DNA of 64,000 nt, taken from positions 20,543 through 84,542 of IMG/VR virus record IMGVR_UViG_3300025274_001348. One strand, written 5' to 3'. Made by a program: the position numbers and the translations under genes. The stretch's first letter is position 1, and each line of letters begins with the position of its first letter. Origin of the DNA: a virus. The notes under the pieces were generated by a model, which worked only from the letters and a program-made list of their open reading frames with translations, was not told the DNA's origin and did no database searches. This document shows, one piece after another, positions 1-64,000 of this stretch.

Positions 1-2
1 GG

Positions 3-1685
3 GAGTTCCCCACCAGAGACTTCTTTGAGTTTGATTTCTACAGACCTAATTCTGTTATGCTGGATAACTGTCTTGATATTGTAAAAAAGTTCAAGGCAGA
101 CGATATGCTGTATACATGCGAAGACAAGTTAAGCAGAGAGGTGATTCAAGCATTGGCTAACAGTGGCTATTACGGCTTACTGGTTCCATTACCAGATAAG
201 CCAGCCCTGTCTTTCTCTGAGTTTTCATCGTTCCTGACGAAGATGGCAAGTATTGAACCCAGTATTGCTGGCATGTGTTCAATTCATGGTTGTATAGGTT
301 CTGTAGATCCCATTAGAACATTTGGAAATGAGTATCAAAAGGAGAAGTATTTACCGGGACTATCTGACGGAACCTTTTTGTCTGCTTTTGCTCTGACCGA
401 GCCTTGTGCCGGATCGGACTTGACAGCGTTGAAGACGTGTGCTAAAATAGATGGCGACGATTATGTTTTGAATGGCACTAAACTGTTCATTACAAATGTT
501 CATTACGGTGGACTTGTTTCTGTTGTATGTCTCATAGAGAATAAGCCTCAAGTATTACTAGTAGAGGTTCCTAGTGGAGATACCGATACATTCAAGATTG
601 GTCACTATAAAATCCACGCATTGACTAGGTTAAATAATAACTCTTTAATCTTCACGAACCATCGTGTACCAAAGGAAAACCTAATCCGGTTGCACAAAGG
701 AGACGGGCTAACCGTAGCCTATCATGGGCTAAACTTAGGCAGGATTTCCCTATGTGCAAATGCGTCTGGTTGTATGAAGACAATGCTGGCCTCTATGATT
801 CCTTGGGGTCAGTATCGACAAACATATGGTCAACCAATTATGCACAGAGAACTGGTACAAGAGCGTATTGGTAGGCTGGCTGGCTATATTCTTTCATCAG
901 ATGCTCTGGTAGCTTGGTGTTCAGGATTGATTGATAAGGGCTACAGGGGTGAGCTAGAATGCATAATAGCAAAGACTTTTGGTTCTGAATGTCAGAAGGA
1001 GGCTGCAATTGATCTATGTATGAAAACTCATGGGGGGAGGTCGTTCTTGGGTGGACATATAATCGGTGATAATATTCATGATCTCTTGGCTCCACTTATC
1101 TATGAGGGCGAAGGGGATATGTTGAACATGGCTTTCTTCAAGAGCCTAGTTAAAGAACACGGCAAAACCTTTTTTGAACCTGTCGGACAACTGATGTCTA
1201 ATCTTGGAAAGAAAAGTCCATCCCCTATGGATGTAATCAGAAATCACAAGACTTTTACTCCATACCTCAACTGGATGATAAGGGAAGTGTTCCTACCCAA
1301 GAGTGGTATTAGACCTATAGGATTTAATGAAGATCTAGTTAAGCACGCGAACTTTGCAATCAATGGGTTGCAAAAGTCTGGTCGGGAGATTAGTGCATTA
1401 ATGCGAAAGCATCAACTACGATTAGCTGATAGACAATGCAGGATGTCTATATTGTCCAGAAAGATTCAGAATCTTACGACCATGATGGCAACGGTGTGTT
1501 ATGCTTTTGCTAAGGCTAACCTGCTAACTGCACGAATAGCAGATGTGTCTTGTGAGAATTTAAGATGTAAGATTACGGGAAGGCATCCAACTGACTTACA
1601 GATTAGAAAAAGCGTATCTCTCGGTGAAAAATTGTGTTGCGATCAAGTAAGTCAAAAGTCTATCCTTATGAAATACGAAATATGA
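3..1685 (+). CDS. acyl-CoA dehydrogenase family protein (5' partial)
   Basis: Flavin acyl-CoA dehydrogenases introduce an alpha-beta double bond into acyl-CoAs and pass electrons to ETF. The family signature LTEPCAGSD is visible, followed by the FAD/substrate beta domain, and IYEGEGDML near residue 360 carries the usual catalytic Glu position. A C-terminal helical extension of about 150 residues follows. The reading frame is open to the window's left edge and the first ATG (57) has no Shine-Dalgarno, so the gene very likely starts upstream. Acyl-CoA dehydrogenases are unusual in phages. Substrate unknown: fatty acyl-CoA, isovaleryl-CoA or glutaryl-CoA are all possible. Family assignment firm, substrate not. 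Confidence 0.88.
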   Translation, partial: EFPTRDFFEFDFYRPNSVMLDNCLDIVKKFKADDMLYTCEDKLSREVIQALANSGYYGLLVPLPDKPALSFSEFSSFLTKMASIEPSIAGMCSIHGCIGSVDPIRTFGNEYQKEKYLPGLSDGTFLSAFALTEPCAGSDLTALKTCAKIDGDDYVLNGTKLFITNVHYGGLVSVVCLIENKPQVLLVEVPSGDTDTFKIGHYKIHALTRLNNNSLIFTNHRVPKENLIRLHKGDGLTVAYHGLNLGRISLCANASGCMKTMLASMIPWGQYRQTYGQPIMHRELVQERIGRLAGYILSSDALVAWCSGLIDKGYRGELECIIAKTFGSECQKEAAIDLCMKTHGGRSFLGGHIIGDNIHDLLAPLIYEGEGDMLNMAFFKSLVKEHGKTFFEPVGQLMSNLGKKSPSPMDVIRNHKTFTPYLNWMIREVFLPKSGIRPIGFNEDLVKHANFAINGLQKSGREISALMRKHQLRLADRQCRMSILSRKIQNLTTMMATVCYAFAKANLLTARIADVSCENLRCKITGRHPTDLQIRKSVSLGEKLCCDQVSQKSILMKYEI

Positions 1686-1703
1686 GAATAAAGGAGATTA
1701 GTT

Positions 1704-1868
1704 ATGACGTTTGAGGTTTTTTGTAGATTTTGCAATGGCTGGGTTGATACTGAAGATATTGAGGTTAAAGATGTGTCAGCAAACGTTCATGAAGAGGACG
1801 TAATTATATTTTCACATTTAGACTGTAACCCAGCAGAACAACAGTCTGTTGTTAGAGGTTCTAAGTGA
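1704..1868 (+). CDS. small CxxC protein, 54 aa
   Basis: ATG is preceded by AAAGGAG at 1690-1696 with good spacing. The protein has CRFC near residue 7 and HLDC near residue 38, a possible four-ligand zinc site (C-x2-C plus H-x2-C). Otherwise acidic. It lies between the acyl-CoA dehydrogenase and a sigma-like gene. Function unknown. Confidence 0.6.
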   Translation: MTFEVFCRFCNGWVDTEDIEVKDVSANVHEEDVIIFSHLDCNPAEQQSVVRGSK

Positions 1869-1934
1869 TATAAAACTGTCTTTTCTACACTAACCCGGTT
1901 TGGTTTCACTTTTCTATTGACCGAGGAAATTATC

Positions 1935-2495
1935 ATGACGAAAAATAAAACTTTGGATGACTATTGGTACGAGGCTAGGAGGGTAATTGGAAAATGGGGA
2001 CAAATGCATTGGCAAAACGACGATGAATGTATCGCATTTGTGTCCTACTGGATGATGAGAGCAGATTGGAAATATGATCCAACAAAGGGAGCAAAAAGGT
2101 CAACCTACAGAGTGAACGCTGGAAGATGGGCGTTAGTGTCTTGGGCTAACAAGCTCAAAAAACAAGCTGATAAGAAAATTACATCTTTGAGCGTGCCAAC
2201 TAAAATAAGCGGGGAGTATGTTGATTTATCTGAAACTATCCCATCAAAAGAGAATCAGTTTGGAAACGGTAGTGACGAATTTTCAGAATATATTGTAAGT
2301 CACAAATGTAACTCAGTAAAGCTACAGGGTTACTTGAGAAAATATTATATTCAGGGTTATAATTGTTCAGAAATTGCAAAAATGCAAGGTGTAAGTAAAC
2401 AGGCAGTTAATGAAGGTATAAGAAGGGCTATACTTAAGCTCAGAGAGCAAAAATCGCTAAAAAACTTCTTTACCGGCGACGAAATCGTGGTATAA
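1935..2495 (+). CDS. sigma-70-like transcription factor (first of three)
   Basis: A 186-aa protein with a region 2-like stretch (YDPTKGAKRSTYRVNAGRWA, residues about 50-70) and a C-terminal helix-turn-helix (CSEIAKMQGVSKQAVNEGIR) typical of sigma region 4, which contacts the -35 element. I chose ATG 1935 over the in-frame TTG 1917 because GAGGA at 1923-1927 sits 7 nt upstream. Expected role: directing host RNA polymerase to phage promoters. The -10-like TATAAT at 2491 overlaps its last codons. Sequence divergence means it could also be a sigma-like regulator without full sigma activity. Confidence 0.75.
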   Translation: MTKNKTLDDYWYEARRVIGKWGQMHWQNDDECIAFVSYWMMRADWKYDPTKGAKRSTYRVNAGRWALVSWANKLKKQADKKITSLSVPTKISGEYVDLSETIPSKENQFGNGSDEFSEYIVSHKCNSVKLQGYLRKYYIQGYNCSEIAKMQGVSKQAVNEGIRRAILKLREQKSLKNFFTGDEIVV

Positions 2496-2497
2496 TT
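2484..2497 (+). promoter_or_regulatory. putative promoter -10 element
   Basis: GTGGTATAATTATAGGG contains a perfect TATAAT at 2491-2496 just upstream of the gene at 2544. No convincing -35 box is seen 17 nt upstream, so this may rely on an extended -10 or a phage factor. Confidence 0.4.
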
Positions 2498-2543
2498 ATA
2501 GGGAGAGCATACGTAGCCGACCATAAAGTTTCGAGGATTTTTG

Positions 2544-2774
2544 ATGCTTATATACGAATTAAAAGAGAAAGAGGGTGAATTGGACATAGAAACCCTAGCC
2601 TATCTAGGTAGCGAAAAAGGAGCCAATTTAGTCTTGACTCAAGGTGTATACCGTGGACCGACAGTGGTCGCCCATAGTTCTATTACTCTAAAACCAATGG
2701 AGTGCGCAAAAATTGTGACCGTGCTTTCACAAATTGAAATAGGAAAATTTTTGAAGGACTACAAAGCTAAATAA
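2544..2774 (+). CDS. hypothetical protein, 76 aa
   Basis: ATG 2544 follows GAGGA at 2532-2536. Small mixed alpha/beta protein, MLIYELKEKEGELDIETL at the start, no recognised motif. First gene after a likely promoter at 2491. Confidence 0.6.
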   Translation: MLIYELKEKEGELDIETLAYLGSEKGANLVLTQGVYRGPTVVAHSSITLKPMECAKIVTVLSQIEIGKFLKDYKAK

Positions 2775-2784
2775 GGAAATAACC

Positions 2785-3102
2785 ATGATGGGTTTAGAAA
2801 AACGTCCAGTAAAACAAAAACAACCAATGCATCAAAAGGTCGATCCTATGGGTCCACCATCAGAAGAATTAAAAGAAGCTATCGAGCATAAGGTCTTAAA
2901 AAGACTGGGAAAGCCACCGGGCTTTCACAATATTGTAGCAAGACATCTATGGGATAACAAATGGCGAGTTAACATCTGGGTTAAATTTTACAACAGCACT
3001 GATAAGGTGGTTCCCGGTTTCTCTATAACAGATTCGTTCTTTGTTGAAGTGTCTAAGACCAACAGGGTTTCTACCAGTCCGAAAATTGTGAAAAAATATT
3101 GA
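2785..3102 (+). CDS. hypothetical protein, 105 aa
   Basis: Basic N-terminus rich in Lys/Gln/Pro (MMGLEKRPVKQKQPMHQK), then a predicted alpha/beta domain with NKWRVNIWVKFYN. ATG preceded by AAGGAA. No family recognised. Possibly a small nucleic-acid-binding protein, but that is only a guess from its charge. Confidence 0.6.
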   Translation: MMGLEKRPVKQKQPMHQKVDPMGPPSEELKEAIEHKVLKRLGKPPGFHNIVARHLWDNKWRVNIWVKFYNSTDKVVPGFSITDSFFVEVSKTNRVSTSPKIVKKY

Positions 3103-3105
3103 GTT

Positions 3106-3120
3106 ATTCCTATAATATCT
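3106..3120 (+). promoter_or_regulatory. putative promoter -10 element
   Basis: CCTATAATATC gives TATAAT at 3112-3117 in the short gap before the 47-aa gene. TTGTGA about 19 nt upstream is a poor, over-spaced -35. Weak call. Confidence 0.3.
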
Positions 3121-3147
3121 CGGCCCGACCACTATAAGGAGAAGAAC

Positions 3148-3291
3148 ATGCCAACAAAAGAGGAGATGGCAAAGGCTTATGTCGAACAGATTAAGGTGAA
3201 AGTTACCGACCTGAATAAACAATTAGAGATGCTGCGTAGGCATCTCGAAGAATGTGAGGAAGAGTTTAACGAGAAGGAGAGTTCGGAATGA
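3148..3291 (+). CDS. small coiled-coil protein, 47 aa
   Basis: ATG 3148 follows AAGGAGAAG. The sequence is a single predicted amphipathic helix rich in Glu/Lys/Leu (LNKQLEMLRRHLEECEEEF). Its stop overlaps the next start in an ATGA arrangement, suggesting translational coupling. Function unknown. Confidence 0.6.
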   Translation: MPTKEEMAKAYVEQIKVKVTDLNKQLEMLRRHLEECEEEFNEKESSE

Positions 3292-3605
3292 CAGAGACAC
3301 AGTTTTTGATTGCGCTTTCACAGACAACAGGTGCGTACAAGTGGGGTCTGGAAGGTAAGACTATTGTTGGTACTGCTAGGAATGGTAAGACTCGCGGTAA
3401 GAAGTTTGACCCGATGACTGCTGTTTGTCGCTCAACTGGTAAGGGAACGTATGCTTCCACCTGTAGGGGAAAGAAGCAAGCCGCTACCAAGTTGGGTCTG
3501 ACGAGTACCTTTACGACAAATGTGTCAAGTGCTACTCAAGCAAAGTCTAACCGTGGAAACTATCAGGTTCTTCGCGGTAAGATTCGCCAAGTTCTTGACG
3601 TTTAA
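3288..3605 (+). CDS. basic hypothetical protein, 105 aa
   Basis: Strongly basic, Gly/Thr/Lys-rich protein (GKTIVGTARNGKTRGKKFD) with two Cys. Codons differ from neighbours in having more C/G third positions (ggtaag, cgc), which suggests high expression. AAGGAG at 3274 precedes the ATG. Followed by a structured, T-tract-ending intergenic region. Could be a DNA-binding or virion-associated protein; no family recognised. Confidence 0.6.
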   Translation: MTETQFLIALSQTTGAYKWGLEGKTIVGTARNGKTRGKKFDPMTAVCRSTGKGTYASTCRGKKQAATKLGLTSTFTTNVSSATQAKSNRGNYQVLRGKIRQVLDV

Positions 3606-3718
3606 TTTAACAGCACCGAAGATGGTGTAGGTGTTACACAGGTGCGTGAGGGAGGAACCATCAAACCTCCACGATTAAAGTGGTAGTGAAACATACACCC
3701 GCCTGTTTTTTTATTTTT
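3606..3718 (+). terminator. structured intergenic region ending in T tract
   Basis: Contains nested helices: ACAGG (about 3638) with CCTGT (about 3703), and inside it CGT/GGAGG pairing CCTCC/ACG around 3644-3673. The outer arm is followed by TTTTTTTATTTTT. This fits a rho-independent terminator with a branched stem, or a structured leader of the GMP reductase gene. It does not match the purine riboswitch core I know. Confidence 0.45.
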
Positions 3719-3730
3719 GAGGTGGATCAG

Positions 3731-4819
3731 TTGAAGTTTGAAGACGGAATTAAACTGGATTTTGACGATGTTCTTATCAGACCGAAAAGATCCACCCTTA
3801 GTAGTCGGTCTGGGGTTGATATACAGAAGGTGTATGATTATCTTCACGCTCCAGTTAAAGAGGCTGTTGTTCCTATTGTAGCCGCTAACATGGACACGGT
3901 AGGGACTATGGCTATGTCTGAACAGTTGAGTCCGAATGGGATGCTAACCTGTTTACATAAATACTACAGCGTAGACGAGCTAGTAAACTTCTTTGCTGAA
4001 GCACCCAGATTGGATACTTTTTATACACTGGGCATTAAACAGGAAGATGTCGAAAAATTAATAGATGTTAACGATGAGCTTCCTCGTTTAGACGAGGGTG
4101 GTCTAGGAATACATAAGATATGTATTGATGTGGCAAACGGTTATCAAAAGGTGTTTGTTGACCATGTTAAACGCATAAGAAATATGTTTCCTGACACTAT
4201 CATCATGGCAGGTAATGTGTGTACGCCAGAGATGGTGAGTGAGTTGCTTATCAGTGGTAAGGCCGATATAGTCAAAATAGGAATAGGACCGGGAAGCGTA
4301 TGCACAACAAGAATGGTAACGGGTTGCGGTTATCCTCAGTTGTCGGCCATAATAGAGTGTGCGGATGCTGCGCATGGTTTAGGAGGACATATTTGCGCAG
4401 ACGGAGGATGCAGAACTTCGGGAGATGTTGTCAAGGCATTCGCTGCCGGGGCCGATTTCGTTATGCTGGGGGGCATGTTGGCAGGGACAGACGAGTGTGA
4501 GGGAAAATGGGAAGAAGAATCTGAAATTCTTAAGAATGACAAAGGTGGATACACTGTAAGTGGTAAAAGAGTGAAGAAATCTTTACGCTTTTATGGGATG
4601 TCTAGCGAGGAGGCTATGGATGCTCATAATGGTGGAGTTGGAACCTACAGAACTTCGGAAGGTAAATCTGAATCAGTAGTCTATAAAGGTCCGGTCATGG
4701 GTGTCATTCAGGAGGTTACGGGGGGCCTAAGAAGTGCTTGTGCCTATGTAGGAGCAAACTCTCTCAAAGACTTCCCAAGGTGTGCAACTTTCGTCAGAAC
4801 AAATAGGGTTCACTACTAA
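3731..4819 (+). CDS. guaC: GMP reductase
   Basis: GMP reductase converts GMP to IMP with NADPH. The 362-aa protein has no CBS domains, unlike IMP dehydrogenase, and carries the IMPDH/GMPR loop GIGPGSVCTTR with catalytic Cys191. GCADAAHGLGG-type and FYGMSSEEAM segments and the ending GGLRSACAYVGA are GMP-reductase-like. I prefer TTG 3731 because GAGGTGG at 3719-3725 precedes it; the upstream ATG 3680 lies inside the structured region. The stop overlaps the aldolase start (TAATG). In a phage it may recycle guanine nucleotides of the host into the purine pool. Confident family call. Confidence 0.9.
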   Translation: MKFEDGIKLDFDDVLIRPKRSTLSSRSGVDIQKVYDYLHAPVKEAVVPIVAANMDTVGTMAMSEQLSPNGMLTCLHKYYSVDELVNFFAEAPRLDTFYTLGIKQEDVEKLIDVNDELPRLDEGGLGIHKICIDVANGYQKVFVDHVKRIRNMFPDTIIMAGNVCTPEMVSELLISGKADIVKIGIGPGSVCTTRMVTGCGYPQLSAIIECADAAHGLGGHICADGGCRTSGDVVKAFAAGADFVMLGGMLAGTDECEGKWEEESEILKNDKGGYTVSGKRVKKSLRFYGMSSEEAMDAHNGGVGTYRTSEGKSESVVYKGPVMGVIQEVTGGLRSACAYVGANSLKDFPRCATFVRTNRVHY

Positions 4820-5793
4820 TGCAAAACACTATAGACAAACTGGCCGAATACGGTAAGGGTATTTTGGCAGCAGATGAAAGCATCCCAACGATTGAAAAAA
4901 GGTTAAGCTCGGTTGGGATAGATTCTACACCGAGTACGAGACACAACTACAGGCACACGTTATTTTCCACTGACGGATTAGAAGACTACATCAGTGGTGT
5001 TATCCTGTATGACGAAACCCTGCGAAGCGCCGTTGATGGTGAGCCTACTGTCGCCCCTCTTAGAGAAAAGGGGATAGCTTTAGGTATCAAGGTGGACAAG
5101 GGAGCGAAACCCTATACGGATGGCGGGTTCTTAACGGAGGGGTTAGATGGACTCACAGAAAGACTCAGAGACTATAAAGACTTGGGGGCCGAATTCGCTA
5201 AGTGGCGTGCTGTTATTAATATTGGTGATAGCGGTTCTTGCATCCTTGCAAACGCTTGGCATCTTGCGAGATATGCTAAAAAGTGCCAACTTGAAAACAT
5301 GGTTCCCATTGTAGAACCAGAAGTTATTATGGATGGCACACACACAATATATGATTCTATCAGAATAACTGAAAGAGTTTTACATCATGTGTTCGATGCT
5401 ATGTTCTACGAGAAGGTTGAACTGGAGTATATGATTCTAAAGCCAAATATGATTTTACATGGATATAAGTATGCTAGCAGCATTAGCAGTGATGAAGTAG
5501 CTGAACTAACAGTTAGCTCTCTTAGACGAGCAGTTCCAGCAGCAGTACCCATGATTGCTTTTTTAAGTGGTGGTCAAATTGACGGAATGGCTGTGGAAAA
5601 TCTTAATGCTATAAATGGATGTATTTCTCTTCCTTGGTACACATCATTTTCATTTGGCAGAGAATTACAACAAAACTCTTTAAGACTTTGGGCCGAAGGG
5701 AAAAGGGAAGATGCACAGAACGCTTTGTTGGAAAGAGCTAATCAATGCAGTCTAGCAACACAAGGCGAGCTTCATGGGACGGTTAATATATAA
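4819..5793 (+). CDS. class I fructose-bisphosphate aldolase
   Basis: Cleaves fructose-1,6-bisphosphate to DHAP and glyceraldehyde-3-phosphate through a Schiff base. 324 aa, close to the usual length. All hallmark segments are present: GILAADES, GIKVDKG, AKWRAV, PIVEPEV and LKPNM with the Schiff-base Lys208, then FLSGGQ. It overlaps guaC by one base and is probably cotranslated. Phages more often carry transaldolase; a class I aldolase is uncommon. Expected effect is redirecting central carbon in the infected cell, which is inference. Confidence 0.92.
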   Translation: MQNTIDKLAEYGKGILAADESIPTIEKRLSSVGIDSTPSTRHNYRHTLFSTDGLEDYISGVILYDETLRSAVDGEPTVAPLREKGIALGIKVDKGAKPYTDGGFLTEGLDGLTERLRDYKDLGAEFAKWRAVINIGDSGSCILANAWHLARYAKKCQLENMVPIVEPEVIMDGTHTIYDSIRITERVLHHVFDAMFYEKVELEYMILKPNMILHGYKYASSISSDEVAELTVSSLRRAVPAAVPMIAFLSGGQIDGMAVENLNAINGCISLPWYTSFSFGRELQQNSLRLWAEGKREDAQNALLERANQCSLATQGELHGTVNI

Positions 5794-5971
5794 GTGTGAT
5801 GAAGGCATGGGCAGTTTCCATTGGGAGACAAAGGCTTTTATCTCTGAAGGAAATAAAGAAGTGTCTTTTGTTCAGACATGGTTTGACGATACGAAAGTTA
5901 TAAGCAAACAGAGTGTAATAATGACAACCGATGAGCTACGGAACATAATACGTCGAATAGAAAAGGCGTAA
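5774..5971 (+). CDS. hypothetical protein, 65 aa
   Basis: Overlaps the aldolase 3' end by 20 nt. Contains SFHWETKAF and SFVQTWFDDTK. The alternative start ATG 5807 would remove 11 residues; neither has a strong ribosome site. The tRNA gene begins 5 nt after its stop. Function unknown. Confidence 0.5.
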   Translation: MGRLIYKCDEGMGSFHWETKAFISEGNKEVSFVQTWFDDTKVISKQSVIMTTDELRNIIRRIEKA

Positions 5972-5976
5972 TAAAT

Positions 5977-6048
5977 GCCCCCGTAGTTCAATGGTTAGAA
6001 CGCCGTTCTTATAAAGCGGTAACGATAGTTCGACTCTATCCGGGGGTA
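5977..6048 (+). tRNA. tRNA-Ile (anticodon UAU)
   Basis: Canonical cloverleaf: acceptor GCCCCCG/CGGGGGT, D-stem GTTC/GAAC, anticodon stem CCGTT/AGCGG with loop CTTATAA, four-base variable loop, T-stem GATAG/CTATC with loop TTCGACT, discriminator A6048. CCA is not encoded. Anticodon TAT reads AUA. Most bacteria read AUA with a lysidine-modified CAU tRNA, so this gene would supply AUA decoding without TilS. The first pair is a G1-U72 wobble. AUA is a common Ile codon in these genes. Confidence 0.95.
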
Positions 6049-6109
6049 CTTAATCTGTTGGAAAGATGTCTCAGTAAAAACACCACGATTAAGATTAGCA
6101 GGATTTAAA

Positions 6110-7147
6110 ATGTCAAAGAACAATAGCGAATTTTATTCAAGCCTTATATCCAAGGCGACAATGCGGTCAGCCAATACGGATACCCCAAAAACTGTTGCTG
6201 TTCTTGGAGCAGGTGCTATGGGAATGGGTATTGCTTTTGCTTTGGCTAACAAAGCATCCATTAACGTCAACCTATATGATATAGATGTCGGCCAATTTAA
6301 GTTGGCTAAAGATATTCCATTAATCAGAACCACAACCGATCTGTCAGAGGCGATTGAATCTTCCGATCTCGTTATAGAGGCAGTTCCAGAGGTTCTCTCA
6401 TTAAAGAGAGAAGTTGTCTCCAAGTGTGTAGATCAGTTCGTTGCTACAAACACTTCAACATTTAAAGTAGAAGACATATCATCCAGAAGCAATTTTGGAG
6501 GAATGCACTTCTTTAATCCTGTCTCTAAAATGCCTCTCGTTGAGGTAGTTTCAGGACCATCTACCTCAGAAGAAACTATAGCTATTCTATGTAAGACATC
6601 CTTAGCCATGGGAAAAATACCACTGATTTGCAATGACTGTAGTGGATTTGTAGTCAATCGTATGTTGATGCCATATTTGATTGAGTTTGATAAGATGGTC
6701 TCAGAAGGCCATGACTATTCTCATATAGATACGGTTATGAGAAATCATGGATGGCCTATGGGTCCAGCAGAACTCTGTGATCTTGTTGGCCTTGATGTTA
6801 TCTACCACGGGTCTCAAAGCATAGCAGAAGCATACGATCATATAACTGTTTCTGATAATAGCGTATGCCATCAACTATACAAAAATAAAGACTTCGGAAG
6901 AAAGTCGCATAGAGGATTTTATAGCTACGATGTCATATCAGGTAAAAAAGCTGGTAGATTCTCTGTGCCGGGAGAGACTAGGGAATCATCTCATGTAATT
7001 GCAGACAGGCTTGTCTCTCCCATGCTTAATGAGGCCAGAATGCTCCTTGACGAGAATATAGTTGATAGTGTCGAAGAGATAGATGTGGCATTAGCTTTAG
7101 GGGCGGGACTTCCGCCGTTTATTACAACTGTGGCGGAAATGACATAA
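6110..7147 (+). CDS. 3-hydroxyacyl-CoA dehydrogenase
   Basis: NAD-dependent oxidation of 3-hydroxyacyl-CoA to 3-ketoacyl-CoA. Residues about 28-50 form the Rossmann fold (VAVLGAGAMGMGIAFALA), followed by GMHFFNPVSKMPLVEVV with the catalytic His and Glu. The C-terminal helical domain contains GFVVNRMLMPYL and MGPAELCDLVGLD. 345 aa, longer than the 280-aa monofunctional type because a second short C-terminal domain remains, but no hydratase domain. tmRNA starts 15 nt downstream. Together with the acyl-CoA dehydrogenase at the window start it gives two oxidative steps of acyl-CoA breakdown. Confidence 0.9.
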   Translation: MSKNNSEFYSSLISKATMRSANTDTPKTVAVLGAGAMGMGIAFALANKASINVNLYDIDVGQFKLAKDIPLIRTTTDLSEAIESSDLVIEAVPEVLSLKREVVSKCVDQFVATNTSTFKVEDISSRSNFGGMHFFNPVSKMPLVEVVSGPSTSEETIAILCKTSLAMGKIPLICNDCSGFVVNRMLMPYLIEFDKMVSEGHDYSHIDTVMRNHGWPMGPAELCDLVGLDVIYHGSQSIAEAYDHITVSDNSVCHQLYKNKDFGRKSHRGFYSYDVISGKKAGRFSVPGETRESSHVIADRLVSPMLNEARMLLDENIVDSVEEIDVALALGAGLPPFITTVAEMT

Positions 7148-7161
7148 GTGTTTAACAATAA

Positions 7162-7496
7162 GGGGGCGATTGGCTTCGACTGGTAGTGGAGATAATAGTT
7201 GCATGGAGTGGTTGGTCAGTTGGCCACTATAAAAGCTGACCAAAAAGTAATTGCCGAAAAGCAATTCGCGTTGGCTGCCTAGAGTAGTCAGGGGTTGCAC
7301 AAACCTTTTTATCCAATTGTGCTGACTCCGATAATCGGATAGGGATGGCTAACCCAAAAATAACGCCTGATGACCATAATGGTCTGATGATGGTCAATCC
7401 ATCTAGTTTTGTCTGCTGTGCGATAACAACAGACTAACCATGTAGAAGTTATTGTTTAAGCTATACAGGACGCGGGTTCGATTCCCGCCGCCTCCA
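7162..7496 (+). ncRNA. ssrA: tmRNA (transfer-messenger RNA)
   Basis: 5' end GGGGGCG pairs with 3' CGCCTCC (7489-7495), discriminator A7496. The third pair is G3-U70, the alanyl-tRNA synthetase identity element. The T-arm is GCGGG-TTCGATT-CCCGC, and TGGCTTCGACTGG is the conserved tmRNA 5' block. A tag reading frame starts at GCT 7235 and ends at TAG 7280, encoding ADQKVIAEKQFALAA, with the ALAA ending recognised by ClpXP. One-piece, 335 nt, CCA not encoded. It rescues stalled ribosomes and marks the products for proteolysis. No SmpB gene is seen in the window, so host SmpB would be used. Phage-encoded tmRNA is rare. Confidence 0.96.
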
Positions 7497-7515
7497 TTTT
7501 ACATTGGGAGAAAGT

Positions 7516-8001
7516 ATGAATAAAACTATAGCGATTAGTGGCGGGTTTGATCCCGTACACATCGGTCATTTGAATATGATTAAAGGCGCTGCACAAGAAG
7601 GCAGTGTTATTGTTATTCTGAACAGTGACGCATGGCTACAACAAAAAAAGGGATATGTGTTTATGCCCTTTGAAGAAAGAAAGGCAATCTTAGAGGCATT
7701 TAGTGACGTTCACCATGTTATTGAGGTTGATGACTCTGACGGTACTGTATGTGAGGCTTTAGACCAACTACGCCCATGCTACTTCGGAAACGGGGGAGAT
7801 AGAGTCTCTGATAATGTTCCAGAAGTAAAGTTCTGTAAAAGATATGGCATCGGGCTGAGATGGAATCTTGGTGGGAATAAAATACAGAGCAGCAGCGAAT
7901 TAGTTACACATGCTAGGGATTATGACCACAAAGACAGAGAGTTAAAACAGCATAATGATCCAAGTGATCCGTTTGAATTAGAGTTGGGAGGTTCAGGTTG
8001 A
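7516..8001 (+). CDS. cytidylyltransferase-like nucleotidyltransferase
   Basis: 161 aa with the nucleotidyltransferase signature GGFDPVHIGH near the N-terminus, NSDAWLQQKKGY, GGDR and the C-terminal GNKIQSSSELV. This layout resembles the ADP-heptose-type (HldE C-terminal) and glycerol-3-phosphate cytidylyltransferase families, which activate a phosphosugar or polyol phosphate with NTP. Start ATG 7516 chosen because GGGAG lies just upstream; TTG 7504 is in frame but less likely. Begins 20 nt after tmRNA. Probably part of the nucleotide-sugar set; substrate unknown. Confidence 0.8.
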   Translation: MNKTIAISGGFDPVHIGHLNMIKGAAQEGSVIVILNSDAWLQQKKGYVFMPFEERKAILEAFSDVHHVIEVDDSDGTVCEALDQLRPCYFGNGGDRVSDNVPEVKFCKRYGIGLRWNLGGNKIQSSSELVTHARDYDHKDRELKQHNDPSDPFELELGGSG

Positions 8002-8195
8002 TGTCTAAGGAACGAAAGAAGCTACAGAAAAAAAAGAAGCGAGAAACGAGAGCTAAAGAGAAAGTCGTAAGAAAAAGAGGTGAGCTAAGAGAATCAAAAA
8101 GAATAGAGAAAGAGATTGAGAAAATTCAGTGGGAGGCTAGAGAAAGACTAACCCCCTATAGGAATCCTAAAAATGATAAATCAGAAGAACATTGA
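8001..8195 (+). CDS. very basic small protein, 64 aa
   Basis: Overlaps the previous stop (TGATG). Almost entirely Lys/Arg/Glu, predicted to be one long charged helix (KERKKLQKKKKRETRAKEK). A shorter protein of similar character is at 40862. May bind RNA or DNA; function unknown. Confidence 0.55.
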   Translation: MSKERKKLQKKKKRETRAKEKVVRKRGELRESKRIEKEIEKIQWEARERLTPYRNPKNDKSEEH

Positions 8196-8601
8196 TAAGT
8201 CTGTCCAAATAGCCTGTCAACTTTTTCCTGAGCGATATGAGAATACACAAAGCTGTAAGGCTTTTCATTTTGCTTTTCTGTGGAAAAAGAACAGGCTTAT
8301 TTCTATTGGCCAGAACTATGCAGATAAGCCGTGCGCTAAAGCATTATACTTTGCGAAAAGATTTAATACAAAACGCCGCATTAAATATCCCTACATTCAC
8401 GCTGAGATCAATGCGGTACAAAAGGTGTGGGGAAAATCCCAGATAGATAATTCGTTCAGCTTGGTTTCTCTCAGAGTGTCTAGAGATTGTGTTTTAAGAA
8501 ACGCCAAGCCTTGTAAAGATTGTCAAACCGTATTGTCTGCTATCGGAGTAGGTGACATTTGGTGGTCGAATAAAATTGGAGAGGTTGTATGTGTGGAATA
8601 A
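8173..8601 (+). CDS. cytidine/dCMP deaminase-fold protein
   Basis: 142 aa with the zinc-dependent deaminase motifs: HAE (in PYIHAEINAV) followed by PCKDC. In this family the His and two Cys bind zinc and the Glu shuttles protons. The region before HAE is divergent from dCMP deaminases such as the one at 40941, so substrate may be a free base, a nucleoside or an RNA base. Overlaps both neighbours, indicating tight cotranslation with the following glmS. Confidence 0.75.
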   Translation: MINQKNIDKSVQIACQLFPERYENTQSCKAFHFAFLWKKNRLISIGQNYADKPCAKALYFAKRFNTKRRIKYPYIHAEINAVQKVWGKSQIDNSFSLVSLRVSRDCVLRNAKPCKDCQTVLSAIGVGDIWWSNKIGEVVCVE

Positions 8602-10373
8602 TAGGATGTATTGGAACAGATACTATAGACACAGTAATCACAGGCATGAGGCGAATGGAATACCGTGGCTATGATAGCTATGGATTCTGTGCCTTCAAAA
8701 ATGATTCCAAATTTCTCTACAAAGATGTTGGGCTGGTATCTAGAAATACAAATCTCAATGGCTATTCCCATGCACTAAGGGGCTATACTTCTGCAATAGG
8801 TCATACCAGATGGGCAACTCATGGCGAGGTCACAAAAGAAAATGCTCATCCACAGTATGACGAACAAGAAACTATATTTGTTGTTCACAATGGTACGGTA
8901 GATAATTCTCCATCTGATATGTTGGATACGCAGTATATAGTTCAGCAATTAAAACTACGCCTTACCAAACACTGGATGACCGTCAAAAGCCCAGACCGTT
9001 TTACAGAACCCCTGCGAGAACAAGTCCCACTAACACCAGAAGACTATCTTCTCACGGTCAATGCAGTAACACAAAAACTAGAAGGTGATAATGCATTCCT
9101 AGTGTCCTTCTCAAGCCTGCCAGATTATATTTTCTGTGCCACCAAAGGCTCTAAGTCACTGTTAGTTACAGATAATGGACACGTTAGCAGCGATTCGTAT
9201 GCGATATCGGGCAAGGCGAAAGAGGCTCGAAGAATTAAGAACTCTGTGGTGTGCTTATCTTCCAAGGGGATAATATCTAGTGTGAAACCGTTTAGCTCAT
9301 CTGCGAAGATAGAAACAGTGCCAGAGCAACAGGAACATAAATTATCTGAGCCTCACTTCATGCTGCAAGAGATTAAAGAACAATACTCTCTTATGGAGGA
9401 TATGGGTAATTATCCTATGTACCATCCTCCGTTTCGGCCAGAGAGATTAAACCTGATTGGGTGTGGAAGTAGCTACTATGCAGCTATGTGGGCAAAGGTT
9501 TGGTTTGAGACGATTGCAAGGATTCCCACTACCGTAACTTATGGAAGTGAAGCCTTCAATCTCACTCTTAAAGACCCAAACGCAACCGACATCTACATAA
9601 GCCAAAGCGGAGAAACTAAAGATATTATTCGTGCATCCCGTGATGCTAAGTCAGACAGCGTTTTTGTAGTTACAAACAATATTAATTCCCACCTAGGAAA
9701 TTCTTTCTTTCACACAATTGATATTGGCGCAAACATTGAACGAGGAGTTGCCGCTACTAAAACCTTTACTCTAACCTGTTATGCGCTATGGGAGCTTGCT
9801 TGGCACTGGTCATCTGAATCTGAAGAAAACGAACTTAAAGTGTTAGACTACCAAGACGCCCTAGCCGAAGGAATTAAGCATGTGCTTGATCGTGAACAAA
9901 CCGTAGCGACTATTGCAAAGATGATAGCCCAGTATGACAACGCTCTATTCTTAGGTAGACATTGGGACTACCCAATAGCCTTAGAGGGCGCACTTAAGTT
10001 AAAGGAAGTTAGTTACATTCACGCAGAGGGTATGCCAGCAGCAGAAATGAAGCATGGACCCATCGCCTTGGTGGATGAAAAGACTCCAAGCATATTTACT
10101 GTTACCGGCTCTTTCGACATAGACACAATTATTTCTAACATGAGAGAGGTTAAATCCAGAAACGGAAAAGTGTTTGCTGTTGTTAGTCCTGTAAACTATG
10201 ACAGAGTAAAAGAAGTTGCAGACTGGACTTTCCGAACATGCGATATTCACGGTGTGGCAATGCAGCCACTTGTAGCAAATGTTGTCCTACAGTTACTTGC
10301 GTATCACGTAGCTGTTGAAAAAGGACTTAACCCTGACCGCCCCCGTAACCTAGCCAAGAGTGTAACCGTATAA
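8589..10373 (+). CDS. glmS: glucosamine-6-phosphate synthase
   Basis: Makes glucosamine-6-phosphate from fructose-6-phosphate and glutamine. 594 aa, normal length. MCGIIGCIG provides the N-terminal nucleophile Cys after Met removal; HTRWATHG belongs to the glutaminase domain. Two SIS domains follow (GCGSSYYAAMWAK and the GALKLKEVSYIHAEG segment) and the C-terminus LAKSVTV is the family's conserved tail. With the GNA1-like acetyltransferase at 39315 it could feed UDP-GlcNAc synthesis for phage-directed glycosylation. Confidence 0.95.
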   Translation: MCGIIGCIGTDTIDTVITGMRRMEYRGYDSYGFCAFKNDSKFLYKDVGLVSRNTNLNGYSHALRGYTSAIGHTRWATHGEVTKENAHPQYDEQETIFVVHNGTVDNSPSDMLDTQYIVQQLKLRLTKHWMTVKSPDRFTEPLREQVPLTPEDYLLTVNAVTQKLEGDNAFLVSFSSLPDYIFCATKGSKSLLVTDNGHVSSDSYAISGKAKEARRIKNSVVCLSSKGIISSVKPFSSSAKIETVPEQQEHKLSEPHFMLQEIKEQYSLMEDMGNYPMYHPPFRPERLNLIGCGSSYYAAMWAKVWFETIARIPTTVTYGSEAFNLTLKDPNATDIYISQSGETKDIIRASRDAKSDSVFVVTNNINSHLGNSFFHTIDIGANIERGVAATKTFTLTCYALWELAWHWSSESEENELKVLDYQDALAEGIKHVLDREQTVATIAKMIAQYDNALFLGRHWDYPIALEGALKLKEVSYIHAEGMPAAEMKHGPIALVDEKTPSIFTVTGSFDIDTIISNMREVKSRNGKVFAVVSPVNYDRVKEVADWTFRTCDIHGVAMQPLVANVVLQLLAYHVAVEKGLNPDRPRNLAKSVTV

Positions 10374-10630
10374 TGCCTAAATACTATGTAGAGACCGGAA
10401 CCCTGCAAGAAATAGTGGAATCTAATACTCCTTTTGATGCCTGCGTGAGGGCTGTACGCAGGGCTACTAATGAATATCTGGAGGGTGGAGAGAATGTTAC
10501 CTTGGGGGAATCGTTTATTGTTAACCAAAAGGGTTTCCCCTCCAATCGTGAACCCTTCGCTCTTGATACTGCAAATGACACTATGGTGTCTACGAGTCGT
10601 ATTATAGAGGCTCTTGAAGATGGATCTTAA
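10373..10630 (+). CDS. hypothetical protein, 85 aa
   Basis: Start overlaps the glmS stop (TAATG). Contains TPFDACVRAVRRATNEYLEGG and a predicted beta-rich C-terminal half (ESFIVNQKGF). Similar small phage proteins appear to be structural or regulatory, but I recognise no family. Confidence 0.6.
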   Translation: MPKYYVETGTLQEIVESNTPFDACVRAVRRATNEYLEGGENVTLGESFIVNQKGFPSNREPFALDTANDTMVSTSRIIEALEDGS

Positions 10631-10766
10631 CGGCAAAAGAGGCAAATTTGAAAGATGGCTAGATCTTCATAATCATAAGATGGAATTGATGAGAACATCG
10701 TTTTCATTTGTTGCAGCAATCACTGGTATATTGGTATTATTAAAGGTGTTCGGATTTATGGACTAA
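10620..10766 (+). CDS. single-span membrane protein, 48 aa
   Basis: Overlaps the preceding gene by 11 nt. Charged N-terminus, then one membrane span at residues about 27-46 (FSFVAAITGILVLLKVFGF). Stop is 1 nt before the tRNA-like RNA. Function unknown. Confidence 0.55.
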   Translation: MDLNGKRGKFERWLDLHNHKMELMRTSFSFVAAITGILVLLKVFGFMD

Positions 10767-10767
10767 A

Positions 10768-10853
10768 GCCCTGTTGCAGCCGACATGAGCCTTCTAAGCT
10801 CATCCCCTGAATGTGTCGGATGGAGGGGTAGGGTTCGATTCCCCAGCGGGGTA
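10768..10853 (+). tRNA. tRNA-Arg(UCU)-like RNA with atypical D region
   Basis: 86 nt. Acceptor GCCCTGT/GCGGGGT with discriminator A10853, perfect anticodon stem TGAGC/GCTCA with loop CTTCTAA (anticodon TCT, reads AGA), and T-loop TTCGATT on a five-pair stem with one mismatch. No normal D-arm exists: 11 nt separate acceptor and anticodon stems. A long variable arm has stem CCCCT/AGGGG (10804-10808/10824-10828), and its loop holds TGTCGG (10814-10819), fully complementary to CCGACA (10780-10785). Either a functional but pseudoknotted tRNA or a degenerate tRNA-like RNA. AGA is a frequent Arg codon here, which favours function. Confidence 0.7.
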
Positions 10854-10873
10854 CTCATATAAGGAGAGTTAAT

Positions 10874-11290
10874 ATGACAATGGGTGGAAGCGAAAAGAGA
10901 TTAATAGTAGACTGCGACGGAGTTATAGCCGATAAAGACCACGGTGGTATATATGCGAATGCTGGCCCCTTACAGCACGGTATCGACCAAGTAAATAAAC
11001 TGTATGACATGGGATATGAAATCGTACTATATACAGCGAGATATGGAGATCGAGAAAAGGGTAACATAAATAGACAATATGAACGTGGATATGTAGAATG
11101 GGTGAAGTGGCTGAAGGATCACGGTGTTAAATATCACCACGCATTTATGGGCAAGATTGCTGGAGTTCTCTATATAGACGATAAGGCTGCTAGAGTCAAC
11201 AGTGATAGTGAAGACGGGTGGGAAGACGTGTGGAAGGAAATAGATGACCTTACAGACAGAGATAGATACGGGAGGAAAATCGTGTCATGA
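10874..11290 (+). CDS. HAD-superfamily phosphatase-like protein
   Basis: 138 aa. Haloacid dehalogenase motifs in order: IVDCDGVIAD (motif I, nucleophile and acid Asp), LYTARYGD (motif II Thr), MGKIAG (motif III Lys) and YIDDKA (motif IV acidic pair). Usually phosphatases of small phosphometabolites; close in layout to capsule-biosynthesis phosphatases. AAGGAG at 10861 sets the start. First protein gene of the metabolic run 10.9-16.1 kb, overlapping the next gene by 4 nt. Confidence 0.8.
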   Translation: MTMGGSEKRLIVDCDGVIADKDHGGIYANAGPLQHGIDQVNKLYDMGYEIVLYTARYGDREKGNINRQYERGYVEWVKWLKDHGVKYHHAFMGKIAGVLYIDDKAARVNSDSEDGWEDVWKEIDDLTDRDRYGRKIVS

Positions 11291-11787
11291 AACTAGATCA
11301 TATTGCCTACAGGGTAAAAGGTAGACATGAGGCAGCAGAGTTCTTTTATTCGATGTTCGGTTACGAGTTTGGAACCGAATTTGATGTAGAATTTGATGAT
11401 GGCTCCAAGGCCGAATGTTATGTCCTCCTTCCACCAATAAATCCATCTATTTTAGTTCGTGAAGGACCGGAGATATTTATATCTGACGGAAGTCCCGGCT
11501 CAATTGTCGGGGATTGGGTTGAGGCTAGGGGTGGTATTGGTGGTATACATCATATAGCTTATAAGGTAAGAGATATAGACGCTGTTGTTGATGAATGGAA
11601 GAAACAAGGCATTGTCGAGTTTCTTACAGACGATGTAATCGAATGTCCAGACGACGACCTTCGGCAAATTTTTACTAAACCCTTGGAATACGTAGGTGGA
11701 ATAATTATCGAACTGATTGAAAGAGGATCTAAAGGATTCTGTGAAAAGTCAGTTAAGGACTTAATGAATAGCACGAAAGGATTATAA
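11287..11787 (+). CDS. VOC-family metalloprotein (glyoxalase/epimerase/dioxygenase fold)
   Basis: 166 aa with two beta-alpha-beta-beta-beta repeats: MKLDHIAYRVKG at the start and GIHHIAYKVRDID near residue 88, ending IIIELIER. These place metal ligands His and Glu as in methylmalonyl-CoA epimerase and 4-hydroxyphenylpyruvate dioxygenase relatives. Reaction cannot be told from sequence. ATGA overlap with the HAD gene and one-base overlap with the aldehyde dehydrogenase suggest a role in the same pathway. Confidence 0.75.
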   Translation: MKLDHIAYRVKGRHEAAEFFYSMFGYEFGTEFDVEFDDGSKAECYVLLPPINPSILVREGPEIFISDGSPGSIVGDWVEARGGIGGIHHIAYKVRDIDAVVDEWKKQGIVEFLTDDVIECPDDDLRQIFTKPLEYVGGIIIELIERGSKGFCEKSVKDLMNSTKGL

Positions 11788-13271
11788 TGGGAACTTATAC
11801 GATTACTCAAGGATTACACTATGTCAATGGTCAATGGACCGGAGGAAGCCAACAGGCGGCGTTTGACAGCAAGAATCCAGCAACAAAAGAAATTATAGGA
11901 TCTTTTCCTCAAGCCACTCAGTCAGAAGTTGACTCCACATACCATTTTGCAAGAGATTCTTTTTACGGGTGGAGGGAGTATGGCAGGGTGCGACGAGCCG
12001 AATATTTCCTCAAGCTAGCTAGCCTGATCGAAAAAAGAAAAGATGAAATTGCAAAAATGATCAGCATCGAAACGGGTAAGGTATACAACGAGTCTGTTGC
12101 AGAAGTGAACGAAGCTCTACACATGGCACAATATGCATTTAGTACAGGGAGGATGCCTTATGGTGAAGCAATCGCGTCAGAACTACCTGAAAAAGATGCT
12201 TACATGCTTCGCAAACCAAAGGGTGTGGTCGCAATTGTCGCTCCTTTTAACTTTCCTTTTGCTATTGGTGGTTTTTGGTGTGCCGCACCTGCTTTGGTTG
12301 AGGGAAATACTGTCATACTAAAACCAAGTGAAGATACCCCTTTAGTGGGACAATTAACGGCAGAACTATATCACGAAGCTGGATTTCCACCGGGAGTATT
12401 CAATCTACTTCACGGTGACGGCGAAGTTGGAGATATGTTGATTCATCAGGATGTAGACCATGTATGTTTTACGGGAAGCGCCGATGTGGGCATGCACGTC
12501 AGAAAAGTTTGCGCTGAAAGTTGGCACAAGTCTTGTTCGTGTGAGATGGGTAGTAAGTCTGCTGTAATCATCCACGAAGATGCCAACTATGATATGGCTA
12601 TGGCTGCTTGTCTTGCTAGTGCATATAAACTTTCTGGACAAAGATGTGTGTCTGCCGGTAGGCTAATTGTTCATAGATCTTTATATCACCAGTTTGCAGA
12701 AGAATTTGCTGCTAGAAGTGCAATGCTAAAGACTGGCGATCCGTTTAATGAAAACACTTTCTACGGTCCACTGATAAATCGACAGGGGTTGGACAAGGTT
12801 ATGCACTTCAATAGCATTGTATTTAACGACAAGGACGTAGACGTGCTGCTTGCCGGGGTTAGAATTGTTGAAGACGGATTATTTATGACTCCTACGGTTT
12901 ATAAAACCGAATGGAAAGATGCTCCGTACCTAAAGAATGAAGTGTTTGGGCCTCATGTATCTATTATCCCCTATGATAGAGTTTCAGAAGCTATTAATAT
13001 TTATAACGATACTGATTACGGATTAGCTCTTGGAGTAGTAACCGAAAACTTTAAAGTTGCCAGAAGGGTTCGTAATGAATGTGATTTTGGTCTTGGTTAT
13101 TGGAATGGTGGTAGTATTGCGGCTGAGTCTCATCTTGGATTCGGAGGAGTAAAGAAATCTGGAAATGGGCAACCTAGCGCTGCTCGTACTTTTAGATCTG
13201 TTACTCACGAAGTTGCTTGGACCGTCAATCATGGAGATACTCTTAACTTTCCTCAAGGCATGAACTCTTGA
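11787..13271 (+). CDS. aldehyde (amino-acid semialdehyde) dehydrogenase
   Basis: 494 aa NAD(P)-dependent aldehyde dehydrogenase. Cofactor segment PFNFPFAIGGFWCAAPALV then KPSEDTP, catalytic Glu253 (CEMGSK) and nucleophile Cys287 (SGQRCVS), and NEVFGP toward the C-terminus. The ending GFGGVKKSGNGQPSAA is typical of semialdehyde dehydrogenases. Because an L-lysine 6-transaminase lies 0.8 kb downstream in the same run, the likely substrate is 2-aminoadipate 6-semialdehyde, giving 2-aminoadipate. Family certain; substrate inferred from context. Confidence 0.9.
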   Translation: MGTYTITQGLHYVNGQWTGGSQQAAFDSKNPATKEIIGSFPQATQSEVDSTYHFARDSFYGWREYGRVRRAEYFLKLASLIEKRKDEIAKMISIETGKVYNESVAEVNEALHMAQYAFSTGRMPYGEAIASELPEKDAYMLRKPKGVVAIVAPFNFPFAIGGFWCAAPALVEGNTVILKPSEDTPLVGQLTAELYHEAGFPPGVFNLLHGDGEVGDMLIHQDVDHVCFTGSADVGMHVRKVCAESWHKSCSCEMGSKSAVIIHEDANYDMAMAACLASAYKLSGQRCVSAGRLIVHRSLYHQFAEEFAARSAMLKTGDPFNENTFYGPLINRQGLDKVMHFNSIVFNDKDVDVLLAGVRIVEDGLFMTPTVYKTEWKDAPYLKNEVFGPHVSIIPYDRVSEAINIYNDTDYGLALGVVTENFKVARRVRNECDFGLGYWNGGSIAAESHLGFGGVKKSGNGQPSAARTFRSVTHEVAWTVNHGDTLNFPQGMNS

Positions 13272-13272
13272 A

Positions 13273-14076
13273 ATGAATAATATTCTTGTATGTCCACCCA
13301 CCTTTTATGGCGTTAACTATGAAATTAACGCTTGGATGGATGCAAGTATGGATGTTGATTACAAGAAAGCAGATTTACAATGGCTGAAGATGTGCGACAG
13401 GCTTATAAGGTCCGGGGGGTATCTCAAATATATAGATCCTCATTCAGATTATCCAGACATGGTCTTTACTGCTAACGCAGGTTTTGTGCATGGTAAAACT
13501 GTGATATTGTCTAACAATAGACATAAAGAGCGTCAAGGAGAAAGCCCGTTATTTAAGCAATGGTTTCTAGATCACGGGTATAGGGTCATAGAGCTTCCTA
13601 AACACATCTTTTTTGAAGGAGCAGCCGACGCCATATTTATAAACGATGTTTTGTTTATGGGATATGGTTTTAGAACAAGCAAAGAGGCTCATTCAATAAT
13701 TGCAAACGTATTTAATGTCGAATATGTTTCCTGTGAATTAGTTGATCCACATTTTTATCATTTAGACACCTGTTTTTTCCATATGAAGGATAGGGTCATT
13801 TATTACAGAGAAGCCTTCTCTCATAAATCAATTGAAGGAGCCATAGAAAAATTGATAGAAACATGTCTATTTACGCAGGTGCCATTAGACATACTAAACG
13901 TGGCTGAATCTCAAGCTAAACAATTTATATGTAACAGTATAGAAATTGATAATAACATCGTCACTCCTTCTGTTGATTGTGACGATACGTTTGGTAACCA
14001 TAGTGTATTCATGTGTGATATGTCAGAATTTATGAAGGCTGGAGGAGCAACAAAATGTCTAACTCTCAAGCTATAA
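13273..14076 (+). CDS. arginine deiminase/dimethylargininase-fold hydrolase
   Basis: 267 aa member of the guanidino-modifying (GME) superfamily, which acts on arginine, methylarginine or related guanidino or ureido groups. FTANAGFVHG near residue 67 binds substrate, His163 lies in FYHLDTCFF, and Cys262 sits in GGATKCLTL near the C-terminus, the usual nucleophile place. Shorter than arginine deiminase and closer to dimethylargininase or citrulline-hydrolase-type proteins. Overlaps the transaminase gene by 22 nt. Could yield ornithine or citrulline; exact reaction unknown. Confidence 0.8.
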   Translation: MNNILVCPPTFYGVNYEINAWMDASMDVDYKKADLQWLKMCDRLIRSGGYLKYIDPHSDYPDMVFTANAGFVHGKTVILSNNRHKERQGESPLFKQWFLDHGYRVIELPKHIFFEGAADAIFINDVLFMGYGFRTSKEAHSIIANVFNVEYVSCELVDPHFYHLDTCFFHMKDRVIYYREAFSHKSIEGAIEKLIETCLFTQVPLDILNVAESQAKQFICNSIEIDNNIVTPSVDCDDTFGNHSVFMCDMSEFMKAGGATKCLTLKL

Positions 14077-15284
14077 ATACCTTGTCTCAGTACATTCTGA
14101 CCGATGGTTTTCATGTTGTTGTTGACCTAGATAAAAGTCAAGGTTCTTGGATAGTAGATGCTGAAAATGGAAAGAAGTATTTAGACTGTTATTCCCAATT
14201 TGCTAGTCAACCTCTAGGCTGGAATCATCCCGCTCTAATCAACGCCCAAGAGGAACTAGGGCGCGTAGCTATGCACAAGTTGGCAAATAGTGACATGTAT
14301 TCAAAGCCCTATGTTGAATTCGTAGAAAAATTTGCGGACATCACAAGAGATTTTAGACACTACTTTTTTGTTGATGGTGGGACACTAGCGGTAGAAAATG
14401 CATTAAAAGCTGCTTTTGATTGGAAGGCGCAAAAACTAGGATATACAATAGACATGAGTCCCAGCCTAAATGAAGCTCTTGCCAATAAACTTGATGTTAT
14501 ACATTTTAGCAATGCTTTTCACGGAAGAAGCGGATATTCAATGTCTATTACAAATACAGATCCTAATAAAACCAGATGGTTTCCATCCTTTAATTGGACC
14601 CCTGTTAATGACCCGTCTGATATAGAGCATAAAATGCACGGTGATGTAGCGGCAATAATTATAGAGCCGATACAAGGTGAAGGAGGAGATATACACTTTA
14701 ACAGAGCGGCGTTCCGGCACCTTAGAAAAATGGCATATAAGTATGACGCAATGTTAATATTTGACGAAGTTCAAACCGGGTTAGGACTTACAGGAAAAAT
14801 GTGGGGGTACAAACATTTTAGTGGCGTAATGCCTGATATGATTTGTTTTGGTAAGAAGACTCAGGTGTGTGGCTTTTGTTGCACAAATAGAATCAATGAA
14901 GTTCCCGACAACGTATTCACCGTCTCCTCCAGAATTAACTCTACATGGGGAGGAAATATTGTGGACATGGTTAGATTCTGCCATATCATAGATGCAATAG
15001 AAGAAAATAATCTTGTAGAGAATGCAAAAACTATAGGTGAATACCTCCTCGGAAAGTTGGTTATTGTAGATGGCATTTCAAACGTCAGAGGCAGAGGCTT
15101 AATGATAGCCTTTGATTTGTCTAACGAATCAGAACGAGACAAAATGATGGAATTGCTATCCGAAAATATGTTGGTTCTAAAATGTGGCAAGAAATCTATA
15201 AGACTAAGACCTCATCTTACATTCTCAAAAGAGGATGCTGATTTTGCCCATTCCTACATAGAGAAAGCGGCGGGGGAACTATGA
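14055..15284 (+). CDS. lat: L-lysine 6-transaminase
   Basis: 409-aa class III PLP aminotransferase. It matches lysine epsilon-aminotransferases rather than ornithine or GABA transaminases: FFVDGGTLAVENALKAAFDWK, then FDEVQTG, then FGKKTQVCG with the PLP Lys (267 or 268), then SRINSTWGG. The enzyme converts L-lysine plus 2-oxoglutarate to 2-aminoadipate semialdehyde (cyclising to piperideine-6-carboxylate) plus glutamate. The upstream aldehyde dehydrogenase would oxidise the product. I know of no common phage occurrence. Four-base overlap with the next gene. Confidence 0.88.
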   Translation: MSNSQAINTLSQYILTDGFHVVVDLDKSQGSWIVDAENGKKYLDCYSQFASQPLGWNHPALINAQEELGRVAMHKLANSDMYSKPYVEFVEKFADITRDFRHYFFVDGGTLAVENALKAAFDWKAQKLGYTIDMSPSLNEALANKLDVIHFSNAFHGRSGYSMSITNTDPNKTRWFPSFNWTPVNDPSDIEHKMHGDVAAIIIEPIQGEGGDIHFNRAAFRHLRKMAYKYDAMLIFDEVQTGLGLTGKMWGYKHFSGVMPDMICFGKKTQVCGFCCTNRINEVPDNVFTVSSRINSTWGGNIVDMVRFCHIIDAIEENNLVENAKTIGEYLLGKLVIVDGISNVRGRGLMIAFDLSNESERDKMMELLSENMLVLKCGKKSIRLRPHLTFSKEDADFAHSYIEKAAGEL

Positions 15285-16123
15285 ACATTCAAACCGTGGG
15301 AATCATTGGTCAGGGATTTGTAGGAAGCGCATTGGGTTGCGCCTTTGCTCAACATTATAAGGTGTATACTTACGATAAAATGCTTACAGATCTATCCACA
15401 CATAAAAGCGTGCATGGGCTGTCCAGAGATTGCGATTTGCTTTTTGTCTGTGTCCCAACCCCAATGAGGGAAGATGGGTCTTGCGATATCTCAATAGTCA
15501 AAGAAGTTGTTCAAGAAGCCTGTAGCACCGGAAGAAGAAACATAATTGCCATTAAATCCACGGTCCCTCCTAATACTACTAAGACGTTACAAGAGCTATG
15601 TCAAGATTCTCAAATAGTTTTTAACCCGGAGTTTCTACTTGAAAGAAACGCTGAAGAAGATTTTCGCAACACTAGTCGAGTCATTTTAGGTGGCCCTAGA
15701 CCAGCAACAACTAGGCTGAAACAATTCTATTCAAAAATCTTTCCTAATGCCCATATCATAAAAACCGACTCCACTATAGCAGAGATGGTTAAGTATCTTA
15801 CTAATTCATTTCTTGCGGTTAAAGTTTCATTCGCTAATGAAATGTACGCCATCTGCAAAAATCTAGATATAGACTACGACAAGGTAGCTGAATATGCCTT
15901 GCACGATGACCGTCTAGGAAATACACACTGGGCCGTTCCCGGTCCCGATGGTCACTATGGATTTGGAGGAAGCTGTTTTCCAAAAGATATAAATGCGTTA
16001 ATGCATCTCGCACAAACTCTGTGTATAAAAGCCAACACAATAGAAGGAGCTTGGAACACTAATCTCATGGCTAGGCCAGAGAAGGACTGGGAAACTCTCA
16101 AAGGTAGGGCAGTAATCGAGTAA
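15281..16123 (+). CDS. UDP-glucose/GDP-mannose dehydrogenase family, short form
   Basis: 280 aa against about 400-450 for the family. Rossmann NAD domain (VGIIGQGFVGSALGCAFA) and central domain with FNPEFLLER and the catalytic Cys in GGSCFPKD are present. The C-terminal UDP-binding domain is missing. NAD-dependent oxidation of a nucleotide sugar to the uronate is the family reaction; the short form may act with a partner or on another substrate. Such shortened versions fit the sugar-gene content of this phage. Confidence 0.82.
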   Translation: MNIQTVGIIGQGFVGSALGCAFAQHYKVYTYDKMLTDLSTHKSVHGLSRDCDLLFVCVPTPMREDGSCDISIVKEVVQEACSTGRRNIIAIKSTVPPNTTKTLQELCQDSQIVFNPEFLLERNAEEDFRNTSRVILGGPRPATTRLKQFYSKIFPNAHIIKTDSTIAEMVKYLTNSFLAVKVSFANEMYAICKNLDIDYDKVAEYALHDDRLGNTHWAVPGPDGHYGFGGSCFPKDINALMHLAQTLCIKANTIEGAWNTNLMARPEKDWETLKGRAVIE

Positions 16124-16153
16124 CGTGAAGCAAAAAGGTAGAAAGGTTTACAA

Positions 16154-16645
16154 ATGCCTACAAGCGTCGAAGAAGCCAACAGTATTATGGAAATAATGGA
16201 TGATTTTCTGGATGCAGATGACGCCAGAGAATTAACAGCAAGACTTGAGCATGAAATTGGTCAAAGTACTGATAATGATTCACTAAAAACTAGTCTTGAA
16301 ATGCTGAAGGAGCTTTACAAGGATAGAACCGGAAGTAGAAAAAAAGACCTTTATAAGAAGACGTGTCTTTATTCGTTAGTAGCTTTCCATTCCTTTGTTA
16401 TCACGGTAAATATTATTGCCTTTTTTGTTTTACCGTTCCTGTATCCGTTGTTAGTATGGATGCCTCTCAACAGTTTTATCCTTACAGTTACATTCACTAG
16501 GGAGATATGTCCGTTAACCAGATTAGAGAACTATATCAGAACCTCTCTTGATATGCCAAGAATAGGTGGGTTTCTTGGTCACTATGGAGTTAGGCCGGTG
16601 AAAAACTTTTTAAAAAATAGGCCAAACGGGCCAAAGAGTTCTTGA
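16154..16645 (+). CDS. membrane protein, 163 aa
   Basis: Acidic helical N-terminus (residues 1-60), then about two membrane spans at residues 75-120 (SFVITVNIIAFFVLPFLYP), then a cytoplasmic tail with CPLTRLENYIR and FLGHYG, a segment resembling small DUF2784-type membrane proteins. Function unknown. Last gene before the rIIA promoter. Confidence 0.65.
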   Translation: MPTSVEEANSIMEIMDDFLDADDARELTARLEHEIGQSTDNDSLKTSLEMLKELYKDRTGSRKKDLYKKTCLYSLVAFHSFVITVNIIAFFVLPFLYPLLVWMPLNSFILTVTFTREICPLTRLENYIRTSLDMPRIGGFLGHYGVRPVKNFLKNRPNGPKSS

Positions 16646-16670
16646 CTTTCCCACAAACCTGTGCTAAAAT
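16642..16670 (+). promoter_or_regulatory. sigma70-type promoter of rIIA-rIIB unit
   Basis: TTGACT (16642-16647), 17-nt spacer, TAAAAT (16665-16670), with TG two bases before the -10 (TGCTAAAAT, extended -10). Transcription would begin near 16677, about 43 nt before the rIIA start codon. The best vegetative-type promoter I see in the window. Confidence 0.75.
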
Positions 16671-16719
16671 TGATTAGAGAGTTTGAAAAAATCGTTTTCT
16701 TTGGTTGAGGGTTGATGAA

Positions 16720-18921
16720 ATGAAACTGCAAAAGAACGCTAACCTAATTGAAAGGTCGCAGAAGTTCGAGGAAACGAACTACACGATTGAGGCTACAGCA
16801 AAAGCCTTCTCCATTCTCTCGGATGGACTGTACGCGAACAAGATAAGGGCAGTAGTTCGTGAGCTTAGCACAAACGCTTACGACTCACACATCGACGCTG
16901 GCAAGCCTGATGTCCCCTTCGAGGTTCACTTGCCTAATTCAATGGAACCCCATTTTAGCATTCGGGATTTTGGTACAGGTCTTTCGCATGACGATTGCAT
17001 GAACCTGTATACCACCTACTTTCGGTCCAACCGGACTGACAGTAATAAGGCTGTTGGATGTATGGGTCTTGGTAGTAAGTCTCCATTCGCTTATAACGAT
17101 AGCTTTACCGTTGAATCTTTCTTTAATGGCAAGCATCGTACCTACAGTGCTTATAAGAATGAGCAAGAGGAGCCAGTATTTGCTTTGCTCCATGAAAAGG
17201 ATACCAGCGAACCTAACGGTTTGAGGGTTAGCTTCCCTGTCCAGTCTCATGCTTATGATAATGACTTTGACAGGTTTAAAGATGAGGCTGGAGAACTTTA
17301 CGCCTACTTCAAAGTCCAGCCCAAGGTCACTGGCCAAAGTATCGAAGTTGAACCAGTTAACTATATCCTTGAAGGTGATGGTTGGGCTGTTCATGACGGT
17401 AGTGGTCCCAATTACCACTGTAGTGCTATCATGGGACAAGTCTGTTACGAGATTGACCAAGATGCTATGGGTGATTACCCTCAAGAGATCAAGCCAGTAT
17501 TGATGTCAAAGATGGATCTGTTCTTCGATATTGGTGAAATTAATATCACTCCTTCCCGTGAATCTCTTAGCTATAATGAATTCACCCAGAAGGCTATCAT
17601 CAAAAAGTGTCAAGAGGTTCTGGAACAGGCTGCTGGTATTGTTGAGGAGTCAATTAAGAACGCTGAAACACTCTGGGATGCTAGGAAGATGTTTGTTGAT
17701 ATTGTTGATTCCGATCAAAAGTTTGGTAGAATCGGTCAAAGTATCAATAAGGAAAATGCTGAATGGCAAGGTCAGAAGCTATTTTCTGAGAGTACCACAT
17801 GGGGATATCATATTCCCACTGGAGGTATTGATGGCCTAACTGTAGTTATGTATTACAGAGATGGGTGGAAAGAGGCAGTTCAGCGAGACAGCAAAACTGG
17901 CATCGCTCCTAGAGGCAATTATGTTATCTATGTGGATGATCTTAAACGAGGGGCTATTGGCAGAACCAAGCAACTCGTTAAGGATAATACTACCCACAAC
18001 AGGTGGGGAAGTTCTGACAACTCCTTTAGGGTCTACCTGATTAAAGGTAGCGACGAAGCTATCCAACGGGTTAAGGATAAGTTGGGATGTAAAGATAGCG
18101 ATATTCTTCTTGCATCTGATCTACCTAGACCGGATACTAGTGGTTCTTACTCTGATACAGAGGCTAGGACTAAGATTGCTGTTTGGAATGGTGGTACTTA
18201 TGGCTGGAGAGATGCTAACAACTGGGATGATGTAACTATAGACCTCAAGGAAGGTGGTTACTTTGTAGAGATCAATAGGTACAAGTTCAAAAACCCGAAA
18301 CGACCATACGGTTCTTTCTCCTCAAGGACTGGTACTTTTCAGACCATCATTAATAAGTGTGACAAACTTGGCATCGACATTGATAAAATCTATGGTGTTA
18401 AGTCAGCAGTCATGAAGACCAAGAAGTTTCGTGATCTAGAGAAAGCAGGTGTTTGGGTTAACATCTTTGACAAAGTTGAAGAAATTGTTGAAGATCATCT
18501 TGACCATAAAGGCTACCGCACTATAATTGGAATGAGAGAAGGTCGCTCTGACCTGTTCCGTTATGGTAATCACAATCTGGATTACGATGAGGTCTTGGCA
18601 TTCGCTAAGTTGACCGAGACAGATAATGATCTCAAGAACTTCATGAAGCTCTATGAGGAAGAACAAGTAGAAGAGAGTGAAGAATATAGAGCAGTTCTAA
18701 CCTTGTTGAACTGTGCGGAAATGAAAGTAGAGAAAATCAGTAACGGTATTAAGAAGGAGGATTTTGACAAAGCGGAGAAGGCATTATGGGAGAAGTATCC
18801 CCTTGTCAAAGCCGTGTGCCATAACTTTGCTTCAAATCATTTCGATAAGCCGAGTGAAGCTATCAAAGAGTTGGTACGATACGTAGACTTGAAGGAGAAG
18901 GAAGCCAATGAAGCGAATTAA
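16720..18921 (+). CDS. rIIA: rIIA-like GHKL ATPase protein
   Basis: 733 aa. N-terminal GHKL ATPase fold: N-box ELSTNAYDSH, G1 box IRDFGTGLS, G2 box GCMGLGSKSPFAYND. T4 rIIA has the same domain and with rIIB affects membrane integrity and exclusion by resident prophages. ATG 16720 has GAGGG 8 nt upstream; TTG 16705 is also in frame. Codons are richer in GC third positions than in neighbouring metabolic genes, suggesting strong early expression from the promoter at 16642. Confidence 0.9.
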   Translation: MKLQKNANLIERSQKFEETNYTIEATAKAFSILSDGLYANKIRAVVRELSTNAYDSHIDAGKPDVPFEVHLPNSMEPHFSIRDFGTGLSHDDCMNLYTTYFRSNRTDSNKAVGCMGLGSKSPFAYNDSFTVESFFNGKHRTYSAYKNEQEEPVFALLHEKDTSEPNGLRVSFPVQSHAYDNDFDRFKDEAGELYAYFKVQPKVTGQSIEVEPVNYILEGDGWAVHDGSGPNYHCSAIMGQVCYEIDQDAMGDYPQEIKPVLMSKMDLFFDIGEINITPSRESLSYNEFTQKAIIKKCQEVLEQAAGIVEESIKNAETLWDARKMFVDIVDSDQKFGRIGQSINKENAEWQGQKLFSESTTWGYHIPTGGIDGLTVVMYYRDGWKEAVQRDSKTGIAPRGNYVIYVDDLKRGAIGRTKQLVKDNTTHNRWGSSDNSFRVYLIKGSDEAIQRVKDKLGCKDSDILLASDLPRPDTSGSYSDTEARTKIAVWNGGTYGWRDANNWDDVTIDLKEGGYFVEINRYKFKNPKRPYGSFSSRTGTFQTIINKCDKLGIDIDKIYGVKSAVMKTKKFRDLEKAGVWVNIFDKVEEIVEDHLDHKGYRTIIGMREGRSDLFRYGNHNLDYDEVLAFAKLTETDNDLKNFMKLYEEEQVEESEEYRAVLTLLNCAEMKVEKISNGIKKEDFDKAEKALWEKYPLVKAVCHNFASNHFDKPSEAIKELVRYVDLKEKEANEAN

Positions 18922-19201
18922 CGGACATATCAGTATAATTTATGCAGCGGGTCTTGTAGGCTGCGTTTACCTTGGATATCTTATTGGAGGAATCAGTGCG
19001 ACTGAAGTTGAAGTAGGAAAACAAGAGGCTCCTGTAAACAGTTTTCACAACAGGAAATTAATCAGGGAGATTGTGGCACAGAACAAGGTCATTATTAAGC
19101 ATCAAGAAAAGGTGGAAAAGATCGTGGAGTATCTATTCAAGTATGAGCTTGGCACTCCCGTTCCAAGGTTTGAAGAAGAAGGAAAAGAAGATGAGAATTA
19201 G
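18908..19201 (+). CDS. single-span membrane protein, 97 aa
   Basis: Overlaps the rIIA end by 14 nt; AAGGAGAAGGAAGCC precedes the ATG. Membrane span at residues about 8-30 (SIIYAAGLVGCVYLGYLIGG), then a charged coiled-coil-like tail. Located between rIIA and rIIB, so possibly acts with them at the membrane. Function unknown. Confidence 0.6.
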   Translation: MKRINGHISIIYAAGLVGCVYLGYLIGGISATEVEVGKQEAPVNSFHNRKLIREIVAQNKVIIKHQEKVEKIVEYLFKYELGTPVPRFEEEGKEDEN

Positions 19202-19412
19202 TGGAAAGAGTTTTGGTGAATTGAAGGACGTTTTGAGTACGGCTTTGAACAGTGACATTGAGTTCACTTACAACGATAAGCCCCGTCACGGTGAGTTGGT
19301 TGACTTTGGTGTTGGTCCGCATGGTGCGTTCTTCACTATCGAGAATGATGTAGATACTAAGTCGTTTAGCGTCAACAAGGTTAGCGGTCTTAAGATTAGC
19401 CAGTCTGCGTAA
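19191..19412 (+). CDS. hypothetical protein, 73 aa
   Basis: ATG 19191 overlaps the preceding gene; AAGGAAA lies just upstream. Predicted beta-rich small domain (IEFTYNDKPRHGELVDFGVG) somewhat like a WYL-type or Sm-like barrel. Sits immediately before rIIB. Function unknown. Confidence 0.6.
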   Translation: MRISGKSFGELKDVLSTALNSDIEFTYNDKPRHGELVDFGVGPHGAFFTIENDVDTKSFSVNKVSGLKISQSA

Positions 19413-19430
19413 CTTAAAAAGGTATTGAAA

Positions 19431-20297
19431 ATGAATTACATTGTAAGCGGTAACGGAACTATGACAATCGTTGTGAACAACGAGAGTCACACAGTTGGAC
19501 ATGACCATCCTAATTACATGGCAATTAAGGAATGCCTTGGTAACAACGATGAAGCTACTTTGATCCCGTTGCTCGACATCCCTAAGTCAATCCTCAATTA
19601 CACTGAGGGAAAGGTTGATATCAAGGACGGTATCCTTCAGTATGATGATGAGGAGATTCATAACGCGCTAACGGATCGTGTTATGCAAATGATGAGGGAT
19701 GGATTCCCGTTTAAGCCGATGCTTAATTTCTTGGCTAATGTGCTTGAGAATCCCAGCAACCGTGCTGTGGAGGAATTGTATACATTCCTTGAGCATAAGA
19801 ATTTGCCCATTACGGAAGATGGGTGTTTTCTGGCATACAAGGCTGTTACTCATGACTACAAGGACAAGTGGACTGGCGACATTGATAACAGTGTTGGTCA
19901 GCAAGTAGGCATGAAGCGCCGTAAGGTGAATGACAACTGCGACGTTGGTTGCAGCGAGGGTCTCCACTGTGGCGCAATCGAGTATGTCGAAGGCTACAGT
20001 CGTATTACTGGTGATCCAAACACTGATGATAAAGTGGTCATCGTTAAGGTGAACCCCAAGGACGTTGTTTCTGTGCCTCTCGATTCTGAGTGCCAGAAGG
20101 TTCGTACTTGTGCATACGAAGTGGTTGCTGATTACGATGGGCCGCTTCAGCAAGTTGTTCATCATTCTGATAGCAAAGAATGGAGTCAGGATGACTTCGC
20201 TAACTTCATGGCTACTCTCATGGGTAGTAACGAAGACGTTGAGGAATGTGATGAGCAGGACTGGACCGATCATGGGTATGATCCTGACCTCAACTGA
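19431..20297 (+). CDS. rIIB: rIIB-like protein
   Basis: 288 aa. Contains the rIIB core: FLAYKAVTHDYKDKW, DNSVGQ, CSEGLHCGAIEYV and VKVNPKDVVSVPLD. T4 rIIB works with rIIA, presumably at the inner membrane; mechanism unresolved. ATG 19431 chosen over in-frame TTG 19425. Found two small genes after rIIA, so the pair is kept but interrupted. Confidence 0.9.
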   Translation: MNYIVSGNGTMTIVVNNESHTVGHDHPNYMAIKECLGNNDEATLIPLLDIPKSILNYTEGKVDIKDGILQYDDEEIHNALTDRVMQMMRDGFPFKPMLNFLANVLENPSNRAVEELYTFLEHKNLPITEDGCFLAYKAVTHDYKDKWTGDIDNSVGQQVGMKRRKVNDNCDVGCSEGLHCGAIEYVEGYSRITGDPNTDDKVVIVKVNPKDVVSVPLDSECQKVRTCAYEVVADYDGPLQQVVHHSDSKEWSQDDFANFMATLMGSNEDVEECDEQDWTDHGYDPDLN

Positions 20298-20309
20298 GAG
20301 GAGGGACAT

Positions 20310-20768
20310 ATGCAGGATATGCCCCATGTTGTTGGTATAGATGGGTTTCTCGGTTTTGTCTATGTCATGATAGCCATTATCGGTTTTTGGTATGGTGTTT
20401 GCCAAGGATTTCGCTCTATGAAAGAACCCTTATATATCACCCTGACAGAAGAAGAAAAGGATCACACACCTTTCTGTAATGACGATTGGGACACGATTTG
20501 TCGATCAGCTATTGAAGGAGCAAAAGATGGCAATCATCGTGACAGACAATGGGTTATGGAAAACGTCATCAGTACCCATGAGGTAGATAAGGAGGAACCG
20601 GAAGACGAGAAGCCCAAGACGAGTGAGCAAGTAATTAATGATACTATTGCAACACTCAGATCTATGGGTCATAAAGCTGCCGAAGCTAAGAAGCTCGTTA
20701 TGGATCTTGCTTCTAAGAAGGTTTACCACAGTGCCGAAGAGTTGTTAGTAGATGTATATAAAAGGTAA
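20310..20768 (+). CDS. membrane protein with C-terminal RuvA-C/UBA-like domain
   Basis: 152 aa. One membrane span near residues 10-32 (GFLGFVYVMIAIIGFWYG), an acidic linker, then a three-helix C-terminal domain (INDTIATLRSMGHKAAEAKK) resembling the RuvA C-terminal domain, which contacts RuvB in the host. GGAGGGAC upstream gives a good ribosome site. Role unknown; the domain match is by eye. Confidence 0.6.
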   Translation: MQDMPHVVGIDGFLGFVYVMIAIIGFWYGVCQGFRSMKEPLYITLTEEEKDHTPFCNDDWDTICRSAIEGAKDGNHRDRQWVMENVISTHEVDKEEPEDEKPKTSEQVINDTIATLRSMGHKAAEAKKLVMDLASKKVYHSAEELLVDVYKR

Positions 20769-20779
20769 ACCTCAACCAG

Positions 20780-20820
20780 CAGGTTCGCCCCCGTAAGGGG
20801 GCGTTCCTGTTTTTTGTTTT
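20780..20820 (+). terminator. rho-independent terminator
   Basis: CGCCCCC (20786-20792), GTAA loop, GGGGGCG (20797-20803), an outer CAGG/CCTG pair, then TTTTTTGTTTT. Strongest terminator in the window; ends the rIIA-rIIB unit. Confidence 0.93.
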
Positions 20821-20833
20821 ACTGGAGTAAGAA

Positions 20834-21400
20834 ATGAATAGATTAAAAGGTATGACTTGTTATCTATGCGGCGCGATGGATCGCGTGTCTGATGGGGGCG
20901 AAGGATGGCGAGAATGGATCACTCCTCATCTTTACGATCTTGGGGTAGGCGTGTATAATCCTTGTAACAAGCCTAGTGATTTCGCACCAGAAGACGAGAA
21001 CACTAGGAACGCCATTAATTATTACAAGGAGATGGGCAACCATGAGAAGGTTGCTGAAATAATGAAACCTATTTGCGCAGTTGATCTACGCATGGTAGAC
21101 ATCGCGCACTTTCTAGTAATGAGCCTAGATTTAGATGTGCATATGTGTGGATCATATCATGAAGCATTCATGGCGGTGTTTCAAAAGAAGCCCGTACTCA
21201 TCATGTGTGAGCAGGGTAAGAACGCTCTTCCTAATTGGCTGTATGGAGTCATGCCAAACGAAACCATGTTTTCTAGCTGGGAAGACTTACTTAATTACCT
21301 AGAACACATTAACAGTGCAGAAGAAGTAGACCATCTAGATAGATGGAGGTTTTTCGATTTCGAGAAAGTATATGGAGTAGCTGATGGTACGACAACTTAG
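20834..21400 (+). CDS. nucleoside 2-deoxyribosyltransferase-like protein
   Basis: 188 aa. N-terminal YLCGAMDR, central DLRMVDIAHFLV and CGSYHEAFMAVFQKKPV match the deoxyribosyltransferase/DUF4406-like fold common in phages. The family exchanges or hydrolyses bases on deoxyribosides, so it may serve nucleotide salvage. Substrate unknown. Located right after a strong terminator; no clear promoter found upstream. Confidence 0.7.
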   Translation: MNRLKGMTCYLCGAMDRVSDGGEGWREWITPHLYDLGVGVYNPCNKPSDFAPEDENTRNAINYYKEMGNHEKVAEIMKPICAVDLRMVDIAHFLVMSLDLDVHMCGSYHEAFMAVFQKKPVLIMCEQGKNALPNWLYGVMPNETMFSSWEDLLNYLEHINSAEEVDHLDRWRFFDFEKVYGVADGTTT

Positions 21401-21641
21401 GCAGAAAAGGATTATCAAACCGCCAGAGCCTTATAAATATCCTACGAGGTATGGCAGTCATCTATCAATGGTCGATGAAGAAAAGACCGGCGAACTGAAC
21501 AAGGAAAATAAAGTTGTGATTGAGGATGAACATGGTTACTATATAACGGATGAGAGTAGACTCGACAATGGACTAGCAGACCCGAAAAGATATAATTCCA
21601 ACCGTTTAAAATGGTATGAAAAGGAGACACCTAATGTTTGA
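21384..21641 (+). CDS. hypothetical protein, 85 aa
   Basis: Overlaps the preceding gene by 17 nt and the DUF1501 gene by 8 nt. Basic N-terminus (MVRQLRQKRIIKPPEPYK), hydrophilic, no recognisable domain. Confidence 0.55.
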   Translation: MVRQLRQKRIIKPPEPYKYPTRYGSHLSMVDEEKTGELNKENKVVIEDEHGYYITDESRLDNGLADPKRYNSNRLKWYEKETPNV

Positions 21642-22872
21642 CATTCAATTCAACCGGCGAGACTTTATGAAGGTGGGGGGCATTAGTACTGGTCTTGCCT
21701 CTCTAGGATTGTCAGATGACAACGTAGAGAATCTTCCCAACAATGAAAAGTCGGTAGTCTGGTTATGGCTAGGCGGTGGAGCAACTCATGTTGAGACATT
21801 TGATCCTAAACCAATGGCTCCAGTGGAGGTAAGATCCACTACTGGTTCGGTTATGACTAACGGAGACTTTCTCCTTGGCGGCAACTTCCTTAAGATGGCC
21901 ACTAGGGGCGATAAGATCGCTGTAGTTAGATCGTTTGCCCACAGCAACTCTAGTCATAGAACTGGTACTCATTGGGTAATGACTGGACATAACTCGACTG
22001 ACAATACTCCACAGTCAATGCAGCAAGAGCCGTCCTATGGTTCTATCATGTCATCGGTGTATGGAGCTAATCATCCGACAACCGGAATGCCTTCCTACGT
22101 CAAGGTTAATGGTATTTCTTTTGACGGTCCAGCTTGGTTAGGTGGTCAGTATAAGCCTTACGGAGCAAGCGGTGAGGGCGTTGAAAACCTTAAGTCAAGA
22201 GTGGAGAACAATCGTTTTCTTCAACGTCGTGATTTAGTTGGTGGACTGGATAAGCTCAAGATTGAAAACGCTCTTGAAATCTGGCCTGACTTGCGTAAGC
22301 AATCTTTTGGTCTTATTCTAGGAAAGGCTAGTGAAGCCTTCGACCTTAAGAAAGAACCAGAACCCAGCCGCAAGAAGTACGGCGGTGGTCTTGGTGAACA
22401 AATGCTTCTAGCCCGTAGGTTAGTTGAAAATGGCACTAGGTTCGTAACCATCCATTACGGTGGATGGGATATGCATAGCAACATTGCTAAGTCCCTTAAT
22501 GGTAGGATGCCTCCACTTGACCATGCTCTGTCTACTTTTATTGATGATTTGTATGATAGAGGTATGAGCAAGAATGTCTTGCTTGTAGTCACTGGTGAAT
22601 TTGGTCGTACCTATCGTGTCAATAAGAATGCTGGTAGAGATCACTGGGCGCAACTTAGCCCACTGATGTTTAGCGGTGGAGATTTTGAAATGGGTAGAGT
22701 AATCGGAGAATCTACGGCTAAGGCAGAAACTCCCAAGAGTGAACCCTTTGGGCCAAAAGATGTTACCGCTACTATGTTTGCTCACTTCGGTATTGATCCT
22801 CAATTGCAGAAGATTGATTTCGCTGGTCGTCCAAGATATTTCGTGGAAAGTGATGCAAAGGTAATCCTGTGA
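21634..22872 (+). CDS. DUF1501 family protein with Tat-type signal
   Basis: 412 aa. The N-terminus NRRDFMKVGGIS is a twin-arginine-like motif followed by a short hydrophobic stretch. The body matches DUF1501, an alkaline-phosphatase/sulfatase-fold family: WLWLGGGATHVETFDPKP, then SSHRTGTHWVMTG, HYGGWDMHSN and VTGEFGRTYRVN, with Asp/His metal-site candidates. DUF1501 proteins are especially abundant in Planctomycetes; enzyme activity is not established. ATG 21634 has AAGGAG upstream. Possible host-derived gene and a clue to the host. Confidence 0.88.
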   Translation: MFDIQFNRRDFMKVGGISTGLASLGLSDDNVENLPNNEKSVVWLWLGGGATHVETFDPKPMAPVEVRSTTGSVMTNGDFLLGGNFLKMATRGDKIAVVRSFAHSNSSHRTGTHWVMTGHNSTDNTPQSMQQEPSYGSIMSSVYGANHPTTGMPSYVKVNGISFDGPAWLGGQYKPYGASGEGVENLKSRVENNRFLQRRDLVGGLDKLKIENALEIWPDLRKQSFGLILGKASEAFDLKKEPEPSRKKYGGGLGEQMLLARRLVENGTRFVTIHYGGWDMHSNIAKSLNGRMPPLDHALSTFIDDLYDRGMSKNVLLVVTGEFGRTYRVNKNAGRDHWAQLSPLMFSGGDFEMGRVIGESTAKAETPKSEPFGPKDVTATMFAHFGIDPQLQKIDFAGRPRYFVESDAKVIL

Positions 22873-23204
22873 TAACCCTGACAGAGAAAGCAATCAAAGA
22901 GGTCAGGAAAGTGATGCAAGACCTTCCCGAAGCAACCAACAGGCTGCTACGGGTTGGTGTTGCTGGTGGTGGATGCTCTGGGTTTGAATACAAACTGGGG
23001 TTTGTAGAACAGTCAGAGTATTCAGAAAAAACCCATAACAAGTATGAGCAGGATGGGTTGACCATGATAGTCGAAAAGAAAGCTGAACTGTTTATTGACG
23101 GTACTACTATCGACTGGATAGAGGACTTATCTAAACGTGGATTTGCTTTTAACAACCCTAATGCCGCAAGTAGCTGTGGTTGTGGGGAGAGTTTTAGTGT
23201 CTAG
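22869..23204 (+). CDS. IscA/HesB-type iron-sulfur carrier
   Basis: 111 aa A-type Fe-S carrier. The three conserved cysteines are present: Cys36 (GGGCSGF) and Cys103/Cys105 (SCGCGESF). These proteins pass Fe-S clusters to apo-enzymes. GTG start overlaps the DUF1501 stop. HesB-like genes are known in marine T4-like phages. Candidate clients here include the Cas4/AddB-like nuclease at 54763. Confidence 0.9.
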   Translation: MITLTEKAIKEVRKVMQDLPEATNRLLRVGVAGGGCSGFEYKLGFVEQSEYSEKTHNKYEQDGLTMIVEKKAELFIDGTTIDWIEDLSKRGFAFNNPNAASSCGCGESFSV

Positions 23205-23376
23205 ACTTGACTTAGGCTTCAATTTTAATTGTCGGTTTTTTGCCTCGGTATTTACGTGGTCGGCGCTTGTCTCAATGATTATGAATGAGTTTGTACCATC
23301 TTATTCAACTGAGATACTACTATGGTGCTGTGTTAACTGCTATATATGGGAAGGAAGAACGCCTACTATAAAATGA
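23197..23376 (+). CDS. small membrane protein, 59 aa
   Basis: GTG 23197 with GGGGAG at 23184-23189, overlapping the IscA stop. Cys/Trp/Phe-rich with a hydrophobic segment (FFASVFTWSALVSMIMNEF). Short and non-ATG, so only moderately supported. Confidence 0.4.
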   Translation: MSRLDLGFNFNCRFFASVFTWSALVSMIMNEFVPSYSTEILLWCCVNCYIWEGRTPTIK

Positions 23377-23576
23377 AAGAGTATCCCAATAGAGCTACAC
23401 ATATAATTTGCGATTACATTGAGAATGTGGGGTTGAATGGGCCATTTGAGTCTATTCAACCCCATATTCGTATGTTGTGCAAAGAAGCTAAAAAGGCACA
23501 CCCCTTTTTAGGAATGTGCGCAAAAAATATCTACAACAATGCGGAATGGAATTTCATCAAACAATACTTCAAGTAA
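23346..23576 (+). CDS. hypothetical protein, 76 aa
   Basis: Overlaps the preceding small gene by 31 nt. GGAAGG just before ATG. Helical, basic (MKEYPNRATHIICDYIENVG), no recognised domain. Followed by a hairpin and T tract. Confidence 0.55.
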   Translation: MGRKNAYYKMKEYPNRATHIICDYIENVGLNGPFESIQPHIRMLCKEAKKAHPFLGMCAKNIYNNAEWNFIKQYFK

Positions 23577-23577
23577 A

Positions 23578-23606
23578 AGCGGCATCTTTTGCCGCTGTTT
23601 CTTTTT
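23578..23606 (+). terminator. rho-independent terminator
   Basis: AGCGGC / ATCTTTT loop / GCCGCT followed by GTTTCTTTTT. Separates the 20.8-23.6 kb genes from the glycosyltransferase block. Confidence 0.75.
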
Positions 23607-23659
23607 GTTCCTGCCCAGCCTTCCCGATGGTTACGAACCCCTTACGAGTCAGTAAAATC

Positions 23660-24622
23660 ATGAACGAGTTTTTAAAAGAAGATATCATTAACGTAAAGTC
23701 TTGGTTTGACTTAGGTGATTGTAATTACGAACACGATCATAAAGACGACTCAATACCAGATTCTGGTGTTGTGTATTGCAATATAGAACACATACACAAA
23801 TTTTTCAAGAAATGTGAATCTACTGTAAATAATTATGTTGTAGTTAGTGGGTTTAGCGACTATGGTGTTGCATACCAACAACAACACCCAGTTGGAGTTG
23901 ACATGCTAAAATGGATTCCGTTTGTAGAACATATGATACCTGAACTTGGATACAACCCATTAGTTATACCACCAAGATGTGATACAGATAATTGTGATTT
24001 AAACGACACTTATTCCGTGAAGTGTTATTCCCACACAATGTCAACTTTTAAAGGCATACCTTCAAATGTTACAAAATGGTTTTTAGTTAATTCTATGCTC
24101 TCTCAGGATAGGATTCAAGGAATACCTCTTGGTATAGGTAAAGATGCTACAGATGATATACTCGCAACCAACCAATACGAATTGTCAGAGACAGATAACT
24201 GGGTTTACGTTAACTGGCAAAACTACACTTTAGAAAGAAAGTACCTGAAATCATTCTTCCTAAGTAATGGTTTTGACTGGGTTACATACGTTGAAGAACC
24301 AAAAGAATTTAAAGAATACTTGGATGAACTTTCCCGACATGTTTACGCTATATGCCCTCCGGGTAATGGTTTGGACTGTTATAGAATTCTAGAATGCATT
24401 TACGTTGGAACCATACCTATAGTGTTCAATAGTCCATGTATGGACTACCTTAAAGATTTACCAATACTAATTATTGACAATTTTGATGAATTAAATATTG
24501 AAAATCTAAAATCACAGTACGAATCAATATCTCAAAAGATGCAGGATTCCGGTGTGGACAAAGCTAAATTTTCGTACTGGAAGAATGAAATTTCCCAAGC
24601 TGCAAGAGCTTTAAATGAGTGA
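23660..24622 (+). CDS. exostosin-like glycosyltransferase
   Basis: 320 aa from ATG 23660; in-frame ATG 23627 would add 11 residues, and neither has a strong Shine-Dalgarno. The C-terminal half contains AICPPGNGLDCYRILECIY then VGTIPIV and DLPILIIDN, the donor-binding pattern of exostosin/GT47-like transferases. The N-terminal part is divergent. AT-rich codons unlike rIIA. Begins a run of surface-glycan genes; donor and acceptor unknown. Confidence 0.7.
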   Translation: MNEFLKEDIINVKSWFDLGDCNYEHDHKDDSIPDSGVVYCNIEHIHKFFKKCESTVNNYVVVSGFSDYGVAYQQQHPVGVDMLKWIPFVEHMIPELGYNPLVIPPRCDTDNCDLNDTYSVKCYSHTMSTFKGIPSNVTKWFLVNSMLSQDRIQGIPLGIGKDATDDILATNQYELSETDNWVYVNWQNYTLERKYLKSFFLSNGFDWVTYVEEPKEFKEYLDELSRHVYAICPPGNGLDCYRILECIYVGTIPIVFNSPCMDYLKDLPILIIDNFDELNIENLKSQYESISQKMQDSGVDKAKFSYWKNEISQAARALNE

Positions 24623-25688
24623 TGCTATAAATATAATAAGCCCTATCAATCAACTAGGGTACGGTATAGCTGGATTGAACATTGTAAACACCCTGCACAA
24701 AGACGGTTATGAGGTGGGTCTCTCAATAATTGGTCAAGGAGAAGCCCCTCCTGAATATCATCCAATGATAAAGGAGTGTGTAGATAACGCAAAGATGCCA
24801 AATTTCAACGCTCCATGTATTAGAATATGGCATCAGTTTGATATGAGTCAGTTTATCGGCAGGGGCGAAAGAATAGGGTTTCCTATTTTTGAACTTGACA
24901 CTTTTACCGAACAGGAAAAACATCACCTTTCCAGTTTGGACAAAATTTTTGTTTGTAGCCAGTGGGCGAAAAACGTTGTAAAAGAAAACAATATCAAAGT
25001 TGATACTTGCGTAATCCCCCTTGGAGTAAACAGAGATATCTTTTTAAGATCTGACGCCCCGCGTAAAAATACAATCTTCTTCAACTGTGGAAAATGGGAA
25101 AAAAGAAAGGGTCACGATACCCTACCGGAAATTTTTTCCAAAGCTTTTACGTCGGAAGACGACGTGGAATTATGGATGATGTGCGAGAACCCATTTTGTG
25201 GCCCAGAAGAAAATCATGCTTGGGCAGATTCTTATAAGAGGTCTGGATTGGGTGATAAGATAAGACTTATTCCACGCCAGCAGAGCCAAGAAGAGGTGTA
25301 TAATATTATGAAGCAAACCGACTGCGGAGTGTTTCCATCCAGAGCAGAAGGCTGGAATTTAGAGTTATTGGAGATGATGTCCTGTGGCAAACATGTGATC
25401 GCTACCAACTATTCCGCACATACAGAATTTTGCAATAAGGACAATTGTCATCTCGTAGAAATAAACAGCCTAGAGGAAGCTAAAGACGACAAATGGTTTT
25501 TTGGGGGAGGTAATTGGGGATCTATTAAAGAGCTAGAAATAGACCAAATTGTTTCTCATATGCAGGAAATCCACAAACTCAAACAAGAACAAAATCTGAA
25601 AATTAATAGCGCCGGAATTGAAACAGCGGAAAAGTTTTCTTGGAATAATACCGTGAAGGAAATTATATGTGGAATGTCCCAGATATAA
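24615..25688 (+). CDS. GT-B glycosyltransferase (GT4-like)
   Basis: 357 aa. N-terminal LGYGIAGLN and PLGVNRDIF, then C-terminal domain FNCGKWEKRKGHD and FPSRAEGWNLELLEMMSCG with the E-x7-E nucleotide-sugar motif followed by HVIATNYSAHTEF. Retaining glycosyltransferase fold. Overlaps the upstream transferase by 8 nt and the downstream methyltransferase by 22 nt. Substrates unknown. Confidence 0.85.
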   Translation: MSDAINIISPINQLGYGIAGLNIVNTLHKDGYEVGLSIIGQGEAPPEYHPMIKECVDNAKMPNFNAPCIRIWHQFDMSQFIGRGERIGFPIFELDTFTEQEKHHLSSLDKIFVCSQWAKNVVKENNIKVDTCVIPLGVNRDIFLRSDAPRKNTIFFNCGKWEKRKGHDTLPEIFSKAFTSEDDVELWMMCENPFCGPEENHAWADSYKRSGLGDKIRLIPRQQSQEEVYNIMKQTDCGVFPSRAEGWNLELLEMMSCGKHVIATNYSAHTEFCNKDNCHLVEINSLEEAKDDKWFFGGGNWGSIKELEIDQIVSHMQEIHKLKQEQNLKINSAGIETAEKFSWNNTVKEIICGMSQI

Positions 25689-26575
25689 ACGCGATTAAAT
25701 ATTTTTCGATTGTTGATGAAGCACTAACTAATGATGAATTATTCAAAATCTTTAAACGGAATCATGACTACTATTCAATAGTAGGGATGTCATGTCAATC
25801 AGAGGCGGAATGGATGATAGGCAAACTGAAAGATAACGATGATATAAGCCTGAACATAGAAAAATTCAAGAGAAATGATACGATAGGTGATCCCGAATTA
25901 TTTGAATCAAAAGAGTACGGTTTAATTTCTGCCAACACTGTAAGATATATTAACTCGTTACAAAATATACAAAAACATATAGGAAGTCTTCACGGGAAAG
26001 ACATCGTTGAGATTGGAGTGGGGTATGGTGGCCTCTGTTACATCCTGTCCACTTTTTACAACATTAAATCGTACAGACTAGTAGACGTGCCTAACGTGGC
26101 TTTGCTTGCGGTAAAATATTTGAGAGCTTTGGGATTGAATACAAGTCTTGTAACAGAAAGAAGCATAGAAGTCAATTTTGACCACAAAACCTCAGTGATT
26201 CCCAAACACTTTGATACCCATCTTACTCCTAGTATTGTTGATACAATATCCGAAAATGGTAGAGAACCTAGAGTTGATTTTGTCAACCCCTCTGTGTCCA
26301 ACACCCTGAACCGCTCTCCAGATCTATTTATAAGCGAGTATTGTATTTCGGAAATGAACGACGATGGTATAGATCATTTTTACGAGAACTACATTCAGCG
26401 CTCTAAAAACATTTATATCTTTTCAAACCTGTGGGATAAAAAAAGGAAAGAACAATTCTTATCTAAACTAGGTGAAAAATTCAACCTAACCGTGTTTGAT
26501 GATCCTCTACCTCACGAAACAAAAATTTGTCCCGAGAAAACGAACTACATAATAATGGGAAAAAGGAGACTATAA
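25667..26575 (+). CDS. SAM-dependent methyltransferase (putative sugar O-methyltransferase)
   Basis: 302 aa. SAM-binding motif I is DIVEIGVGYGGLCYIL (residues about 105-120) with acidic YRLVDV after it, and the C-terminal part has SEYCISEM and IYIFSNLW. The layout matches the putative sugar O-methyltransferase family seen beside glycosyltransferases. Would methylate a phage-made or host glycan. Context supports that role; substrate unknown. Confidence 0.75.
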   Translation: MWNVPDINAIKYFSIVDEALTNDELFKIFKRNHDYYSIVGMSCQSEAEWMIGKLKDNDDISLNIEKFKRNDTIGDPELFESKEYGLISANTVRYINSLQNIQKHIGSLHGKDIVEIGVGYGGLCYILSTFYNIKSYRLVDVPNVALLAVKYLRALGLNTSLVTERSIEVNFDHKTSVIPKHFDTHLTPSIVDTISENGREPRVDFVNPSVSNTLNRSPDLFISEYCISEMNDDGIDHFYENYIQRSKNIYIFSNLWDKKRKEQFLSKLGEKFNLTVFDDPLPHETKICPEKTNYIIMGKRRL

Positions 26576-26815
26576 ATGGCCTCTATTTTTATCTACGAAG
26601 ATCAAAAAACCGGAGAACTTTTTCATTACAAAAGAAGGGGTTCGCACAGAAAAAATGGCAGAAGGTTAGTTTTTATTAAGAAGTCAAGGGCGGAAACCTC
26701 ATCAAATCATATTTTAAACAGAATAGAAGAATCCTACAGCGACGAAAAGGCTGGATATCCACCTAATTGCAACAAGGGATACGTAGAAAAAAATGGCAAG
26801 TGTGTACCAGAATAG
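26576..26815 (+). CDS. hypothetical protein, 79 aa
   Basis: Starts directly after the methyltransferase stop; AAAAGGAG upstream. N-terminal beta-rich part (IFIYEDQKTGELFHYKRRG), C-terminal CNKGYVEKNGKCV, a two-Cys motif like short EGF or chitin-type ends. Function unknown. Confidence 0.55.
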   Translation: MASIFIYEDQKTGELFHYKRRGSHRKNGRRLVFIKKSRAETSSNHILNRIEESYSDEKAGYPPNCNKGYVEKNGKCVPE

Positions 26816-26826
26816 GGGAAGGACTG

Positions 26827-27018
26827 ATGAGAACTCTTAAGAATACTCACAAGTGGCTCGGTAGCATAAATCAAGAAAGAAAACAACTTCTGAAGAACTT
26901 ATCTAGGATAAATAAAAAGCTGGACGATCTTCAGCACAAAGAGGACAGGTTAGTCAGGGACTTAGAAGCTCACGTAAAACTGGATACTTCTGACTTGCCG
27001 CCTTCTAGGACTAAATGA
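26827..27018 (+). CDS. coiled-coil protein, 63 aa
   Basis: ATG 26827 with GAAGGA just upstream. Predicted coiled coil from residue 15 to 50 (LLKNLSRINKKLDDLQHKE). Function unknown; between methyltransferase and glycosyltransferase genes. Confidence 0.55.
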   Translation: MRTLKNTHKWLGSINQERKQLLKNLSRINKKLDDLQHKEDRLVRDLEAHVKLDTSDLPPSRTK

Positions 27019-27028
27019 GGAACTGATC

Positions 27029-27910
27029 GTGATATCCACTATTGTCTTTTCAAAAGACAGAGCTTGTCAGTTAGATTTCTTGTTGACAAGTTTAATTCAA
27101 AATGACAACGGGTTATTCGACATCAATGTTTTGTATAGACATTCAAACGATGAATTTAAAACTGGCTATGAAAAATTGATAAAGAAATACCCGTTTTTAA
27201 ATTGGATTCAGGAGACTGATTTTCAAAAAGATACAACCGACCTTGTAAAAAAAGGAGGTGATCTAGTCTGTTTTTTTGTGGACGATAACATCCTATATCG
27301 TAAAATAGAAGTTGATGAAGATATCATAACAAAACTTTTTGACAATAGGGATGTTTTTTGCTTGTCTTTAAGGCTCGGAACCAATACTATTGTTCAGAAT
27401 GAATACACGATGCAGGACTGTGTTCTTCCTATAAGAGGAGAGATAGCTGAAGATACGTTTTTTATATGGAACTGGATCTCTCAATGCGAGCATTGCAGAG
27501 CACCTTTAACGGGTAATTATGCGTATCCTTTTTCGGTTGATGGTCATATTTTTAAGAAAAGTTTAGTGGAGAAGTTCATAGGAAATGAAGACGATTTTGT
27601 TAAAATCAAATTTTCAACACCCAACGCTTTTGAAGGAGGCATATGGGATAAGGGGTGGGAAGTGGATGATTTTCCTAAAAGTATGTCTTCCTTCAAAGAA
27701 AGCTTAGTCGTAAATACACCATTGAACTTAGTAGGCTCTTCAGAAAACATGTCTGGTCAAAAATTTGGAGTTTCCCTAGAGGAACTCAATAAAAAGTATT
27801 TAGAGGGACACGATCCAGACTTGGACAATATGGATTTTTCAAACATTCAAGGATGTCATCAAGAAATTCAACTTAAATTTAAGGAGGTTGCTAATGTTAG
27901 ATCTATTTAA
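27029..27910 (+). CDS. GT-A-type glycosyltransferase-like protein (paralogue A)
   Basis: 293 aa. Starts at GTG 27029 with GAGGA 8 nt upstream. Begins ISTIVFSKDRACQLDFLL, has FFVDDN (DxD-like), LSLRLGTNTIVQN and a C-terminal SLEELNKKYL. It is clearly paralogous to the protein at 38462, which shares the start, RLGNNTIIQN and SLEDLNERYL. Probably a nucleotide-sugar transferase; activity unproven. Confidence 0.7.
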   Translation: MISTIVFSKDRACQLDFLLTSLIQNDNGLFDINVLYRHSNDEFKTGYEKLIKKYPFLNWIQETDFQKDTTDLVKKGGDLVCFFVDDNILYRKIEVDEDIITKLFDNRDVFCLSLRLGTNTIVQNEYTMQDCVLPIRGEIAEDTFFIWNWISQCEHCRAPLTGNYAYPFSVDGHIFKKSLVEKFIGNEDDFVKIKFSTPNAFEGGIWDKGWEVDDFPKSMSSFKESLVVNTPLNLVGSSENMSGQKFGVSLEELNKKYLEGHDPDLDNMDFSNIQGCHQEIQLKFKEVANVRSI

Positions 27911-28091
27911 GAAGCACTGGCTTTGTCTTTTATTGGGAGTCGGACTGGGTTACTCACTTCACTGGTGTCCATTGCTTGGACATAGTCACGTATGCCCTCA
28001 CGCCGCAGCAAATGCATGCGCCTGTGATGATTGCGAATGTGGCGCAGACTGTGCTTGTCTAATCGGGGAAGTATGTGGATGTAAGGGCTGA
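27894..28091 (+). CDS. membrane-anchored Cys-rich metallothionein-like protein
   Basis: 65 aa from ATG 27894 behind AAGGAGG. Membrane span or signal anchor at residues 9-28 (WLCLLLGVGLGYSLHWCPLL), then His-x-His and a tail where nine of the last 32 residues are Cys (CACDDCECGADCACL then CGCKG). Eleven Cys in total. The pattern resembles metallothioneins, which bind Zn, Cu or Cd. Metal storage at the membrane, or a disulfide-bonded surface peptide, are alternatives. Confidence 0.65.
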   Translation: MLDLFKKHWLCLLLGVGLGYSLHWCPLLGHSHVCPHAAANACACDDCECGADCACLIGEVCGCKG

Positions 28092-28106
28092 GTAGTAAAA
28101 TAATTT

Positions 28107-28130
28107 AACACCAGTTGGTGTTTTTATTTT
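28107..28130 (+). terminator. rho-independent terminator
   Basis: AACACC, AGTT loop, GGTGTT, then TTTATTTT, directly after the Cys-rich gene. Confidence 0.8.
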
Positions 28131-28161
28131 CTCGTTTTTTTACTTCAGTGGAGAGCTAGCA

Positions 28162-28335
28162 ATGATTAGTAAAGTTCAAGGTCTTTTTGGCTCGCGTAGA
28201 TTCTGGGTCGCCGTTGGCGGCGTGGTTTTTGTTATCTTTGACGGTGTGGGCCTCGGTATATCCGCAGATCAAGTAAACCATTTGGTTCTGTTGGGCGGCG
28301 CTTGGATCGTTGGTGACAGTCTTCGATCAGCTTAA
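28162..28335 (+). CDS. small membrane protein, 57 aa (holin-like)
   Basis: GGAGAG at 28150-28155 precedes ATG 28162. Basic start (MISKVQGLFGSRRFW), one long hydrophobic stretch (WVAVGGVVFVIFDGVGLG), polar turn, second hydrophobic stretch (LVLLGGAWIVGDSL). Resembles small phage holins or membrane proteins of unknown role. GC-rich codons suggest good expression. Confidence 0.6.
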   Translation: MISKVQGLFGSRRFWVAVGGVVFVIFDGVGLGISADQVNHLVLLGGAWIVGDSLRSA

Positions 28336-28360
28336 TTGCTAGACACAAAGGAAGGATTAA

Positions 28361-28549
28361 ATGGACGTATCCAAAGCTGTAAATGCTCATTTCGAAGCTA
28401 AGAAGGCAGAAGCCCTTGTTAGATATCTCCTGTACACCAATAATGCCGTAGGAATTGGAGATCATTCTAATATCGTAGAAGAAGCTATAAAAGCTATCGA
28501 AGATTATGAGCATGCTGAAAGCTGTCTAAAAGCTTTATCGAAAGTTTAG
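28361..28549 (+). CDS. hypothetical helical protein, 62 aa
   Basis: AAGGAAGG upstream of ATG. All-helical (AVNAHFEAKKAEALVRYLLY) ending YEHAESCLKALSKV. Three-nt gap to the next gene. Function unknown. Confidence 0.55.
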   Translation: MDVSKAVNAHFEAKKAEALVRYLLYTNNAVGIGDHSNIVEEAIKAIEDYEHAESCLKALSKV

Positions 28550-28552
28550 TTA

Positions 28553-28957
28553 ATGAAACTTATAGCGGCTATTAAAAAGTTTTTTTCTCGAAAAGAGAAA
28601 GAAAAAGAGAAAGCGTTAGCTTCTTTAAAATTTGAAGTTGATTCTGCCGGGGATATATGGATAGATTGCTCTTGGCAGGATCAACCTGCCGCTAATATAA
28701 TCTTTGCTGACCTCATGTACAAGGTCATGGACGGCGAGCTTTTTGCAGAAACCCTTTCTTTCATAAAAGAGGAGTGTGAAAAACGAAACAAACTGGATAA
28801 CTTCATTGAGATATGGGCATATCTACACACCATGGAACAGGAGCTTAATGAAGAAGAAGCTTCAGAAGCTTCAGAAGATTCTACTGTAGTTAGTCCAACC
28901 AAGATGCTAGATATCTATAAACCAAAGATTATCCCCGATGATGAACACCTGATATAA
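28553..28957 (+). CDS. hypothetical protein, 134 aa
   Basis: Amphipathic basic N-terminus (MKLIAAIKKFFSRKEKEKEK) that could contact membranes, a middle alpha/beta region with IWIDCSWQDQPAANIIF, and an acidic Ser/Glu-rich tail. No known domain. Confidence 0.55.
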   Translation: MKLIAAIKKFFSRKEKEKEKALASLKFEVDSAGDIWIDCSWQDQPAANIIFADLMYKVMDGELFAETLSFIKEECEKRNKLDNFIEIWAYLHTMEQELNEEEASEASEDSTVVSPTKMLDIYKPKIIPDDEHLI

Positions 28958-28989
28958 AAGATATTTTATCTTTTAGACTGGTGTAATTA

Positions 28990-29011
28990 TCCCACAAAAA
29001 GGTGCTAGAAT
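28990..29011 (+). promoter_or_regulatory. promoter-like or operator-like repeat motif
   Basis: TCCCACAAAAAGGTGCTAGAAT closely matches the segment between -35 and -10 of the rIIA promoter (TCCCACAAACCTGTGCTAAAAT, 16649-16670), 18 of 22 identical. Here the -10-like TAGAAT overlaps the ATG of the 208-aa gene, so transcription from it would miss that start codon; it may instead be a protein-binding site. Confidence 0.35.
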
Positions 29012-29636
29012 GAAACCAAATAGAAAAATAGCGTGGGAAAAATGGGATGATGACCTTCTTGAGGAAGAAATAGCAGAAAAAATACGGGTAGATGACGACG
29101 ACGAAGAGCTAACAGAAGATGCTCTGGAGCTTATGTCCAAGATCCCCAAGCTCGTTTCCACCCCTTTGGGGGTGTTTCAACTTTACGATAAGATGAATCC
29201 TATGCGGCAATACGAATGCTGGATGGGTCATACCAATTTTGATATAACACACCAAATACAAAAACAGGTTGAAAAAATAGAGGGAATAGAGCTTCTTTTT
29301 ATTATCAGTAGGTATAGGTTTTTTCTAGGCGTTGCTAAAATGTTTAATTTTAGGGATGTCAGAATAGATATCGAGTCCCTTCTTAACTGTAATCAATCTG
29401 AGTCTAACTCAGGTACGGAAGATGACAGCACTACCACCGAAGAAACTGTTCAAATAATCAAAGAAATAATTTCCAACGACAAGCACTGGGCAATATTCGT
29501 AGACCCCGAGGGAAGGGTCGATTATGCGAGCACTAACATAGATCACGACATCTCTTTCCTAGAGAAGTTGAGATTGTACAAAAAACTATTCAACCGAAAG
29601 GGTGGAAGGATATTACATCCCGATAGTGAAGAATAG
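29010..29636 (+). CDS. hypothetical acidic protein, 208 aa
   Basis: AAAGGTG 7 nt before ATG. Very acidic N-terminal region (RVDDDDEELTEDALELM) and a helical core (GIELLFIISRYRFFLGVAKMF). No known domain. Immediately upstream of the second sigma-like gene, 15 nt gap. Confidence 0.6.
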   Translation: MKPNRKIAWEKWDDDLLEEEIAEKIRVDDDDEELTEDALELMSKIPKLVSTPLGVFQLYDKMNPMRQYECWMGHTNFDITHQIQKQVEKIEGIELLFIISRYRFFLGVAKMFNFRDVRIDIESLLNCNQSESNSGTEDDSTTTEETVQIIKEIISNDKHWAIFVDPEGRVDYASTNIDHDISFLEKLRLYKKLFNRKGGRILHPDSEE

Positions 29637-29651
29637 ATAACCGGAGGAACG

Positions 29652-30137
29652 ATGAAGGAAACAAAGCCTATAGGGGATGAGGAATTTGAAGAAGCTCGAA
29701 AAGATATTAACAACATAAAAATATTGAACAAGGTTTGCTCAAAATATTTTAAGGTAATACCTCAAGACGAGCTTGATAGGTGCAAATTAGTCGCTCTCTG
29801 GGAAGCGATGAAAGCGTATGACTCCGAGAAGGGCCAGAAATTCACGTCTTTTCTCTATAACAGAATAGATTGGGAATGCAAAAAGCAATTGTACGATTTT
29901 AACAAAAGAAAGAGGCAAAAATACTATAACGAGGCTCTCCATTTTGAAAATGATTCAAACGATGTAGAAATCTTTGACGTGATACAAAAATTACACCCAA
30001 GACTAAGGCTTGTTGTACATCAAAGATTTTTTGAGCGGTTAACAATGGAGGAAATAGCGGAAAGAAACAGTTATAGTAGAGAAACAGCGAGAAGATATAT
30101 ACTTCAAGCCTTAAAAAAGCTAAGAGAGATCTACTAG
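29652..30137 (+). CDS. sigma-70-like transcription factor (second of three)
   Basis: 161 aa. Region 2-like block ALWEAMKAYDSEKGQKFTSF, a short linker, then region 4 helix-turn-helix LTMEEIAERNSYSRETARRY with RYILQALKKLREIY. GGAGG precedes the ATG. A promoter-like element follows its stop, upstream of virion-like genes, so it may drive late transcription; that link is inference. Confidence 0.8.
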   Translation: MKETKPIGDEEFEEARKDINNIKILNKVCSKYFKVIPQDELDRCKLVALWEAMKAYDSEKGQKFTSFLYNRIDWECKKQLYDFNKRKRQKYYNEALHFENDSNDVEIFDVIQKLHPRLRLVVHQRFFERLTMEEIAERNSYSRETARRYILQALKKLREIY

Positions 30138-30142
30138 AAATG

Positions 30143-30155
30143 GTGTATAATACTA
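30143..30155 (+). promoter_or_regulatory. putative phage promoter motif (copy 1)
   Basis: GTGTATAATACTA, identical over 13 nt to 41437-41449. Contains TATAAT 63 nt after which the structural-type gene at 30218 begins. No TTGACA-like -35 at the right distance, suggesting a phage sigma or activator. Confidence 0.5.
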
Positions 30156-30217
30156 ATGGACCGGATCGTTATTTATTAGGAAAAACAGGAATAATACCTA
30201 GATAACTGGAGGTCGTT

Positions 30218-31267
30218 ATGACTGTTAGTACACACACGAGAACGCTAGGCATTACAGGAGCAGAAGCCACTGCAACAGTAACAGTTACTGACTATGTGGA
30301 ACTTAATACAGGCGACAAAGTTAATTTAATCGCTACTGATGGAACTAACTATGATTTTACAAACGGAGACCAAAGCTCGGTAGCTGGCACTTGGGAGTCC
30401 ACCGCAAGCAACGATCAAACTGCTACAAATTTAATGAACGTTATCAACACAGGCAGTGGACCCGCTGGAACCAGATTTTCTGCATCGGTAGATGGAGCGG
30501 TTGTTACCATTACACAGAGTTCCAGCAGCGAGGCCAGCCTCGAAGACGGAAACACAGCGATCACCCTCACGGACACTGCCCCCGCCGGTTTGACTAAAAC
30601 AGACTTTACTGGTGGAAGCTCATCGGCAGTAGTTAATGATCGCGGCGTAGTTATGCAAGGCGGAAACATTGCCGGTTCAAAATATACAAACAAGAGTATT
30701 TTGGATATCGTCAAAGGCGCAGATGAGTACGGTTCAAAGCTTGGTCTAGTTACAGGTACGGCACACAAGGTCGGTCTTGTTGTTGCTCGTAGCGTAGGAA
30801 GTCCCGCGTTTGCCTTCTTCCCGAAGAAGACAGATCGTACTGCTGCTAACTGCACCTTCTTGGCTAGAGGTCTTCAGACGCTGGTCGCTGGTGCTGCCTC
30901 AACAGAAAATATCATGGGAGTCCTCGGTCAGGACCAAGGCGCTCGCGGTATTCATCTTCATACTGACGATCACTACCAGAGGGGAAGCTGGGCTACGTTG
31001 GCATTCAACTTGTTCCGCAATCCTACTGCCGGGGATAACTCCGAAACTACCGGTCTCGTGCAAAGTGATGGAACGGTTAAAACTGGCGCTACCAACTATG
31101 GCAGTGCTGCTATCTTCCGTAACTTGGCTGACCAAGATAATGCTAGACCAGTCACGAATGTTCCCACACGGGCCATTCCGGGTGAGCTAGTCTTCTTGGT
31201 TGACTTTGCTGATCGTTCAACCAGTGGTGGTAACTTTAAGGATTATTCAGCCATTACAGGCGGGTAA
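30218..31267 (+). CDS. virion-associated protein, long paralogue
   Basis: 349 aa. An N-terminal beta domain (residues about 15-140, with DYVELNTGDKVNLIATDGT and a Thr/Ser-rich repeat style) seen in marine phage structural proteins is followed by a 210-residue domain shared with the next gene (HLHTDDHYQRGSWATLAFNL, DYSAITGG end). CTGGAGG gives a strong ribosome site, codons are GC-rich, all suiting a high-copy structural protein. Exact place in the virion unknown. Confidence 0.7.
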   Translation: MTVSTHTRTLGITGAEATATVTVTDYVELNTGDKVNLIATDGTNYDFTNGDQSSVAGTWESTASNDQTATNLMNVINTGSGPAGTRFSASVDGAVVTITQSSSSEASLEDGNTAITLTDTAPAGLTKTDFTGGSSSAVVNDRGVVMQGGNIAGSKYTNKSILDIVKGADEYGSKLGLVTGTAHKVGLVVARSVGSPAFAFFPKKTDRTAANCTFLARGLQTLVAGAASTENIMGVLGQDQGARGIHLHTDDHYQRGSWATLAFNLFRNPTAGDNSETTGLVQSDGTVKTGATNYGSAAIFRNLADQDNARPVTNVPTRAIPGELVFLVDFADRSTSGGNFKDYSAITGG

Positions 31268-31291
31268 TCTTACTTATAAGGAGATTGTATT

Positions 31292-31972
31292 ATGACTATT
31301 AGTACTCATGTTGGCACAGCAACTGGCTCTGGCGGCGCAGACAATGACGGTGGCGTCATCGCAGGCGCTGGCAATGTCGGTAGTTCAAGATGGACAAGCA
31401 AAAGCAGCTTGGATCTTGTCAAAGGCGCAGAAGATTATGGCTCAAAGCTTGGTGTATCTACAGGCACAAAATACGTTGTCGGCCTTGCCGTTGCACGTAG
31501 CTTAAATAGTCCCAAGTTTGGCTTTACTCCTAAGAGGTCAGATCGTTCTGCCACCAACTCCACCTTTATGATTAAGGGAGCTTCAACAAAGGTAGCTAAC
31601 ATTACTTCCTCGGAAAGCATTCTGGGGCTTCTTGGAAGCGACCATAGTGTTCGAAGCCTTCATCTTCATACTGATGATCATTACCAAAGAGGCTCTTGGG
31701 CTACCTTGGCCTTTAACCTCTTTAAAAACCCGACTGCTGGCTCTACCAGCAATCACGGTCTTGTCCAAAGCGATCTTACGGATAAGAGCGGTGCTACCAA
31801 TTATGGTACTGCTGCGATCTTCCGCAATATTGCCGATCAGGACAATGCCAGACCGGTTACAAATGTTCCCTCAAGAGCGATTCCGGGTGAATTGGTATTC
31901 TTGATTGATTTCGTCACTCGCACAACGAGTGGTGGAAACTTCCAAGATTATAGTGCCATCACAGGCGGTTAA
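31292..31972 (+). CDS. virion-associated protein, short paralogue
   Basis: 226 aa tandem duplicate of the C-terminal domain of the gene at 30218: both share TDDHYQRGSWATLAFNLF, RAIPGELVFL and the ending DYSAITGG. It lacks the N-terminal beta domain. Starts MTISTHVGTATGSGG against MTVSTHTRTLGITG in the longer one, showing the duplication included the start and the beta domain was inserted or lost. AAGGAG upstream. Confidence 0.7.
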   Translation: MTISTHVGTATGSGGADNDGGVIAGAGNVGSSRWTSKSSLDLVKGAEDYGSKLGVSTGTKYVVGLAVARSLNSPKFGFTPKRSDRSATNSTFMIKGASTKVANITSSESILGLLGSDHSVRSLHLHTDDHYQRGSWATLAFNLFKNPTAGSTSNHGLVQSDLTDKSGATNYGTAAIFRNIADQDNARPVTNVPSRAIPGELVFLIDFVTRTTSGGNFQDYSAITGG

Positions 31973-31990
31973 TCATTGTTGCAGTCACAG

Positions 31991-32025
31991 GGAGGGGACT
32001 GCTTTTGCAGTCCCTTCCTTTTTTT
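31991..32025 (+). terminator. rho-independent terminator
   Basis: Twelve-pair stem: GGAGGGGACTGC, TTTT loop, GCAGTCCCTTCC, then TTTTTTT. Ends the duplicated structural genes. Confidence 0.92.
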
Positions 32026-32046
32026 CTTTGAAGAAAGAGATAACAA

Positions 32047-32367
32047 ATGGAATCAGACATTCTCTCAATTCCTGTATTAGCCGCAATCGTTGCTATAGTA
32101 ATAGGATTAGGAAAGGTTATTGAGGTTCTCATTTTAAAAGCGGTTCCTTCAAAGTCAGTTTTGATGGATGATGAAAGAGGCTGGATGCAACATACTTACA
32201 AGATAATCTCTCGTCAGGATTCCGATGGAACGCCGTTAGTTTACGTTCCTAGGAGTTGGGCAGAAACTCAAAAAGATATGCAACAAGTGATGATACAAAT
32301 CGTTAATGATCAACGAAGAATCGCTGATATTCTAGACAGAATAGATAAAAAGCTAGAGGATAAATAA
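32047..32367 (+). CDS. membrane protein with coiled-coil tail, 106 aa
   Basis: One membrane span at residues about 8-32 (IPVLAAIVAIVIGLGKVIEV), a middle stretch, then a coiled-coil C-terminus (VNDQRRIADILDRIDKKLED). Two nt before the NlpC/P60-like gene. Topology fits a holin-like or spanin-like helper, but no motif proves it. Confidence 0.55.
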   Translation: MESDILSIPVLAAIVAIVIGLGKVIEVLILKAVPSKSVLMDDERGWMQHTYKIISRQDSDGTPLVYVPRSWAETQKDMQQVMIQIVNDQRRIADILDRIDKKLEDK

Positions 32368-32369
32368 TA

Positions 32370-33050
32370 ATGATCTTAGTCCCTTACCATGAAGCTAAGC
32401 AACACATCCGAGAAGCAGACGTACTCTTGTTTCGTGGTAAGGGACTATCTAGCTGGTTAATCAAACGGTATGGTAGCGGGGTTCATAGTCATGCTGGCGT
32501 AGCTCACTGGGACGGCGAAAGACTGGCAAATGGGGAGATGGCTGGAGACGGCGGTCATTTACAGTGTGTGGAATTCAGAGAGTTTAAAGGTGGCAGGGCT
32601 GTTTCTATGAAAAGTCAGGTAGAAACTCACCCAGACAATATAGACGTTTTTAGAGCCGCCTCTCCCGTTGGATACTCTAATTTTTCTGCTTGGCCTGAAA
32701 ACAAAGAGAAGAGATCAATAAAAATTGATTATAGCGAAGAAAAGATACAAAACCCTTTTACGCCAAGAGATATTACCGATGTCATGATAAATCTAACAGG
32801 ATTACCATACGGATGGAAAAATATATGGAAATTAGCAAGACACTATCTGCCATTTTGTAGGCTAGCGCCACAAAACATCAAGGATGATGATCCCATGAAT
32901 GTTTTTGTATGCAGTACGGCAGTAGCTTATGCTTATCGACAAGCATACATAGATCCTGTACCATATTTGGCAGACTCGGCTGTTATGCCCGCTGATTTGG
33001 CTAGGTCGGCACTCTTTAAATATCAATTCACCATAAGTAAGGACTGGTAG
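32370..33050 (+). CDS. permuted NlpC/P60 (YiiX-like) cysteine peptidase-fold protein
   Basis: 226 aa. N-terminal ADVLLFRGKG and GVHSHAGVAHW (His), then C-terminal VFVCSTAVAYAYR with the candidate nucleophile Cys, the permuted order of YiiX/YaeF-type papain-like proteins. The family includes peptidases, amidases and acyltransferases acting on cell wall or lipids. Next to a membrane protein, so a role in lysis or entry is plausible. No signal peptide seen. Confidence 0.75.
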   Translation: MILVPYHEAKQHIREADVLLFRGKGLSSWLIKRYGSGVHSHAGVAHWDGERLANGEMAGDGGHLQCVEFREFKGGRAVSMKSQVETHPDNIDVFRAASPVGYSNFSAWPENKEKRSIKIDYSEEKIQNPFTPRDITDVMINLTGLPYGWKNIWKLARHYLPFCRLAPQNIKDDDPMNVFVCSTAVAYAYRQAYIDPVPYLADSAVMPADLARSALFKYQFTISKDW

Positions 33051-33052
33051 CC

Positions 33053-35101
33053 ATGAAAAAACTAATGCAAGCTTTAGTTTTGGGGCTGGTTTTATACTTC
33101 CCATCTTTGGGATTTGCTCAGCCGCTTACGATGGACGAGGCTTTGGAAGGAGTATGCAGGGTTACTACTAGAGGTTCCGCAGGCAGCGGGACCGTATTTC
33201 AGGAAGACGAGGATAAATATTATGTTCTGACTAACGGACATGTGGTTGGTAGATCTAAAAGAGGTCATTTAGAATTCTTTCAAGACGGCTACAAATCTGC
33301 CATGATCCCATTCAGAACAGAATATTCTGAATATAAAGAAGGCACCGCTCTAGACTTAGCAATTGTGTCTGTTAAAAAGAAGTATTTTGGTAGATTCCCT
33401 CCTAGAGTAATACCTCTTGCTCCGAAAGGGACAGAGATAAAAGCTAACGATTTAGTTATAGCTGGAGGGTGTCCTTCTGCTCAGTGGGCTACCGCATGGA
33501 AGGGTAGAGTCCTTAGAAACGCAGGGGCTACCGTAAGCTTTAATGCTGCGCCCCTTGGTGGTCAGTCTGGAAGCGGCGTTCTTGTCCTTGTCAAAGATGA
33601 CAAAGGAGAGAGTCATACTAGACTAGGTATCCTTCTAGCTTGGAGAATAGGAGACGGCGCATGGACAGATGATGGGCCAAACGACTATGGTGCTGGCTTA
33701 TCTCTAAGACAGATCTACGAAATAATGGAGGGAAATGGTCAAGGCCATCCCATAGAAGCTTCTTATAGCATTGTTGCCGATAAAGAGGTCAAGTCCAGTA
33801 AGCCAGAGCGCCTTAACAAGCTCTGTCCACAATGTGGACGTAAAATTGAAGACCATGTCGTCATTCCCTATAAAGGGGGTCTTAGAAAGACCACTAAGGG
33901 TGAGTTTATGTTTTGCCCCGAGCTTAAGTTTCCAGATGGCGGCATCGCAGATACTGCTAAATACTATGGGGGTATAAGAGTTGGCGAACTATACGATAGT
34001 AATGGCTTATTCCCTTGGTGTCCTTGGGGTAATAGCCCTCCAAATCCAAACCCTCCCCCTAACCCACCAGACGGCGGCGGAAACGGTGATGGGTGGAATG
34101 GTTGGCCCGGTAGACCAGACCCCGGTGGCCCCGTAGATCCTCCTACAGATTTTGAAAAGGAGCGTCAGGAATACCTTGATAAGATTTCAGGACTACAGGA
34201 AAAACTGACCAACCTCGAAAATATGTCTGATAGCGTTCAAGCTGAATTACAAACAAAACTAAATAGTTTGGAATCTTTATCTGAAGGTCTTAAAGCGGAA
34301 CTTGGTGGAACAAACAGCAATCTTTTAGAGGCGCAAAACGCGGTTAACGGTTTGAGAGATCTCTTAGGGGCTGTCGAGGGACAAAAGGATTCTCTAAAAT
34401 CTAAAATAGGCGTCCTAGTGGGAACAATTGACGCAAGAGATGCACAGATATCAGATTTAGAGGCTAACAGTGGCCACTACATGGACGATTATACCGGCGG
34501 TAATGGCAATAGCGTAGAAAATGTCAGCTTTACGCTTGGTGGTATGAGTCTAGGCATGCTGGCTCTTAAATACGGAGTTCCTTTCCTTCTAAACAGGAGA
34601 CGACGAAAAAAGAAAAACGGAAAAAACATTGACAAAGATGATGAAGAGGGGTATGATAATGATACAAGACCATCTACACCGCAGTCTGCCGTAGATGACG
34701 ACTGCAATAACTGTGATGGTTCTCATACACACGTCCATGAACATATTCATAAGCACCGGCACGAGAACGAATACGTTATGCCGCTAGATGAATTGCCAGA
34801 AGCTCCGAGAGCTACAGAAGATATTGATGATAGAACTGGTAAACATGGACTAAATCCGGGGTTTGTTCCTTATGGATTTCCTGTGAGCGAACCTTATCAT
34901 CAACAACCAGTTGCTATGCAAGGATTGCCACCGCAATTTTTGAATGTACCGTTCAGCACACGGAAACAAGCTACTGCTGAACAGATCATGACGGTATTTG
35001 GAGAATTAGTAAATGAATACCAAAACGATCAAACGATGACAATGAGACAAGTTGACACATTGATACGTCATAGACTTAAACAGAAATTTAACATAGAATA
35101 A
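33053..35101 (+). CDS. exported trypsin-like protease with coiled coil, TM and His-rich tail
   Basis: 682 aa. Signal peptide (LVLGLVLYFPSLGFAQ, cut near 24), trypsin-like domain with LTNGHVVG, ALDLAIVSV and GGQSGSGVLV giving His-Asp-Ser. A Cys pair CPQCG near 257 may bind zinc. Then a Pro/Gly-rich linker (about 330-365), a coiled coil (366-470), a membrane span (about 490-515), a basic stop-transfer RNRRRRKKK-like run, an acidic stretch, a His-rich motif (HTHVHEHIHKHRH, about 556-571) and a C-terminal tail. Predicted outside protease, inside tail. Start 2 nt after the previous stop. Function unknown; architecture unusual. Confidence 0.8.
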   Translation: MKKLMQALVLGLVLYFPSLGFAQPLTMDEALEGVCRVTTRGSAGSGTVFQEDEDKYYVLTNGHVVGRSKRGHLEFFQDGYKSAMIPFRTEYSEYKEGTALDLAIVSVKKKYFGRFPPRVIPLAPKGTEIKANDLVIAGGCPSAQWATAWKGRVLRNAGATVSFNAAPLGGQSGSGVLVLVKDDKGESHTRLGILLAWRIGDGAWTDDGPNDYGAGLSLRQIYEIMEGNGQGHPIEASYSIVADKEVKSSKPERLNKLCPQCGRKIEDHVVIPYKGGLRKTTKGEFMFCPELKFPDGGIADTAKYYGGIRVGELYDSNGLFPWCPWGNSPPNPNPPPNPPDGGGNGDGWNGWPGRPDPGGPVDPPTDFEKERQEYLDKISGLQEKLTNLENMSDSVQAELQTKLNSLESLSEGLKAELGGTNSNLLEAQNAVNGLRDLLGAVEGQKDSLKSKIGVLVGTIDARDAQISDLEANSGHYMDDYTGGNGNSVENVSFTLGGMSLGMLALKYGVPFLLNRRRRKKKNGKNIDKDDEEGYDNDTRPSTPQSAVDDDCNNCDGSHTHVHEHIHKHRHENEYVMPLDELPEAPRATEDIDDRTGKHGLNPGFVPYGFPVSEPYHQQPVAMQGLPPQFLNVPFSTRKQATAEQIMTVFGELVNEYQNDQTMTMRQVDTLIRHRLKQKFNIE

Positions 35102-35113
35102 GTGGAGGCAAAA

Positions 35114-35914
35114 ATGCCAGAAGTAAATGAAAACTTAGTTATCCCTACTCACGATGCAATTCTTCCTTACATGTTTGAGGGAGTAAAGTGGGCTATTCCT
35201 AATGTTGGCGACAACAAGGAAACCCACAACATGGCAATTGCTCGCCTGTTTGAAAAGATTGGTGAGCATCTACAAGCATTTTCAGTGCGTACTGATTGCT
35301 TTGTCCCCGGTCCTCCTACACTGTCTGCTGTCAAGCATCATCACAACATGTTTGTCCGTTTGTGCAACTTAATTGACACAAATACAAAGCCAGATAACAT
35401 GGAAAGACTTGAAGCTCATCATATCACACATGAGCGTAGAGCTTTCAAGATTTATCCGATTCGTTATTTCGATGTCAAGAATGACTACTGCCGTCGATGG
35501 ATCGAGCTTTGTCTTCAGGGCTTGAGTGATATGGCTCAGCTTTCTGAGAATACTTGGGCCAATGACTGGAGTGTCCAGACTGGCAAAGAGATGAAAAAGC
35601 TTTTCCGTGAAGCTTACCGTCTTATGGCTGTTGAGTTGTTTAGGGTTCCCGTCATTGAAGCTCACTCAGTGTTTGATGAAGAAAACTCCTTCTATCTGAC
35701 AAAAGAGCATTTCGATGGTTATGATGTCAGTCATATTCCAACAATCGAGTGGATTAAGCATCCTGCTCTCGGTAGCGAATTCACAGAAGACGAACTTCGT
35801 CCAATTTCAACTCCTAACGTTCCGGTGGCACCCGGTGTTGCAGAGAACGAAGGCAATACGCCCCAGCGTGAGCTAGAGCGTAGAATGCAAGGTGGCGGCG
35901 AAGTAGTCAACTAG
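35114..35914 (+). CDS. hypothetical protein, 266 aa (possibly structural)
   Basis: ATG 35114 behind GGAGG; GTG 35102 also in frame. Mostly helical with KHHHNMFVRLCNL and YCRRWIELCLQGLSDM. GC-rich third positions resemble the structural genes at 30-32 kb, so it may be abundant. A terminator follows. No family recognised. Confidence 0.6.
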   Translation: MPEVNENLVIPTHDAILPYMFEGVKWAIPNVGDNKETHNMAIARLFEKIGEHLQAFSVRTDCFVPGPPTLSAVKHHHNMFVRLCNLIDTNTKPDNMERLEAHHITHERRAFKIYPIRYFDVKNDYCRRWIELCLQGLSDMAQLSENTWANDWSVQTGKEMKKLFREAYRLMAVELFRVPVIEAHSVFDEENSFYLTKEHFDGYDVSHIPTIEWIKHPALGSEFTEDELRPISTPNVPVAPGVAENEGNTPQRELERRMQGGGEVVN

Positions 35915-35933
35915 CGTGTCAATTATCCAGCTA

Positions 35934-35975
35934 GGGGGTCTGGGGTAGATAAAACAAAACCCCCTTTTTATTCTT
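35934..35975 (+). terminator. rho-independent terminator
   Basis: GGGGGT (35934-35939) pairs with ACCCCC (35959-35964), then TTTTTATTCTTTT. A competing CCAG/CTGG hairpin overlaps its left arm. Confidence 0.7.
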
Positions 35976-36000
35976 TTACAAGACATTAAGGAAGGAATCG

Positions 36001-36942
36001 ATGAAAAAAGCAATCTTGAGTTCTATTCTACTTCTTCTTATATTCTCCGCTCCCTTGCTAGGGAATGACAAACAGCTTTACCAACACCTACAAGATGTAT
36101 CTGTTACGGTAAAGTCTGGCTTCGGAGAAGGTTCTGGAGTAATTTTTACTCGAACCATTCCCATTACTAAAATTCAACCACCCGAACTAGGTAAACCTCT
36201 TACGGTAAAGGTAAACTTCGTGTGGACAGCGGCTCATGTTGTAGATGGTCTCCGTTCCGTTAGGACAACAATCAAGGATGGGCGATCAGTAAAGATTGTT
36301 GAATTTAAAGATGCTCAAATCGTCCAAGAATTAGTCGAAGATGGCCGTCGTGTTGGTGAGTTCAAGATGGAAGCCAAGGTTATCAAATATAGCGATTCCG
36401 AAAACGGGGAAGACTTGGCCCTTCTAATGATTAGGAAGAAGGGTTTTATTGACAAGTCAGTCACCTTCTTTAAGGCTGAAGGTAAACCTGTGCCTATTGG
36501 TACTGAATTATATCATGTAGGCTCATTATTAGGACAAACTGGCTCAAATTCGATGACGCGAGGAATTTGTTCTCAAGTTGGAAGAGTTCTTGACTTGGGG
36601 GCGGGTGGTGGTGTAATATTTGACCAGACAACCGTTACGGCTTTCCCCGGATCAAGCGGGGGTGGAGTTTTTCTCAGCGAGAGGTCTGGCAAAGATGCGG
36701 GTCAGTACGTTGGAATGCTTGTCAGAGGCGCTGGAGAAACATTCAACCTAATTGTTCCAATTCGTAGGATGCGAGCTTATGCTGAAAAAGAAGGCATCTT
36801 GTGGGCTATCGATTCAGATCATCCCGTCCCTGCCCTAAAAGAAATTACGGAGTTGTCAATTGAAGGTGGATCATCAAAGAACAAAACCGGAAAGAGTATC
36901 TTGACCAAAGATAGTGTCAAGTTTCCCACGCTACTTAAATAA
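36001..36942 (+). CDS. secreted trypsin-like serine protease
   Basis: 313 aa with signal peptide (AILSSILLLLIFSAPLLG). Triad segments: FVWTAAHVVDG (His), EDLALLMI (Asp), FPGSSGGGVF (Ser). Resembles HtrA-type catalytic domains without a PDZ domain. Second such protease in 4 kb. AAGGAAGG before ATG. Could process surface or periplasmic proteins; target unknown. Confidence 0.82.
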   Translation: MKKAILSSILLLLIFSAPLLGNDKQLYQHLQDVSVTVKSGFGEGSGVIFTRTIPITKIQPPELGKPLTVKVNFVWTAAHVVDGLRSVRTTIKDGRSVKIVEFKDAQIVQELVEDGRRVGEFKMEAKVIKYSDSENGEDLALLMIRKKGFIDKSVTFFKAEGKPVPIGTELYHVGSLLGQTGSNSMTRGICSQVGRVLDLGAGGGVIFDQTTVTAFPGSSGGGVFLSERSGKDAGQYVGMLVRGAGETFNLIVPIRRMRAYAEKEGILWAIDSDHPVPALKEITELSIEGGSSKNKTGKSILTKDSVKFPTLLK

Positions 36943-36951
36943 AGGATAGCA

Positions 36952-37179
36952 ATGTTTAAGAAGATTTTTGATTGGTACATGGAACAAAAAATGAGTTACA
37001 TACTGTTATCTATCTACCTTGTGGCGGCTATTACGGCGACCCTCGGTATACCGGGGCGTGAAGGATTGGTTCTTTGGGCTTGGGGCACTGGAGCAACTTT
37101 AATACTCGGTCCTTGGATGTGGTCCCTTAATAGGATTAACAAACAAACGACAGGAAAGAATCTCTGGGACAATGGATAA
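36952..37179 (+). CDS. two-span membrane protein, 75 aa
   Basis: Spans at about residues 14-32 (SYILLSIYLVAAITATLG) and 42-60 (VLWAWGTGATLILGPWMW). Short polar ends. Overlaps the thioredoxin start by 8 nt. Function unknown. Confidence 0.6.
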   Translation: MFKKIFDWYMEQKMSYILLSIYLVAAITATLGIPGREGLVLWAWGTGATLILGPWMWSLNRINKQTTGKNLWDNG

Positions 37180-37483
37180 AAAAGATCTTCAGGTAGTAGT
37201 TTTTGTAACTAGCTGGTGTCCTCATTGCAAGAACATGAAAGATTCTGTGTGGACTGACCAGACCGTTCTTGAGTCGGTTAAGCCATATTTCGAAGGCATA
37301 CCAGCTATTGTCCCGGTTGATAAACCCGGAAATGAATACTTATCTCAGCAGTTTAATATTGAAGTGTTTCCAACCGTAGTCATTATGGACGAATCTCGTA
37401 AGGTACTTAGACGTGCAAAAAACATGACTAAAGAAGAAACCATAAAGTTTTTGGAAGAAACTGATAACGATGACAATCAGTAA
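37172..37483 (+). CDS. thioredoxin-like protein
   Basis: 103 aa thioredoxin fold with active site SWCPHC (CPHC, as in DsbA-type oxidants) and cis-Pro segment VFPTVVIMD. No signal peptide, so cytoplasmic. CPHC tends to give a more oxidising redox potential than CGPC. May reduce ribonucleotide reductase or act on the nearby Cys-rich proteins; not provable here. Confidence 0.85.
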   Translation: MDKKDLQVVVFVTSWCPHCKNMKDSVWTDQTVLESVKPYFEGIPAIVPVDKPGNEYLSQQFNIEVFPTVVIMDESRKVLRRAKNMTKEETIKFLEETDNDDNQ

Positions 37484-38462
37484 ACACGATAGCGTGCTAA
37501 TTACCGGCGGAAAGGGCTTTTTGGGCCGAAGGCTTTACAGATCGCTAAATGAGGCTGGCTACAGTCGCCTCACAGCGGTAGGGGGCACTCAAGATGGTAT
37601 TGATCTAGGCGAAGATGCTCACATAGGTTGGATGTTTGATATGTACCGTCCTGATGTAGTAATCCATCTTGCCGCTAGAGTGGGTGGAATCGGAGCCAAC
37701 ATGAAATACCCCGGAGGTTTTCTGTATGAAAATCTTAACATGGGTATCAAGATGATCGAAGAAGCTCGCCAGTGGGAATGCAAAAAATTCATCATGACAG
37801 GAACGGTATGCTCTTATCCTAAATACTGCCCTGTCCCTTTTAAAGAAGAAGACATATGGAATGGATATCCAGAAGAAACTAATGCTCCTTATGGCATAGC
37901 AAAGAAAACGCTAATGGAAATGCTACAGGCGTACCATAGCCAGTTTGGAATGAACACTGTTAATTTAATACCTACCAACATGTATGGACCGGGAGATAAT
38001 TACGATCCTAGAGCCAGTCATGTCATACCAGCCATTATGTCTCGCGTGGCTCATGCTAAGAAAAACAACGATCCTGAGTTAGAGGTATGGGGTTCTGGTG
38101 AAGCCAGTAGAGAATTTCTATTTGTTGAAGACTGCGCAAAAGCTATCCAGCTTGCTATGGAAAATCACGATGACGATCCCTCGCCAGTCAATATAGGAAC
38201 CGGTGAAGAAACTAAGATCAAAGACATGATCGAAACAATGTGTGAAATAATGGAATATGACGGAGAGCTTGTGTGGAACGATAGAAAACCTGACGGTCAG
38301 CCAAGAAGATGTCTAGACGTTACAAAAGCAAAAGAAAAATTTGGGTTCACAGCCTCTACTTCTCTCAGAAAAGGTCTAGAAATAACTGTCGAGTGGTTTA
38401 ACCGGCATATGTCCCCGTACAAGAAGACGCTAAGAGAGCTTCCCCCTACGGAAATCTACTGA
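37470..38462 (+). CDS. fcl: GDP-L-fucose synthase-like NAD-dependent epimerase/reductase
   Basis: 330 aa extended SDR. NADP motif ITGGKGFLGRRLY, HLAARVGGIGAN, catalytic Ser in TGTVCSYPKYCP and YGIAKK (Tyr-x3-Lys), MYGPGDNYDP and SREFLFVEDCA. These match GDP-L-fucose synthase, which turns GDP-4-keto-6-deoxymannose into GDP-L-fucose. The mannose dehydratase partner is not in this window. With the cupin at 53305 it suggests GDP-mannose-derived sugars for the glycosyltransferases. Confidence 0.88.
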   Translation: MTISKHDSVLITGGKGFLGRRLYRSLNEAGYSRLTAVGGTQDGIDLGEDAHIGWMFDMYRPDVVIHLAARVGGIGANMKYPGGFLYENLNMGIKMIEEARQWECKKFIMTGTVCSYPKYCPVPFKEEDIWNGYPEETNAPYGIAKKTLMEMLQAYHSQFGMNTVNLIPTNMYGPGDNYDPRASHVIPAIMSRVAHAKKNNDPELEVWGSGEASREFLFVEDCAKAIQLAMENHDDDPSPVNIGTGEETKIKDMIETMCEIMEYDGELVWNDRKPDGQPRRCLDVTKAKEKFGFTASTSLRKGLEITVEWFNRHMSPYKKTLRELPPTEIY

Positions 38463-39325
38463 TGATTACCACCCTAATTCTTTCTGAAAACAACGCTGTT
38501 AGACTTCACCTACTCTTAGAGAGTCTCCATTTAAACGGCGGTAACTTATTTGACATAACCGTTTTATACAGAGCCTCTTCCGAAAAATTTTTTGCAGGAT
38601 ACGAGAAAGCGTCTACCTACTTTAACCTTAAAAATCAATACGAGCATATCTTTCCAACCAGATGGATAGAAATGAGCGACCTTCCTGTCGCAAAAAATAT
38701 GATATCATGCCTCAAGGAAGCAAGAGAATTAGTATGCATTTTTAATGATGAGAATATTTTATTCAAAAACCCACCATCTTATGATTCTATAAAAACCCTT
38801 TTTGATGAACACAATCCTCTAACCTTGTCTTTACGGTTGGGTAACAATACTATTATCCAAAATCCTTATAGTCGAGATAGATATTTTGCCGAAATCCCTT
38901 CAGAGGGTGACTTCGTTTTGGATCAGTTCTTAGTATGGGATGCCGCTGAGATAACACCGTATACAAATTTTGGTATACCATTTTCAATTAACGGACATGT
39001 TTACAAAAACGAACACTTGGCAAAGATTTTAGATCAATCGACCTCTTCCAATTTGGAAGAATTAGAATCAGAAGTCCAGCCACTTTTTTATCAAGGGTCA
39101 TCTTCTGGTTTACCTACTAAAATGTCTTGTCTCGAATATAGTGCCGTGATACATAACTCTTCGCAAAAAATTTCAGACGAAAGCGGTAGCAACTTAGGGA
39201 TTAGCTTGGAAGATCTTAATGAAAGATACCTTCAGTCACAAACCATAGACTTAGACTACATTCCTTTTGAGCATATTTCTATGCCCTTTGAACACTTTGT
39301 TCTAAGGTTCCACAATGCAAATTAG
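38462..39325 (+). CDS. GT-A-type glycosyltransferase-like protein (paralogue B)
   Basis: 287 aa. TGATG overlap with fcl. Shares with the 27029 protein the start ITTLILSENNAVRLHLLL, a DxD-like FNDEN, SLRLGNNTIIQN and GISLEDLNERYL. Overlaps the acetyltransferase by 11 nt. Probably transfers a sugar made by neighbouring enzymes; unproven. Confidence 0.7.
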   Translation: MITTLILSENNAVRLHLLLESLHLNGGNLFDITVLYRASSEKFFAGYEKASTYFNLKNQYEHIFPTRWIEMSDLPVAKNMISCLKEARELVCIFNDENILFKNPPSYDSIKTLFDEHNPLTLSLRLGNNTIIQNPYSRDRYFAEIPSEGDFVLDQFLVWDAAEITPYTNFGIPFSINGHVYKNEHLAKILDQSTSSNLEELESEVQPLFYQGSSSGLPTKMSCLEYSAVIHNSSQKISDESGSNLGISLEDLNERYLQSQTIDLDYIPFEHISMPFEHFVLRFHNAN

Positions 39326-39761
39326 AAGAATAGAAAGAGATGATTTAGACGAGCACTATTTAAATCTGAGAAGCCAACTAAGCCCTCTTCCACACGATTC
39401 CTGTAATGCCAATTTTGACAAAATATGGTCAACTTTTGTTAACGATAGTAATCACCATGTTATAGTCGCAGTACAAAAAATCTATGACTCTCCGAAATAC
39501 GCTAATCTCGTTGTGGGGACGGGATCGTTGTTAATTGAACGGAAATTAACTGGCACAATTGCGGGTCGCATCGAAGATGTAGTAATTTTACAGGAATACA
39601 GAAAGTGTGGCATGGGGACCGCCATAATCGATGGGCTTATCGATATAGCGACACAGGAAAAATGCTACAAAATCATTTTACACTGTTCCGACAAAAATAT
39701 ACCGTTCTACAACAGGCTTGGTTTTCTTAAAGTAGACAACGGAATGAAGCTAGTACTATGA
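39315..39761 (+). CDS. GNAT acetyltransferase, GNA1-like
   Basis: 148 aa. GRIEDVVILQEYRKCGMGTA gives the acetyl-CoA loop, and CYKIILHCSDKNIPFYNRLG closes the fold. This is the pattern of eukaryotic-type glucosamine-6-phosphate N-acetyltransferase (GNA1), which makes GlcNAc-6-phosphate from the product of GlmS. Bacteria normally use bifunctional GlmU. Combined with glmS at 8589, the phage could make GlcNAc-6-P itself. Substrate inferred from the family pattern. Confidence 0.8.
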   Translation: MQIRRIERDDLDEHYLNLRSQLSPLPHDSCNANFDKIWSTFVNDSNHHVIVAVQKIYDSPKYANLVVGTGSLLIERKLTGTIAGRIEDVVILQEYRKCGMGTAIIDGLIDIATQEKCYKIILHCSDKNIPFYNRLGFLKVDNGMKLVL

Positions 39762-40672
39762 AAATCATTTGCACCACGGTTGTCAGAGCAGCCTCTCAGG
39801 GCGATGTCCACGGTGGATTGTATGTTATCGATATGGATTCTGAAGAGGTTGTACATCATTTTCCTTATGCAGAAGATTTTATCAATGACAATGAACGTGG
39901 GGGAGAACGAGGGTTAAGGGGCCTAGCCGTTCTAGACGATAGGATTATTGTTGCAGATTCTTCCGGGCTAATGGAATTAGACAGAGACAATTTTAAAATT
40001 ACCAACAGGATTCAGGATGATAACATATTTAAATCAATACATGAGATATGTTTTTTCGATGGGAATCTGTGGATAACTTCGACAGCATACGATAAGATCG
40101 TTGCAATGGATCTTAATTTTAAACTGCGCGGTATTTGGGAGGTAATAGGAGAAGACGGAGAAGACCGTAAAATTTTAACCGACTTAAAGCCCAGCAATCC
40201 CACGCCGCCTAAAACCGAAGACAAATATCACATTAACTCTATTTCCAGTAACAATGGTAGAGTAGTTTTTTCTGGATTGATTACGCATTTACACTCTGCC
40301 ACAAACATGGATGTTGTTGCTTCTATGCCCGTCATAGACAACGAAAAAAGTTTTCAGCACAACTTTTATGAATACGAAGATTTATGCCTTGTCAACCTTA
40401 CAACTTTTGGATACGTGGGAATTATCAAAAAAGACTCCCCAAAGATCAACTACGTCGCAATCCCCAAGTCCAAAAAGGTGAAATACTCTGCTGACCAGAT
40501 AGCCGCTAATAACTGGAATCGTGGATTGGCTCGCAAAGACAACTATATTCTCATCGGTACTTCACCAGCCAGAATACTTTTATATAACATGGATACCGTC
40601 AGGATAGAAAAAGAAATACAGCTTGAGGAAGATGTAAGACACTGTATTCACGGATTAGAGATATTGGAGTAA
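39758..40672 (+). CDS. beta-propeller protein, 304 aa
   Basis: Repeating blades such as GLRGLAVLDDRIIVADSSGL, ICFFDGNLWITSTAYDKI and ARKDNYILIGTSPARILL suggest a six- or seven-bladed propeller of the kind found with glycan-biosynthesis genes. ATGA overlap with the acetyltransferase. Role unknown; could bind or process a glycan. Confidence 0.65.
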   Translation: MKIICTTVVRAASQGDVHGGLYVIDMDSEEVVHHFPYAEDFINDNERGGERGLRGLAVLDDRIIVADSSGLMELDRDNFKITNRIQDDNIFKSIHEICFFDGNLWITSTAYDKIVAMDLNFKLRGIWEVIGEDGEDRKILTDLKPSNPTPPKTEDKYHINSISSNNGRVVFSGLITHLHSATNMDVVASMPVIDNEKSFQHNFYEYEDLCLVNLTTFGYVGIIKKDSPKINYVAIPKSKKVKYSADQIAANNWNRGLARKDNYILIGTSPARILLYNMDTVRIEKEIQLEEDVRHCIHGLEILE

Positions 40673-40674
40673 AG

Positions 40675-40890
40675 ATGAAACTAGATGAAAAAAAGGTAAG
40701 TAGGAGCAAGGCCGAGTTATTGAAAATTGACGACAAAACTACAGCGCTGGTTTTGCCGGAAAATTTTGACGGTCTCGAAAACGGAAACGGGTTTCGCAAA
40801 ATGATTGCATATGCGATTCATTCAAAATATATTTGGGTTCATTCAGACTTTAGGTTAAAGCATGGGAAAAACAGTAAGAAAAAAAAGTAA
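40675..40890 (+). CDS. hypothetical protein, 71 aa
   Basis: Starts 2 nt after the propeller gene. Ends in a Lys-rich tail (LKHGKNSKKKK). No recognised domain. Overlaps the 34-aa basic gene. Confidence 0.5.
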   Translation: MKLDEKKVSRSKAELLKIDDKTTALVLPENFDGLENGNGFRKMIAYAIHSKYIWVHSDFRLKHGKNSKKKK

Positions 40891-40966
40891 GCGAGACAAG
40901 AAGAAGCTAAAGAAGGAGCGTCGTTCAAGGAAAGAAAAACGTGAAAACGCATATAACATGGGATGA
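40862..40966 (+). CDS. very basic micro-protein, 34 aa
   Basis: More than half Lys/Arg (KTVRKKSKRDKKKLKKERRS). Overlaps both neighbours. Similar in character to the 64-aa protein at 8001. Only moderate support because of its size and overlap. Confidence 0.4.
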   Translation: MGKTVRKKSKRDKKKLKKERRSRKEKRENAYNMG

Positions 40967-41426
40967 TTACTTCATGGGTCTGGCCTATTATGCCTCTATT
41001 AGAAGCCATGACGATCAAACCAAGGTTGGTTGTGTGATCGTTAGCGACAAGAGAGTAATTAGTATGGGCTACAATGGTTTCTGTAAAGGTGTCGATGACA
41101 GCGACCTTCCCACCGTAAGACCCAATAAATATCCGTTTATGGTTCACGCGGAGGAAAACGCTGTTAGCAACATGCTGATCAATCCTCCGTCACTAAAGCA
41201 AGTATATGTTACACACATGCCCTGCAATAGATGCGCTAAACTTCTATGGCAAAACGATATCCACGACTGGCATATCCCCGAGGGCTGCAAGGCTCACGGA
41301 TATTCAAAAGAAGACGAAATTGTTTACCGACATCTGATAGACAACGGGCTTCAAATATCCTATGTCAACCCAGACCTGTCTTACTTGAACAGACTGACGG
41401 ATAAGGGAAAACCTTTGAGTCATTAG
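40941..41426 (+). CDS. dCMP deaminase
   Basis: 161 aa, GTG start. Zinc motifs HAEENAV and MPCNRC, with SHDDQTKVGCVIV near the N-terminus, match deoxycytidylate deaminases, which supply dUMP for thymidylate synthesis. Works upstream of ThyX (53639), alongside dUTPase (44097). Codons typical of the window. Confidence 0.88.
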   Translation: MKTHITWDDYFMGLAYYASIRSHDDQTKVGCVIVSDKRVISMGYNGFCKGVDDSDLPTVRPNKYPFMVHAEENAVSNMLINPPSLKQVYVTHMPCNRCAKLLWQNDIHDWHIPEGCKAHGYSKEDEIVYRHLIDNGLQISYVNPDLSYLNRLTDKGKPLSH

Positions 41427-41450
41427 CTCATATTTAGTGTATAATACTAC
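41415..41450 (+). promoter_or_regulatory. putative phage promoter motif (copy 2)
   Basis: GTGTATAATACTA at 41437-41449 repeats the 30143 motif exactly. A possible -35, TTGAGT, is at 41415-41420 but with a 19-nt spacer. Overlaps the end of the deaminase gene; the next start codon is at 41518. Confidence 0.5.
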
Positions 41451-41517
41451 ATGTCGACAAGAGTTATTCACAACGGCCCACCCCCTCTGGGTGAAGAAGA
41501 AAAGAGAGTCAACGAAG

Positions 41518-41880
41518 ATGAAGCAGCCACCGATAGGAATTACAACCAAAGGATCTGTCGTCAATGTTGTTGACGGCGATACGTTGGACGTAGAAGTAAC
41601 AAGAACTATCAGAGTGAGACTTAAAGATTGTTGGTGTCCTGAAACAAGAACCAGAGATTTAGAAGAAAAGAAAAAGGGGCTAGCGGCCAAGGCTCATTTA
41701 AATGGGCTTTTAGAAGACAGCAAAGATGTAGTTTTATTTATCCCGGCAGATTCAGACGGTGACATAAAAGACGTGTTCACTCTGAATCGAGTGCTGGGAT
41801 ATATTTTTATAGATTCCGAAAATGTCTCGTCCAGAATGGTCACAGATGGACATGCAACCATAAGAAAAGAAAAAAAGTAG
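41518..41880 (+). CDS. thermonuclease-like (SNase) protein
   Basis: 120 aa from ATG 41518; a longer frame from 41437 would overlap the promoter motif. SNase core: VVDGDTLDVEV, IRVRLKDCWCPE, then FTLNRVLGYIFI. No signal peptide, so it acts inside the cell or in the virion. Calcium-dependent nuclease family; here perhaps host-DNA degradation. Confidence 0.8.
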   Translation: MKQPPIGITTKGSVVNVVDGDTLDVEVTRTIRVRLKDCWCPETRTRDLEEKKKGLAAKAHLNGLLEDSKDVVLFIPADSDGDIKDVFTLNRVLGYIFIDSENVSSRMVTDGHATIRKEKK

Positions 41881-41887
41881 GAAGAAA

Positions 41888-44071
41888 ATGTCATTGAACG
41901 AATTGCAAAATTACACGTTTGTTAGTAAGTACGCGAGATGGATTCCAGAAAAGAAAAGAAGAGAAACTTGGAAAGAGTCAGTTGATAGAGTAAAAAATAT
42001 GATGTATGCTAAATATCCCGAAGTGAACGGGGAAATAGAATGGGCATACGATCTAATGCACAAGAAACGTGTGCTAGGCTCTCAAAGAGCTTTACAGTTT
42101 GGAGGAAAGCCAATCTTTAAGCACCATGCTAGAGTCTACAACTGCATTGCTTCTTATGTAGACAGGCCAAGATTCTTTCAAGAATGTATGTATCTTTTAC
42201 TATGCGGGTGTGGCGTAGGATTTTCGGTTCAAAAACACCACGTAAAGAAGCTACCAAATATTATTATCAAAAAGAACGGTACAAAAAAATATACAATACC
42301 CGATACTATTGAGGGGTGGTCTGACGCAATTGGCGTTTTGGTTAGTAGCTACTTTGTTGATGACAAACTGTTTCCTGAATACGAAGGAAAGAACGTAAAC
42401 TTTGATTTTTCTGAAATCAGACCCGCTGGATCTTATCTTAGTTCCAGTTCGGGAAAAGCTCCCGGCCCAGAGCCACTTAAAAAAGCACTCACTAATATTA
42501 AGAAGGTTTTAGACAGGGCTATAAAAGAATCGGAATTCGGCATAAAGAAATTGGAGCCAATACATGTCTACGACATTGTTATGCACGCTGCTGATGCTGT
42601 TATCTCTGGTGGTGTACGCAGAAGTGCTACGATCTGTGTTTTTTCTCCAGATGACCAAGACATGGCGATGGCGAAGACTGGTAACTGGTTTCACGATAAT
42701 CCTCAACGTGGCCGTTCTAACAATTCTGCTTTACTCCTACGTGATAAAACCACTCCTAAACAGTTCTCCGGGTTGATGCAGTCAGTAAAGGAGTTTGGAG
42801 AGCCGGGTTTTGTGTGGTCAGATTCCACAGAGTTAATTGTGAACCCGTGTGTGGAGATTGGGTTGTATCCTGTTGATGAAGAAACAGGTAAGACAGGATG
42901 GCAAGCATGTAATCTCAGTACCATTAATTGTGCAAAAGTTAACACCAAGAAAGAATTTTTTGAATCTTGTCGCGCTGCTGCAATTATTGGAACGCTTCAG
43001 GCCGGTTTTACTGATTTACCATATTTAGGAGAGATCAGCGAGAGAATTTTCCGACGAGAAGCCCTATTGGGCGTTTCCATGACCGGGATTATGGAACAGC
43101 ACGAGCTTTGTCTCGATCCTGAAATCCAAAAAGAAGGCGCTAGGGTTATCAAAAAAACAAACAAGGAATTTGCTGCTAAGATCGGAATCAATCCGGCGGC
43201 TAGAACTACTTGTGTCAAACCTGAAGGCACTGCCAGTTGCATCCTTGGTACTAGTAGCGGCATACATCCCCATCATGCTAAGCGTTATATACGACGTGTA
43301 CAAGCTAACAAGATGGAGAATATTTATCAGCACTTCAGGAAAACAAACGAAAGAGCTTGTGAAGAATCAGTTTGGTCAACTAATGGCACAGACGACGTAA
43401 TCTCTTTCTGTATAGAAGTACCAGATGGGTCAAAGCTGAAGAATAAAATTGGAGCCATAGGTCTTCTAGAATATGTTAAAAGCACTCAGAAAAATTGGGT
43501 AATGGGAGGTAGGAATGAGAGTCTTTGCGTTCAACCCTTTCTACAACACAATGTCTCCAATACTATCAATGTAAAGCCCGAAGAATGGGAAGAGGTAGAA
43601 AAGTTTATCTACAAGAATCGTAAATTTTTCTGCGGCGTGTCTCTGCTTCCTGTGAGCGGAGACAAAGATTACCCTCAAGCCCCATTCACCACGGTCTATC
43701 TCCCCAGTGAAATGGTGTCTCATTACGGAGACGGAGCCGTGTTTGTCAGCGGCCTGATTGAAGTTGCTCTCAATTTATGGGAAGATAACCTATGGGCCGC
43801 TTGCGATGCCATAATTGGGCTTGGCGATAAAATAAAAGGCAACGGTAAAAAGATTTGGCAAAAAAGATGTCAAAAATTTGCCGACAAATATATGGACGGA
43901 GACGTTAAGCGATTAACCTACTGCATGAAAGATGTTTATAACTGGAAAGAATGGGTTGACGTAAAGCGATCATATAAGCCTGTAGAATACACAACATGTA
44001 TCGAGGAGCATGATAATACTAAACCAGAACAAGAACTAGCTTGCGCTGGAGGAATGTGTGAAATCATCTAA
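41888..44071 (+). CDS. nrdJ: adenosylcobalamin-dependent ribonucleotide reductase (class II)
   Basis: 727 aa monomeric class II type acting on ribonucleoside triphosphates. Landmarks: LLLCGCGVGFSVQ, GGVRRSATICVF, NPCVEIGLYP, CNLSTINCAKV with active-site Cys, KPEGTASCILGTSSGIHP, and the C-terminal redox pair CAGGMC. Radical made from vitamin B12 coenzyme, so it needs cobalamin from the host but no oxygen. Main source of dNTPs for phage replication. Confidence 0.94.
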   Translation: MSLNELQNYTFVSKYARWIPEKKRRETWKESVDRVKNMMYAKYPEVNGEIEWAYDLMHKKRVLGSQRALQFGGKPIFKHHARVYNCIASYVDRPRFFQECMYLLLCGCGVGFSVQKHHVKKLPNIIIKKNGTKKYTIPDTIEGWSDAIGVLVSSYFVDDKLFPEYEGKNVNFDFSEIRPAGSYLSSSSGKAPGPEPLKKALTNIKKVLDRAIKESEFGIKKLEPIHVYDIVMHAADAVISGGVRRSATICVFSPDDQDMAMAKTGNWFHDNPQRGRSNNSALLLRDKTTPKQFSGLMQSVKEFGEPGFVWSDSTELIVNPCVEIGLYPVDEETGKTGWQACNLSTINCAKVNTKKEFFESCRAAAIIGTLQAGFTDLPYLGEISERIFRREALLGVSMTGIMEQHELCLDPEIQKEGARVIKKTNKEFAAKIGINPAARTTCVKPEGTASCILGTSSGIHPHHAKRYIRRVQANKMENIYQHFRKTNERACEESVWSTNGTDDVISFCIEVPDGSKLKNKIGAIGLLEYVKSTQKNWVMGGRNESLCVQPFLQHNVSNTINVKPEEWEEVEKFIYKNRKFFCGVSLLPVSGDKDYPQAPFTTVYLPSEMVSHYGDGAVFVSGLIEVALNLWEDNLWAACDAIIGLGDKIKGNGKKIWQKRCQKFADKYMDGDVKRLTYCMKDVYNWKEWVDVKRSYKPVEYTTCIEEHDNTKPEQELACAGGMCEII

Positions 44072-44096
44072 TGGAATTTTAAAGGAGCAACAACGG

Positions 44097-44543
44097 ATGG
44101 CGATTTCATCGGAAATAGGCGGGATAGAAGTTCAAAAGTTAAGTCCAAATGCCAGAATACCCACCAAGGCAACTTCCATGGACGCAGGGTTTGACCTGTA
44201 CGCCTCGATGGTAGGGGCTACAATTTTAGCCCCTCAAGAAGTTAAATTGATCCCAACCGGAATAGCCATGGCTCTACCTAGGGGCTATGCTGGACTTATC
44301 TGGGACAGATCTTCAATGGGCGTAAAGGGTATACATAGGTTTGCTGGAGTAGTGGACGCTGGATATAGAGGAGAAATCAAAGTTTGTCTGTATAATAGTA
44401 ATGACCGTCCCTATCGATTGAATTCAGGGGACAGGATAGCTCAAATTCTAATCCAAAAAGTGAACGATTTTTATTTGCGGGAAGTGGAAAACCTGAATAA
44501 AACCGATAGAGGAGGCGGCGGTTTCGGTTCATCAGGTATATAA
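44097..44543 (+). CDS. dut: dUTPase
   Basis: 148 aa with all five trimeric dUTPase motifs: AGFDLYA, RSSMGVKG, GVVDAGYRGEIKV, GDRIAQILI and RGGGGFGSSG. Hydrolyses dUTP to dUMP and pyrophosphate. ATG 44097 has AAGGAG at 44082; an in-frame GTG at 44058 overlaps nrdJ but is less likely. Confidence 0.94.
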   Translation: MAISSEIGGIEVQKLSPNARIPTKATSMDAGFDLYASMVGATILAPQEVKLIPTGIAMALPRGYAGLIWDRSSMGVKGIHRFAGVVDAGYRGEIKVCLYNSNDRPYRLNSGDRIAQILIQKVNDFYLREVENLNKTDRGGGGFGSSGI

Positions 44544-44544
44544 T

Positions 44545-45195
44545 ATGCGAAGAAAAAAGTCTGTAGGTAGACAACTCAAGCCAAAAACGGAGAATCAAGC
44601 AGAATACATCAGATCCATGGTTGAATCTGATGTTACAATATGTATTGGCCCGGCAGGAACCGGCAAAACAACACTTGCTGTAGGGCTTGCTTGTCAGTAC
44701 CTTCTGGAAAACAAGGTGAATAAAATTATAATTACCCGACCAGTGGTAGAATCTGGTAAGGGATTAGGATTTTTACCCGGAACTTTTCAGGATAAAATAC
44801 ATCCTTATCTAGTGCCCATCTTTGATGAGATGAATTTGTACTTGTCAAAAGAGACCGCTGAAAAATGGCTAAGGGAAAAACGTGTAGAAATTTGTCCTTT
44901 GGAGTATATGCGAGGGAGAAATTTTCATGACTCCTTCATCATATTAGATGAGGCACAAAACGCCACATACAAACAAATAAAAATGCTAATTACAAGAATG
45001 GGTTCTAGATCCAAGTGTGTGATTAACGGCGATATAGAACAGACCGATTTGCCAGTTAGCATTAGCGGGGCTTTAGAAGAGTGTGTAGACAGGCTTGAAA
45101 ACCTCAAGGGTGTCAGTATCGTGGAACTATACCGGTGTGACATAATCAGAAACAAAATTATATCAAGCATCTTAGAGAGATTAGAAGATGACTGA
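44545..45195 (+). CDS. phoH: PhoH-like ATPase
   Basis: 216 aa. Walker A GPAGTGKTTLA, RPVVESGKGLGFLPG, Walker B FIILDEAQN, and NGDIEQTDLP. Common in marine phages; host relatives are RNA-associated NTPases, function in phage unclear. One-nt gap from dUTPase and 8-nt overlap with the next gene. Confidence 0.92.
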   Translation: MRRKKSVGRQLKPKTENQAEYIRSMVESDVTICIGPAGTGKTTLAVGLACQYLLENKVNKIIITRPVVESGKGLGFLPGTFQDKIHPYLVPIFDEMNLYLSKETAEKWLREKRVEICPLEYMRGRNFHDSFIILDEAQNATYKQIKMLITRMGSRSKCVINGDIEQTDLPVSISGALEECVDRLENLKGVSIVELYRCDIIRNKIISSILERLEDD

Positions 45196-45514
45196 ACTGA
45201 TAGCAAAACGAGACCATAAGTTTTACTTTGCTGTAATGTGGCTAGCTATCGGCATAATTTCTTCAATCGATTTATACTGGGCTGTTAAAAATCAACACAT
45301 AATGCTTTATTATGAGCAGAATCCTATTGGCAGATACTTAATAAGGCAAGATGATGGAGATGTCGCATTATTTATGGGTACAAAAATGGCTGGAACAATT
45401 CTGGCTCTAGGGTTTCTGATTTTCTTATATCACCACAAAAGACTTTATGCTTGGTTAAGCATAATATTTCTAACGATAGCACAATTTCTTTTGTTATTCT
45501 ATCTAGGACAATAA
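45188..45514 (+). CDS. three-span membrane protein, 108 aa
   Basis: Spans near residues 15-35 (AVMWLAIGIISSIDLYWAV), 60-80 (MAGTILALGFLIFLY) and 87-106 (WLSIIFLTIAQFLLLFYL). No recognised family. Confidence 0.6.
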   Translation: MTELIAKRDHKFYFAVMWLAIGIISSIDLYWAVKNQHIMLYYEQNPIGRYLIRQDDGDVALFMGTKMAGTILALGFLIFLYHHKRLYAWLSIIFLTIAQFLLLFYLGQ

Positions 45515-45515
45515 A

Positions 45516-45881
45516 ATGCCGGAATATGCATACAGGTGTTTGGCTTGCGAACATACATTTTCTGATGTTATACCAATGAAACAGTACAAAAAAAGAAGAA
45601 AGTGTCCGTCTTGTAAGAAACATAAACTATCGCGAATCTTGGGCAGCTTTACGTCTTTTGTAAGAGCGGAGCCTACAACGCTGGGTCAGTTAGCTGAACG
45701 CAATACCCAAAAATTCGGAAAATACGAGTTAGACGAGAAAAAACGGCAACAAGCGAAGGGCAAAAATGTTGACAAAAAGGGCCAGCCTTGGTATCATAAA
45801 GATGGGGAAGCGTCTCAAAATGAAGTCTTCAAAATGACTCCCGAGCAAAAAAAGAGATATATTCAAGAAGGTAAAAAATGA
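45516..45881 (+). CDS. FmdB-type zinc ribbon protein
   Basis: 121 aa. Begins MPEYAYRCLACEHTF then CPSCKK, the FmdB-type four-Cys ribbon, followed by a Lys/Gln-rich tail. Such proteins occur in many phages next to replication or structural genes. Role unknown. Confidence 0.75.
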   Translation: MPEYAYRCLACEHTFSDVIPMKQYKKRRKCPSCKKHKLSRILGSFTSFVRAEPTTLGQLAERNTQKFGKYELDEKKRQQAKGKNVDKKGQPWYHKDGEASQNEVFKMTPEQKKRYIQEGKK

Positions 45882-46165
45882 GTGAGCAGGAGCCTACTGA
45901 AAGCGGACTGGAGGATTTGGGACACGAATTTATCAAATGCGTATCCTGCGAATCTGAACATGTTGACATATGGAAAACTAAAGAATCAAACAGAATAACA
46001 ACGGTAAAAGTAATCTGCGAAAACGAAGGGTGCGGCGGATCGAGTCCTACTAGAGAAATCATTGGAGAGTTTTATATCGGTTGTACGGAATCGAGTCAAC
46101 TTGTCAGTATAGATCAAGATACTGAAGATTATGTAGAAATACACTGTAAATCTATAGAGGTTTAA
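45878..46165 (+). CDS. small Cys-rich (zinc ribbon-like) protein, 95 aa
   Basis: ATGA overlap with the zinc ribbon gene. CVSCESEHVDIW and CENEGCGG could form one zinc site in a beta ribbon. Function unknown. Confidence 0.6.
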   Translation: MSEQEPTESGLEDLGHEFIKCVSCESEHVDIWKTKESNRITTVKVICENEGCGGSSPTREIIGEFYIGCTESSQLVSIDQDTEDYVEIHCKSIEV

Positions 46166-46166
46166 C

Positions 46167-46496
46167 ATGGTAGATAAACACGAAGATTTCGGAGAGACTT
46201 CTAGGGAGATAAACCGTAGATATATCTTAGGCAGCGGTAAAGAAGTAGATAAAGAAACTCAACAGGTTTGTGCGAAGATGCACATTCTTATCGATAACGG
46301 AAAGCATACCAATTTTTGCTACGTTAAATTCTTCAGGGGCAAAATGTTTGACCCCCAAGGAATCGATGCAACAAAAATAAGGCTTGCCGAGTTCAAAAGG
46401 GTTAAAGAAAATATATTTAACCTCTACTTCAATTACCTAAAAACCAAAAACGGGGAGTCCCTTATCAGAGCAGAAAGAGAGTATATACATGTCTAA
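46167..46496 (+). CDS. hypothetical protein, 109 aa
   Basis: Mixed alpha/beta with HTNFCYVKFFRGKMFDPQGI and a helical, basic C-terminal half. No known domain. Overlaps the next gene by 8 nt. Confidence 0.55.
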   Translation: MVDKHEDFGETSREINRRYILGSGKEVDKETQQVCAKMHILIDNGKHTNFCYVKFFRGKMFDPQGIDATKIRLAEFKRVKENIFNLYFNYLKTKNGESLIRAEREYIHV

Positions 46497-46821
46497 AAAA
46501 AGCGGTCCCTTAAATAGGGTTGAGAAATTTTACATAGATAATCATTCTGATAAAGGCGTTAAAGACCTTGCCGAAGAATTAAACAGAAACCAAAAGGTTA
46601 TATCAAAATACCTAGGAGGCAAACCCGAAAAAGCGACCACGTCTGAGGCTCAAGGCGAAGGCAAGGAAAATGTCATTGCTGGAGAACTGTTCGGCCATAA
46701 AGATGGCAGAGGAGTTACTGTTATGACACCGGCTGCATCAGAACAGGCTGATAGTTTTAAATCCAATGCATTATTAAAAAAATCAGAAAGCTCCTCCTGT
46801 ATACATAGGATTAAAGACTAA
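46489..46821 (+). CDS. putative helix-turn-helix protein, 110 aa
   Basis: KGVKDLAEELNRNQKVISKYL near residues 24-44 reads as a helix-turn-helix. The rest is Ser/Ala/Lys-rich and probably disordered. Candidate small regulator; no family recognised. Confidence 0.55.
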   Translation: MSKKSGPLNRVEKFYIDNHSDKGVKDLAEELNRNQKVISKYLGGKPEKATTSEAQGEGKENVIAGELFGHKDGRGVTVMTPAASEQADSFKSNALLKKSESSSCIHRIKD

Positions 46822-47265
46822 ATGTCTATAAGTATTTCCATCGACGGCTATATCAATCAGTATGCCGACAGCAATCCTATCTGGATAGCTACTTTATCTG
46901 ACGGTACTACTGTTTATCAGGACGACGACAGACCCGGTGAAGAGCCGAGCAGCGCATGGGAAAGATTGGGAGCGCATTGCAAAGAGAACAACCTCTACAT
47001 CACCGGCATGAAAATCAAAAACCGTTCACATATTGAGGTTGTCGGAGAGGGCGGTGACGGCTATTATTTTTGTAAGTGCGCCGGAAAATATATGTTCGGA
47101 GACACAACCAACCATTCTTTTATAGTTGGGGTGTTAGAAAATGACGAGCTACGAGTCAGACACTGGAATCTGCCAGAAATAATACCAGAACAATTTGAGA
47201 CCAGAAACCCCACCGAAGCAGGGGCTTGCTTGATTGCCAAAAATAAATCATATGAAGAAGTATAA
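46822..47265 (+). CDS. hypothetical protein, 147 aa
   Basis: Starts directly after the previous stop. Beta-rich with WIATLSDGTTVYQDDDRPG and an acidic charge. No recognised domain. Confidence 0.55.
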   Translation: MSISISIDGYINQYADSNPIWIATLSDGTTVYQDDDRPGEEPSSAWERLGAHCKENNLYITGMKIKNRSHIEVVGEGGDGYYFCKCAGKYMFGDTTNHSFIVGVLENDELRVRHWNLPEIIPEQFETRNPTEAGACLIAKNKSYEEV

Positions 47266-47671
47266 ACACGTTACGACTGGACAAGAATGCGATGCCGCTC
47301 AATACATAGCGGAGATGGTTTTATTGAGAGAGGCAGAAAAGGCAAATGAAGGTACTCCAGCCTTCAAATTGTGGAATACCACAAAATGGAAGAACAAATT
47401 CAGAAGTCAGGTGACAAAAGCGTACCAGCTTCTTAAGAAGTATGACGAAATCGCTATCATAAATGCTCTCAAGTCACCAAAGGGTAGCTGGATGTATTCA
47501 CTACGTCTAAAAGCGCTGGAGAATATAATCAAATACGAGCAGATAAAGGTAGATAAAGAAAAAGATCGTGAAATTGTACCTAAAAAGTACGTGATAGAAG
47601 AAGCTGCTCCTCCACGAAAACCGTTTGGCAGAAAAAGTACGATTCAGAAACTGAGGGATTTAGATGGCTAA
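47252..47671 (+). CDS. hypothetical protein, 139 aa
   Basis: ATG 47252; overlaps the previous gene by 14 nt and recA by 8 nt. Helical, basic (FKLWNTTKWKNKFRSQVTKA). By position next to recA it could help recombination, but no motif supports this. Confidence 0.55.
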   Translation: MKKYKHVTTGQECDAAQYIAEMVLLREAEKANEGTPAFKLWNTTKWKNKFRSQVTKAYQLLKKYDEIAIINALKSPKGSWMYSLRLKALENIIKYEQIKVDKEKDREIVPKKYVIEEAAPPRKPFGRKSTIQKLRDLDG

Positions 47672-48749
47672 AGCTGTAGCTGAAATGCTGAATGATGACA
47701 CAACAAAAGAAATTATCAAAAAATATGGACACGTAGTACGGAGTGGATTAGAGGTTTTTGAAGAAAGATCTAATCTGCAAATCATTCCTGTTAGCCCTGC
47801 TTTAGATTTGGCTCTGGGTGGCGGGATACAAGAAGGGGGATGGGTTACCTTCACTGGCGATCCCAAAAGTGGAAAAACAACAACAGCCCTTCAGTTCGCC
47901 GCCACTTGCCAGCAGGAAAAATACGGTTCTAAACCGGTAATATATCTTGATGCAGAGGGAAGGTTAAAATCAATAAACCTTACGGGTATCCATGGACTAG
48001 ATATTGAAAAAATGAAGATTGTTGGCACTGTGGATGAACCCATGAGTGCAGAACAATTCCTTAATATTGCCGAATTTTATATCAAAAATACCCCCGGCTG
48101 TGTATTGATAGTAGACTCCATTTCAGCGCTTATCCCAGAAAAGGAATTGATTGATGATGTTAATGCCCAATATCGCCCATCTCTTCCCAAGCTTCTAAAA
48201 AACTGGTGCAAAAAATTAGGTGGTATTGTACCAAGACAAAAAGCTATTGTAATTATGATTACGCATTTAATTGCAAACACTTCTGGCTTTGGCAAGAGTA
48301 AAGTACCTGATGGTGGCCGTGGGATTCAATATCAAACAGACAACATATTAGAAATAAAATATATAAAGCCGTGGGTATCTGGGGGTAAGCAAATTGGACA
48401 AATGATTCATTGGCAAATTAAGACTTCCGCCGCAGGAGGCTTTCCCGGCAGCGAAGCTCAGGGATGGCTTAAATACGGTCTAGGAATCGACAAAACCCAA
48501 GAGTTGTTTATAATGGCGGTAGATTTAGATTTAATAGCTAAAGCTGGAGCTTGGTACACCTGTAATTACCTTCTTGAAGATAGCGACAGGGTTAAAGATT
48601 TACTTATAGCCAACGACATAGATGTAGAAGATGAAAAGGAAGTAAAGTCATTTTTTCAATTTCAAGGGCAAGATAAGGTTGCTGCTTTTTTAAGCAGTAA
48701 TCCTACCACCTTAGAAATCCTCGAAGAAGAAATAAAGAGCATGCTGTGA
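47664..48749 (+). CDS. recA: RecA-like recombinase
   Basis: 361 aa. Walker A GDPKSGKTTTA, Walker B VLIVDSISAL, MITHLIANTSG loop region and a GGRGIQYQTDN segment like loop L2. Binds ssDNA and catalyses strand exchange; T4 UvsX is the functional counterpart. N-terminus lacks the typical RecA basic helix and the C-terminus is divergent. Starts the recombination-replication run at 47.7-60.6 kb. Confidence 0.88.
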   Translation: MAKAVAEMLNDDTTKEIIKKYGHVVRSGLEVFEERSNLQIIPVSPALDLALGGGIQEGGWVTFTGDPKSGKTTTALQFAATCQQEKYGSKPVIYLDAEGRLKSINLTGIHGLDIEKMKIVGTVDEPMSAEQFLNIAEFYIKNTPGCVLIVDSISALIPEKELIDDVNAQYRPSLPKLLKNWCKKLGGIVPRQKAIVIMITHLIANTSGFGKSKVPDGGRGIQYQTDNILEIKYIKPWVSGGKQIGQMIHWQIKTSAAGGFPGSEAQGWLKYGLGIDKTQELFIMAVDLDLIAKAGAWYTCNYLLEDSDRVKDLLIANDIDVEDEKEVKSFFQFQGQDKVAAFLSSNPTTLEILEEEIKSML

Positions 48750-49165
48750 AAGTTACAGGATTCGATGGCCGGGAGAGAGAATGGAAACTTGTAAGAAAAA
48801 CTGCTAGACACAACAAAAGAAAATGCTCCAGTCTTCACAAAAGAGCCAGAGCCGTCTTGCGTGAACTCTTCCCGCGTACTATAATTCTAGAGGAAGTCCA
48901 TCTTCCCGGTAGCGCCACGCTGACACGATCTTCAACGCTATTTGCAGATTTTTACGTTCCGTCACGCAAACTTCTCGTAGAGGTTCACGGCAGACAGCAT
49001 TACGAATTTAACGAATTTTACCATAAGACTAAACGAGGTTTTCAGAAAGCCAAGGCTAGAGACAGAGATAAAATCAGATGGTGCGATTTAAACGAGATCG
49101 ATATTGTTGTATTGAGTCACGAAGGTGAAGACGATGAATGGAAAAGGTCAATTCTCAACCGATAG
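48746..49165 (+). CDS. PD-(D/E)XK-like nuclease (Vsr/DUF559-like)
   Basis: 139 aa, GTG start overlapping the recA stop. ADFYVPSRKLLVEVHG with following QHYE gives the D...ExH-type nuclease core, and KARDRDKIRWCDLNEID matches the following helix of DUF559/Vsr-type endonucleases. Probably DNA repair or recombination; specificity unknown. Confidence 0.72.
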   Translation: MKVTGFDGREREWKLVRKTARHNKRKCSSLHKRARAVLRELFPRTIILEEVHLPGSATLTRSSTLFADFYVPSRKLLVEVHGRQHYEFNEFYHKTKRGFQKAKARDRDKIRWCDLNEIDIVVLSHEGEDDEWKRSILNR

Positions 49166-49613
49166 CTTTGAATATTTTGTTGACTCTTTAGATAACTATA
49201 TCTCAGGAGAACAAATATATTCCATTCAGATAAATCCAGAAGTTGAAACCATTATCAATTTAGAAAGTGTAGAATTAGAATCTTTAACCCCCGAAGAATG
49301 CTGCGAAAAGGCTTATGTTCTTTATGGTTATTGTCATTATGTTCAGTCCGTTTCTAATCAGCATATCGTAAAACTAAATTGGTGTGAAAAACAACTGAAC
49401 ATGATCGTTTCAAAACAGGCGAGCCAGTTTGATAAATACATGAAGTGGGAACAAAAATATTACACCGTTATAGACAATGACGAATTTGCCAAGAAGTTAT
49501 TTGAAGTTAAGTTGGCCGCTGAAAGCAGAGTTATGTGGCTCGACAACAAAGTAAGAGACCTTAGAAGAATGGCAGACTCATTATTAGAGCTTAGTAGGAG
49601 AAAAAGTGGATGA
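49134..49613 (+). CDS. hypothetical helical protein, possible recombination mediator
   Basis: 159 aa, ATG 49134 preferred over GTG 49125. C-terminal half is helical with KQLNMIVSKQASQFDKYMKW and LAAESRVMWLDNKVRDL, reminiscent of the UvsY style of recombination mediators that load the recombinase on SSB-coated DNA. Location just after recA fits. Similarity is weak and by eye. Confidence 0.5.
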   Translation: MNGKGQFSTDSFEYFVDSLDNYISGEQIYSIQINPEVETIINLESVELESLTPEECCEKAYVLYGYCHYVQSVSNQHIVKLNWCEKQLNMIVSKQASQFDKYMKWEQKYYTVIDNDEFAKKLFEVKLAAESRVMWLDNKVRDLRRMADSLLELSRRKSG

Positions 49614-50035
49614 TTAGCCCGTTAGAAAAAATGAGAGTTGGCATAGAGACCAATGACATGGATCTTATTCGAGTAGCATTTGAGGAATTAACGGGAGAGG
49701 TAACAACCAGTCCGAAAAACCCACCAACTACGGAAGACCCACCTATGAATAAAAACGACTTTAGTGACTTTGTTGCTTCTGCTCAGTCATCCGATCCTAC
49801 AACAAAATCTAGAGTGGCTAAAACCGCGCCGGTTGTTGGAGGTGATAACACCTTCACAGACGAAGGAACAGATTCTAAGGATATAGAGACTCCACAAATC
49901 GCTCTTTCGCCTCGAAATAGACCCGCTTCCGTAACAGTGGAAATACTGTGTCATAAATGTGGTAAAACAGAAAAGGTTGCCCAAAGTCTCGTACAGGGTG
50001 AATTCCACGTTTGCGGAAAATGCGCTAGAAAATAA
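49610..50035 (+). CDS. hypothetical protein with C-terminal zinc finger, 141 aa
   Basis: Pro/Thr/Ser-rich disordered middle, then LCHKCGKTEKVA and VCGKCARK, a four-Cys C-terminal zinc ribbon. Directly upstream of the helicase gene, so perhaps a loader or adaptor; no evidence beyond position. Confidence 0.6.
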   Translation: MISPLEKMRVGIETNDMDLIRVAFEELTGEVTTSPKNPPTTEDPPMNKNDFSDFVASAQSSDPTTKSRVAKTAPVVGGDNTFTDEGTDSKDIETPQIALSPRNRPASVTVEILCHKCGKTEKVAQSLVQGEFHVCGKCARK

Positions 50036-50036
50036 A

Positions 50037-51494
50037 ATGGCAAGCCAAATAAACAACTCGGCGTCTGAAAAAGCGGTACTAGCCGGTCTTTTAAACCACG
50101 GGGTGGATGCGTATATCGACGTAGACGATATAATTAATGTAAACACCTTTGACTTTGAACAAAATCAAATACTTTATGCCTGTATAGAAAAAGCTCTAGA
50201 AGGTAGTTCCAGCGTGGACCTACCTTCTCTTCTTAGCGTTGCTAAAGATTTAGGGCTAGACTCTATTATAGAAGAAGAGGTTGCTTTGGATGATATCAAA
50301 GCACTCTTTAAAACGGATATTGATTTAAACAATGTTAGGAAGCACGCGGTTAAGCTAAAAAAATTAGAAATAGCTAGAGACATAAAAGGCAAAGTAAAAC
50401 AAATCATTTCTGATGTTTCTGATGTTACGGGTGATGAATCCATAGATGAGATACTTAACATTGCTGAGTCACCTATTTTTGCTTTATCCGCAACACTAAA
50501 CGGATCGGTAGAAGATAAACCGATTACTCTCGGAAAAGAAGTCTCTGAATATATCTCTCATGTAGAAGAGAATCCTTCGGCCTTTTTGGGCTTGACTAGC
50601 GGTTTTGTTAGGTTTGATGAGGCGATAGGCGGTGGGTTTAGAAGGAAGTGTGTAGACCTAATTGCTGCACGTCCCAAAGTGGGTAAAAGTATGTTTGCTG
50701 ATAATGTGGCTATACATATATCCGAGAAATTAAACGTTCCCGTTTTAGTTCTAGATACGGAAATGTCGAAAGAAGATCACTTCAATCGCGTTCTTGCTAA
50801 TTTTAGTGGTGTGAATATTAATGATATAGCCAGTGGTAAATTTGCGGAAAGTGTTTGTGAAAAAGAAAAGGTCTATAAAGCTGTAGAAAGATTTGATAAA
50901 ATTCCCATCGACTATATAAGCATTGCTGGGAAGCCTTTTGAAGAAACCCTATCAGTCATGCGAAGATGGTTATTCAAAAATGTCGGATATGACGATAATG
51001 GCCGAATCAAAGACTGTATGATTATATACGATTATCTTAAACTTATGGACTCCGGGCAAATTAGTGACAGCCTCAAGGAATATCAAGTCTTAGGTTTTCA
51101 CATTACGCAACTTCACAATTTTTGTGTTCAGTACGACTGCCCGTGTCTAAGCTTTGTTCAGTTAAACCGGGATGGGATTACTAAAGAATCTACTGATGTC
51201 GTAAGTGGCTCTGACAGGTTGGTATGGCTATGTAGCAGCTTTAGTATTTTTAAGAAAAAATCCGACGAGGAAATTGCAGAAGACCAAGGGGAAAACGGAA
51301 ATAGAAAATTGGTTCCTATTGTTACACGGCACGGTGCTGGTTTAGACGATTATGATTATATCAATATCGCAATGCTTGGAGAGACAGCGAAGATTATAGA
51401 AAAACCCACCAGAAATGAGATCAAATTCGATTACCAAAAGCAGCAGTCTGGATTTGAAGTCGATGATTTTGATAACGAAGAAAGTCCCTTTTAA
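50037..51494 (+). CDS. dnaB: DnaB-like replicative helicase
   Basis: 485 aa. N-terminal DnaB domain (ASEKAVLAGLLNHG and YACIEKALEG), linker, then RecA-type ATPase: Walker A AARPKVGKSMFA, ETEMSK-type DTEMSKEDHFNRV, Walker B-like CMIIYDYLKLM and FVQLNRDG. ATG 50037 starts 1 nt after the previous stop. Hexameric 5'-3' helicase at the fork, working with the primase in the next gene. Confidence 0.9.
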   Translation: MASQINNSASEKAVLAGLLNHGVDAYIDVDDIINVNTFDFEQNQILYACIEKALEGSSSVDLPSLLSVAKDLGLDSIIEEEVALDDIKALFKTDIDLNNVRKHAVKLKKLEIARDIKGKVKQIISDVSDVTGDESIDEILNIAESPIFALSATLNGSVEDKPITLGKEVSEYISHVEENPSAFLGLTSGFVRFDEAIGGGFRRKCVDLIAARPKVGKSMFADNVAIHISEKLNVPVLVLDTEMSKEDHFNRVLANFSGVNINDIASGKFAESVCEKEKVYKAVERFDKIPIDYISIAGKPFEETLSVMRRWLFKNVGYDDNGRIKDCMIIYDYLKLMDSGQISDSLKEYQVLGFHITQLHNFCVQYDCPCLSFVQLNRDGITKESTDVVSGSDRLVWLCSSFSIFKKKSDEEIAEDQGENGNRKLVPIVTRHGAGLDDYDYINIAMLGETAKIIEKPTRNEIKFDYQKQQSGFEVDDFDNEESPF

Positions 51495-52534
51495 TGAAAA
51501 AAGAAGAACTCGCAGTTTTGTCACATAAAGTTGCATTGAGAATGGAGGATTTATTGGACCTCTTCGGGGTCGAATATTTCCGTCAGTATGACAGAATAAC
51601 CTGCGTGTGTCCTATACACGAAGGCGCAGATAACCCACAAGCGTTTACCATTACAATGGAAGACAAATACTTTGGATGCTGGAGATGCTGGACCCACGGG
51701 TGTGAAGAAAAATTTCTGCATACCCCCATAGGCTTGATAAGGGGTTTGCTAAGCTCCAGAAAAGGTAAGGAAGTTTCGTTTCAAAAAGCCGTTAATTTTT
51801 CCTTAGAGTTTGTGTCTAGCTCTATAGAGGATTTAGCAAAAGAAAGTCACGATTTCAAAGTCGAGAAAGTCACTACCCCGTCAGACCCCTTAAAAAACCG
51901 ACATATTCCCGACAACGCAATATCCAGAAAAACAGTAAGAAATTCTTTAGCCAGACCGGTAAAATATTATTTGAACAGAGGTTATTCGGAAGATACTCTG
52001 GATAAATTTGATGTAGGTATCTGCAATGATCCCTCAAAGCAAATGAATGGAAGAATAGTTGTCCCGGTGTATGACGACAATCATGAGTATATGGTCGGCT
52101 GCGTAGGTAGAACACAAAGTGAAATCAGTAATGGATTTAAGTGGGTAAACTCTAAAAATTTCAACTCTGGTTTATATCTATATGGATATTGGCTCGCCAA
52201 AGATAAAATTCGAGAAACCAAAACCGTTATTCTCGTGGAAGGCCAAGGGGATGTATGGCGGCTATACGAAGCTGGCATCGGAAACGCTGTCGGAATGTTT
52301 GGATCGAGCCTTAGTGATGGTCAGGCTAGAATTTTAGAAACATCCGGGGCTTTTAACGTTGTTGTTCTGACTGATAATGATGACGCTGGAGCAAAGGCTA
52401 AACAATCTGTAGGCAAAAAATGCGAGAGGTTATTTCATCTGGTGTTTCCTGAATTTTCCAAAGAGGATATAGGTGAAATGTCTGTTGATGAAATAGAAAC
52501 AATAATTAAGCCACAATTAACGGGAATGATCTAA
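51494..52534 (+). CDS. dnaG: DnaG-like primase
   Basis: 346 aa. N-terminal zinc-binding segment CVCPIHEGADNPQAF with later CWRCWTHGCEE, and a TOPRIM domain with VILVEGQGDVWRL and VVLTDNDDAGAKAK. Shorter than bacterial DnaG; lacks the helicase-interaction domain. Makes RNA primers for the split polymerase downstream. One-base overlap with helicase. Confidence 0.88.
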   Translation: MKKEELAVLSHKVALRMEDLLDLFGVEYFRQYDRITCVCPIHEGADNPQAFTITMEDKYFGCWRCWTHGCEEKFLHTPIGLIRGLLSSRKGKEVSFQKAVNFSLEFVSSSIEDLAKESHDFKVEKVTTPSDPLKNRHIPDNAISRKTVRNSLARPVKYYLNRGYSEDTLDKFDVGICNDPSKQMNGRIVVPVYDDNHEYMVGCVGRTQSEISNGFKWVNSKNFNSGLYLYGYWLAKDKIRETKTVILVEGQGDVWRLYEAGIGNAVGMFGSSLSDGQARILETSGAFNVVVLTDNDDAGAKAKQSVGKKCERLFHLVFPEFSKEDIGEMSVDEIETIIKPQLTGMI

Positions 52535-52535
52535 A

Positions 52536-53303
52536 ATGGAACAAAAAATACTTGGAATCTCTGGCGCGAAGCAAAGCGGAAAAACTACTACTAGTAATTT
52601 TCTACATGGCTATCAGTTACGTTTTTATGACATCGTTGAAAAGTTCATGATGGATGAAGAGGGAAATCTACTTGTAAACACAAAAGGCATTGACGAAAAG
52701 GGCGAGGAAATTGAAGGCATGGGAATCATGGACATAGAGAGGCAAGATGATGATTTTTGCGAATTCGCAGCGGGTCACATCTGGCCATGTGTTAGATCAT
52801 TCAGTTTCGCTGATCCCTTAAAATCAATATCCATGCAATTGTTTGGTCTTACTAGAAGCCAATGCTTCGGTACAGATAAAGATAAGAATTCTTCAACAGA
52901 TATACCGTGGAAAAATATGCCCGGAAAATCTAGATCCAAGAAGAATATGACAGCTAGAGAATTTCTACAATGTTTTGGCACAGATGTTTGTAGAAAAATT
53001 AAGCCGGATATTTGGACATCTTCGTGTATTTCACGCATCAGAATGAGCCAAACCGAATTGGCAATCGTTCCAGATTGCAGATTCCCTAACGAAGTAGAGG
53101 CTATAAAAGAAGCTGGCGGCAAGGTTGTTCGTCTAACCAGAAGCCCTTACAGCGACCCTCACGTAAGCGAAAACGCCCTAACAAACGATTATGAGGGGTT
53201 TGACTGTATAATCGATAACAAAAATTTAGACATGCACGAGTCTAACATCGCCATACTTAACATCTTAAAAAACTGGGAATGGTTACAGGTAAAGGCTGGT
53301 TAA
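52536..53303 (+). CDS. deoxynucleoside monophosphate kinase-like
   Basis: 255 aa P-loop kinase, Walker A GAKQSGKTT, with a long insertion around residues 30-75 and FADPLKSISMQLFG, REFLQCFGTDVCR and VPDCRFPNEVEAI, which are typical of T4 gp1-type dNMP kinases. Phosphorylates dNMPs to dNDPs for replication. Confidence 0.85.
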   Translation: MEQKILGISGAKQSGKTTTSNFLHGYQLRFYDIVEKFMMDEEGNLLVNTKGIDEKGEEIEGMGIMDIERQDDDFCEFAAGHIWPCVRSFSFADPLKSISMQLFGLTRSQCFGTDKDKNSSTDIPWKNMPGKSRSKKNMTAREFLQCFGTDVCRKIKPDIWTSSCISRIRMSQTELAIVPDCRFPNEVEAIKEAGGKVVRLTRSPYSDPHVSENALTNDYEGFDCIIDNKNLDMHESNIAILNILKNWEWLQVKAG

Positions 53304-53304
53304 T

Positions 53305-53676
53305 ATGATTAAAACGAAAACCGTAGAAAAACCTTGGGGTTGTTATACCGACTATTATAGAACTGATTCTGTAGTATTCAAACGTATAGTAGTTAACCCC
53401 GGCGAGGAATTATCATATCAACTCCACCACAAAAGAGAGGAATTTTGGTATGTCCTTAGTGGAAACGGTATGCTAAGGCTTAACAGTTCAAACTGGTATG
53501 TCAGACCGGGTATGTCGTTTCACATTAAGACGAATGAATCTCATCAGCTTATAAATAACGGCGATGAAAAAATTGTAGTCTTTGAGATGCAGTTTGGAAC
53601 ATGTCTAGAGGATGACATTGTAAGATTGGAGGACAAATATGGACGGCAAGGTGAATCTGGTATGGGCGACTCCTGA
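53305..53676 (+). CDS. cupin, phosphomannose isomerase type II-like
   Basis: 123 aa single cupin. Begins KPWGCY, then [18 protein letters not shown] (metal His/Glu) and VRPGMSFHI, ending [12 protein letters not shown], as in the isomerase domain of ManC/type II phosphomannose isomerase. Would convert fructose-6-P and mannose-6-P, the first step toward GDP-mannose and GDP-fucose. Its 3' end overlaps thyX by 38 nt. Confidence 0.82.
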
Positions 53677-54274
53677 AGCAGAAAAAGTTATAGGGTATTG
53701 CGCTAGAGTCAGCAACTCCAAAAACCAAAAAAATCCAAAAGTGTCCGGGCTGTTGAAGTTTTGTATTAAACACGGTCACTGGTCTATTTTTGAGATGGCC
53801 AACATGACTGTTGAAATAAATACAACCAGAGGCATAGCCGCCCAGATTCTTAGACACCGGAGTTTTTCTTTCCAAGAATTTAGTCAGCGATACGCCGAGA
53901 TGGAGGGATTTGAGTACATCTGTCCTAGAAGACAAGACACAAAGAATCGTCAAAACTCTTGGGACGACCTTGAAGAAGATGACAAGACGTGGTTTGAATA
54001 TACCCACAAGAAGGTTCAAGACGCCACTAGTGACTTTTATAAAGAAGCACTGGAGAGGGGGATCGCAAAAGAAAGTGCAAGGTTCTTGCTTCCTATGAGC
54101 GTTAAGACTAGAATGTATATGAATGGTACGACACGTAGCTGGATTCACTACATACAACTCAGAACCGATAAGTCTACACAAAAGGAACACAGAGGTATTG
54201 CAGAAGCCGTCAAGAACATTTTTATCGAACAGTTTCCTATCACCTCAGAAGCTTTAGGATGGAAAAATGAATAA
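53639..54274 (+). CDS. thyX: FAD-dependent thymidylate synthase ThyX
   Basis: 211 aa. ThyX motif [13 protein letters not shown] (R-H-R-x7-S form), and [13 protein letters not shown] near the C-terminus. Methylates dUMP to dTMP with methylene-THF and NADPH. GGAGGA is 5 nt before its ATG, within the cupin gene. Supplied by dCMP deaminase and dUTPase. Confidence 0.94.
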
Positions 54275-54791
54275 TCGCGTACAAATCAAGCTACCGAAAG
54301 AAAAGCTTGAAGAAGCTATTTATATCGCCAAACAGAGAGACCTGAAAAAAGAAAAATTTGGCTCAAAGAGTTATAATAACAGTTATCGAAGTTCAGAAGA
54401 TGTACATATCGTAGGCGCGATTGGAGAAGCCGCTGTAGCCCATCTCTTCGGCGTAGAAATAGATAAAACTATTTTTCATGACCGAGGGGACGCAGGGGTC
54501 GATAATAAAGTAGAGTCCTATGGGAACATCGAGGTAAAGACTACCACGTACTGGAAAAACCCCTACCTAAGAGTACCCGCCTACAGACCAAACAAAGACA
54601 TCGACCACTATGTTTTGTGCTATGTTGACAAAAGGGATTATTCCAATGTTTGGGTGATCGGCATCGCAAAAAGAGAAGACGTGGTCAATAGACCTAAGAG
54701 GAAGCTGTGCAAAGATGGACCGCTCAACTATATCTTGGAAGAAAGTGAGCTAGAAAAAATAAATGTTAATTTGTTACCATCGAAGCAGTAG
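54267..54791 (+). CDS. PD-(D/E)XK nuclease-like protein, 174 aa
   Basis: [17 protein letters not shown], then [23 protein letters not shown] gives the D...E-x-K nuclease core. Fits restriction-like or resolvase-type phage nucleases. Overlaps thyX and the next nuclease gene. Confidence 0.72.
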
Positions 54792-55764
54792 CCTTGGGAC
54801 TCTGGACTTCTGCGAACAGAAGTATTTCCTAGAGTACAACTTGTCGTTTAAAGACAAAACAAACCCAAAGGCTTTAATGGGAACCGTTGTCCATAAAGCT
54901 TTGCAAGTTTTAGGGGATAAGAAGCTCTGTATTAACAGGGGAAATAAAAGCTTTACGGATGACGAATTAGGGAGGCTTACTCTTAAAGATTGTGATGATT
55001 TAGAAAAAATTACCACCAAGGCGTTCAAGTATTATACAAAACATCAACCGGAAGTCAAGCTAGGAAAACCTGAATTAACAAAGTGTGTCAAATGGGTCAA
55101 CAAGGCCGTGGAGTATAACGACGGCCTCCTCGATCCTCGAAATCAAGATGTTTTTGCTACGGAGCAGTATTTCGATATAGAAATTAAGAAGCCATGGGCT
55201 AAGTATTGTTATGATATCGGAGGAGAAAAGATTGAAGGATATCTATCCATCAAGGGAACGGTGGACCTAATTGTAAGGCACGACGAAAAATACCATGAAA
55301 TTCTTGACTACAAGACTGGAAAACGCATTAATTGGGCAACGGGGGAAGAAAAAACGCTGGAGTCGTTACAGAGCGATACACAGTTGTTACTGTATTATTA
55401 CGCCCTTAAAAATTTGTACCCTGAATATGATTTTGGCGTTAGTATTTTTTATATCAACGCTGGTGGCTTGTTTTCTATGTGTTTCGAAGATAAGGATTAC
55501 GTCAAGGCTGAAAACATACTCAAACAAAAATTTCAATACATACGAAATGTAAAAAGGCCAAACTTACTGTCTGATGAAAATAAACACTGGAAGTGTCAAA
55601 AGCTTTGTAAATTTAGCGAGCAGTACAAAGACACGGGCAAAAGTTTATGTCAGTTTATAAGGGATGAAGTCAAAGTAAAGGGCATTAGCAAAGTTGTTTT
55701 AGAATACGGTGATTTGAACAAGCTTTCCAGTTATGGAAGCGGTGGAGGAAAATTGAAAAAATGA
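54763..55764 (+). CDS. RecB/Cas4-type exonuclease, possible 4Fe-4S protein
   Basis: 333 aa. PD-(D/E)XK core GTVDLIVRHDEKYHEILDYKTG and QSDTQLLLYYYAL. Cys17 near the N-terminus with Cys278, Cys282 and Cys296 near the end matches the split four-Cys arrangement that holds a 4Fe-4S cluster in Cas4 and AddB. Probably an end-processing exonuclease for recombination. ATGA overlap with the polymerase gene. Confidence 0.82.
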   Translation: MLICYHRSSSLGTLDFCEQKYFLEYNLSFKDKTNPKALMGTVVHKALQVLGDKKLCINRGNKSFTDDELGRLTLKDCDDLEKITTKAFKYYTKHQPEVKLGKPELTKCVKWVNKAVEYNDGLLDPRNQDVFATEQYFDIEIKKPWAKYCYDIGGEKIEGYLSIKGTVDLIVRHDEKYHEILDYKTGKRINWATGEEKTLESLQSDTQLLLYYYALKNLYPEYDFGVSIFYINAGGLFSMCFEDKDYVKAENILKQKFQYIRNVKRPNLLSDENKHWKCQKLCKFSEQYKDTGKSLCQFIRDEVKVKGISKVVLEYGDLNKLSSYGSGGGKLKK

Positions 55765-57668
55765 GTTGGGTTCCCTTACATATGCACACGCATTATAGCC
55801 TTCTAGACGGTCTTTCCAAACCCTCACAGGTTGCAAATTGTTGCTCCGAATTTGGGTATAACGCCTGTGCGATAACAGACCATGGGACTATTTCTGGCGC
55901 TGTTGCTTTCACTCAAGCGATGCAGAAAAAAAGTATCAAGCCGATCATAGGGTGTGAATTTTATCTAAGCCAACAGTCCTGCAAGATCCAAGACAAAAGC
56001 AATAGACAGTTAAGTCACTTAGTTGTCTTGGCTAAGAATCATCAGGGGTGGCTAAATTTAATTCAAGCAACATCCAGAAGTAACGATGAGGATATTTTCT
56101 ATTTTAAACCCCGGTTAGACTTGGAGACGCTTGGGGAATATACGAATGGCAACCTGATTGCTTTTAGTGGACATCTCGGCAGTGATTTAGCCAATATCAT
56201 CTTTTCAGATTATAAATCTGCATATAAAGCCTCTACAGAAGCAGAGGTTAAGGAACATGTTGATCCAGACTGGGAATTAAAAGTTCTTAATAAGGCAAAC
56301 TTGTATAAGGATATCTTTGGTAAAGAGAACTTTCTTATCGAGATTCAGTGTATCGATGAAGAAAATTCCCCAGCAGCCAAGCTGGTAGCACAGGGGTTAC
56401 GATACGTTGCCAAAAAATATCACATACCTACGGTAGCTACAGCAGACTCACACTATCCAACCAAAGCTGACGCTTCCGACCACACGATTTTGCTCTGTTC
56501 GGCAATGAAGACAACCCTAAGAGGGATTAAGAAAAAAATAGCTGACAACGAGGACGTGGGGTTTTCTGGTTTTTTGAAGTCTAACAATTTTCATATCCCT
56601 TCTCCAGAAGAAATGAAGGCGTTACACACAGAAGCAGAACTGGAAAACACTGTTATGGTTTCTGATATGTGCGAAGAATATAACATATTAAACGCCCCCA
56701 CCCTGCCTAAATTTGCTTGCCCAAACTCCTCGAAAGAAGAGGATCACTTGAAGCAGCTATGCCGAGATGGATGGCGTGACACTTTGTTGAACAAAGGGAA
56801 ATTAACAGATGAAAACACGCAGGTTTATCTGGATAGGGTCACTAAAGAGCTAGATGTCATAAGCGATGCAAACCTTTCAGGATATTTTTTGATCGTTAAG
56901 GATATCGTAGATGAGGTTAGGCGTCGAGACTGGCTTCCGGGTCCGGGTAGAGGGTCTGCTGCTGGCTGCTTAGTTTCTTACTTGATGGGTATTACCCAAG
57001 TTGATCCAATAGAGCATGGATTATTATTTGAACGATTTTATAACGTGGGTAGAAACACCGCTGATCACGTCTCGCTTCCCGATATTGATATTGATGTTCC
57101 TGCCACAAAACGAGACGAAATAATTGACTATATAAGAGAAAAGTACGACCCTAAAAAGGTCGGGCAGATGGTTACGTTTGGTAGATTACAGGGGCGCAGC
57201 GCGCTGAAGGAAGTGCTAAGAATGAATGAGGCTTGCTCGTTTGATGAGATGAACACAATCACCAAAAGCCTACCACACGAACATGAAATCTCAGACCTAC
57301 TAGCAGACATGGATAATCCTTCGGTTATTCGCTGGACCTTAATAAATCAACCGGATTCTTTACGGGATTATTGCAGAATCAACGATCAAGGAGAATTGGA
57401 AGGTGACTATTCTAAACTCTTTGAACAGGCTATGCGAATCGAGGGAACTTTTAAATCTCAAGGGAAACATGCCGCAGGTGTGATCATTTCTCTACATAAC
57501 CTCAGTGAGGTTTGTCCCATGGTCAGAAACAAGAAGGGGTCTGAAAAAATAGCCGGTATGGAAATGAACGATCTTGAAGCAATGGGGCATGTTAAGTTTG
57601 ATGTACTCGGCGTTTCTTTGTTAGATAAAATCATGGGAATCAGTAAACAGGTTAATGAAAGAAACTAA
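55761..57668 (+). CDS. dnaE: DNA polymerase III alpha, N-terminal part (PHP + palm)
   Basis: 635 aa. PHP domain (LHMHTHYSLLDG, AITDHGTISG, GCEFYLS, ADSHY) with the metal-binding His/Asp residues kept, then palm: GPGRGSAAGCLVSYL, PDIDIDVPATKRDEI with catalytic Asp443 and Asp445, and KFDVLG with Asp614. The chain stops at 635, just 21 residues after the third catalytic Asp, where intact DnaE continues into the fingers. The rest is encoded by the gene at 58576. No intein motifs seen. TAATG overlap with the next gene. Confidence 0.95.
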   Translation: MSWVPLHMHTHYSLLDGLSKPSQVANCCSEFGYNACAITDHGTISGAVAFTQAMQKKSIKPIIGCEFYLSQQSCKIQDKSNRQLSHLVVLAKNHQGWLNLIQATSRSNDEDIFYFKPRLDLETLGEYTNGNLIAFSGHLGSDLANIIFSDYKSAYKASTEAEVKEHVDPDWELKVLNKANLYKDIFGKENFLIEIQCIDEENSPAAKLVAQGLRYVAKKYHIPTVATADSHYPTKADASDHTILLCSAMKTTLRGIKKKIADNEDVGFSGFLKSNNFHIPSPEEMKALHTEAELENTVMVSDMCEEYNILNAPTLPKFACPNSSKEEDHLKQLCRDGWRDTLLNKGKLTDENTQVYLDRVTKELDVISDANLSGYFLIVKDIVDEVRRRDWLPGPGRGSAAGCLVSYLMGITQVDPIEHGLLFERFYNVGRNTADHVSLPDIDIDVPATKRDEIIDYIREKYDPKKVGQMVTFGRLQGRSALKEVLRMNEACSFDEMNTITKSLPHEHEISDLLADMDNPSVIRWTLINQPDSLRDYCRINDQGELEGDYSKLFEQAMRIEGTFKSQGKHAAGVIISLHNLSEVCPMVRNKKGSEKIAGMEMNDLEAMGHVKFDVLGVSLLDKIMGISKQVNERN

Positions 57669-57916
57669 TGTCAACAACATATAGAGAATTTATTGAAAAC
57701 GAGATCTATAACGGGAGACATGTGGATTATAGAGGTGTGTCTATATGTTGTATTAACGATTTTTATGAGTTAAAAACTGGCAAAATTAAATATCAGGTTC
57801 ATTGTGACGATATTAAAAATAAGTTCAGTCACTTGTATAGCAATTTGTACACTGCTATAGATAAGTTCATGTCAATTAGACGAAACCTAATGCGTTATAA
57901 AGGAGCTAGTCATTAA
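57668..57916 (+). CDS. hypothetical protein inside the split dnaE locus, 82 aa
   Basis: Start overlaps the DnaE-N stop. Starts STTYREFIENEIYNG and has a helical C-terminal half (NLYTAIDKFMSIRRNLMRY). No homing-endonuclease motif. Coupled to the exonuclease by an ATTAA overlap. Could be a bridging or regulatory subunit of the split polymerase; unknown. Confidence 0.6.
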   Translation: MSTTYREFIENEIYNGRHVDYRGVSICCINDFYELKTGKIKYQVHCDDIKNKFSHLYSNLYTAIDKFMSIRRNLMRYKGASH

Positions 57917-58595
57917 TTTTCACGATATTATAGTATTTGACTTTGAAACTGGCAGTCGCAACCCCTCTAAAACTCAGCCTACACAAATCGCAGCAGTTGC
58001 GATCCATGGCAGAAAGCTAACTATTCAGCCAAACGGCTATTTTAATAGCGAAATGAGACCTATTCTTGACGACGAGAAAGCAATAGAAAAAGGCTTCGAT
58101 CCCCTAGAAGACGAGGCTTTGGATATTACTCGAAAAACAAGGGCTGCTTTAGCCAAGGCTCCGTCTCCCAAAACGGTTTGGAATAAGTTTGGCAACTTCG
58201 TAAACAAGTATAATTGGAAAAAGACGCCGTATTTTGCGCCTATAGCTTCTGGTTATAATATCAATGGATTTGATATGATTATTGTGGACAGGATGTGTGA
58301 ACAATTTGGTCCTTACGATAAAGAGCGAGGACAACAAACTCTATTCAATAAGATTCATAAGATAGATGTCATGCCGTTGGTGTGGGGATGGCTTGAAAAT
58401 AATAAGGATATCAGGTCTTTAAGTTTAGATTCTCTCAGGGACTATTTTGGAATGTCTAAAGATAATGCTCATGATGCATTACAAGACGTAAAAGACACTG
58501 CTAACTTATTGATTCGGTTTTTAAAAATGCAACGTAAATTTGCATCCAAAGTACAATTTGAAAAGGCTTTTGCTGATGGATCAAAAGAACTTTAA
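57912..58595 (+). CDS. DnaQ-like 3'-5' exonuclease (AUU start)
   Basis: 227 aa DEDDh exonuclease: ExoI VFDFETG (Asp10, Glu12), ExoII YNINGFDMI (Asp121), ExoIII HDALQD (His187, Asp192). The only start that keeps ExoI is ATT 57912, with AAAGGAG at 57898-57904 seven nt upstream; an in-frame stop at 57888 rules out earlier starts and the first ATG (58053) would delete ExoI. ATT overlaps the stop of the previous gene. Likely proofreading partner of the two DnaE chains on either side. Confidence 0.88.
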   Translation: MNFHDIIVFDFETGSRNPSKTQPTQIAAVAIHGRKLTIQPNGYFNSEMRPILDDEKAIEKGFDPLEDEALDITRKTRAALAKAPSPKTVWNKFGNFVNKYNWKKTPYFAPIASGYNINGFDMIIVDRMCEQFGPYDKERGQQTLFNKIHKIDVMPLVWGWLENNKDIRSLSLDSLRDYFGMSKDNAHDALQDVKDTANLLIRFLKMQRKFASKVQFEKAFADGSKEL

Positions 58596-60162
58596 TATTG
58601 ACGATTTAGACTATACCGACCAGCAAACATGGGATTTAATTTGTGCTGGTAGAACTAAAGGCGTATATCAACTAGAGAGCAACCTAGGTAAATCTTGGGC
58701 CAAGCGGGTCAGGCCGAAGAATATTGAAGAATTAGCTGCTTTGGTAGCCCTCATTAGGCCGGGATGCTTAAAAGCTATCGTCGATGGTAAGTCTATGACC
58801 CAGCACTATGTTGATAGGAAACACGGTCAGGAAGAAACTACCTATGTTCACGAATCTTTAGAGCCAATCTTGAAGAGCACACAGGGGGTGCTTGTTTATC
58901 AAGAACAATCCATGGAAATTGCTCAGAAAATTGCGGGGTTCAATCTGGAGGAAGCGGACAACCTGAGAAAAGCTATCGGTAAAAAACAGGCTGATCTAAT
59001 GGCTCGGATTAAGAAAAGGTTTATTGAGGGAGCAGTTAATGAATCTATTGTTTCTAGAGAAGCAGCGGAGGAGATATTTGGATGGATCGAAAAATCCAGT
59101 CGCTATGCTTTTAATAAGTCTCATGCTGTTTCCTATGCTATTTGTGGCTATTGGTCTGCTTATGCTAAAGCGCATTATCCACTAGAGTTTTACGCCAATT
59201 ATCTCAAACACGCAAAAAATAAACCAGACCCACAGCAAGAAGTCAAAGAGTTAGTATCTGATGCTAAGATGAGTGAAATTCATGTTCAGCCCCCATCTAT
59301 CGATAAACTGAATGAAGAAACCGAAATAATCAATCAAAAAATTCATTTCGGATTGAAGGACTTAAAGTCCATAGGAAACAATCAAATTAACAAGCTAAAA
59401 TTAGCCCTGTCCGAAGAAAACGATGCGTGTGATAATATCTCAGGTTGGACGTGGTACGAATTTCTGGTTAAACTGTCACACAAAATTAATTCCTCAACAG
59501 TAGTCGCTATGATTTCCGTAGGAATGTTTGGACATACTAAAATTAGTAGGAATAAGATGCTGGACGAGTTTGACACATGGGAAAAATTAACAGCCAAAGA
59601 AAGAGATTGGGTATCTTCTCAACATGAAAAATGGGACACCCTGACTAAAGCAATGAAAATGCTTGCTCCCAAAAAGAAGGAGGGTGGGGGCACTTTTAAC
59701 GATGCTAGAAGCCAAATTGTCAAAGACCTCACTTTGCATCTCGATAATCCCGCGTATTCTCTAGACGATACTCCCGACTGGGTTGCCCAGACAGAACAGC
59801 AATATTTAGGGGTTTCTATTACCTACTCTAGAGTAGACTCATGTGATACTAGCTCTGCCAATACTACATGTAAGGAATTCGTTAACGGCGGTAGGAAATC
59901 GGCAGCTTTAGCTGTATCAATTAATGCGGTTAGAAACTACACAGTTAAAAAGGGAAAGATGAAGGGAGAAGACATGGCTTTTCTAGAGGTAGAAGATCAC
60001 AGTAGCCCCTTGGATAATGTCGTGATTTTCCCCGAAAATTTGGAAAAGTATAAGAACCTTCTCTACGAGGGCAATACCGTCCTGTTATCGGGAAACAGGT
60101 CTAAAAAAGAAGGACAGAGAAACAATGATAGCTTGGTTATAGAGAGGGTGCGGCAGATTTAG
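58576..60162 (+). CDS. dnaE: DNA polymerase III alpha, C-terminal part (fingers onward)
   Basis: 528 aa. Begins at the fingers: KGVYQLESNLG, EELAALVALIRPG, YVDRKHGQEE, then VLVYQEQSMEIAQKIAG and FNKSHAVSYAICGYWSAYAK, followed by a C-terminal OB-like domain (YTVKKGKMKGEDMAFLEVED). It picks up just where the 635-aa chain ends, with no residues of the conserved core lost. ATG 58576 has AAAAGG upstream and overlaps the exonuclease gene by 20 nt. Confidence 0.94.
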   Translation: MDQKNFNIDDLDYTDQQTWDLICAGRTKGVYQLESNLGKSWAKRVRPKNIEELAALVALIRPGCLKAIVDGKSMTQHYVDRKHGQEETTYVHESLEPILKSTQGVLVYQEQSMEIAQKIAGFNLEEADNLRKAIGKKQADLMARIKKRFIEGAVNESIVSREAAEEIFGWIEKSSRYAFNKSHAVSYAICGYWSAYAKAHYPLEFYANYLKHAKNKPDPQQEVKELVSDAKMSEIHVQPPSIDKLNEETEIINQKIHFGLKDLKSIGNNQINKLKLALSEENDACDNISGWTWYEFLVKLSHKINSSTVVAMISVGMFGHTKISRNKMLDEFDTWEKLTAKERDWVSSQHEKWDTLTKAMKMLAPKKKEGGGTFNDARSQIVKDLTLHLDNPAYSLDDTPDWVAQTEQQYLGVSITYSRVDSCDTSSANTTCKEFVNGGRKSAALAVSINAVRNYTVKKGKMKGEDMAFLEVEDHSSPLDNVVIFPENLEKYKNLLYEGNTVLLSGNRSKKEGQRNNDSLVIERVRQI

Positions 60163-60226
60163 TGCAAAAACCCCTACGAAGTAGTATTTTTAAGTAGTTA
60201 CTTGTAAAAAATTGGAGGATCTCGTA

Positions 60227-60628
60227 ATGAACAACATCACAAATGATTGTCGTTTTCTAGGAAGACTCGTTTCCGATCCAAATCTAATTAAGACTAAAAA
60301 TGATGTGGATCTGGTTACTTTTACACTAGCGATTCCTGAATATCGTAAGGAAAGAACCGGAGAGAAAAAAAGAAATGTGAGCTATTTTGATTTTGAAGCT
60401 TGGGATACCGGGGCTACTACTATTGCTAAATATACACGAAAAGGGGACGAAATTTTTGTCCACGCTTCTGCTAGACCAAATAACTGGACAGACAAGGCTG
60501 GTCGAAAAAACTATCAGGTAAAGTTCAGAGTGAAGGAATTTAAACTGTTCAATTATCATAGCGACGACAAAGAGACTGGAGACGCCCAAGAAGAAGAAGT
60601 AACTCAGGAGGAGTTTAATACTGTGTAA
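60227..60628 (+). CDS. ssb: single-stranded DNA-binding protein
   Basis: 133 aa. OB-fold: FLGRLVSDPNLI, VTFTLAIPEYRK, FDFEAWDTGATTIAKY and an acidic C-terminal tail (DDKETGDAQEEEVTQEEF) that would recruit partners. GGAGG 9 nt upstream of ATG 60227. The 64-nt gap before it holds weak AT-rich hairpins only. Confidence 0.9.
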   Translation: MNNITNDCRFLGRLVSDPNLIKTKNDVDLVTFTLAIPEYRKERTGEKKRNVSYFDFEAWDTGATTIAKYTRKGDEIFVHASARPNNWTDKAGRKNYQVKFRVKEFKLFNYHSDDKETGDAQEEEVTQEEFNTV

Positions 60629-61144
60629 ATGAACAACTCTAGCAAAAAATATCAATCTCAATCCGAGCTTGAGGAACAGTTAATACTAAAGCATTACGGG
60701 TTAGCTGTTTCTCAAGCTCTTAGATTTATTGGCAATGATAAACAGCTTCTTGAAGATTACATTCAAGTGGGTTTAATAGGATTATTGAAAGCGGTAAGAA
60801 AATACGACGAAAACCGATCCAAATTCTCCACGTTTGCTACAACATGTATAAAAAACGAGCTTATAAACTTTGTCAATCGATCACTCAAACGAGACAAAAA
60901 GGTTAACGTGATTTATAACAGTGATCTTCTTTCAACCCTTTCTGAAAAGTATGCTACCGATCCAACAGACTGTTTTGAAACCATTAATGACTTGTTCACA
61001 GAAGAACAAAGGTTTATCATCACAAAAAAAATTCAAAACATTCCCGATGAAGAAATATCTCAAGCAATCGGTTGTTCCAACGTTGCTCTCAAGGACAAGA
61101 TAAGAGATATAATCGGTACGATTAAAGGATCTTATGCGCGATAG
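60629..61144 (+). CDS. sigma-70-like transcription factor (third of three)
   Basis: 171 aa. Region 2: EDYIQVGLIGLLKAVRKYDE and FSTFATTCIKNELINFVN. Region 4 is weak (IPDEEISQAIGCSNVALKDK). Starts right after the ssb stop. Resembles sporulation/flagellar-type sigma region 2 more than the other two proteins do. May set the late programme. Confidence 0.85.
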   Translation: MNNSSKKYQSQSELEEQLILKHYGLAVSQALRFIGNDKQLLEDYIQVGLIGLLKAVRKYDENRSKFSTFATTCIKNELINFVNRSLKRDKKVNVIYNSDLLSTLSEKYATDPTDCFETINDLFTEEQRFIITKKIQNIPDEEISQAIGCSNVALKDKIRDIIGTIKGSYAR

Positions 61145-62777
61145 AAAAAAGAAAATTTTACTTTGCTGTGAAGCCACCTATCTGAACACTGGCTATGCTA
61201 CTTATGGTAGGGAACTCATGAAGCGCCTCTACCAGAGTGGGAAATACGAATTGGCTGAATTTGCTAGCTACGGTGAGGCTGATGATCCTAGGGCAAATAC
61301 CATACCTTGGAAATTCTATCCCAATGCTCCAGATCAAAACAATCCAGCACAGGTTGAAGAATACCATAGCAATGGGACCAATCAATTTGGAGAGTGGAGA
61401 TTTGAAAGCGTACTTTTGGATTTCAAGCCTGATATAGTATTTGATATACGAGACTTTTGGATGGTGGATTTTCAAGAGAGGTCACCGTTCAGAAAATTCT
61501 TTCATTGGGTGGTCATGCCAGCCGTAGATGCTTTTCCACAAAATGAACAGTGGTTAGCTACATATGCTAATGCTGACGGAGTTTTTAGCTATTCAGACTG
61601 GGGATTCGAAACCTTAAGAAACGAAAGCAATAATAAAATTAATTGCCTTGGGTCCGCGCCGCCCTCCGCAGATGCGGCCTATAAACCGGTTGCCGATAAA
61701 GATCAACACAGGATATCCATGGGATTCGAGCCGGATATTAAGATCATCGGGACTGTAATGCGAAACCAGAGGAGAAAATTGTTTCCCGATTTGTTTGAAA
61801 CATTCAGAAAGTTTCTAGATATGTCGGGAAGAAATGACGTATATTTATATTGTCATACTAGCTATCCAGATGTAGGATGGGATATTCCCAAGCTTATTAA
61901 TCAACACGGTCTATCGTCCAAGACAATTTTTACATACGTATGTATGGACTGCAAGCGAGCCTTTCCAGCATTTTTTTCTGACGCAAGAACACAATGCGCG
62001 ATTTGCGGAAGCAGCAGGGCGGGGCTGTCAAGCGTGCAGAAAGGGGTGTCATACGAGTTCCTGTCTTCAATTATGAACCTGTTTGACCTTTATATTCAAT
62101 ACGCAAACAGCGAAGGATTTGGTCTTCCTCAAGTAGAAGCCGCTGCCTGTGGTGTACCAGTAATGTCTGTAGATTATTCTGCAATGTCTAGCGTGATCAG
62201 AAAACTACAAGGGGAACCGCTAAAAATCAAAGGCTTGTATCAAGAATTAGAAACAGGGTGCAACAGGGCCGTTCCAGACAATGATTATTCAGCATTAAAA
62301 ATAAAGGAGTTTTTTGATCTCACAAGCGAAGAAGCTAATCAAAAAGGGGTTATTTGCAACGAAATGTTTCTGAAACATTATCAATGGGACATTACCGCAA
62401 AAATATGGTCTGATTATTTTGACAGTGTAGAAATTAAACCCGAGGAGGAGACGTGGATGTCACCCCCTAGAGTATACTCTCCGAGCAGAGAAATCCCCAC
62501 TGATATCAGCCCTAAAGAGTATGTTAAGTGGCTTATGGTAAACGTTCTATGTGAACCAGACCGTTTGAATTCATATATGGAATCTAGATTGATACGAGAT
62601 CTAAATTACGGGTTTCATATGGAGGGAACCGGTGGTATGTATTTTAACGAAGACGCGATGCAGTTTACTCGACCACAATTTGAGCCATTCGACAGAGAAA
62701 CCGCTTACGATTGCATGCTAGATCTTTGTCTCAGAAGAAATATTTGGGAGCAAAAAAGAATTGAGATGATAGGATGA
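61134..62777 (+). CDS. GT-B glycosyltransferase with zinc-ribbon insertion
   Basis: 547 aa. N-terminal GT-B half (ILLCCEATYLNTGYATYGRE), then GTVMRNQRRKLFPDLFETF, a four-Cys insertion YVCMDCKRAFPAFF...CAICG, and the donor motif YANSEGFGLPQVEAAACGVPV (20-residue window shown in part). A C-terminal extension of about 110 residues follows. The insertion lies between two Rossmann elements and is not usual in GT4. Donor unknown. Confidence 0.8.
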   Translation: MRDRKKKILLCCEATYLNTGYATYGRELMKRLYQSGKYELAEFASYGEADDPRANTIPWKFYPNAPDQNNPAQVEEYHSNGTNQFGEWRFESVLLDFKPDIVFDIRDFWMVDFQERSPFRKFFHWVVMPAVDAFPQNEQWLATYANADGVFSYSDWGFETLRNESNNKINCLGSAPPSADAAYKPVADKDQHRISMGFEPDIKIIGTVMRNQRRKLFPDLFETFRKFLDMSGRNDVYLYCHTSYPDVGWDIPKLINQHGLSSKTIFTYVCMDCKRAFPAFFSDARTQCAICGSSRAGLSSVQKGVSYEFLSSIMNLFDLYIQYANSEGFGLPQVEAAACGVPVMSVDYSAMSSVIRKLQGEPLKIKGLYQELETGCNRAVPDNDYSALKIKEFFDLTSEEANQKGVICNEMFLKHYQWDITAKIWSDYFDSVEIKPEEETWMSPPRVYSPSREIPTDISPKEYVKWLMVNVLCEPDRLNSYMESRLIRDLNYGFHMEGTGGMYFNEDAMQFTRPQFEPFDRETAYDCMLDLCLRRNIWEQKRIEMIG

Positions 62778-63907
62778 AGGTACTATATATTGGATGCTAT
62801 AGAGACGGAACCGGATGGGCACAAGCTGCCATCGATTACATTTTGTCTATGGATGCTGCTGGCATAGACGTAGTTCCAAGACCTGTCAAGCTTAACGACA
62901 GGCGTGTAGAGCCACCTAGCAGGATTCTTGAGTTAGAAAAAAAGAGCGATAGAGGTTGTGACATCTGTATTCAGCATGTATTGCCTCATATGTTAGATTA
63001 TAACGGGAGGTTTAAAAAGAACATAATTTTGTACGCTACGGAAACCGATAACTTCAAAAGATCTATCTGGGCCGAAAGAATTAACCAAATGGATGAGGCG
63101 TGGGTTATCAACAATGAGATGAAAATATGTTCAGAGGGAAGTGGTGTTACAATCCCGATAAAAGTTATTCCTCATGCATGCGATGTCGCTAAGTTTAAAA
63201 AAGAATACGAAAAAATAGATATTCCCAACTCAGAAGAAAATTTCGTATTCTATACGATAGGAGAGTTTACTCGTCGTAAAAATTTATCAACTCTCGTTAG
63301 AGCTTTTCATACTGAATTTTCTCCAGAAGAACCCGTATCAATTATGATTAAAACTAATCAGTACGGAACATCTCCAGAAGTTTGCAGAAATCAAGTTCGT
63401 GAAATGTGTCTCAATGTTAAAACCGGATTAAAACTTTATCCGTCTACAGATGATTATATAGAGGATCTAATTATAACAGATTATCTACAAGAAGAAATTG
63501 TCATGAGCCTTCATCAATCTTGTGACTGTTTTGTTATGCCCAGCTATGGAGAAGCGTGGTGCATACCAGCATTTGATGCTATGGGATTTGGTAATACTCC
63601 TATTTGCACAGACGTTGGTGGGATGACAGATTTTCTCGACGGCGGTGGAGGTATTTTGGTTAAGGGGAGATACGAGCCGGTGTTCGGCATGGTCGATACT
63701 TTCAATGATCTGTATACAGCAGGAGAAAATTGGAAATCTATAGATCCCGCCTCCTTGCAAAAAGCAATGAGACGTGTTTATAATTTATGGAAGGCTGACG
63801 ATCAGAAATATCACAACATGAGACAGCGTGGTATATCATCTGTAGAAAATTTCTCTCACAGGAACATAGGTAACCTAGTAAGGTCAATCTTAGAAGATGT
63901 CAATTAG
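62774..63907 (+). CDS. GT-B glycosyltransferase (GT4-like)
   Basis: 377 aa. LYIGCYRDGTGWAQAAIDYI at the start, IPHACDVAKF, FTRRKNLSTLVRAF and MPSYGEAWCIPAFDAMGFG with the E-x7-type donor motif, then TDVGGMTDFL. ATGA overlap with the preceding transferase. Part of a three-gene glycosyltransferase run that continues past the window end. Confidence 0.85.
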   Translation: MKVLYIGCYRDGTGWAQAAIDYILSMDAAGIDVVPRPVKLNDRRVEPPSRILELEKKSDRGCDICIQHVLPHMLDYNGRFKKNIILYATETDNFKRSIWAERINQMDEAWVINNEMKICSEGSGVTIPIKVIPHACDVAKFKKEYEKIDIPNSEENFVFYTIGEFTRRKNLSTLVRAFHTEFSPEEPVSIMIKTNQYGTSPEVCRNQVREMCLNVKTGLKLYPSTDDYIEDLIITDYLQEEIVMSLHQSCDCFVMPSYGEAWCIPAFDAMGFGNTPICTDVGGMTDFLDGGGGILVKGRYEPVFGMVDTFNDLYTAGENWKSIDPASLQKAMRRVYNLWKADDQKYHNMRQRGISSVENFSHRNIGNLVRSILEDVN

Positions 63908-64000
63908 TCCAGTATCATCTATAACCAGATCCGCTACAAGGCTTGATAACGAGCCTTTGAATATCTTAACCTTTCCTACCCATGAAAGGTATGAGACAGG
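63897..64000 (+). CDS. probable glycosyltransferase, N-terminal fragment
   Basis: Frame starts at ATG 63897, overlapping the previous gene, and is open to the window end. The visible 34 residues include LNILTFPTHERYET, like the first beta strand of another GT-B transferase. Cut by the window end. Confidence 0.5.
   Translation, partial: MSISPVSSITRSATRLDNEPLNILTFPTHERYET

What the first reader, a model, noticed from the sequence alone, without database searches (positions are those of the whole stretch)
10874..16123. Phage-borne lysine to 2-aminoadipate cassette
L-lysine 6-transaminase and a semialdehyde dehydrogenase make a complete two-step route from lysine to 2-aminoadipate, in one overlapping gene run with an arginine-deiminase-fold hydrolase, a VOC protein and a HAD phosphatase. 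I know of no described phage system of this kind. It could channel host amino acids into glutamate/NADH, or make an unusual amino-acid group for glycan or DNA decoration.
Basis: partly seen in the sequence, partly recalled or inferred. Interest (0 to 1): 0.74.

Follow-up and report, generated by a model that had tools for sequence, protein, structure and literature searches.

The report
Phage arginine/lysine-degrading gene cassette
A marine phage carries a tightly packed, conserved gene run that looks able to turn its host's arginine (through ornithine) and lysine into glutamate or 2-aminoadipate plus ammonia and reducing power, and parts of it recur in dozens of other viruses; the enzymes' real substrates are still untested.

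Summary
Six overlapping ORFs (HAD, VOC, ALDH, ADI-fold, class-III transaminase, UDP-glucose-dehydrogenase-like) lie at 10874-16123 of an IMG/VR virus record, and 16 other viral contigs carry the ALDH-ADI-LAT core. The transaminase belongs to the lysine-6-transaminase (LAT) family. ADI, LAT and this ALDH also co-occur, unlinked, in two huge phages. The ALDH fails the piperideine-6-carboxylate dehydrogenase model by a wide margin, and its nearest sampled cellular relatives are haloarchaeal ALDHs, four of six beside proline dehydrogenase. Best reading: arginine to ornithine to glutamate semialdehyde to glutamate, probably with lysine to 2-aminoadipate in parallel. Lysine is not excluded: related viruses pair the same VOC-ALDH with a lysine-dehydrogenase-like enzyme, and the LAT keeps LAT-type pocket residues. 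No activity has been shown. New combination of known enzymes; mechanism confidence about 0.5.

The parts
10874..11290 (+). HAD-superfamily phosphatase-like protein, 138 aa
   Evidence: EcbF/BcbF capsule phosphatase model 6.3e-13, below cut-off; DCDG motif invariant in 9 cassettes; a HAD of this sort also lies near ALDH in 26 of 63 other viral ALDH loci
11287..11787 (+). VOC (glyoxalase-fold) protein, 166 aa, methylmalonyl-CoA-epimerase/HPPD-like, substrate unknown
   Evidence: PF13669 9.1e-10; candidate metal ligands H5, H88/H89, E142 invariant; the same gene lies directly upstream of ALDH in 35 of 61 other viral loci with an ALDH ORF called
11787..13271 (+). Amino-acid semialdehyde dehydrogenase (ALDH superfamily), 494 aa
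   Evidence: PF00171 1.2e-127; C287 and E253 invariant; viral clade sister to haloarchaeal ALDHs mostly beside proline dehydrogenase
13273..14076 (+). Arginine-dihydrolase-like ADI-fold enzyme, 267 aa
   Evidence: ArgZ 2.6e-54 and AgrE 1.3e-53 are the only solved relatives; D62, N68, E115, D119, R134, H163, D165, N221, C262 conserved in 75 sequences but for one D119E
14055..15284 (+). Class-III transaminase of the L-lysine 6-transaminase family, 409 aa
   Evidence: TIGR03251 1.8e-141; Mtb LAT 2cin 2.4e-100; tree; conserved Lys-Lys pair 267/268
14055..14076 (+). 22-nt overlap of the ADI 3' end with the LAT 5' end; the LAT start codon overlaps the ADI catalytic Cys codon, and a purine-rich GGAGGAG-like stretch lies upstream
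   Evidence: same 22-nt overlap in all 17 cassettes
15281..16123 (+). Short UDP-glucose/NDP-sugar dehydrogenase-like protein, 280 aa, no C-terminal domain matched
   Evidence: TIGR03026 7.7e-59, above cut-off; GFGGSCFPKD motif invariant; next to LAT in most cassettes

Best explanation
The run is a phage operon that degrades dibasic amino acids by way of their omega-semialdehydes. Inferred steps: (1) the ADI-fold enzyme, an arginine dihydrolase, splits host L-arginine into L-ornithine, CO2 and 2 NH4+; (2) the LAT-family transaminase moves the terminal amino group of ornithine to 2-oxoglutarate, giving glutamate and glutamate semialdehyde, and probably also takes lysine, giving aminoadipate semialdehyde; (3) the ALDH oxidises the semialdehyde with NAD(P)+ to glutamate (from arginine) or 2-aminoadipate (from lysine). 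Net from arginine: two glutamates (one at the cost of 2-oxoglutarate), 2 NH4+, CO2 and NAD(P)H, which a phage that also encodes GlmS, an IMPDH/GMP-reductase-family enzyme and RNR could use for nucleotide and amino-sugar synthesis. Shown by sequence: families, conserved catalytic residues, gene coupling, co-occurrence. Inferred: all substrates, products and the benefit. The roles of VOC, HAD and UGD stay open.
For: ADI: ArgZ/AgrE are the only solved relatives at E<=0.001 (2.6e-54; no other ADI or DDAH chain). The alignments show that the residues changed in the solved variants 6juz (Asn) and 6jv1 (Cys) are kept. H163-x-D165 has Asp, as in arginine deiminases, where DDAHs have Lys (PMC11659421). 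AgrE/ArgZ make ornithine (PMC8262935). Coupling: ADI lies directly 5' of LAT with a 22-nt overlap in 17/17 cassettes. Co-occurrence away from the cassette: ADI+LAT+ALDH unlinked in G059 (381 kb) and G142 (511 kb); LAT+ADI in G065. Among 47 other ALDH viruses the only one with LAT is the only one with ADI. Cellular precedent: mycobacterial ADI homologue next to rocD, and Rv2323c is needed for arginine use (PMC4569260). ALDH: viral ALDHs sister to haloarchaeal ALDHs (100 SH-aLRT), four of six next to proline dehydrogenase; joining the phage ALDHs to the non-PCD ALDHs beside cellular LATs is rejected (p-AU 0.0014). A LAT of the fungal type (only 26% identical to bacterial LAT) uses lysine and ornithine (PMC9854754).
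Against: The transaminase keeps LAT features: Phe49 where OAT-like enzymes have Tyr, and Arg385 where they have Ala. Relatives pair the same VOC-ALDH with a lysine-dehydrogenase-like enzyme, and five cassettes hold it besides LAT, which points to lysine. LR756511 has LAT+ALDH but no ADI found. About 50 other viral ADI-fold genes fetched here are not beside LAT or ALDH. The ADI score is 234 against a cut-off of 450. Grouping the phage ALDH with PCDs is not rejected at 0.05 (p-AU 0.066). Haloarchaeal ALDH function is inferred from neighbours only, and the nearest cellular ALDH was sought only in the plasmid collection and 15 genomes.
Confidence: 0.5

Rival explanations
1. Lysine to 2-aminoadipate is the real function: LAT makes aminoadipate semialdehyde, ALDH oxidises it, and the ADI-fold enzyme runs a separate arginine reaction that only shares the operon.
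For: LAT-family placement and LAT-type residues; cellular LATs are often beside an ALDH, some passing the P6C dehydrogenase model; related viral VOC-ALDH loci carry a relative of L-lysine dehydrogenase (3abi, profile E 9.4e-37, TM 0.85).
Against: Does not explain the invariant ADI-LAT overlap or the ADI+LAT+ALDH sets in two huge phages. Phage ALDH scores 275 of 730 on the P6C dehydrogenase model.
Confidence: 0.25
2. The cassette makes an amino-acid building block (for example glutamate, 2-aminoadipate or a cyclic imine) that is attached to a phage or host glycan; UGD, HAD and nearby glycosyltransferases belong to the same pathway.
For: UGD overlaps LAT by 4 nt and HAD overlaps VOC by 4 nt; UGD also follows ALDH in 5 non-cassette loci and HAD is near it in 26; L002 has glycosyltransferase-like ORFs just upstream of ALDH (by eye); the window has GlmS and glycosyltransferases.
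Against: No amide-forming or amino-acid-transferring enzyme was found in the run; UGD lacks a matched C-terminal domain; genes of this sort are common in phages.
Confidence: 0.15
3. The genes are neighbours by shared regulation or recent gene traffic only and act in unrelated reactions.
For: The surroundings are rich in other metabolic genes (acyl-CoA dehydrogenase-like, IMPDH/GMP reductase, aldolase, 3HCDH, GlmS) and cassette order varies upstream of VOC.
Against: Core order and the 22-nt overlap are constant over about 50-73% ADI identity; ADI+LAT+ALDH recur unlinked in other viruses.
Confidence: 0.1

Closest known systems
Cyanobacterial arginine catabolism by AgrE/ArgZ and PutA (arginine to ornithine to proline to glutamate; PMC8262935)
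   Same: Starts with the same type of arginine dihydrolase domain and is proposed to end in glutamate by a semialdehyde dehydrogenase step
   Different: Here there is no fused ornithine cyclodeaminase; a LAT-family transaminase would take ornithine straight to the semialdehyde, and the genes are in a phage
Mycobacterial ddaH/Rv2323c-rocD cluster (PMC4569260)
   Same: ADI-fold gene directly followed by a class-III omega-transaminase gene
   Different: The mycobacterial partner is an ornithine transaminase (RocD), not LAT family; no VOC-ALDH pair was seen beside it
LAT plus P6C dehydrogenase route to 2-aminoadipate (cephamycin producers, Flavobacterium, Mycobacterium; PMC9854754)
   Same: LAT-family transaminase with a semialdehyde dehydrogenase
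   Different: Phage ALDH is not the PCD type by curated model and is grouped apart; an arginine dihydrolase is added; cassette LATs lack a segment of about 15-20 residues that other LATs have
Other viral VOC-ALDH loci with lysine-dehydrogenase-like genes (L286-L345)
   Same: Same VOC, same ALDH clade, often HAD, sometimes UGD
   Different: A lysine-dehydrogenase-like gene stands where ADI-LAT stands here; a few cassettes hold both

Membership tests
L-lysine 6-transaminase (TIGR03251 LAT_fam) | score at or above the curated equivalog cut-off | tested here: not met
   471.6 bits, cut-off 520.8; best model by 250 bits
L-lysine 6-transaminase (TIGR03251 LAT_fam) | phylogenetic place in the LAT family, apart from OAT-like class III | tested here: met
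   viral LATs one clade (100*), with cellular LATs against 8 class-III outgroup rows
L-lysine 6-transaminase (TIGR03251 LAT_fam) | PLP lysine and conserved Arg/Glu positions | tested here: met
   K267/K268, R158, E209, R383, R385 invariant in cassettes; which Lys binds PLP rests on knowledge of the family
L-lysine 6-transaminase (TIGR03251 LAT_fam) | family segment between window residues 181 and 190 | tested here: not met
   10-11 residues against 24-34 in all other LATs
L-lysine 6-transaminase (TIGR03251 LAT_fam) | activity on lysine | not testable with these tools
   no assay
Arginine dihydrolase (NF052232; ArgZ/AgrE N-terminal domain) | curated cut-off | tested here: not met
   233.7 bits, cut-off 450; still among the top two models
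Arginine dihydrolase (NF052232; ArgZ/AgrE N-terminal domain) | catalytic Cys, His, Asp/Glu and the dihydrolase Asn | tested here: met
   C262, H163, D165, E115, N68 kept in 75 sequences, aligned to ArgZ; the Asn as dihydrolase marker is from knowledge, the ArgZ paper was not held
Arginine dihydrolase (NF052232; ArgZ/AgrE N-terminal domain) | ornithine formed from arginine | not testable with these tools
   no assay
L-piperideine-6-carboxylate dehydrogenase (NF050084) | curated cut-off | tested here: not met
   275.5 bits, cut-off 730; LAT-adjacent cellular ALDHs L090, L053, L110 pass
L-piperideine-6-carboxylate dehydrogenase (NF050084) | one clade with PCDs | tested here: inconclusive
   separate in the tree; forced grouping p-AU 0.066
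Glutamate-semialdehyde (P5C) dehydrogenase | curated models TIGR01237 / NF002852 | tested here: not met
   283 and 306 bits, cut-offs 660 and 648
Glutamate-semialdehyde (P5C) dehydrogenase | kinship with ALDHs beside proline dehydrogenase | tested here: met
   sister to 6 haloarchaeal ALDHs; proline dehydrogenase beside four; one has class-III AT and GdhB instead, one is unannotated

The most novel reading that the evidence does not exclude
A mobile, modular viral pathway for dibasic amino acids: a VOC-ALDH core receives semialdehyde either from a lysine-dehydrogenase-like enzyme or from an arginine dihydrolase plus LAT, and spreads among marine phages up to huge-phage size, so that arginine and lysine of the host are burnt to glutamate/2-aminoadipate during infection.
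Probability: 0.4. Interest if true: 0.75.

Novelty: new variant of a known kind. Interest (0 to 1): 0.6.

Why it matters
Auxiliary metabolic genes of phages are mostly single enzymes; a conserved multi-gene run with an invariant gene overlap, whose parts also co-occur unlinked in huge phages, suggests a selected pathway. If right, phages break down protein amino acids for nitrogen and reducing power. It can be tested with three purified enzymes. It would also name part of a family of VOC-ALDH viral loci found in scores of contigs.

Tried and rejected
Single-sequence ADI scan of viral contigs found nothing; the alignment scan found 89. Ornithine-transaminase identity of LAT: rejected by tree. 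DDAH or plain arginine deiminase: no such solved chain matched. ADI beside LAT in cells: none within the 80 cellular LAT loci; 16 of 46 genomes have an ADI-fold match at E<=0.001, only five of them strong full-length ones. ADI or ALDH in the 16 LAT-only viral records tested: none; LAT relatives there lie near glutamate dehydrogenase in two loci checked. VOC structure: mean pLDDT 69, fold search gives methylmalonyl-CoA epimerase and HPPD with poor superposition, no viral match; no function assigned. Thiolase in the contig: none. Papers: none held with the terms used for a phage lysine-6-transaminase or arginine/ornithine route; this library is partial. Searches failed for technical reasons; the ArgZ and AgrE structure papers were not held.

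Full report
Setting. The window is part of an 84,542-bp IMG/VR virus record with phage genes for RIIA, ribonucleotide reductase, a DnaB-like helicase, DNA polymerase, a UvsX-like recombinase and primase. The finding sits in a long + strand run. Third-position GC of the cassette genes (0.32-0.40) is close to that of the other phage genes checked (0.35-0.43), so it does not look like very recent foreign DNA.

Anatomy. Six ORFs: HAD, VOC, ALDH, ADI-fold, LAT-like transaminase, UGD, with spacings -4, -1, +1, -22 and -4 nt. Sixteen other viral contigs keep ALDH-ADI-LAT; some are near copies of one another (for example L009/L034 and L012/L014). ADI and LAT overlap by 22 nt in all 17. The LAT start codon overlaps the codon of the ADI catalytic cysteine, so the protein constraint may help to hold the overlap; it shows a shared ancestral layout rather than many independent events.

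The ADI-fold gene. It is arginine-dihydrolase-like: ArgZ 2.6e-54 and AgrE 1.3e-53 are the only solved matches, and NCBIfam arginine dihydrolase is among its top models though under the cut-off. Nine residues including Cys262, His163, Asp165, Glu115 and Asn68 are kept in 75 viral and cellular sequences, with one Asp119Glu exception. Arginine deiminases carry Asp where DDAHs have Lys two residues after the catalytic His (PMC11659421); this protein has Asp. AgrE makes ornithine on the way to proline (PMC8262935). Mycobacteria pair a homologue with rocD, and Rv2323c is needed for arginine use in M. tuberculosis (PMC4569260).

The transaminase. It is in the LAT family by model, solved-structure sequence match and tree, but the cassette LATs have lost 15-20 residues in one segment. 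They keep LAT-type residues rather than OAT-type ones, so lysine must be considered a substrate. A fungal LAT, only distantly similar to the bacterial ones, uses both lysine and ornithine (PMC9854754); bacterial LAT activity on ornithine was not found in the papers held.

The ALDH. It has the catalytic Cys and Glu but reaches no curated equivalog. Cellular LATs often sit beside an ALDH, either a P6C dehydrogenase (passing NF050084) or a second type. The phage ALDH belongs to neither group: it forms a viral clade that is sister, in this sample, to haloarchaeal ALDHs, four of six beside proline dehydrogenase and one beside a class-III transaminase and GdhB. The AU test rejects grouping with the second type (0.0014), not clearly with PCDs (0.066).

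Wider viral distribution. Scans found 90 relatives of the ALDH, 50 of LAT and 89 of the ADI in viral contigs (lower bounds, pattern-based). Of 63 other ALDH loci examined, 61 had the ALDH ORF called; 35 of these have the same VOC directly upstream, 26 a HAD of the same sort, 5 a UGD, and 22 a saccharopine-dehydrogenase-fold gene nearby. The best solved relative of that last gene is P. horikoshii L-lysine dehydrogenase (profile E 9.4e-37; predicted structure pLDDT 86, TM 0.85 on the target). Five cassettes (L002, L003, L004, L015, L034) hold it after LAT or UGD; the window and the first 20 kb of its record have none. The cassette label needs three changes on the ALDH tree, so ADI-LAT has been joined to or lost from VOC-ALDH more than once. 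Two huge phages have ADI, LAT and ALDH unlinked (G059, where LAT is near glutamate dehydrogenase; G142).

Reading. The coupling of ADI with LAT and the ALDH kinship favour arginine to glutamate; LAT residues and the lysine-dehydrogenase-like partner favour lysine to 2-aminoadipate. The simplest account of both is one semialdehyde module with two feeds, with arginine specific to this version. I give 0.5 to this, 0.25 to lysine alone, 0.15 to a glycan building block and 0.1 to unrelated neighbours. No substrate has been shown.

Noticed in passing
57-1685, 6110-7147, and L264:18143-19111 (contig upstream of the window): Acyl-CoA dehydrogenase-like, 3-hydroxyacyl-CoA dehydrogenase and enoyl-CoA hydratase genes in one phage contig: three of four beta-oxidation steps; no thiolase found.
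   Followed up: partly
3680-4819, 4819-5793, 8589-10373: IMPDH/GMP reductase-family gene, class I fructose-bisphosphate aldolase and GlmS next to the cassette.
   Followed up: no
7162-7496: tmRNA gene in the phage, tag AEKQFALAA; might help to find the host.
   Followed up: no
L135-L198: Many viral ADI-fold arginine-dihydrolase-like genes away from LAT and ALDH, with catalytic residues kept.
   Followed up: partly
L021, L024, L265 (G059): Viral LAT relatives close to a glutamate dehydrogenase gene.
   Followed up: partly
L012:3176-3541; similar gap in L013-L015: A 121-aa SET-domain ORF between ALDH and ADI in L012; gaps of 361-364 nt at the same place in L013-L015.
   Followed up: partly
G065:C1:169550-170797 (L259): LAT relative with one in-frame TAA: pseudogene, error or recoding.
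   Followed up: no
phages collection, e.g. CAKLQF02/CAKLQH02 records: Records named as Acinetobacter phage hold many ordinary bacterial metabolic genes and look like bacterial contigs.
   Followed up: no
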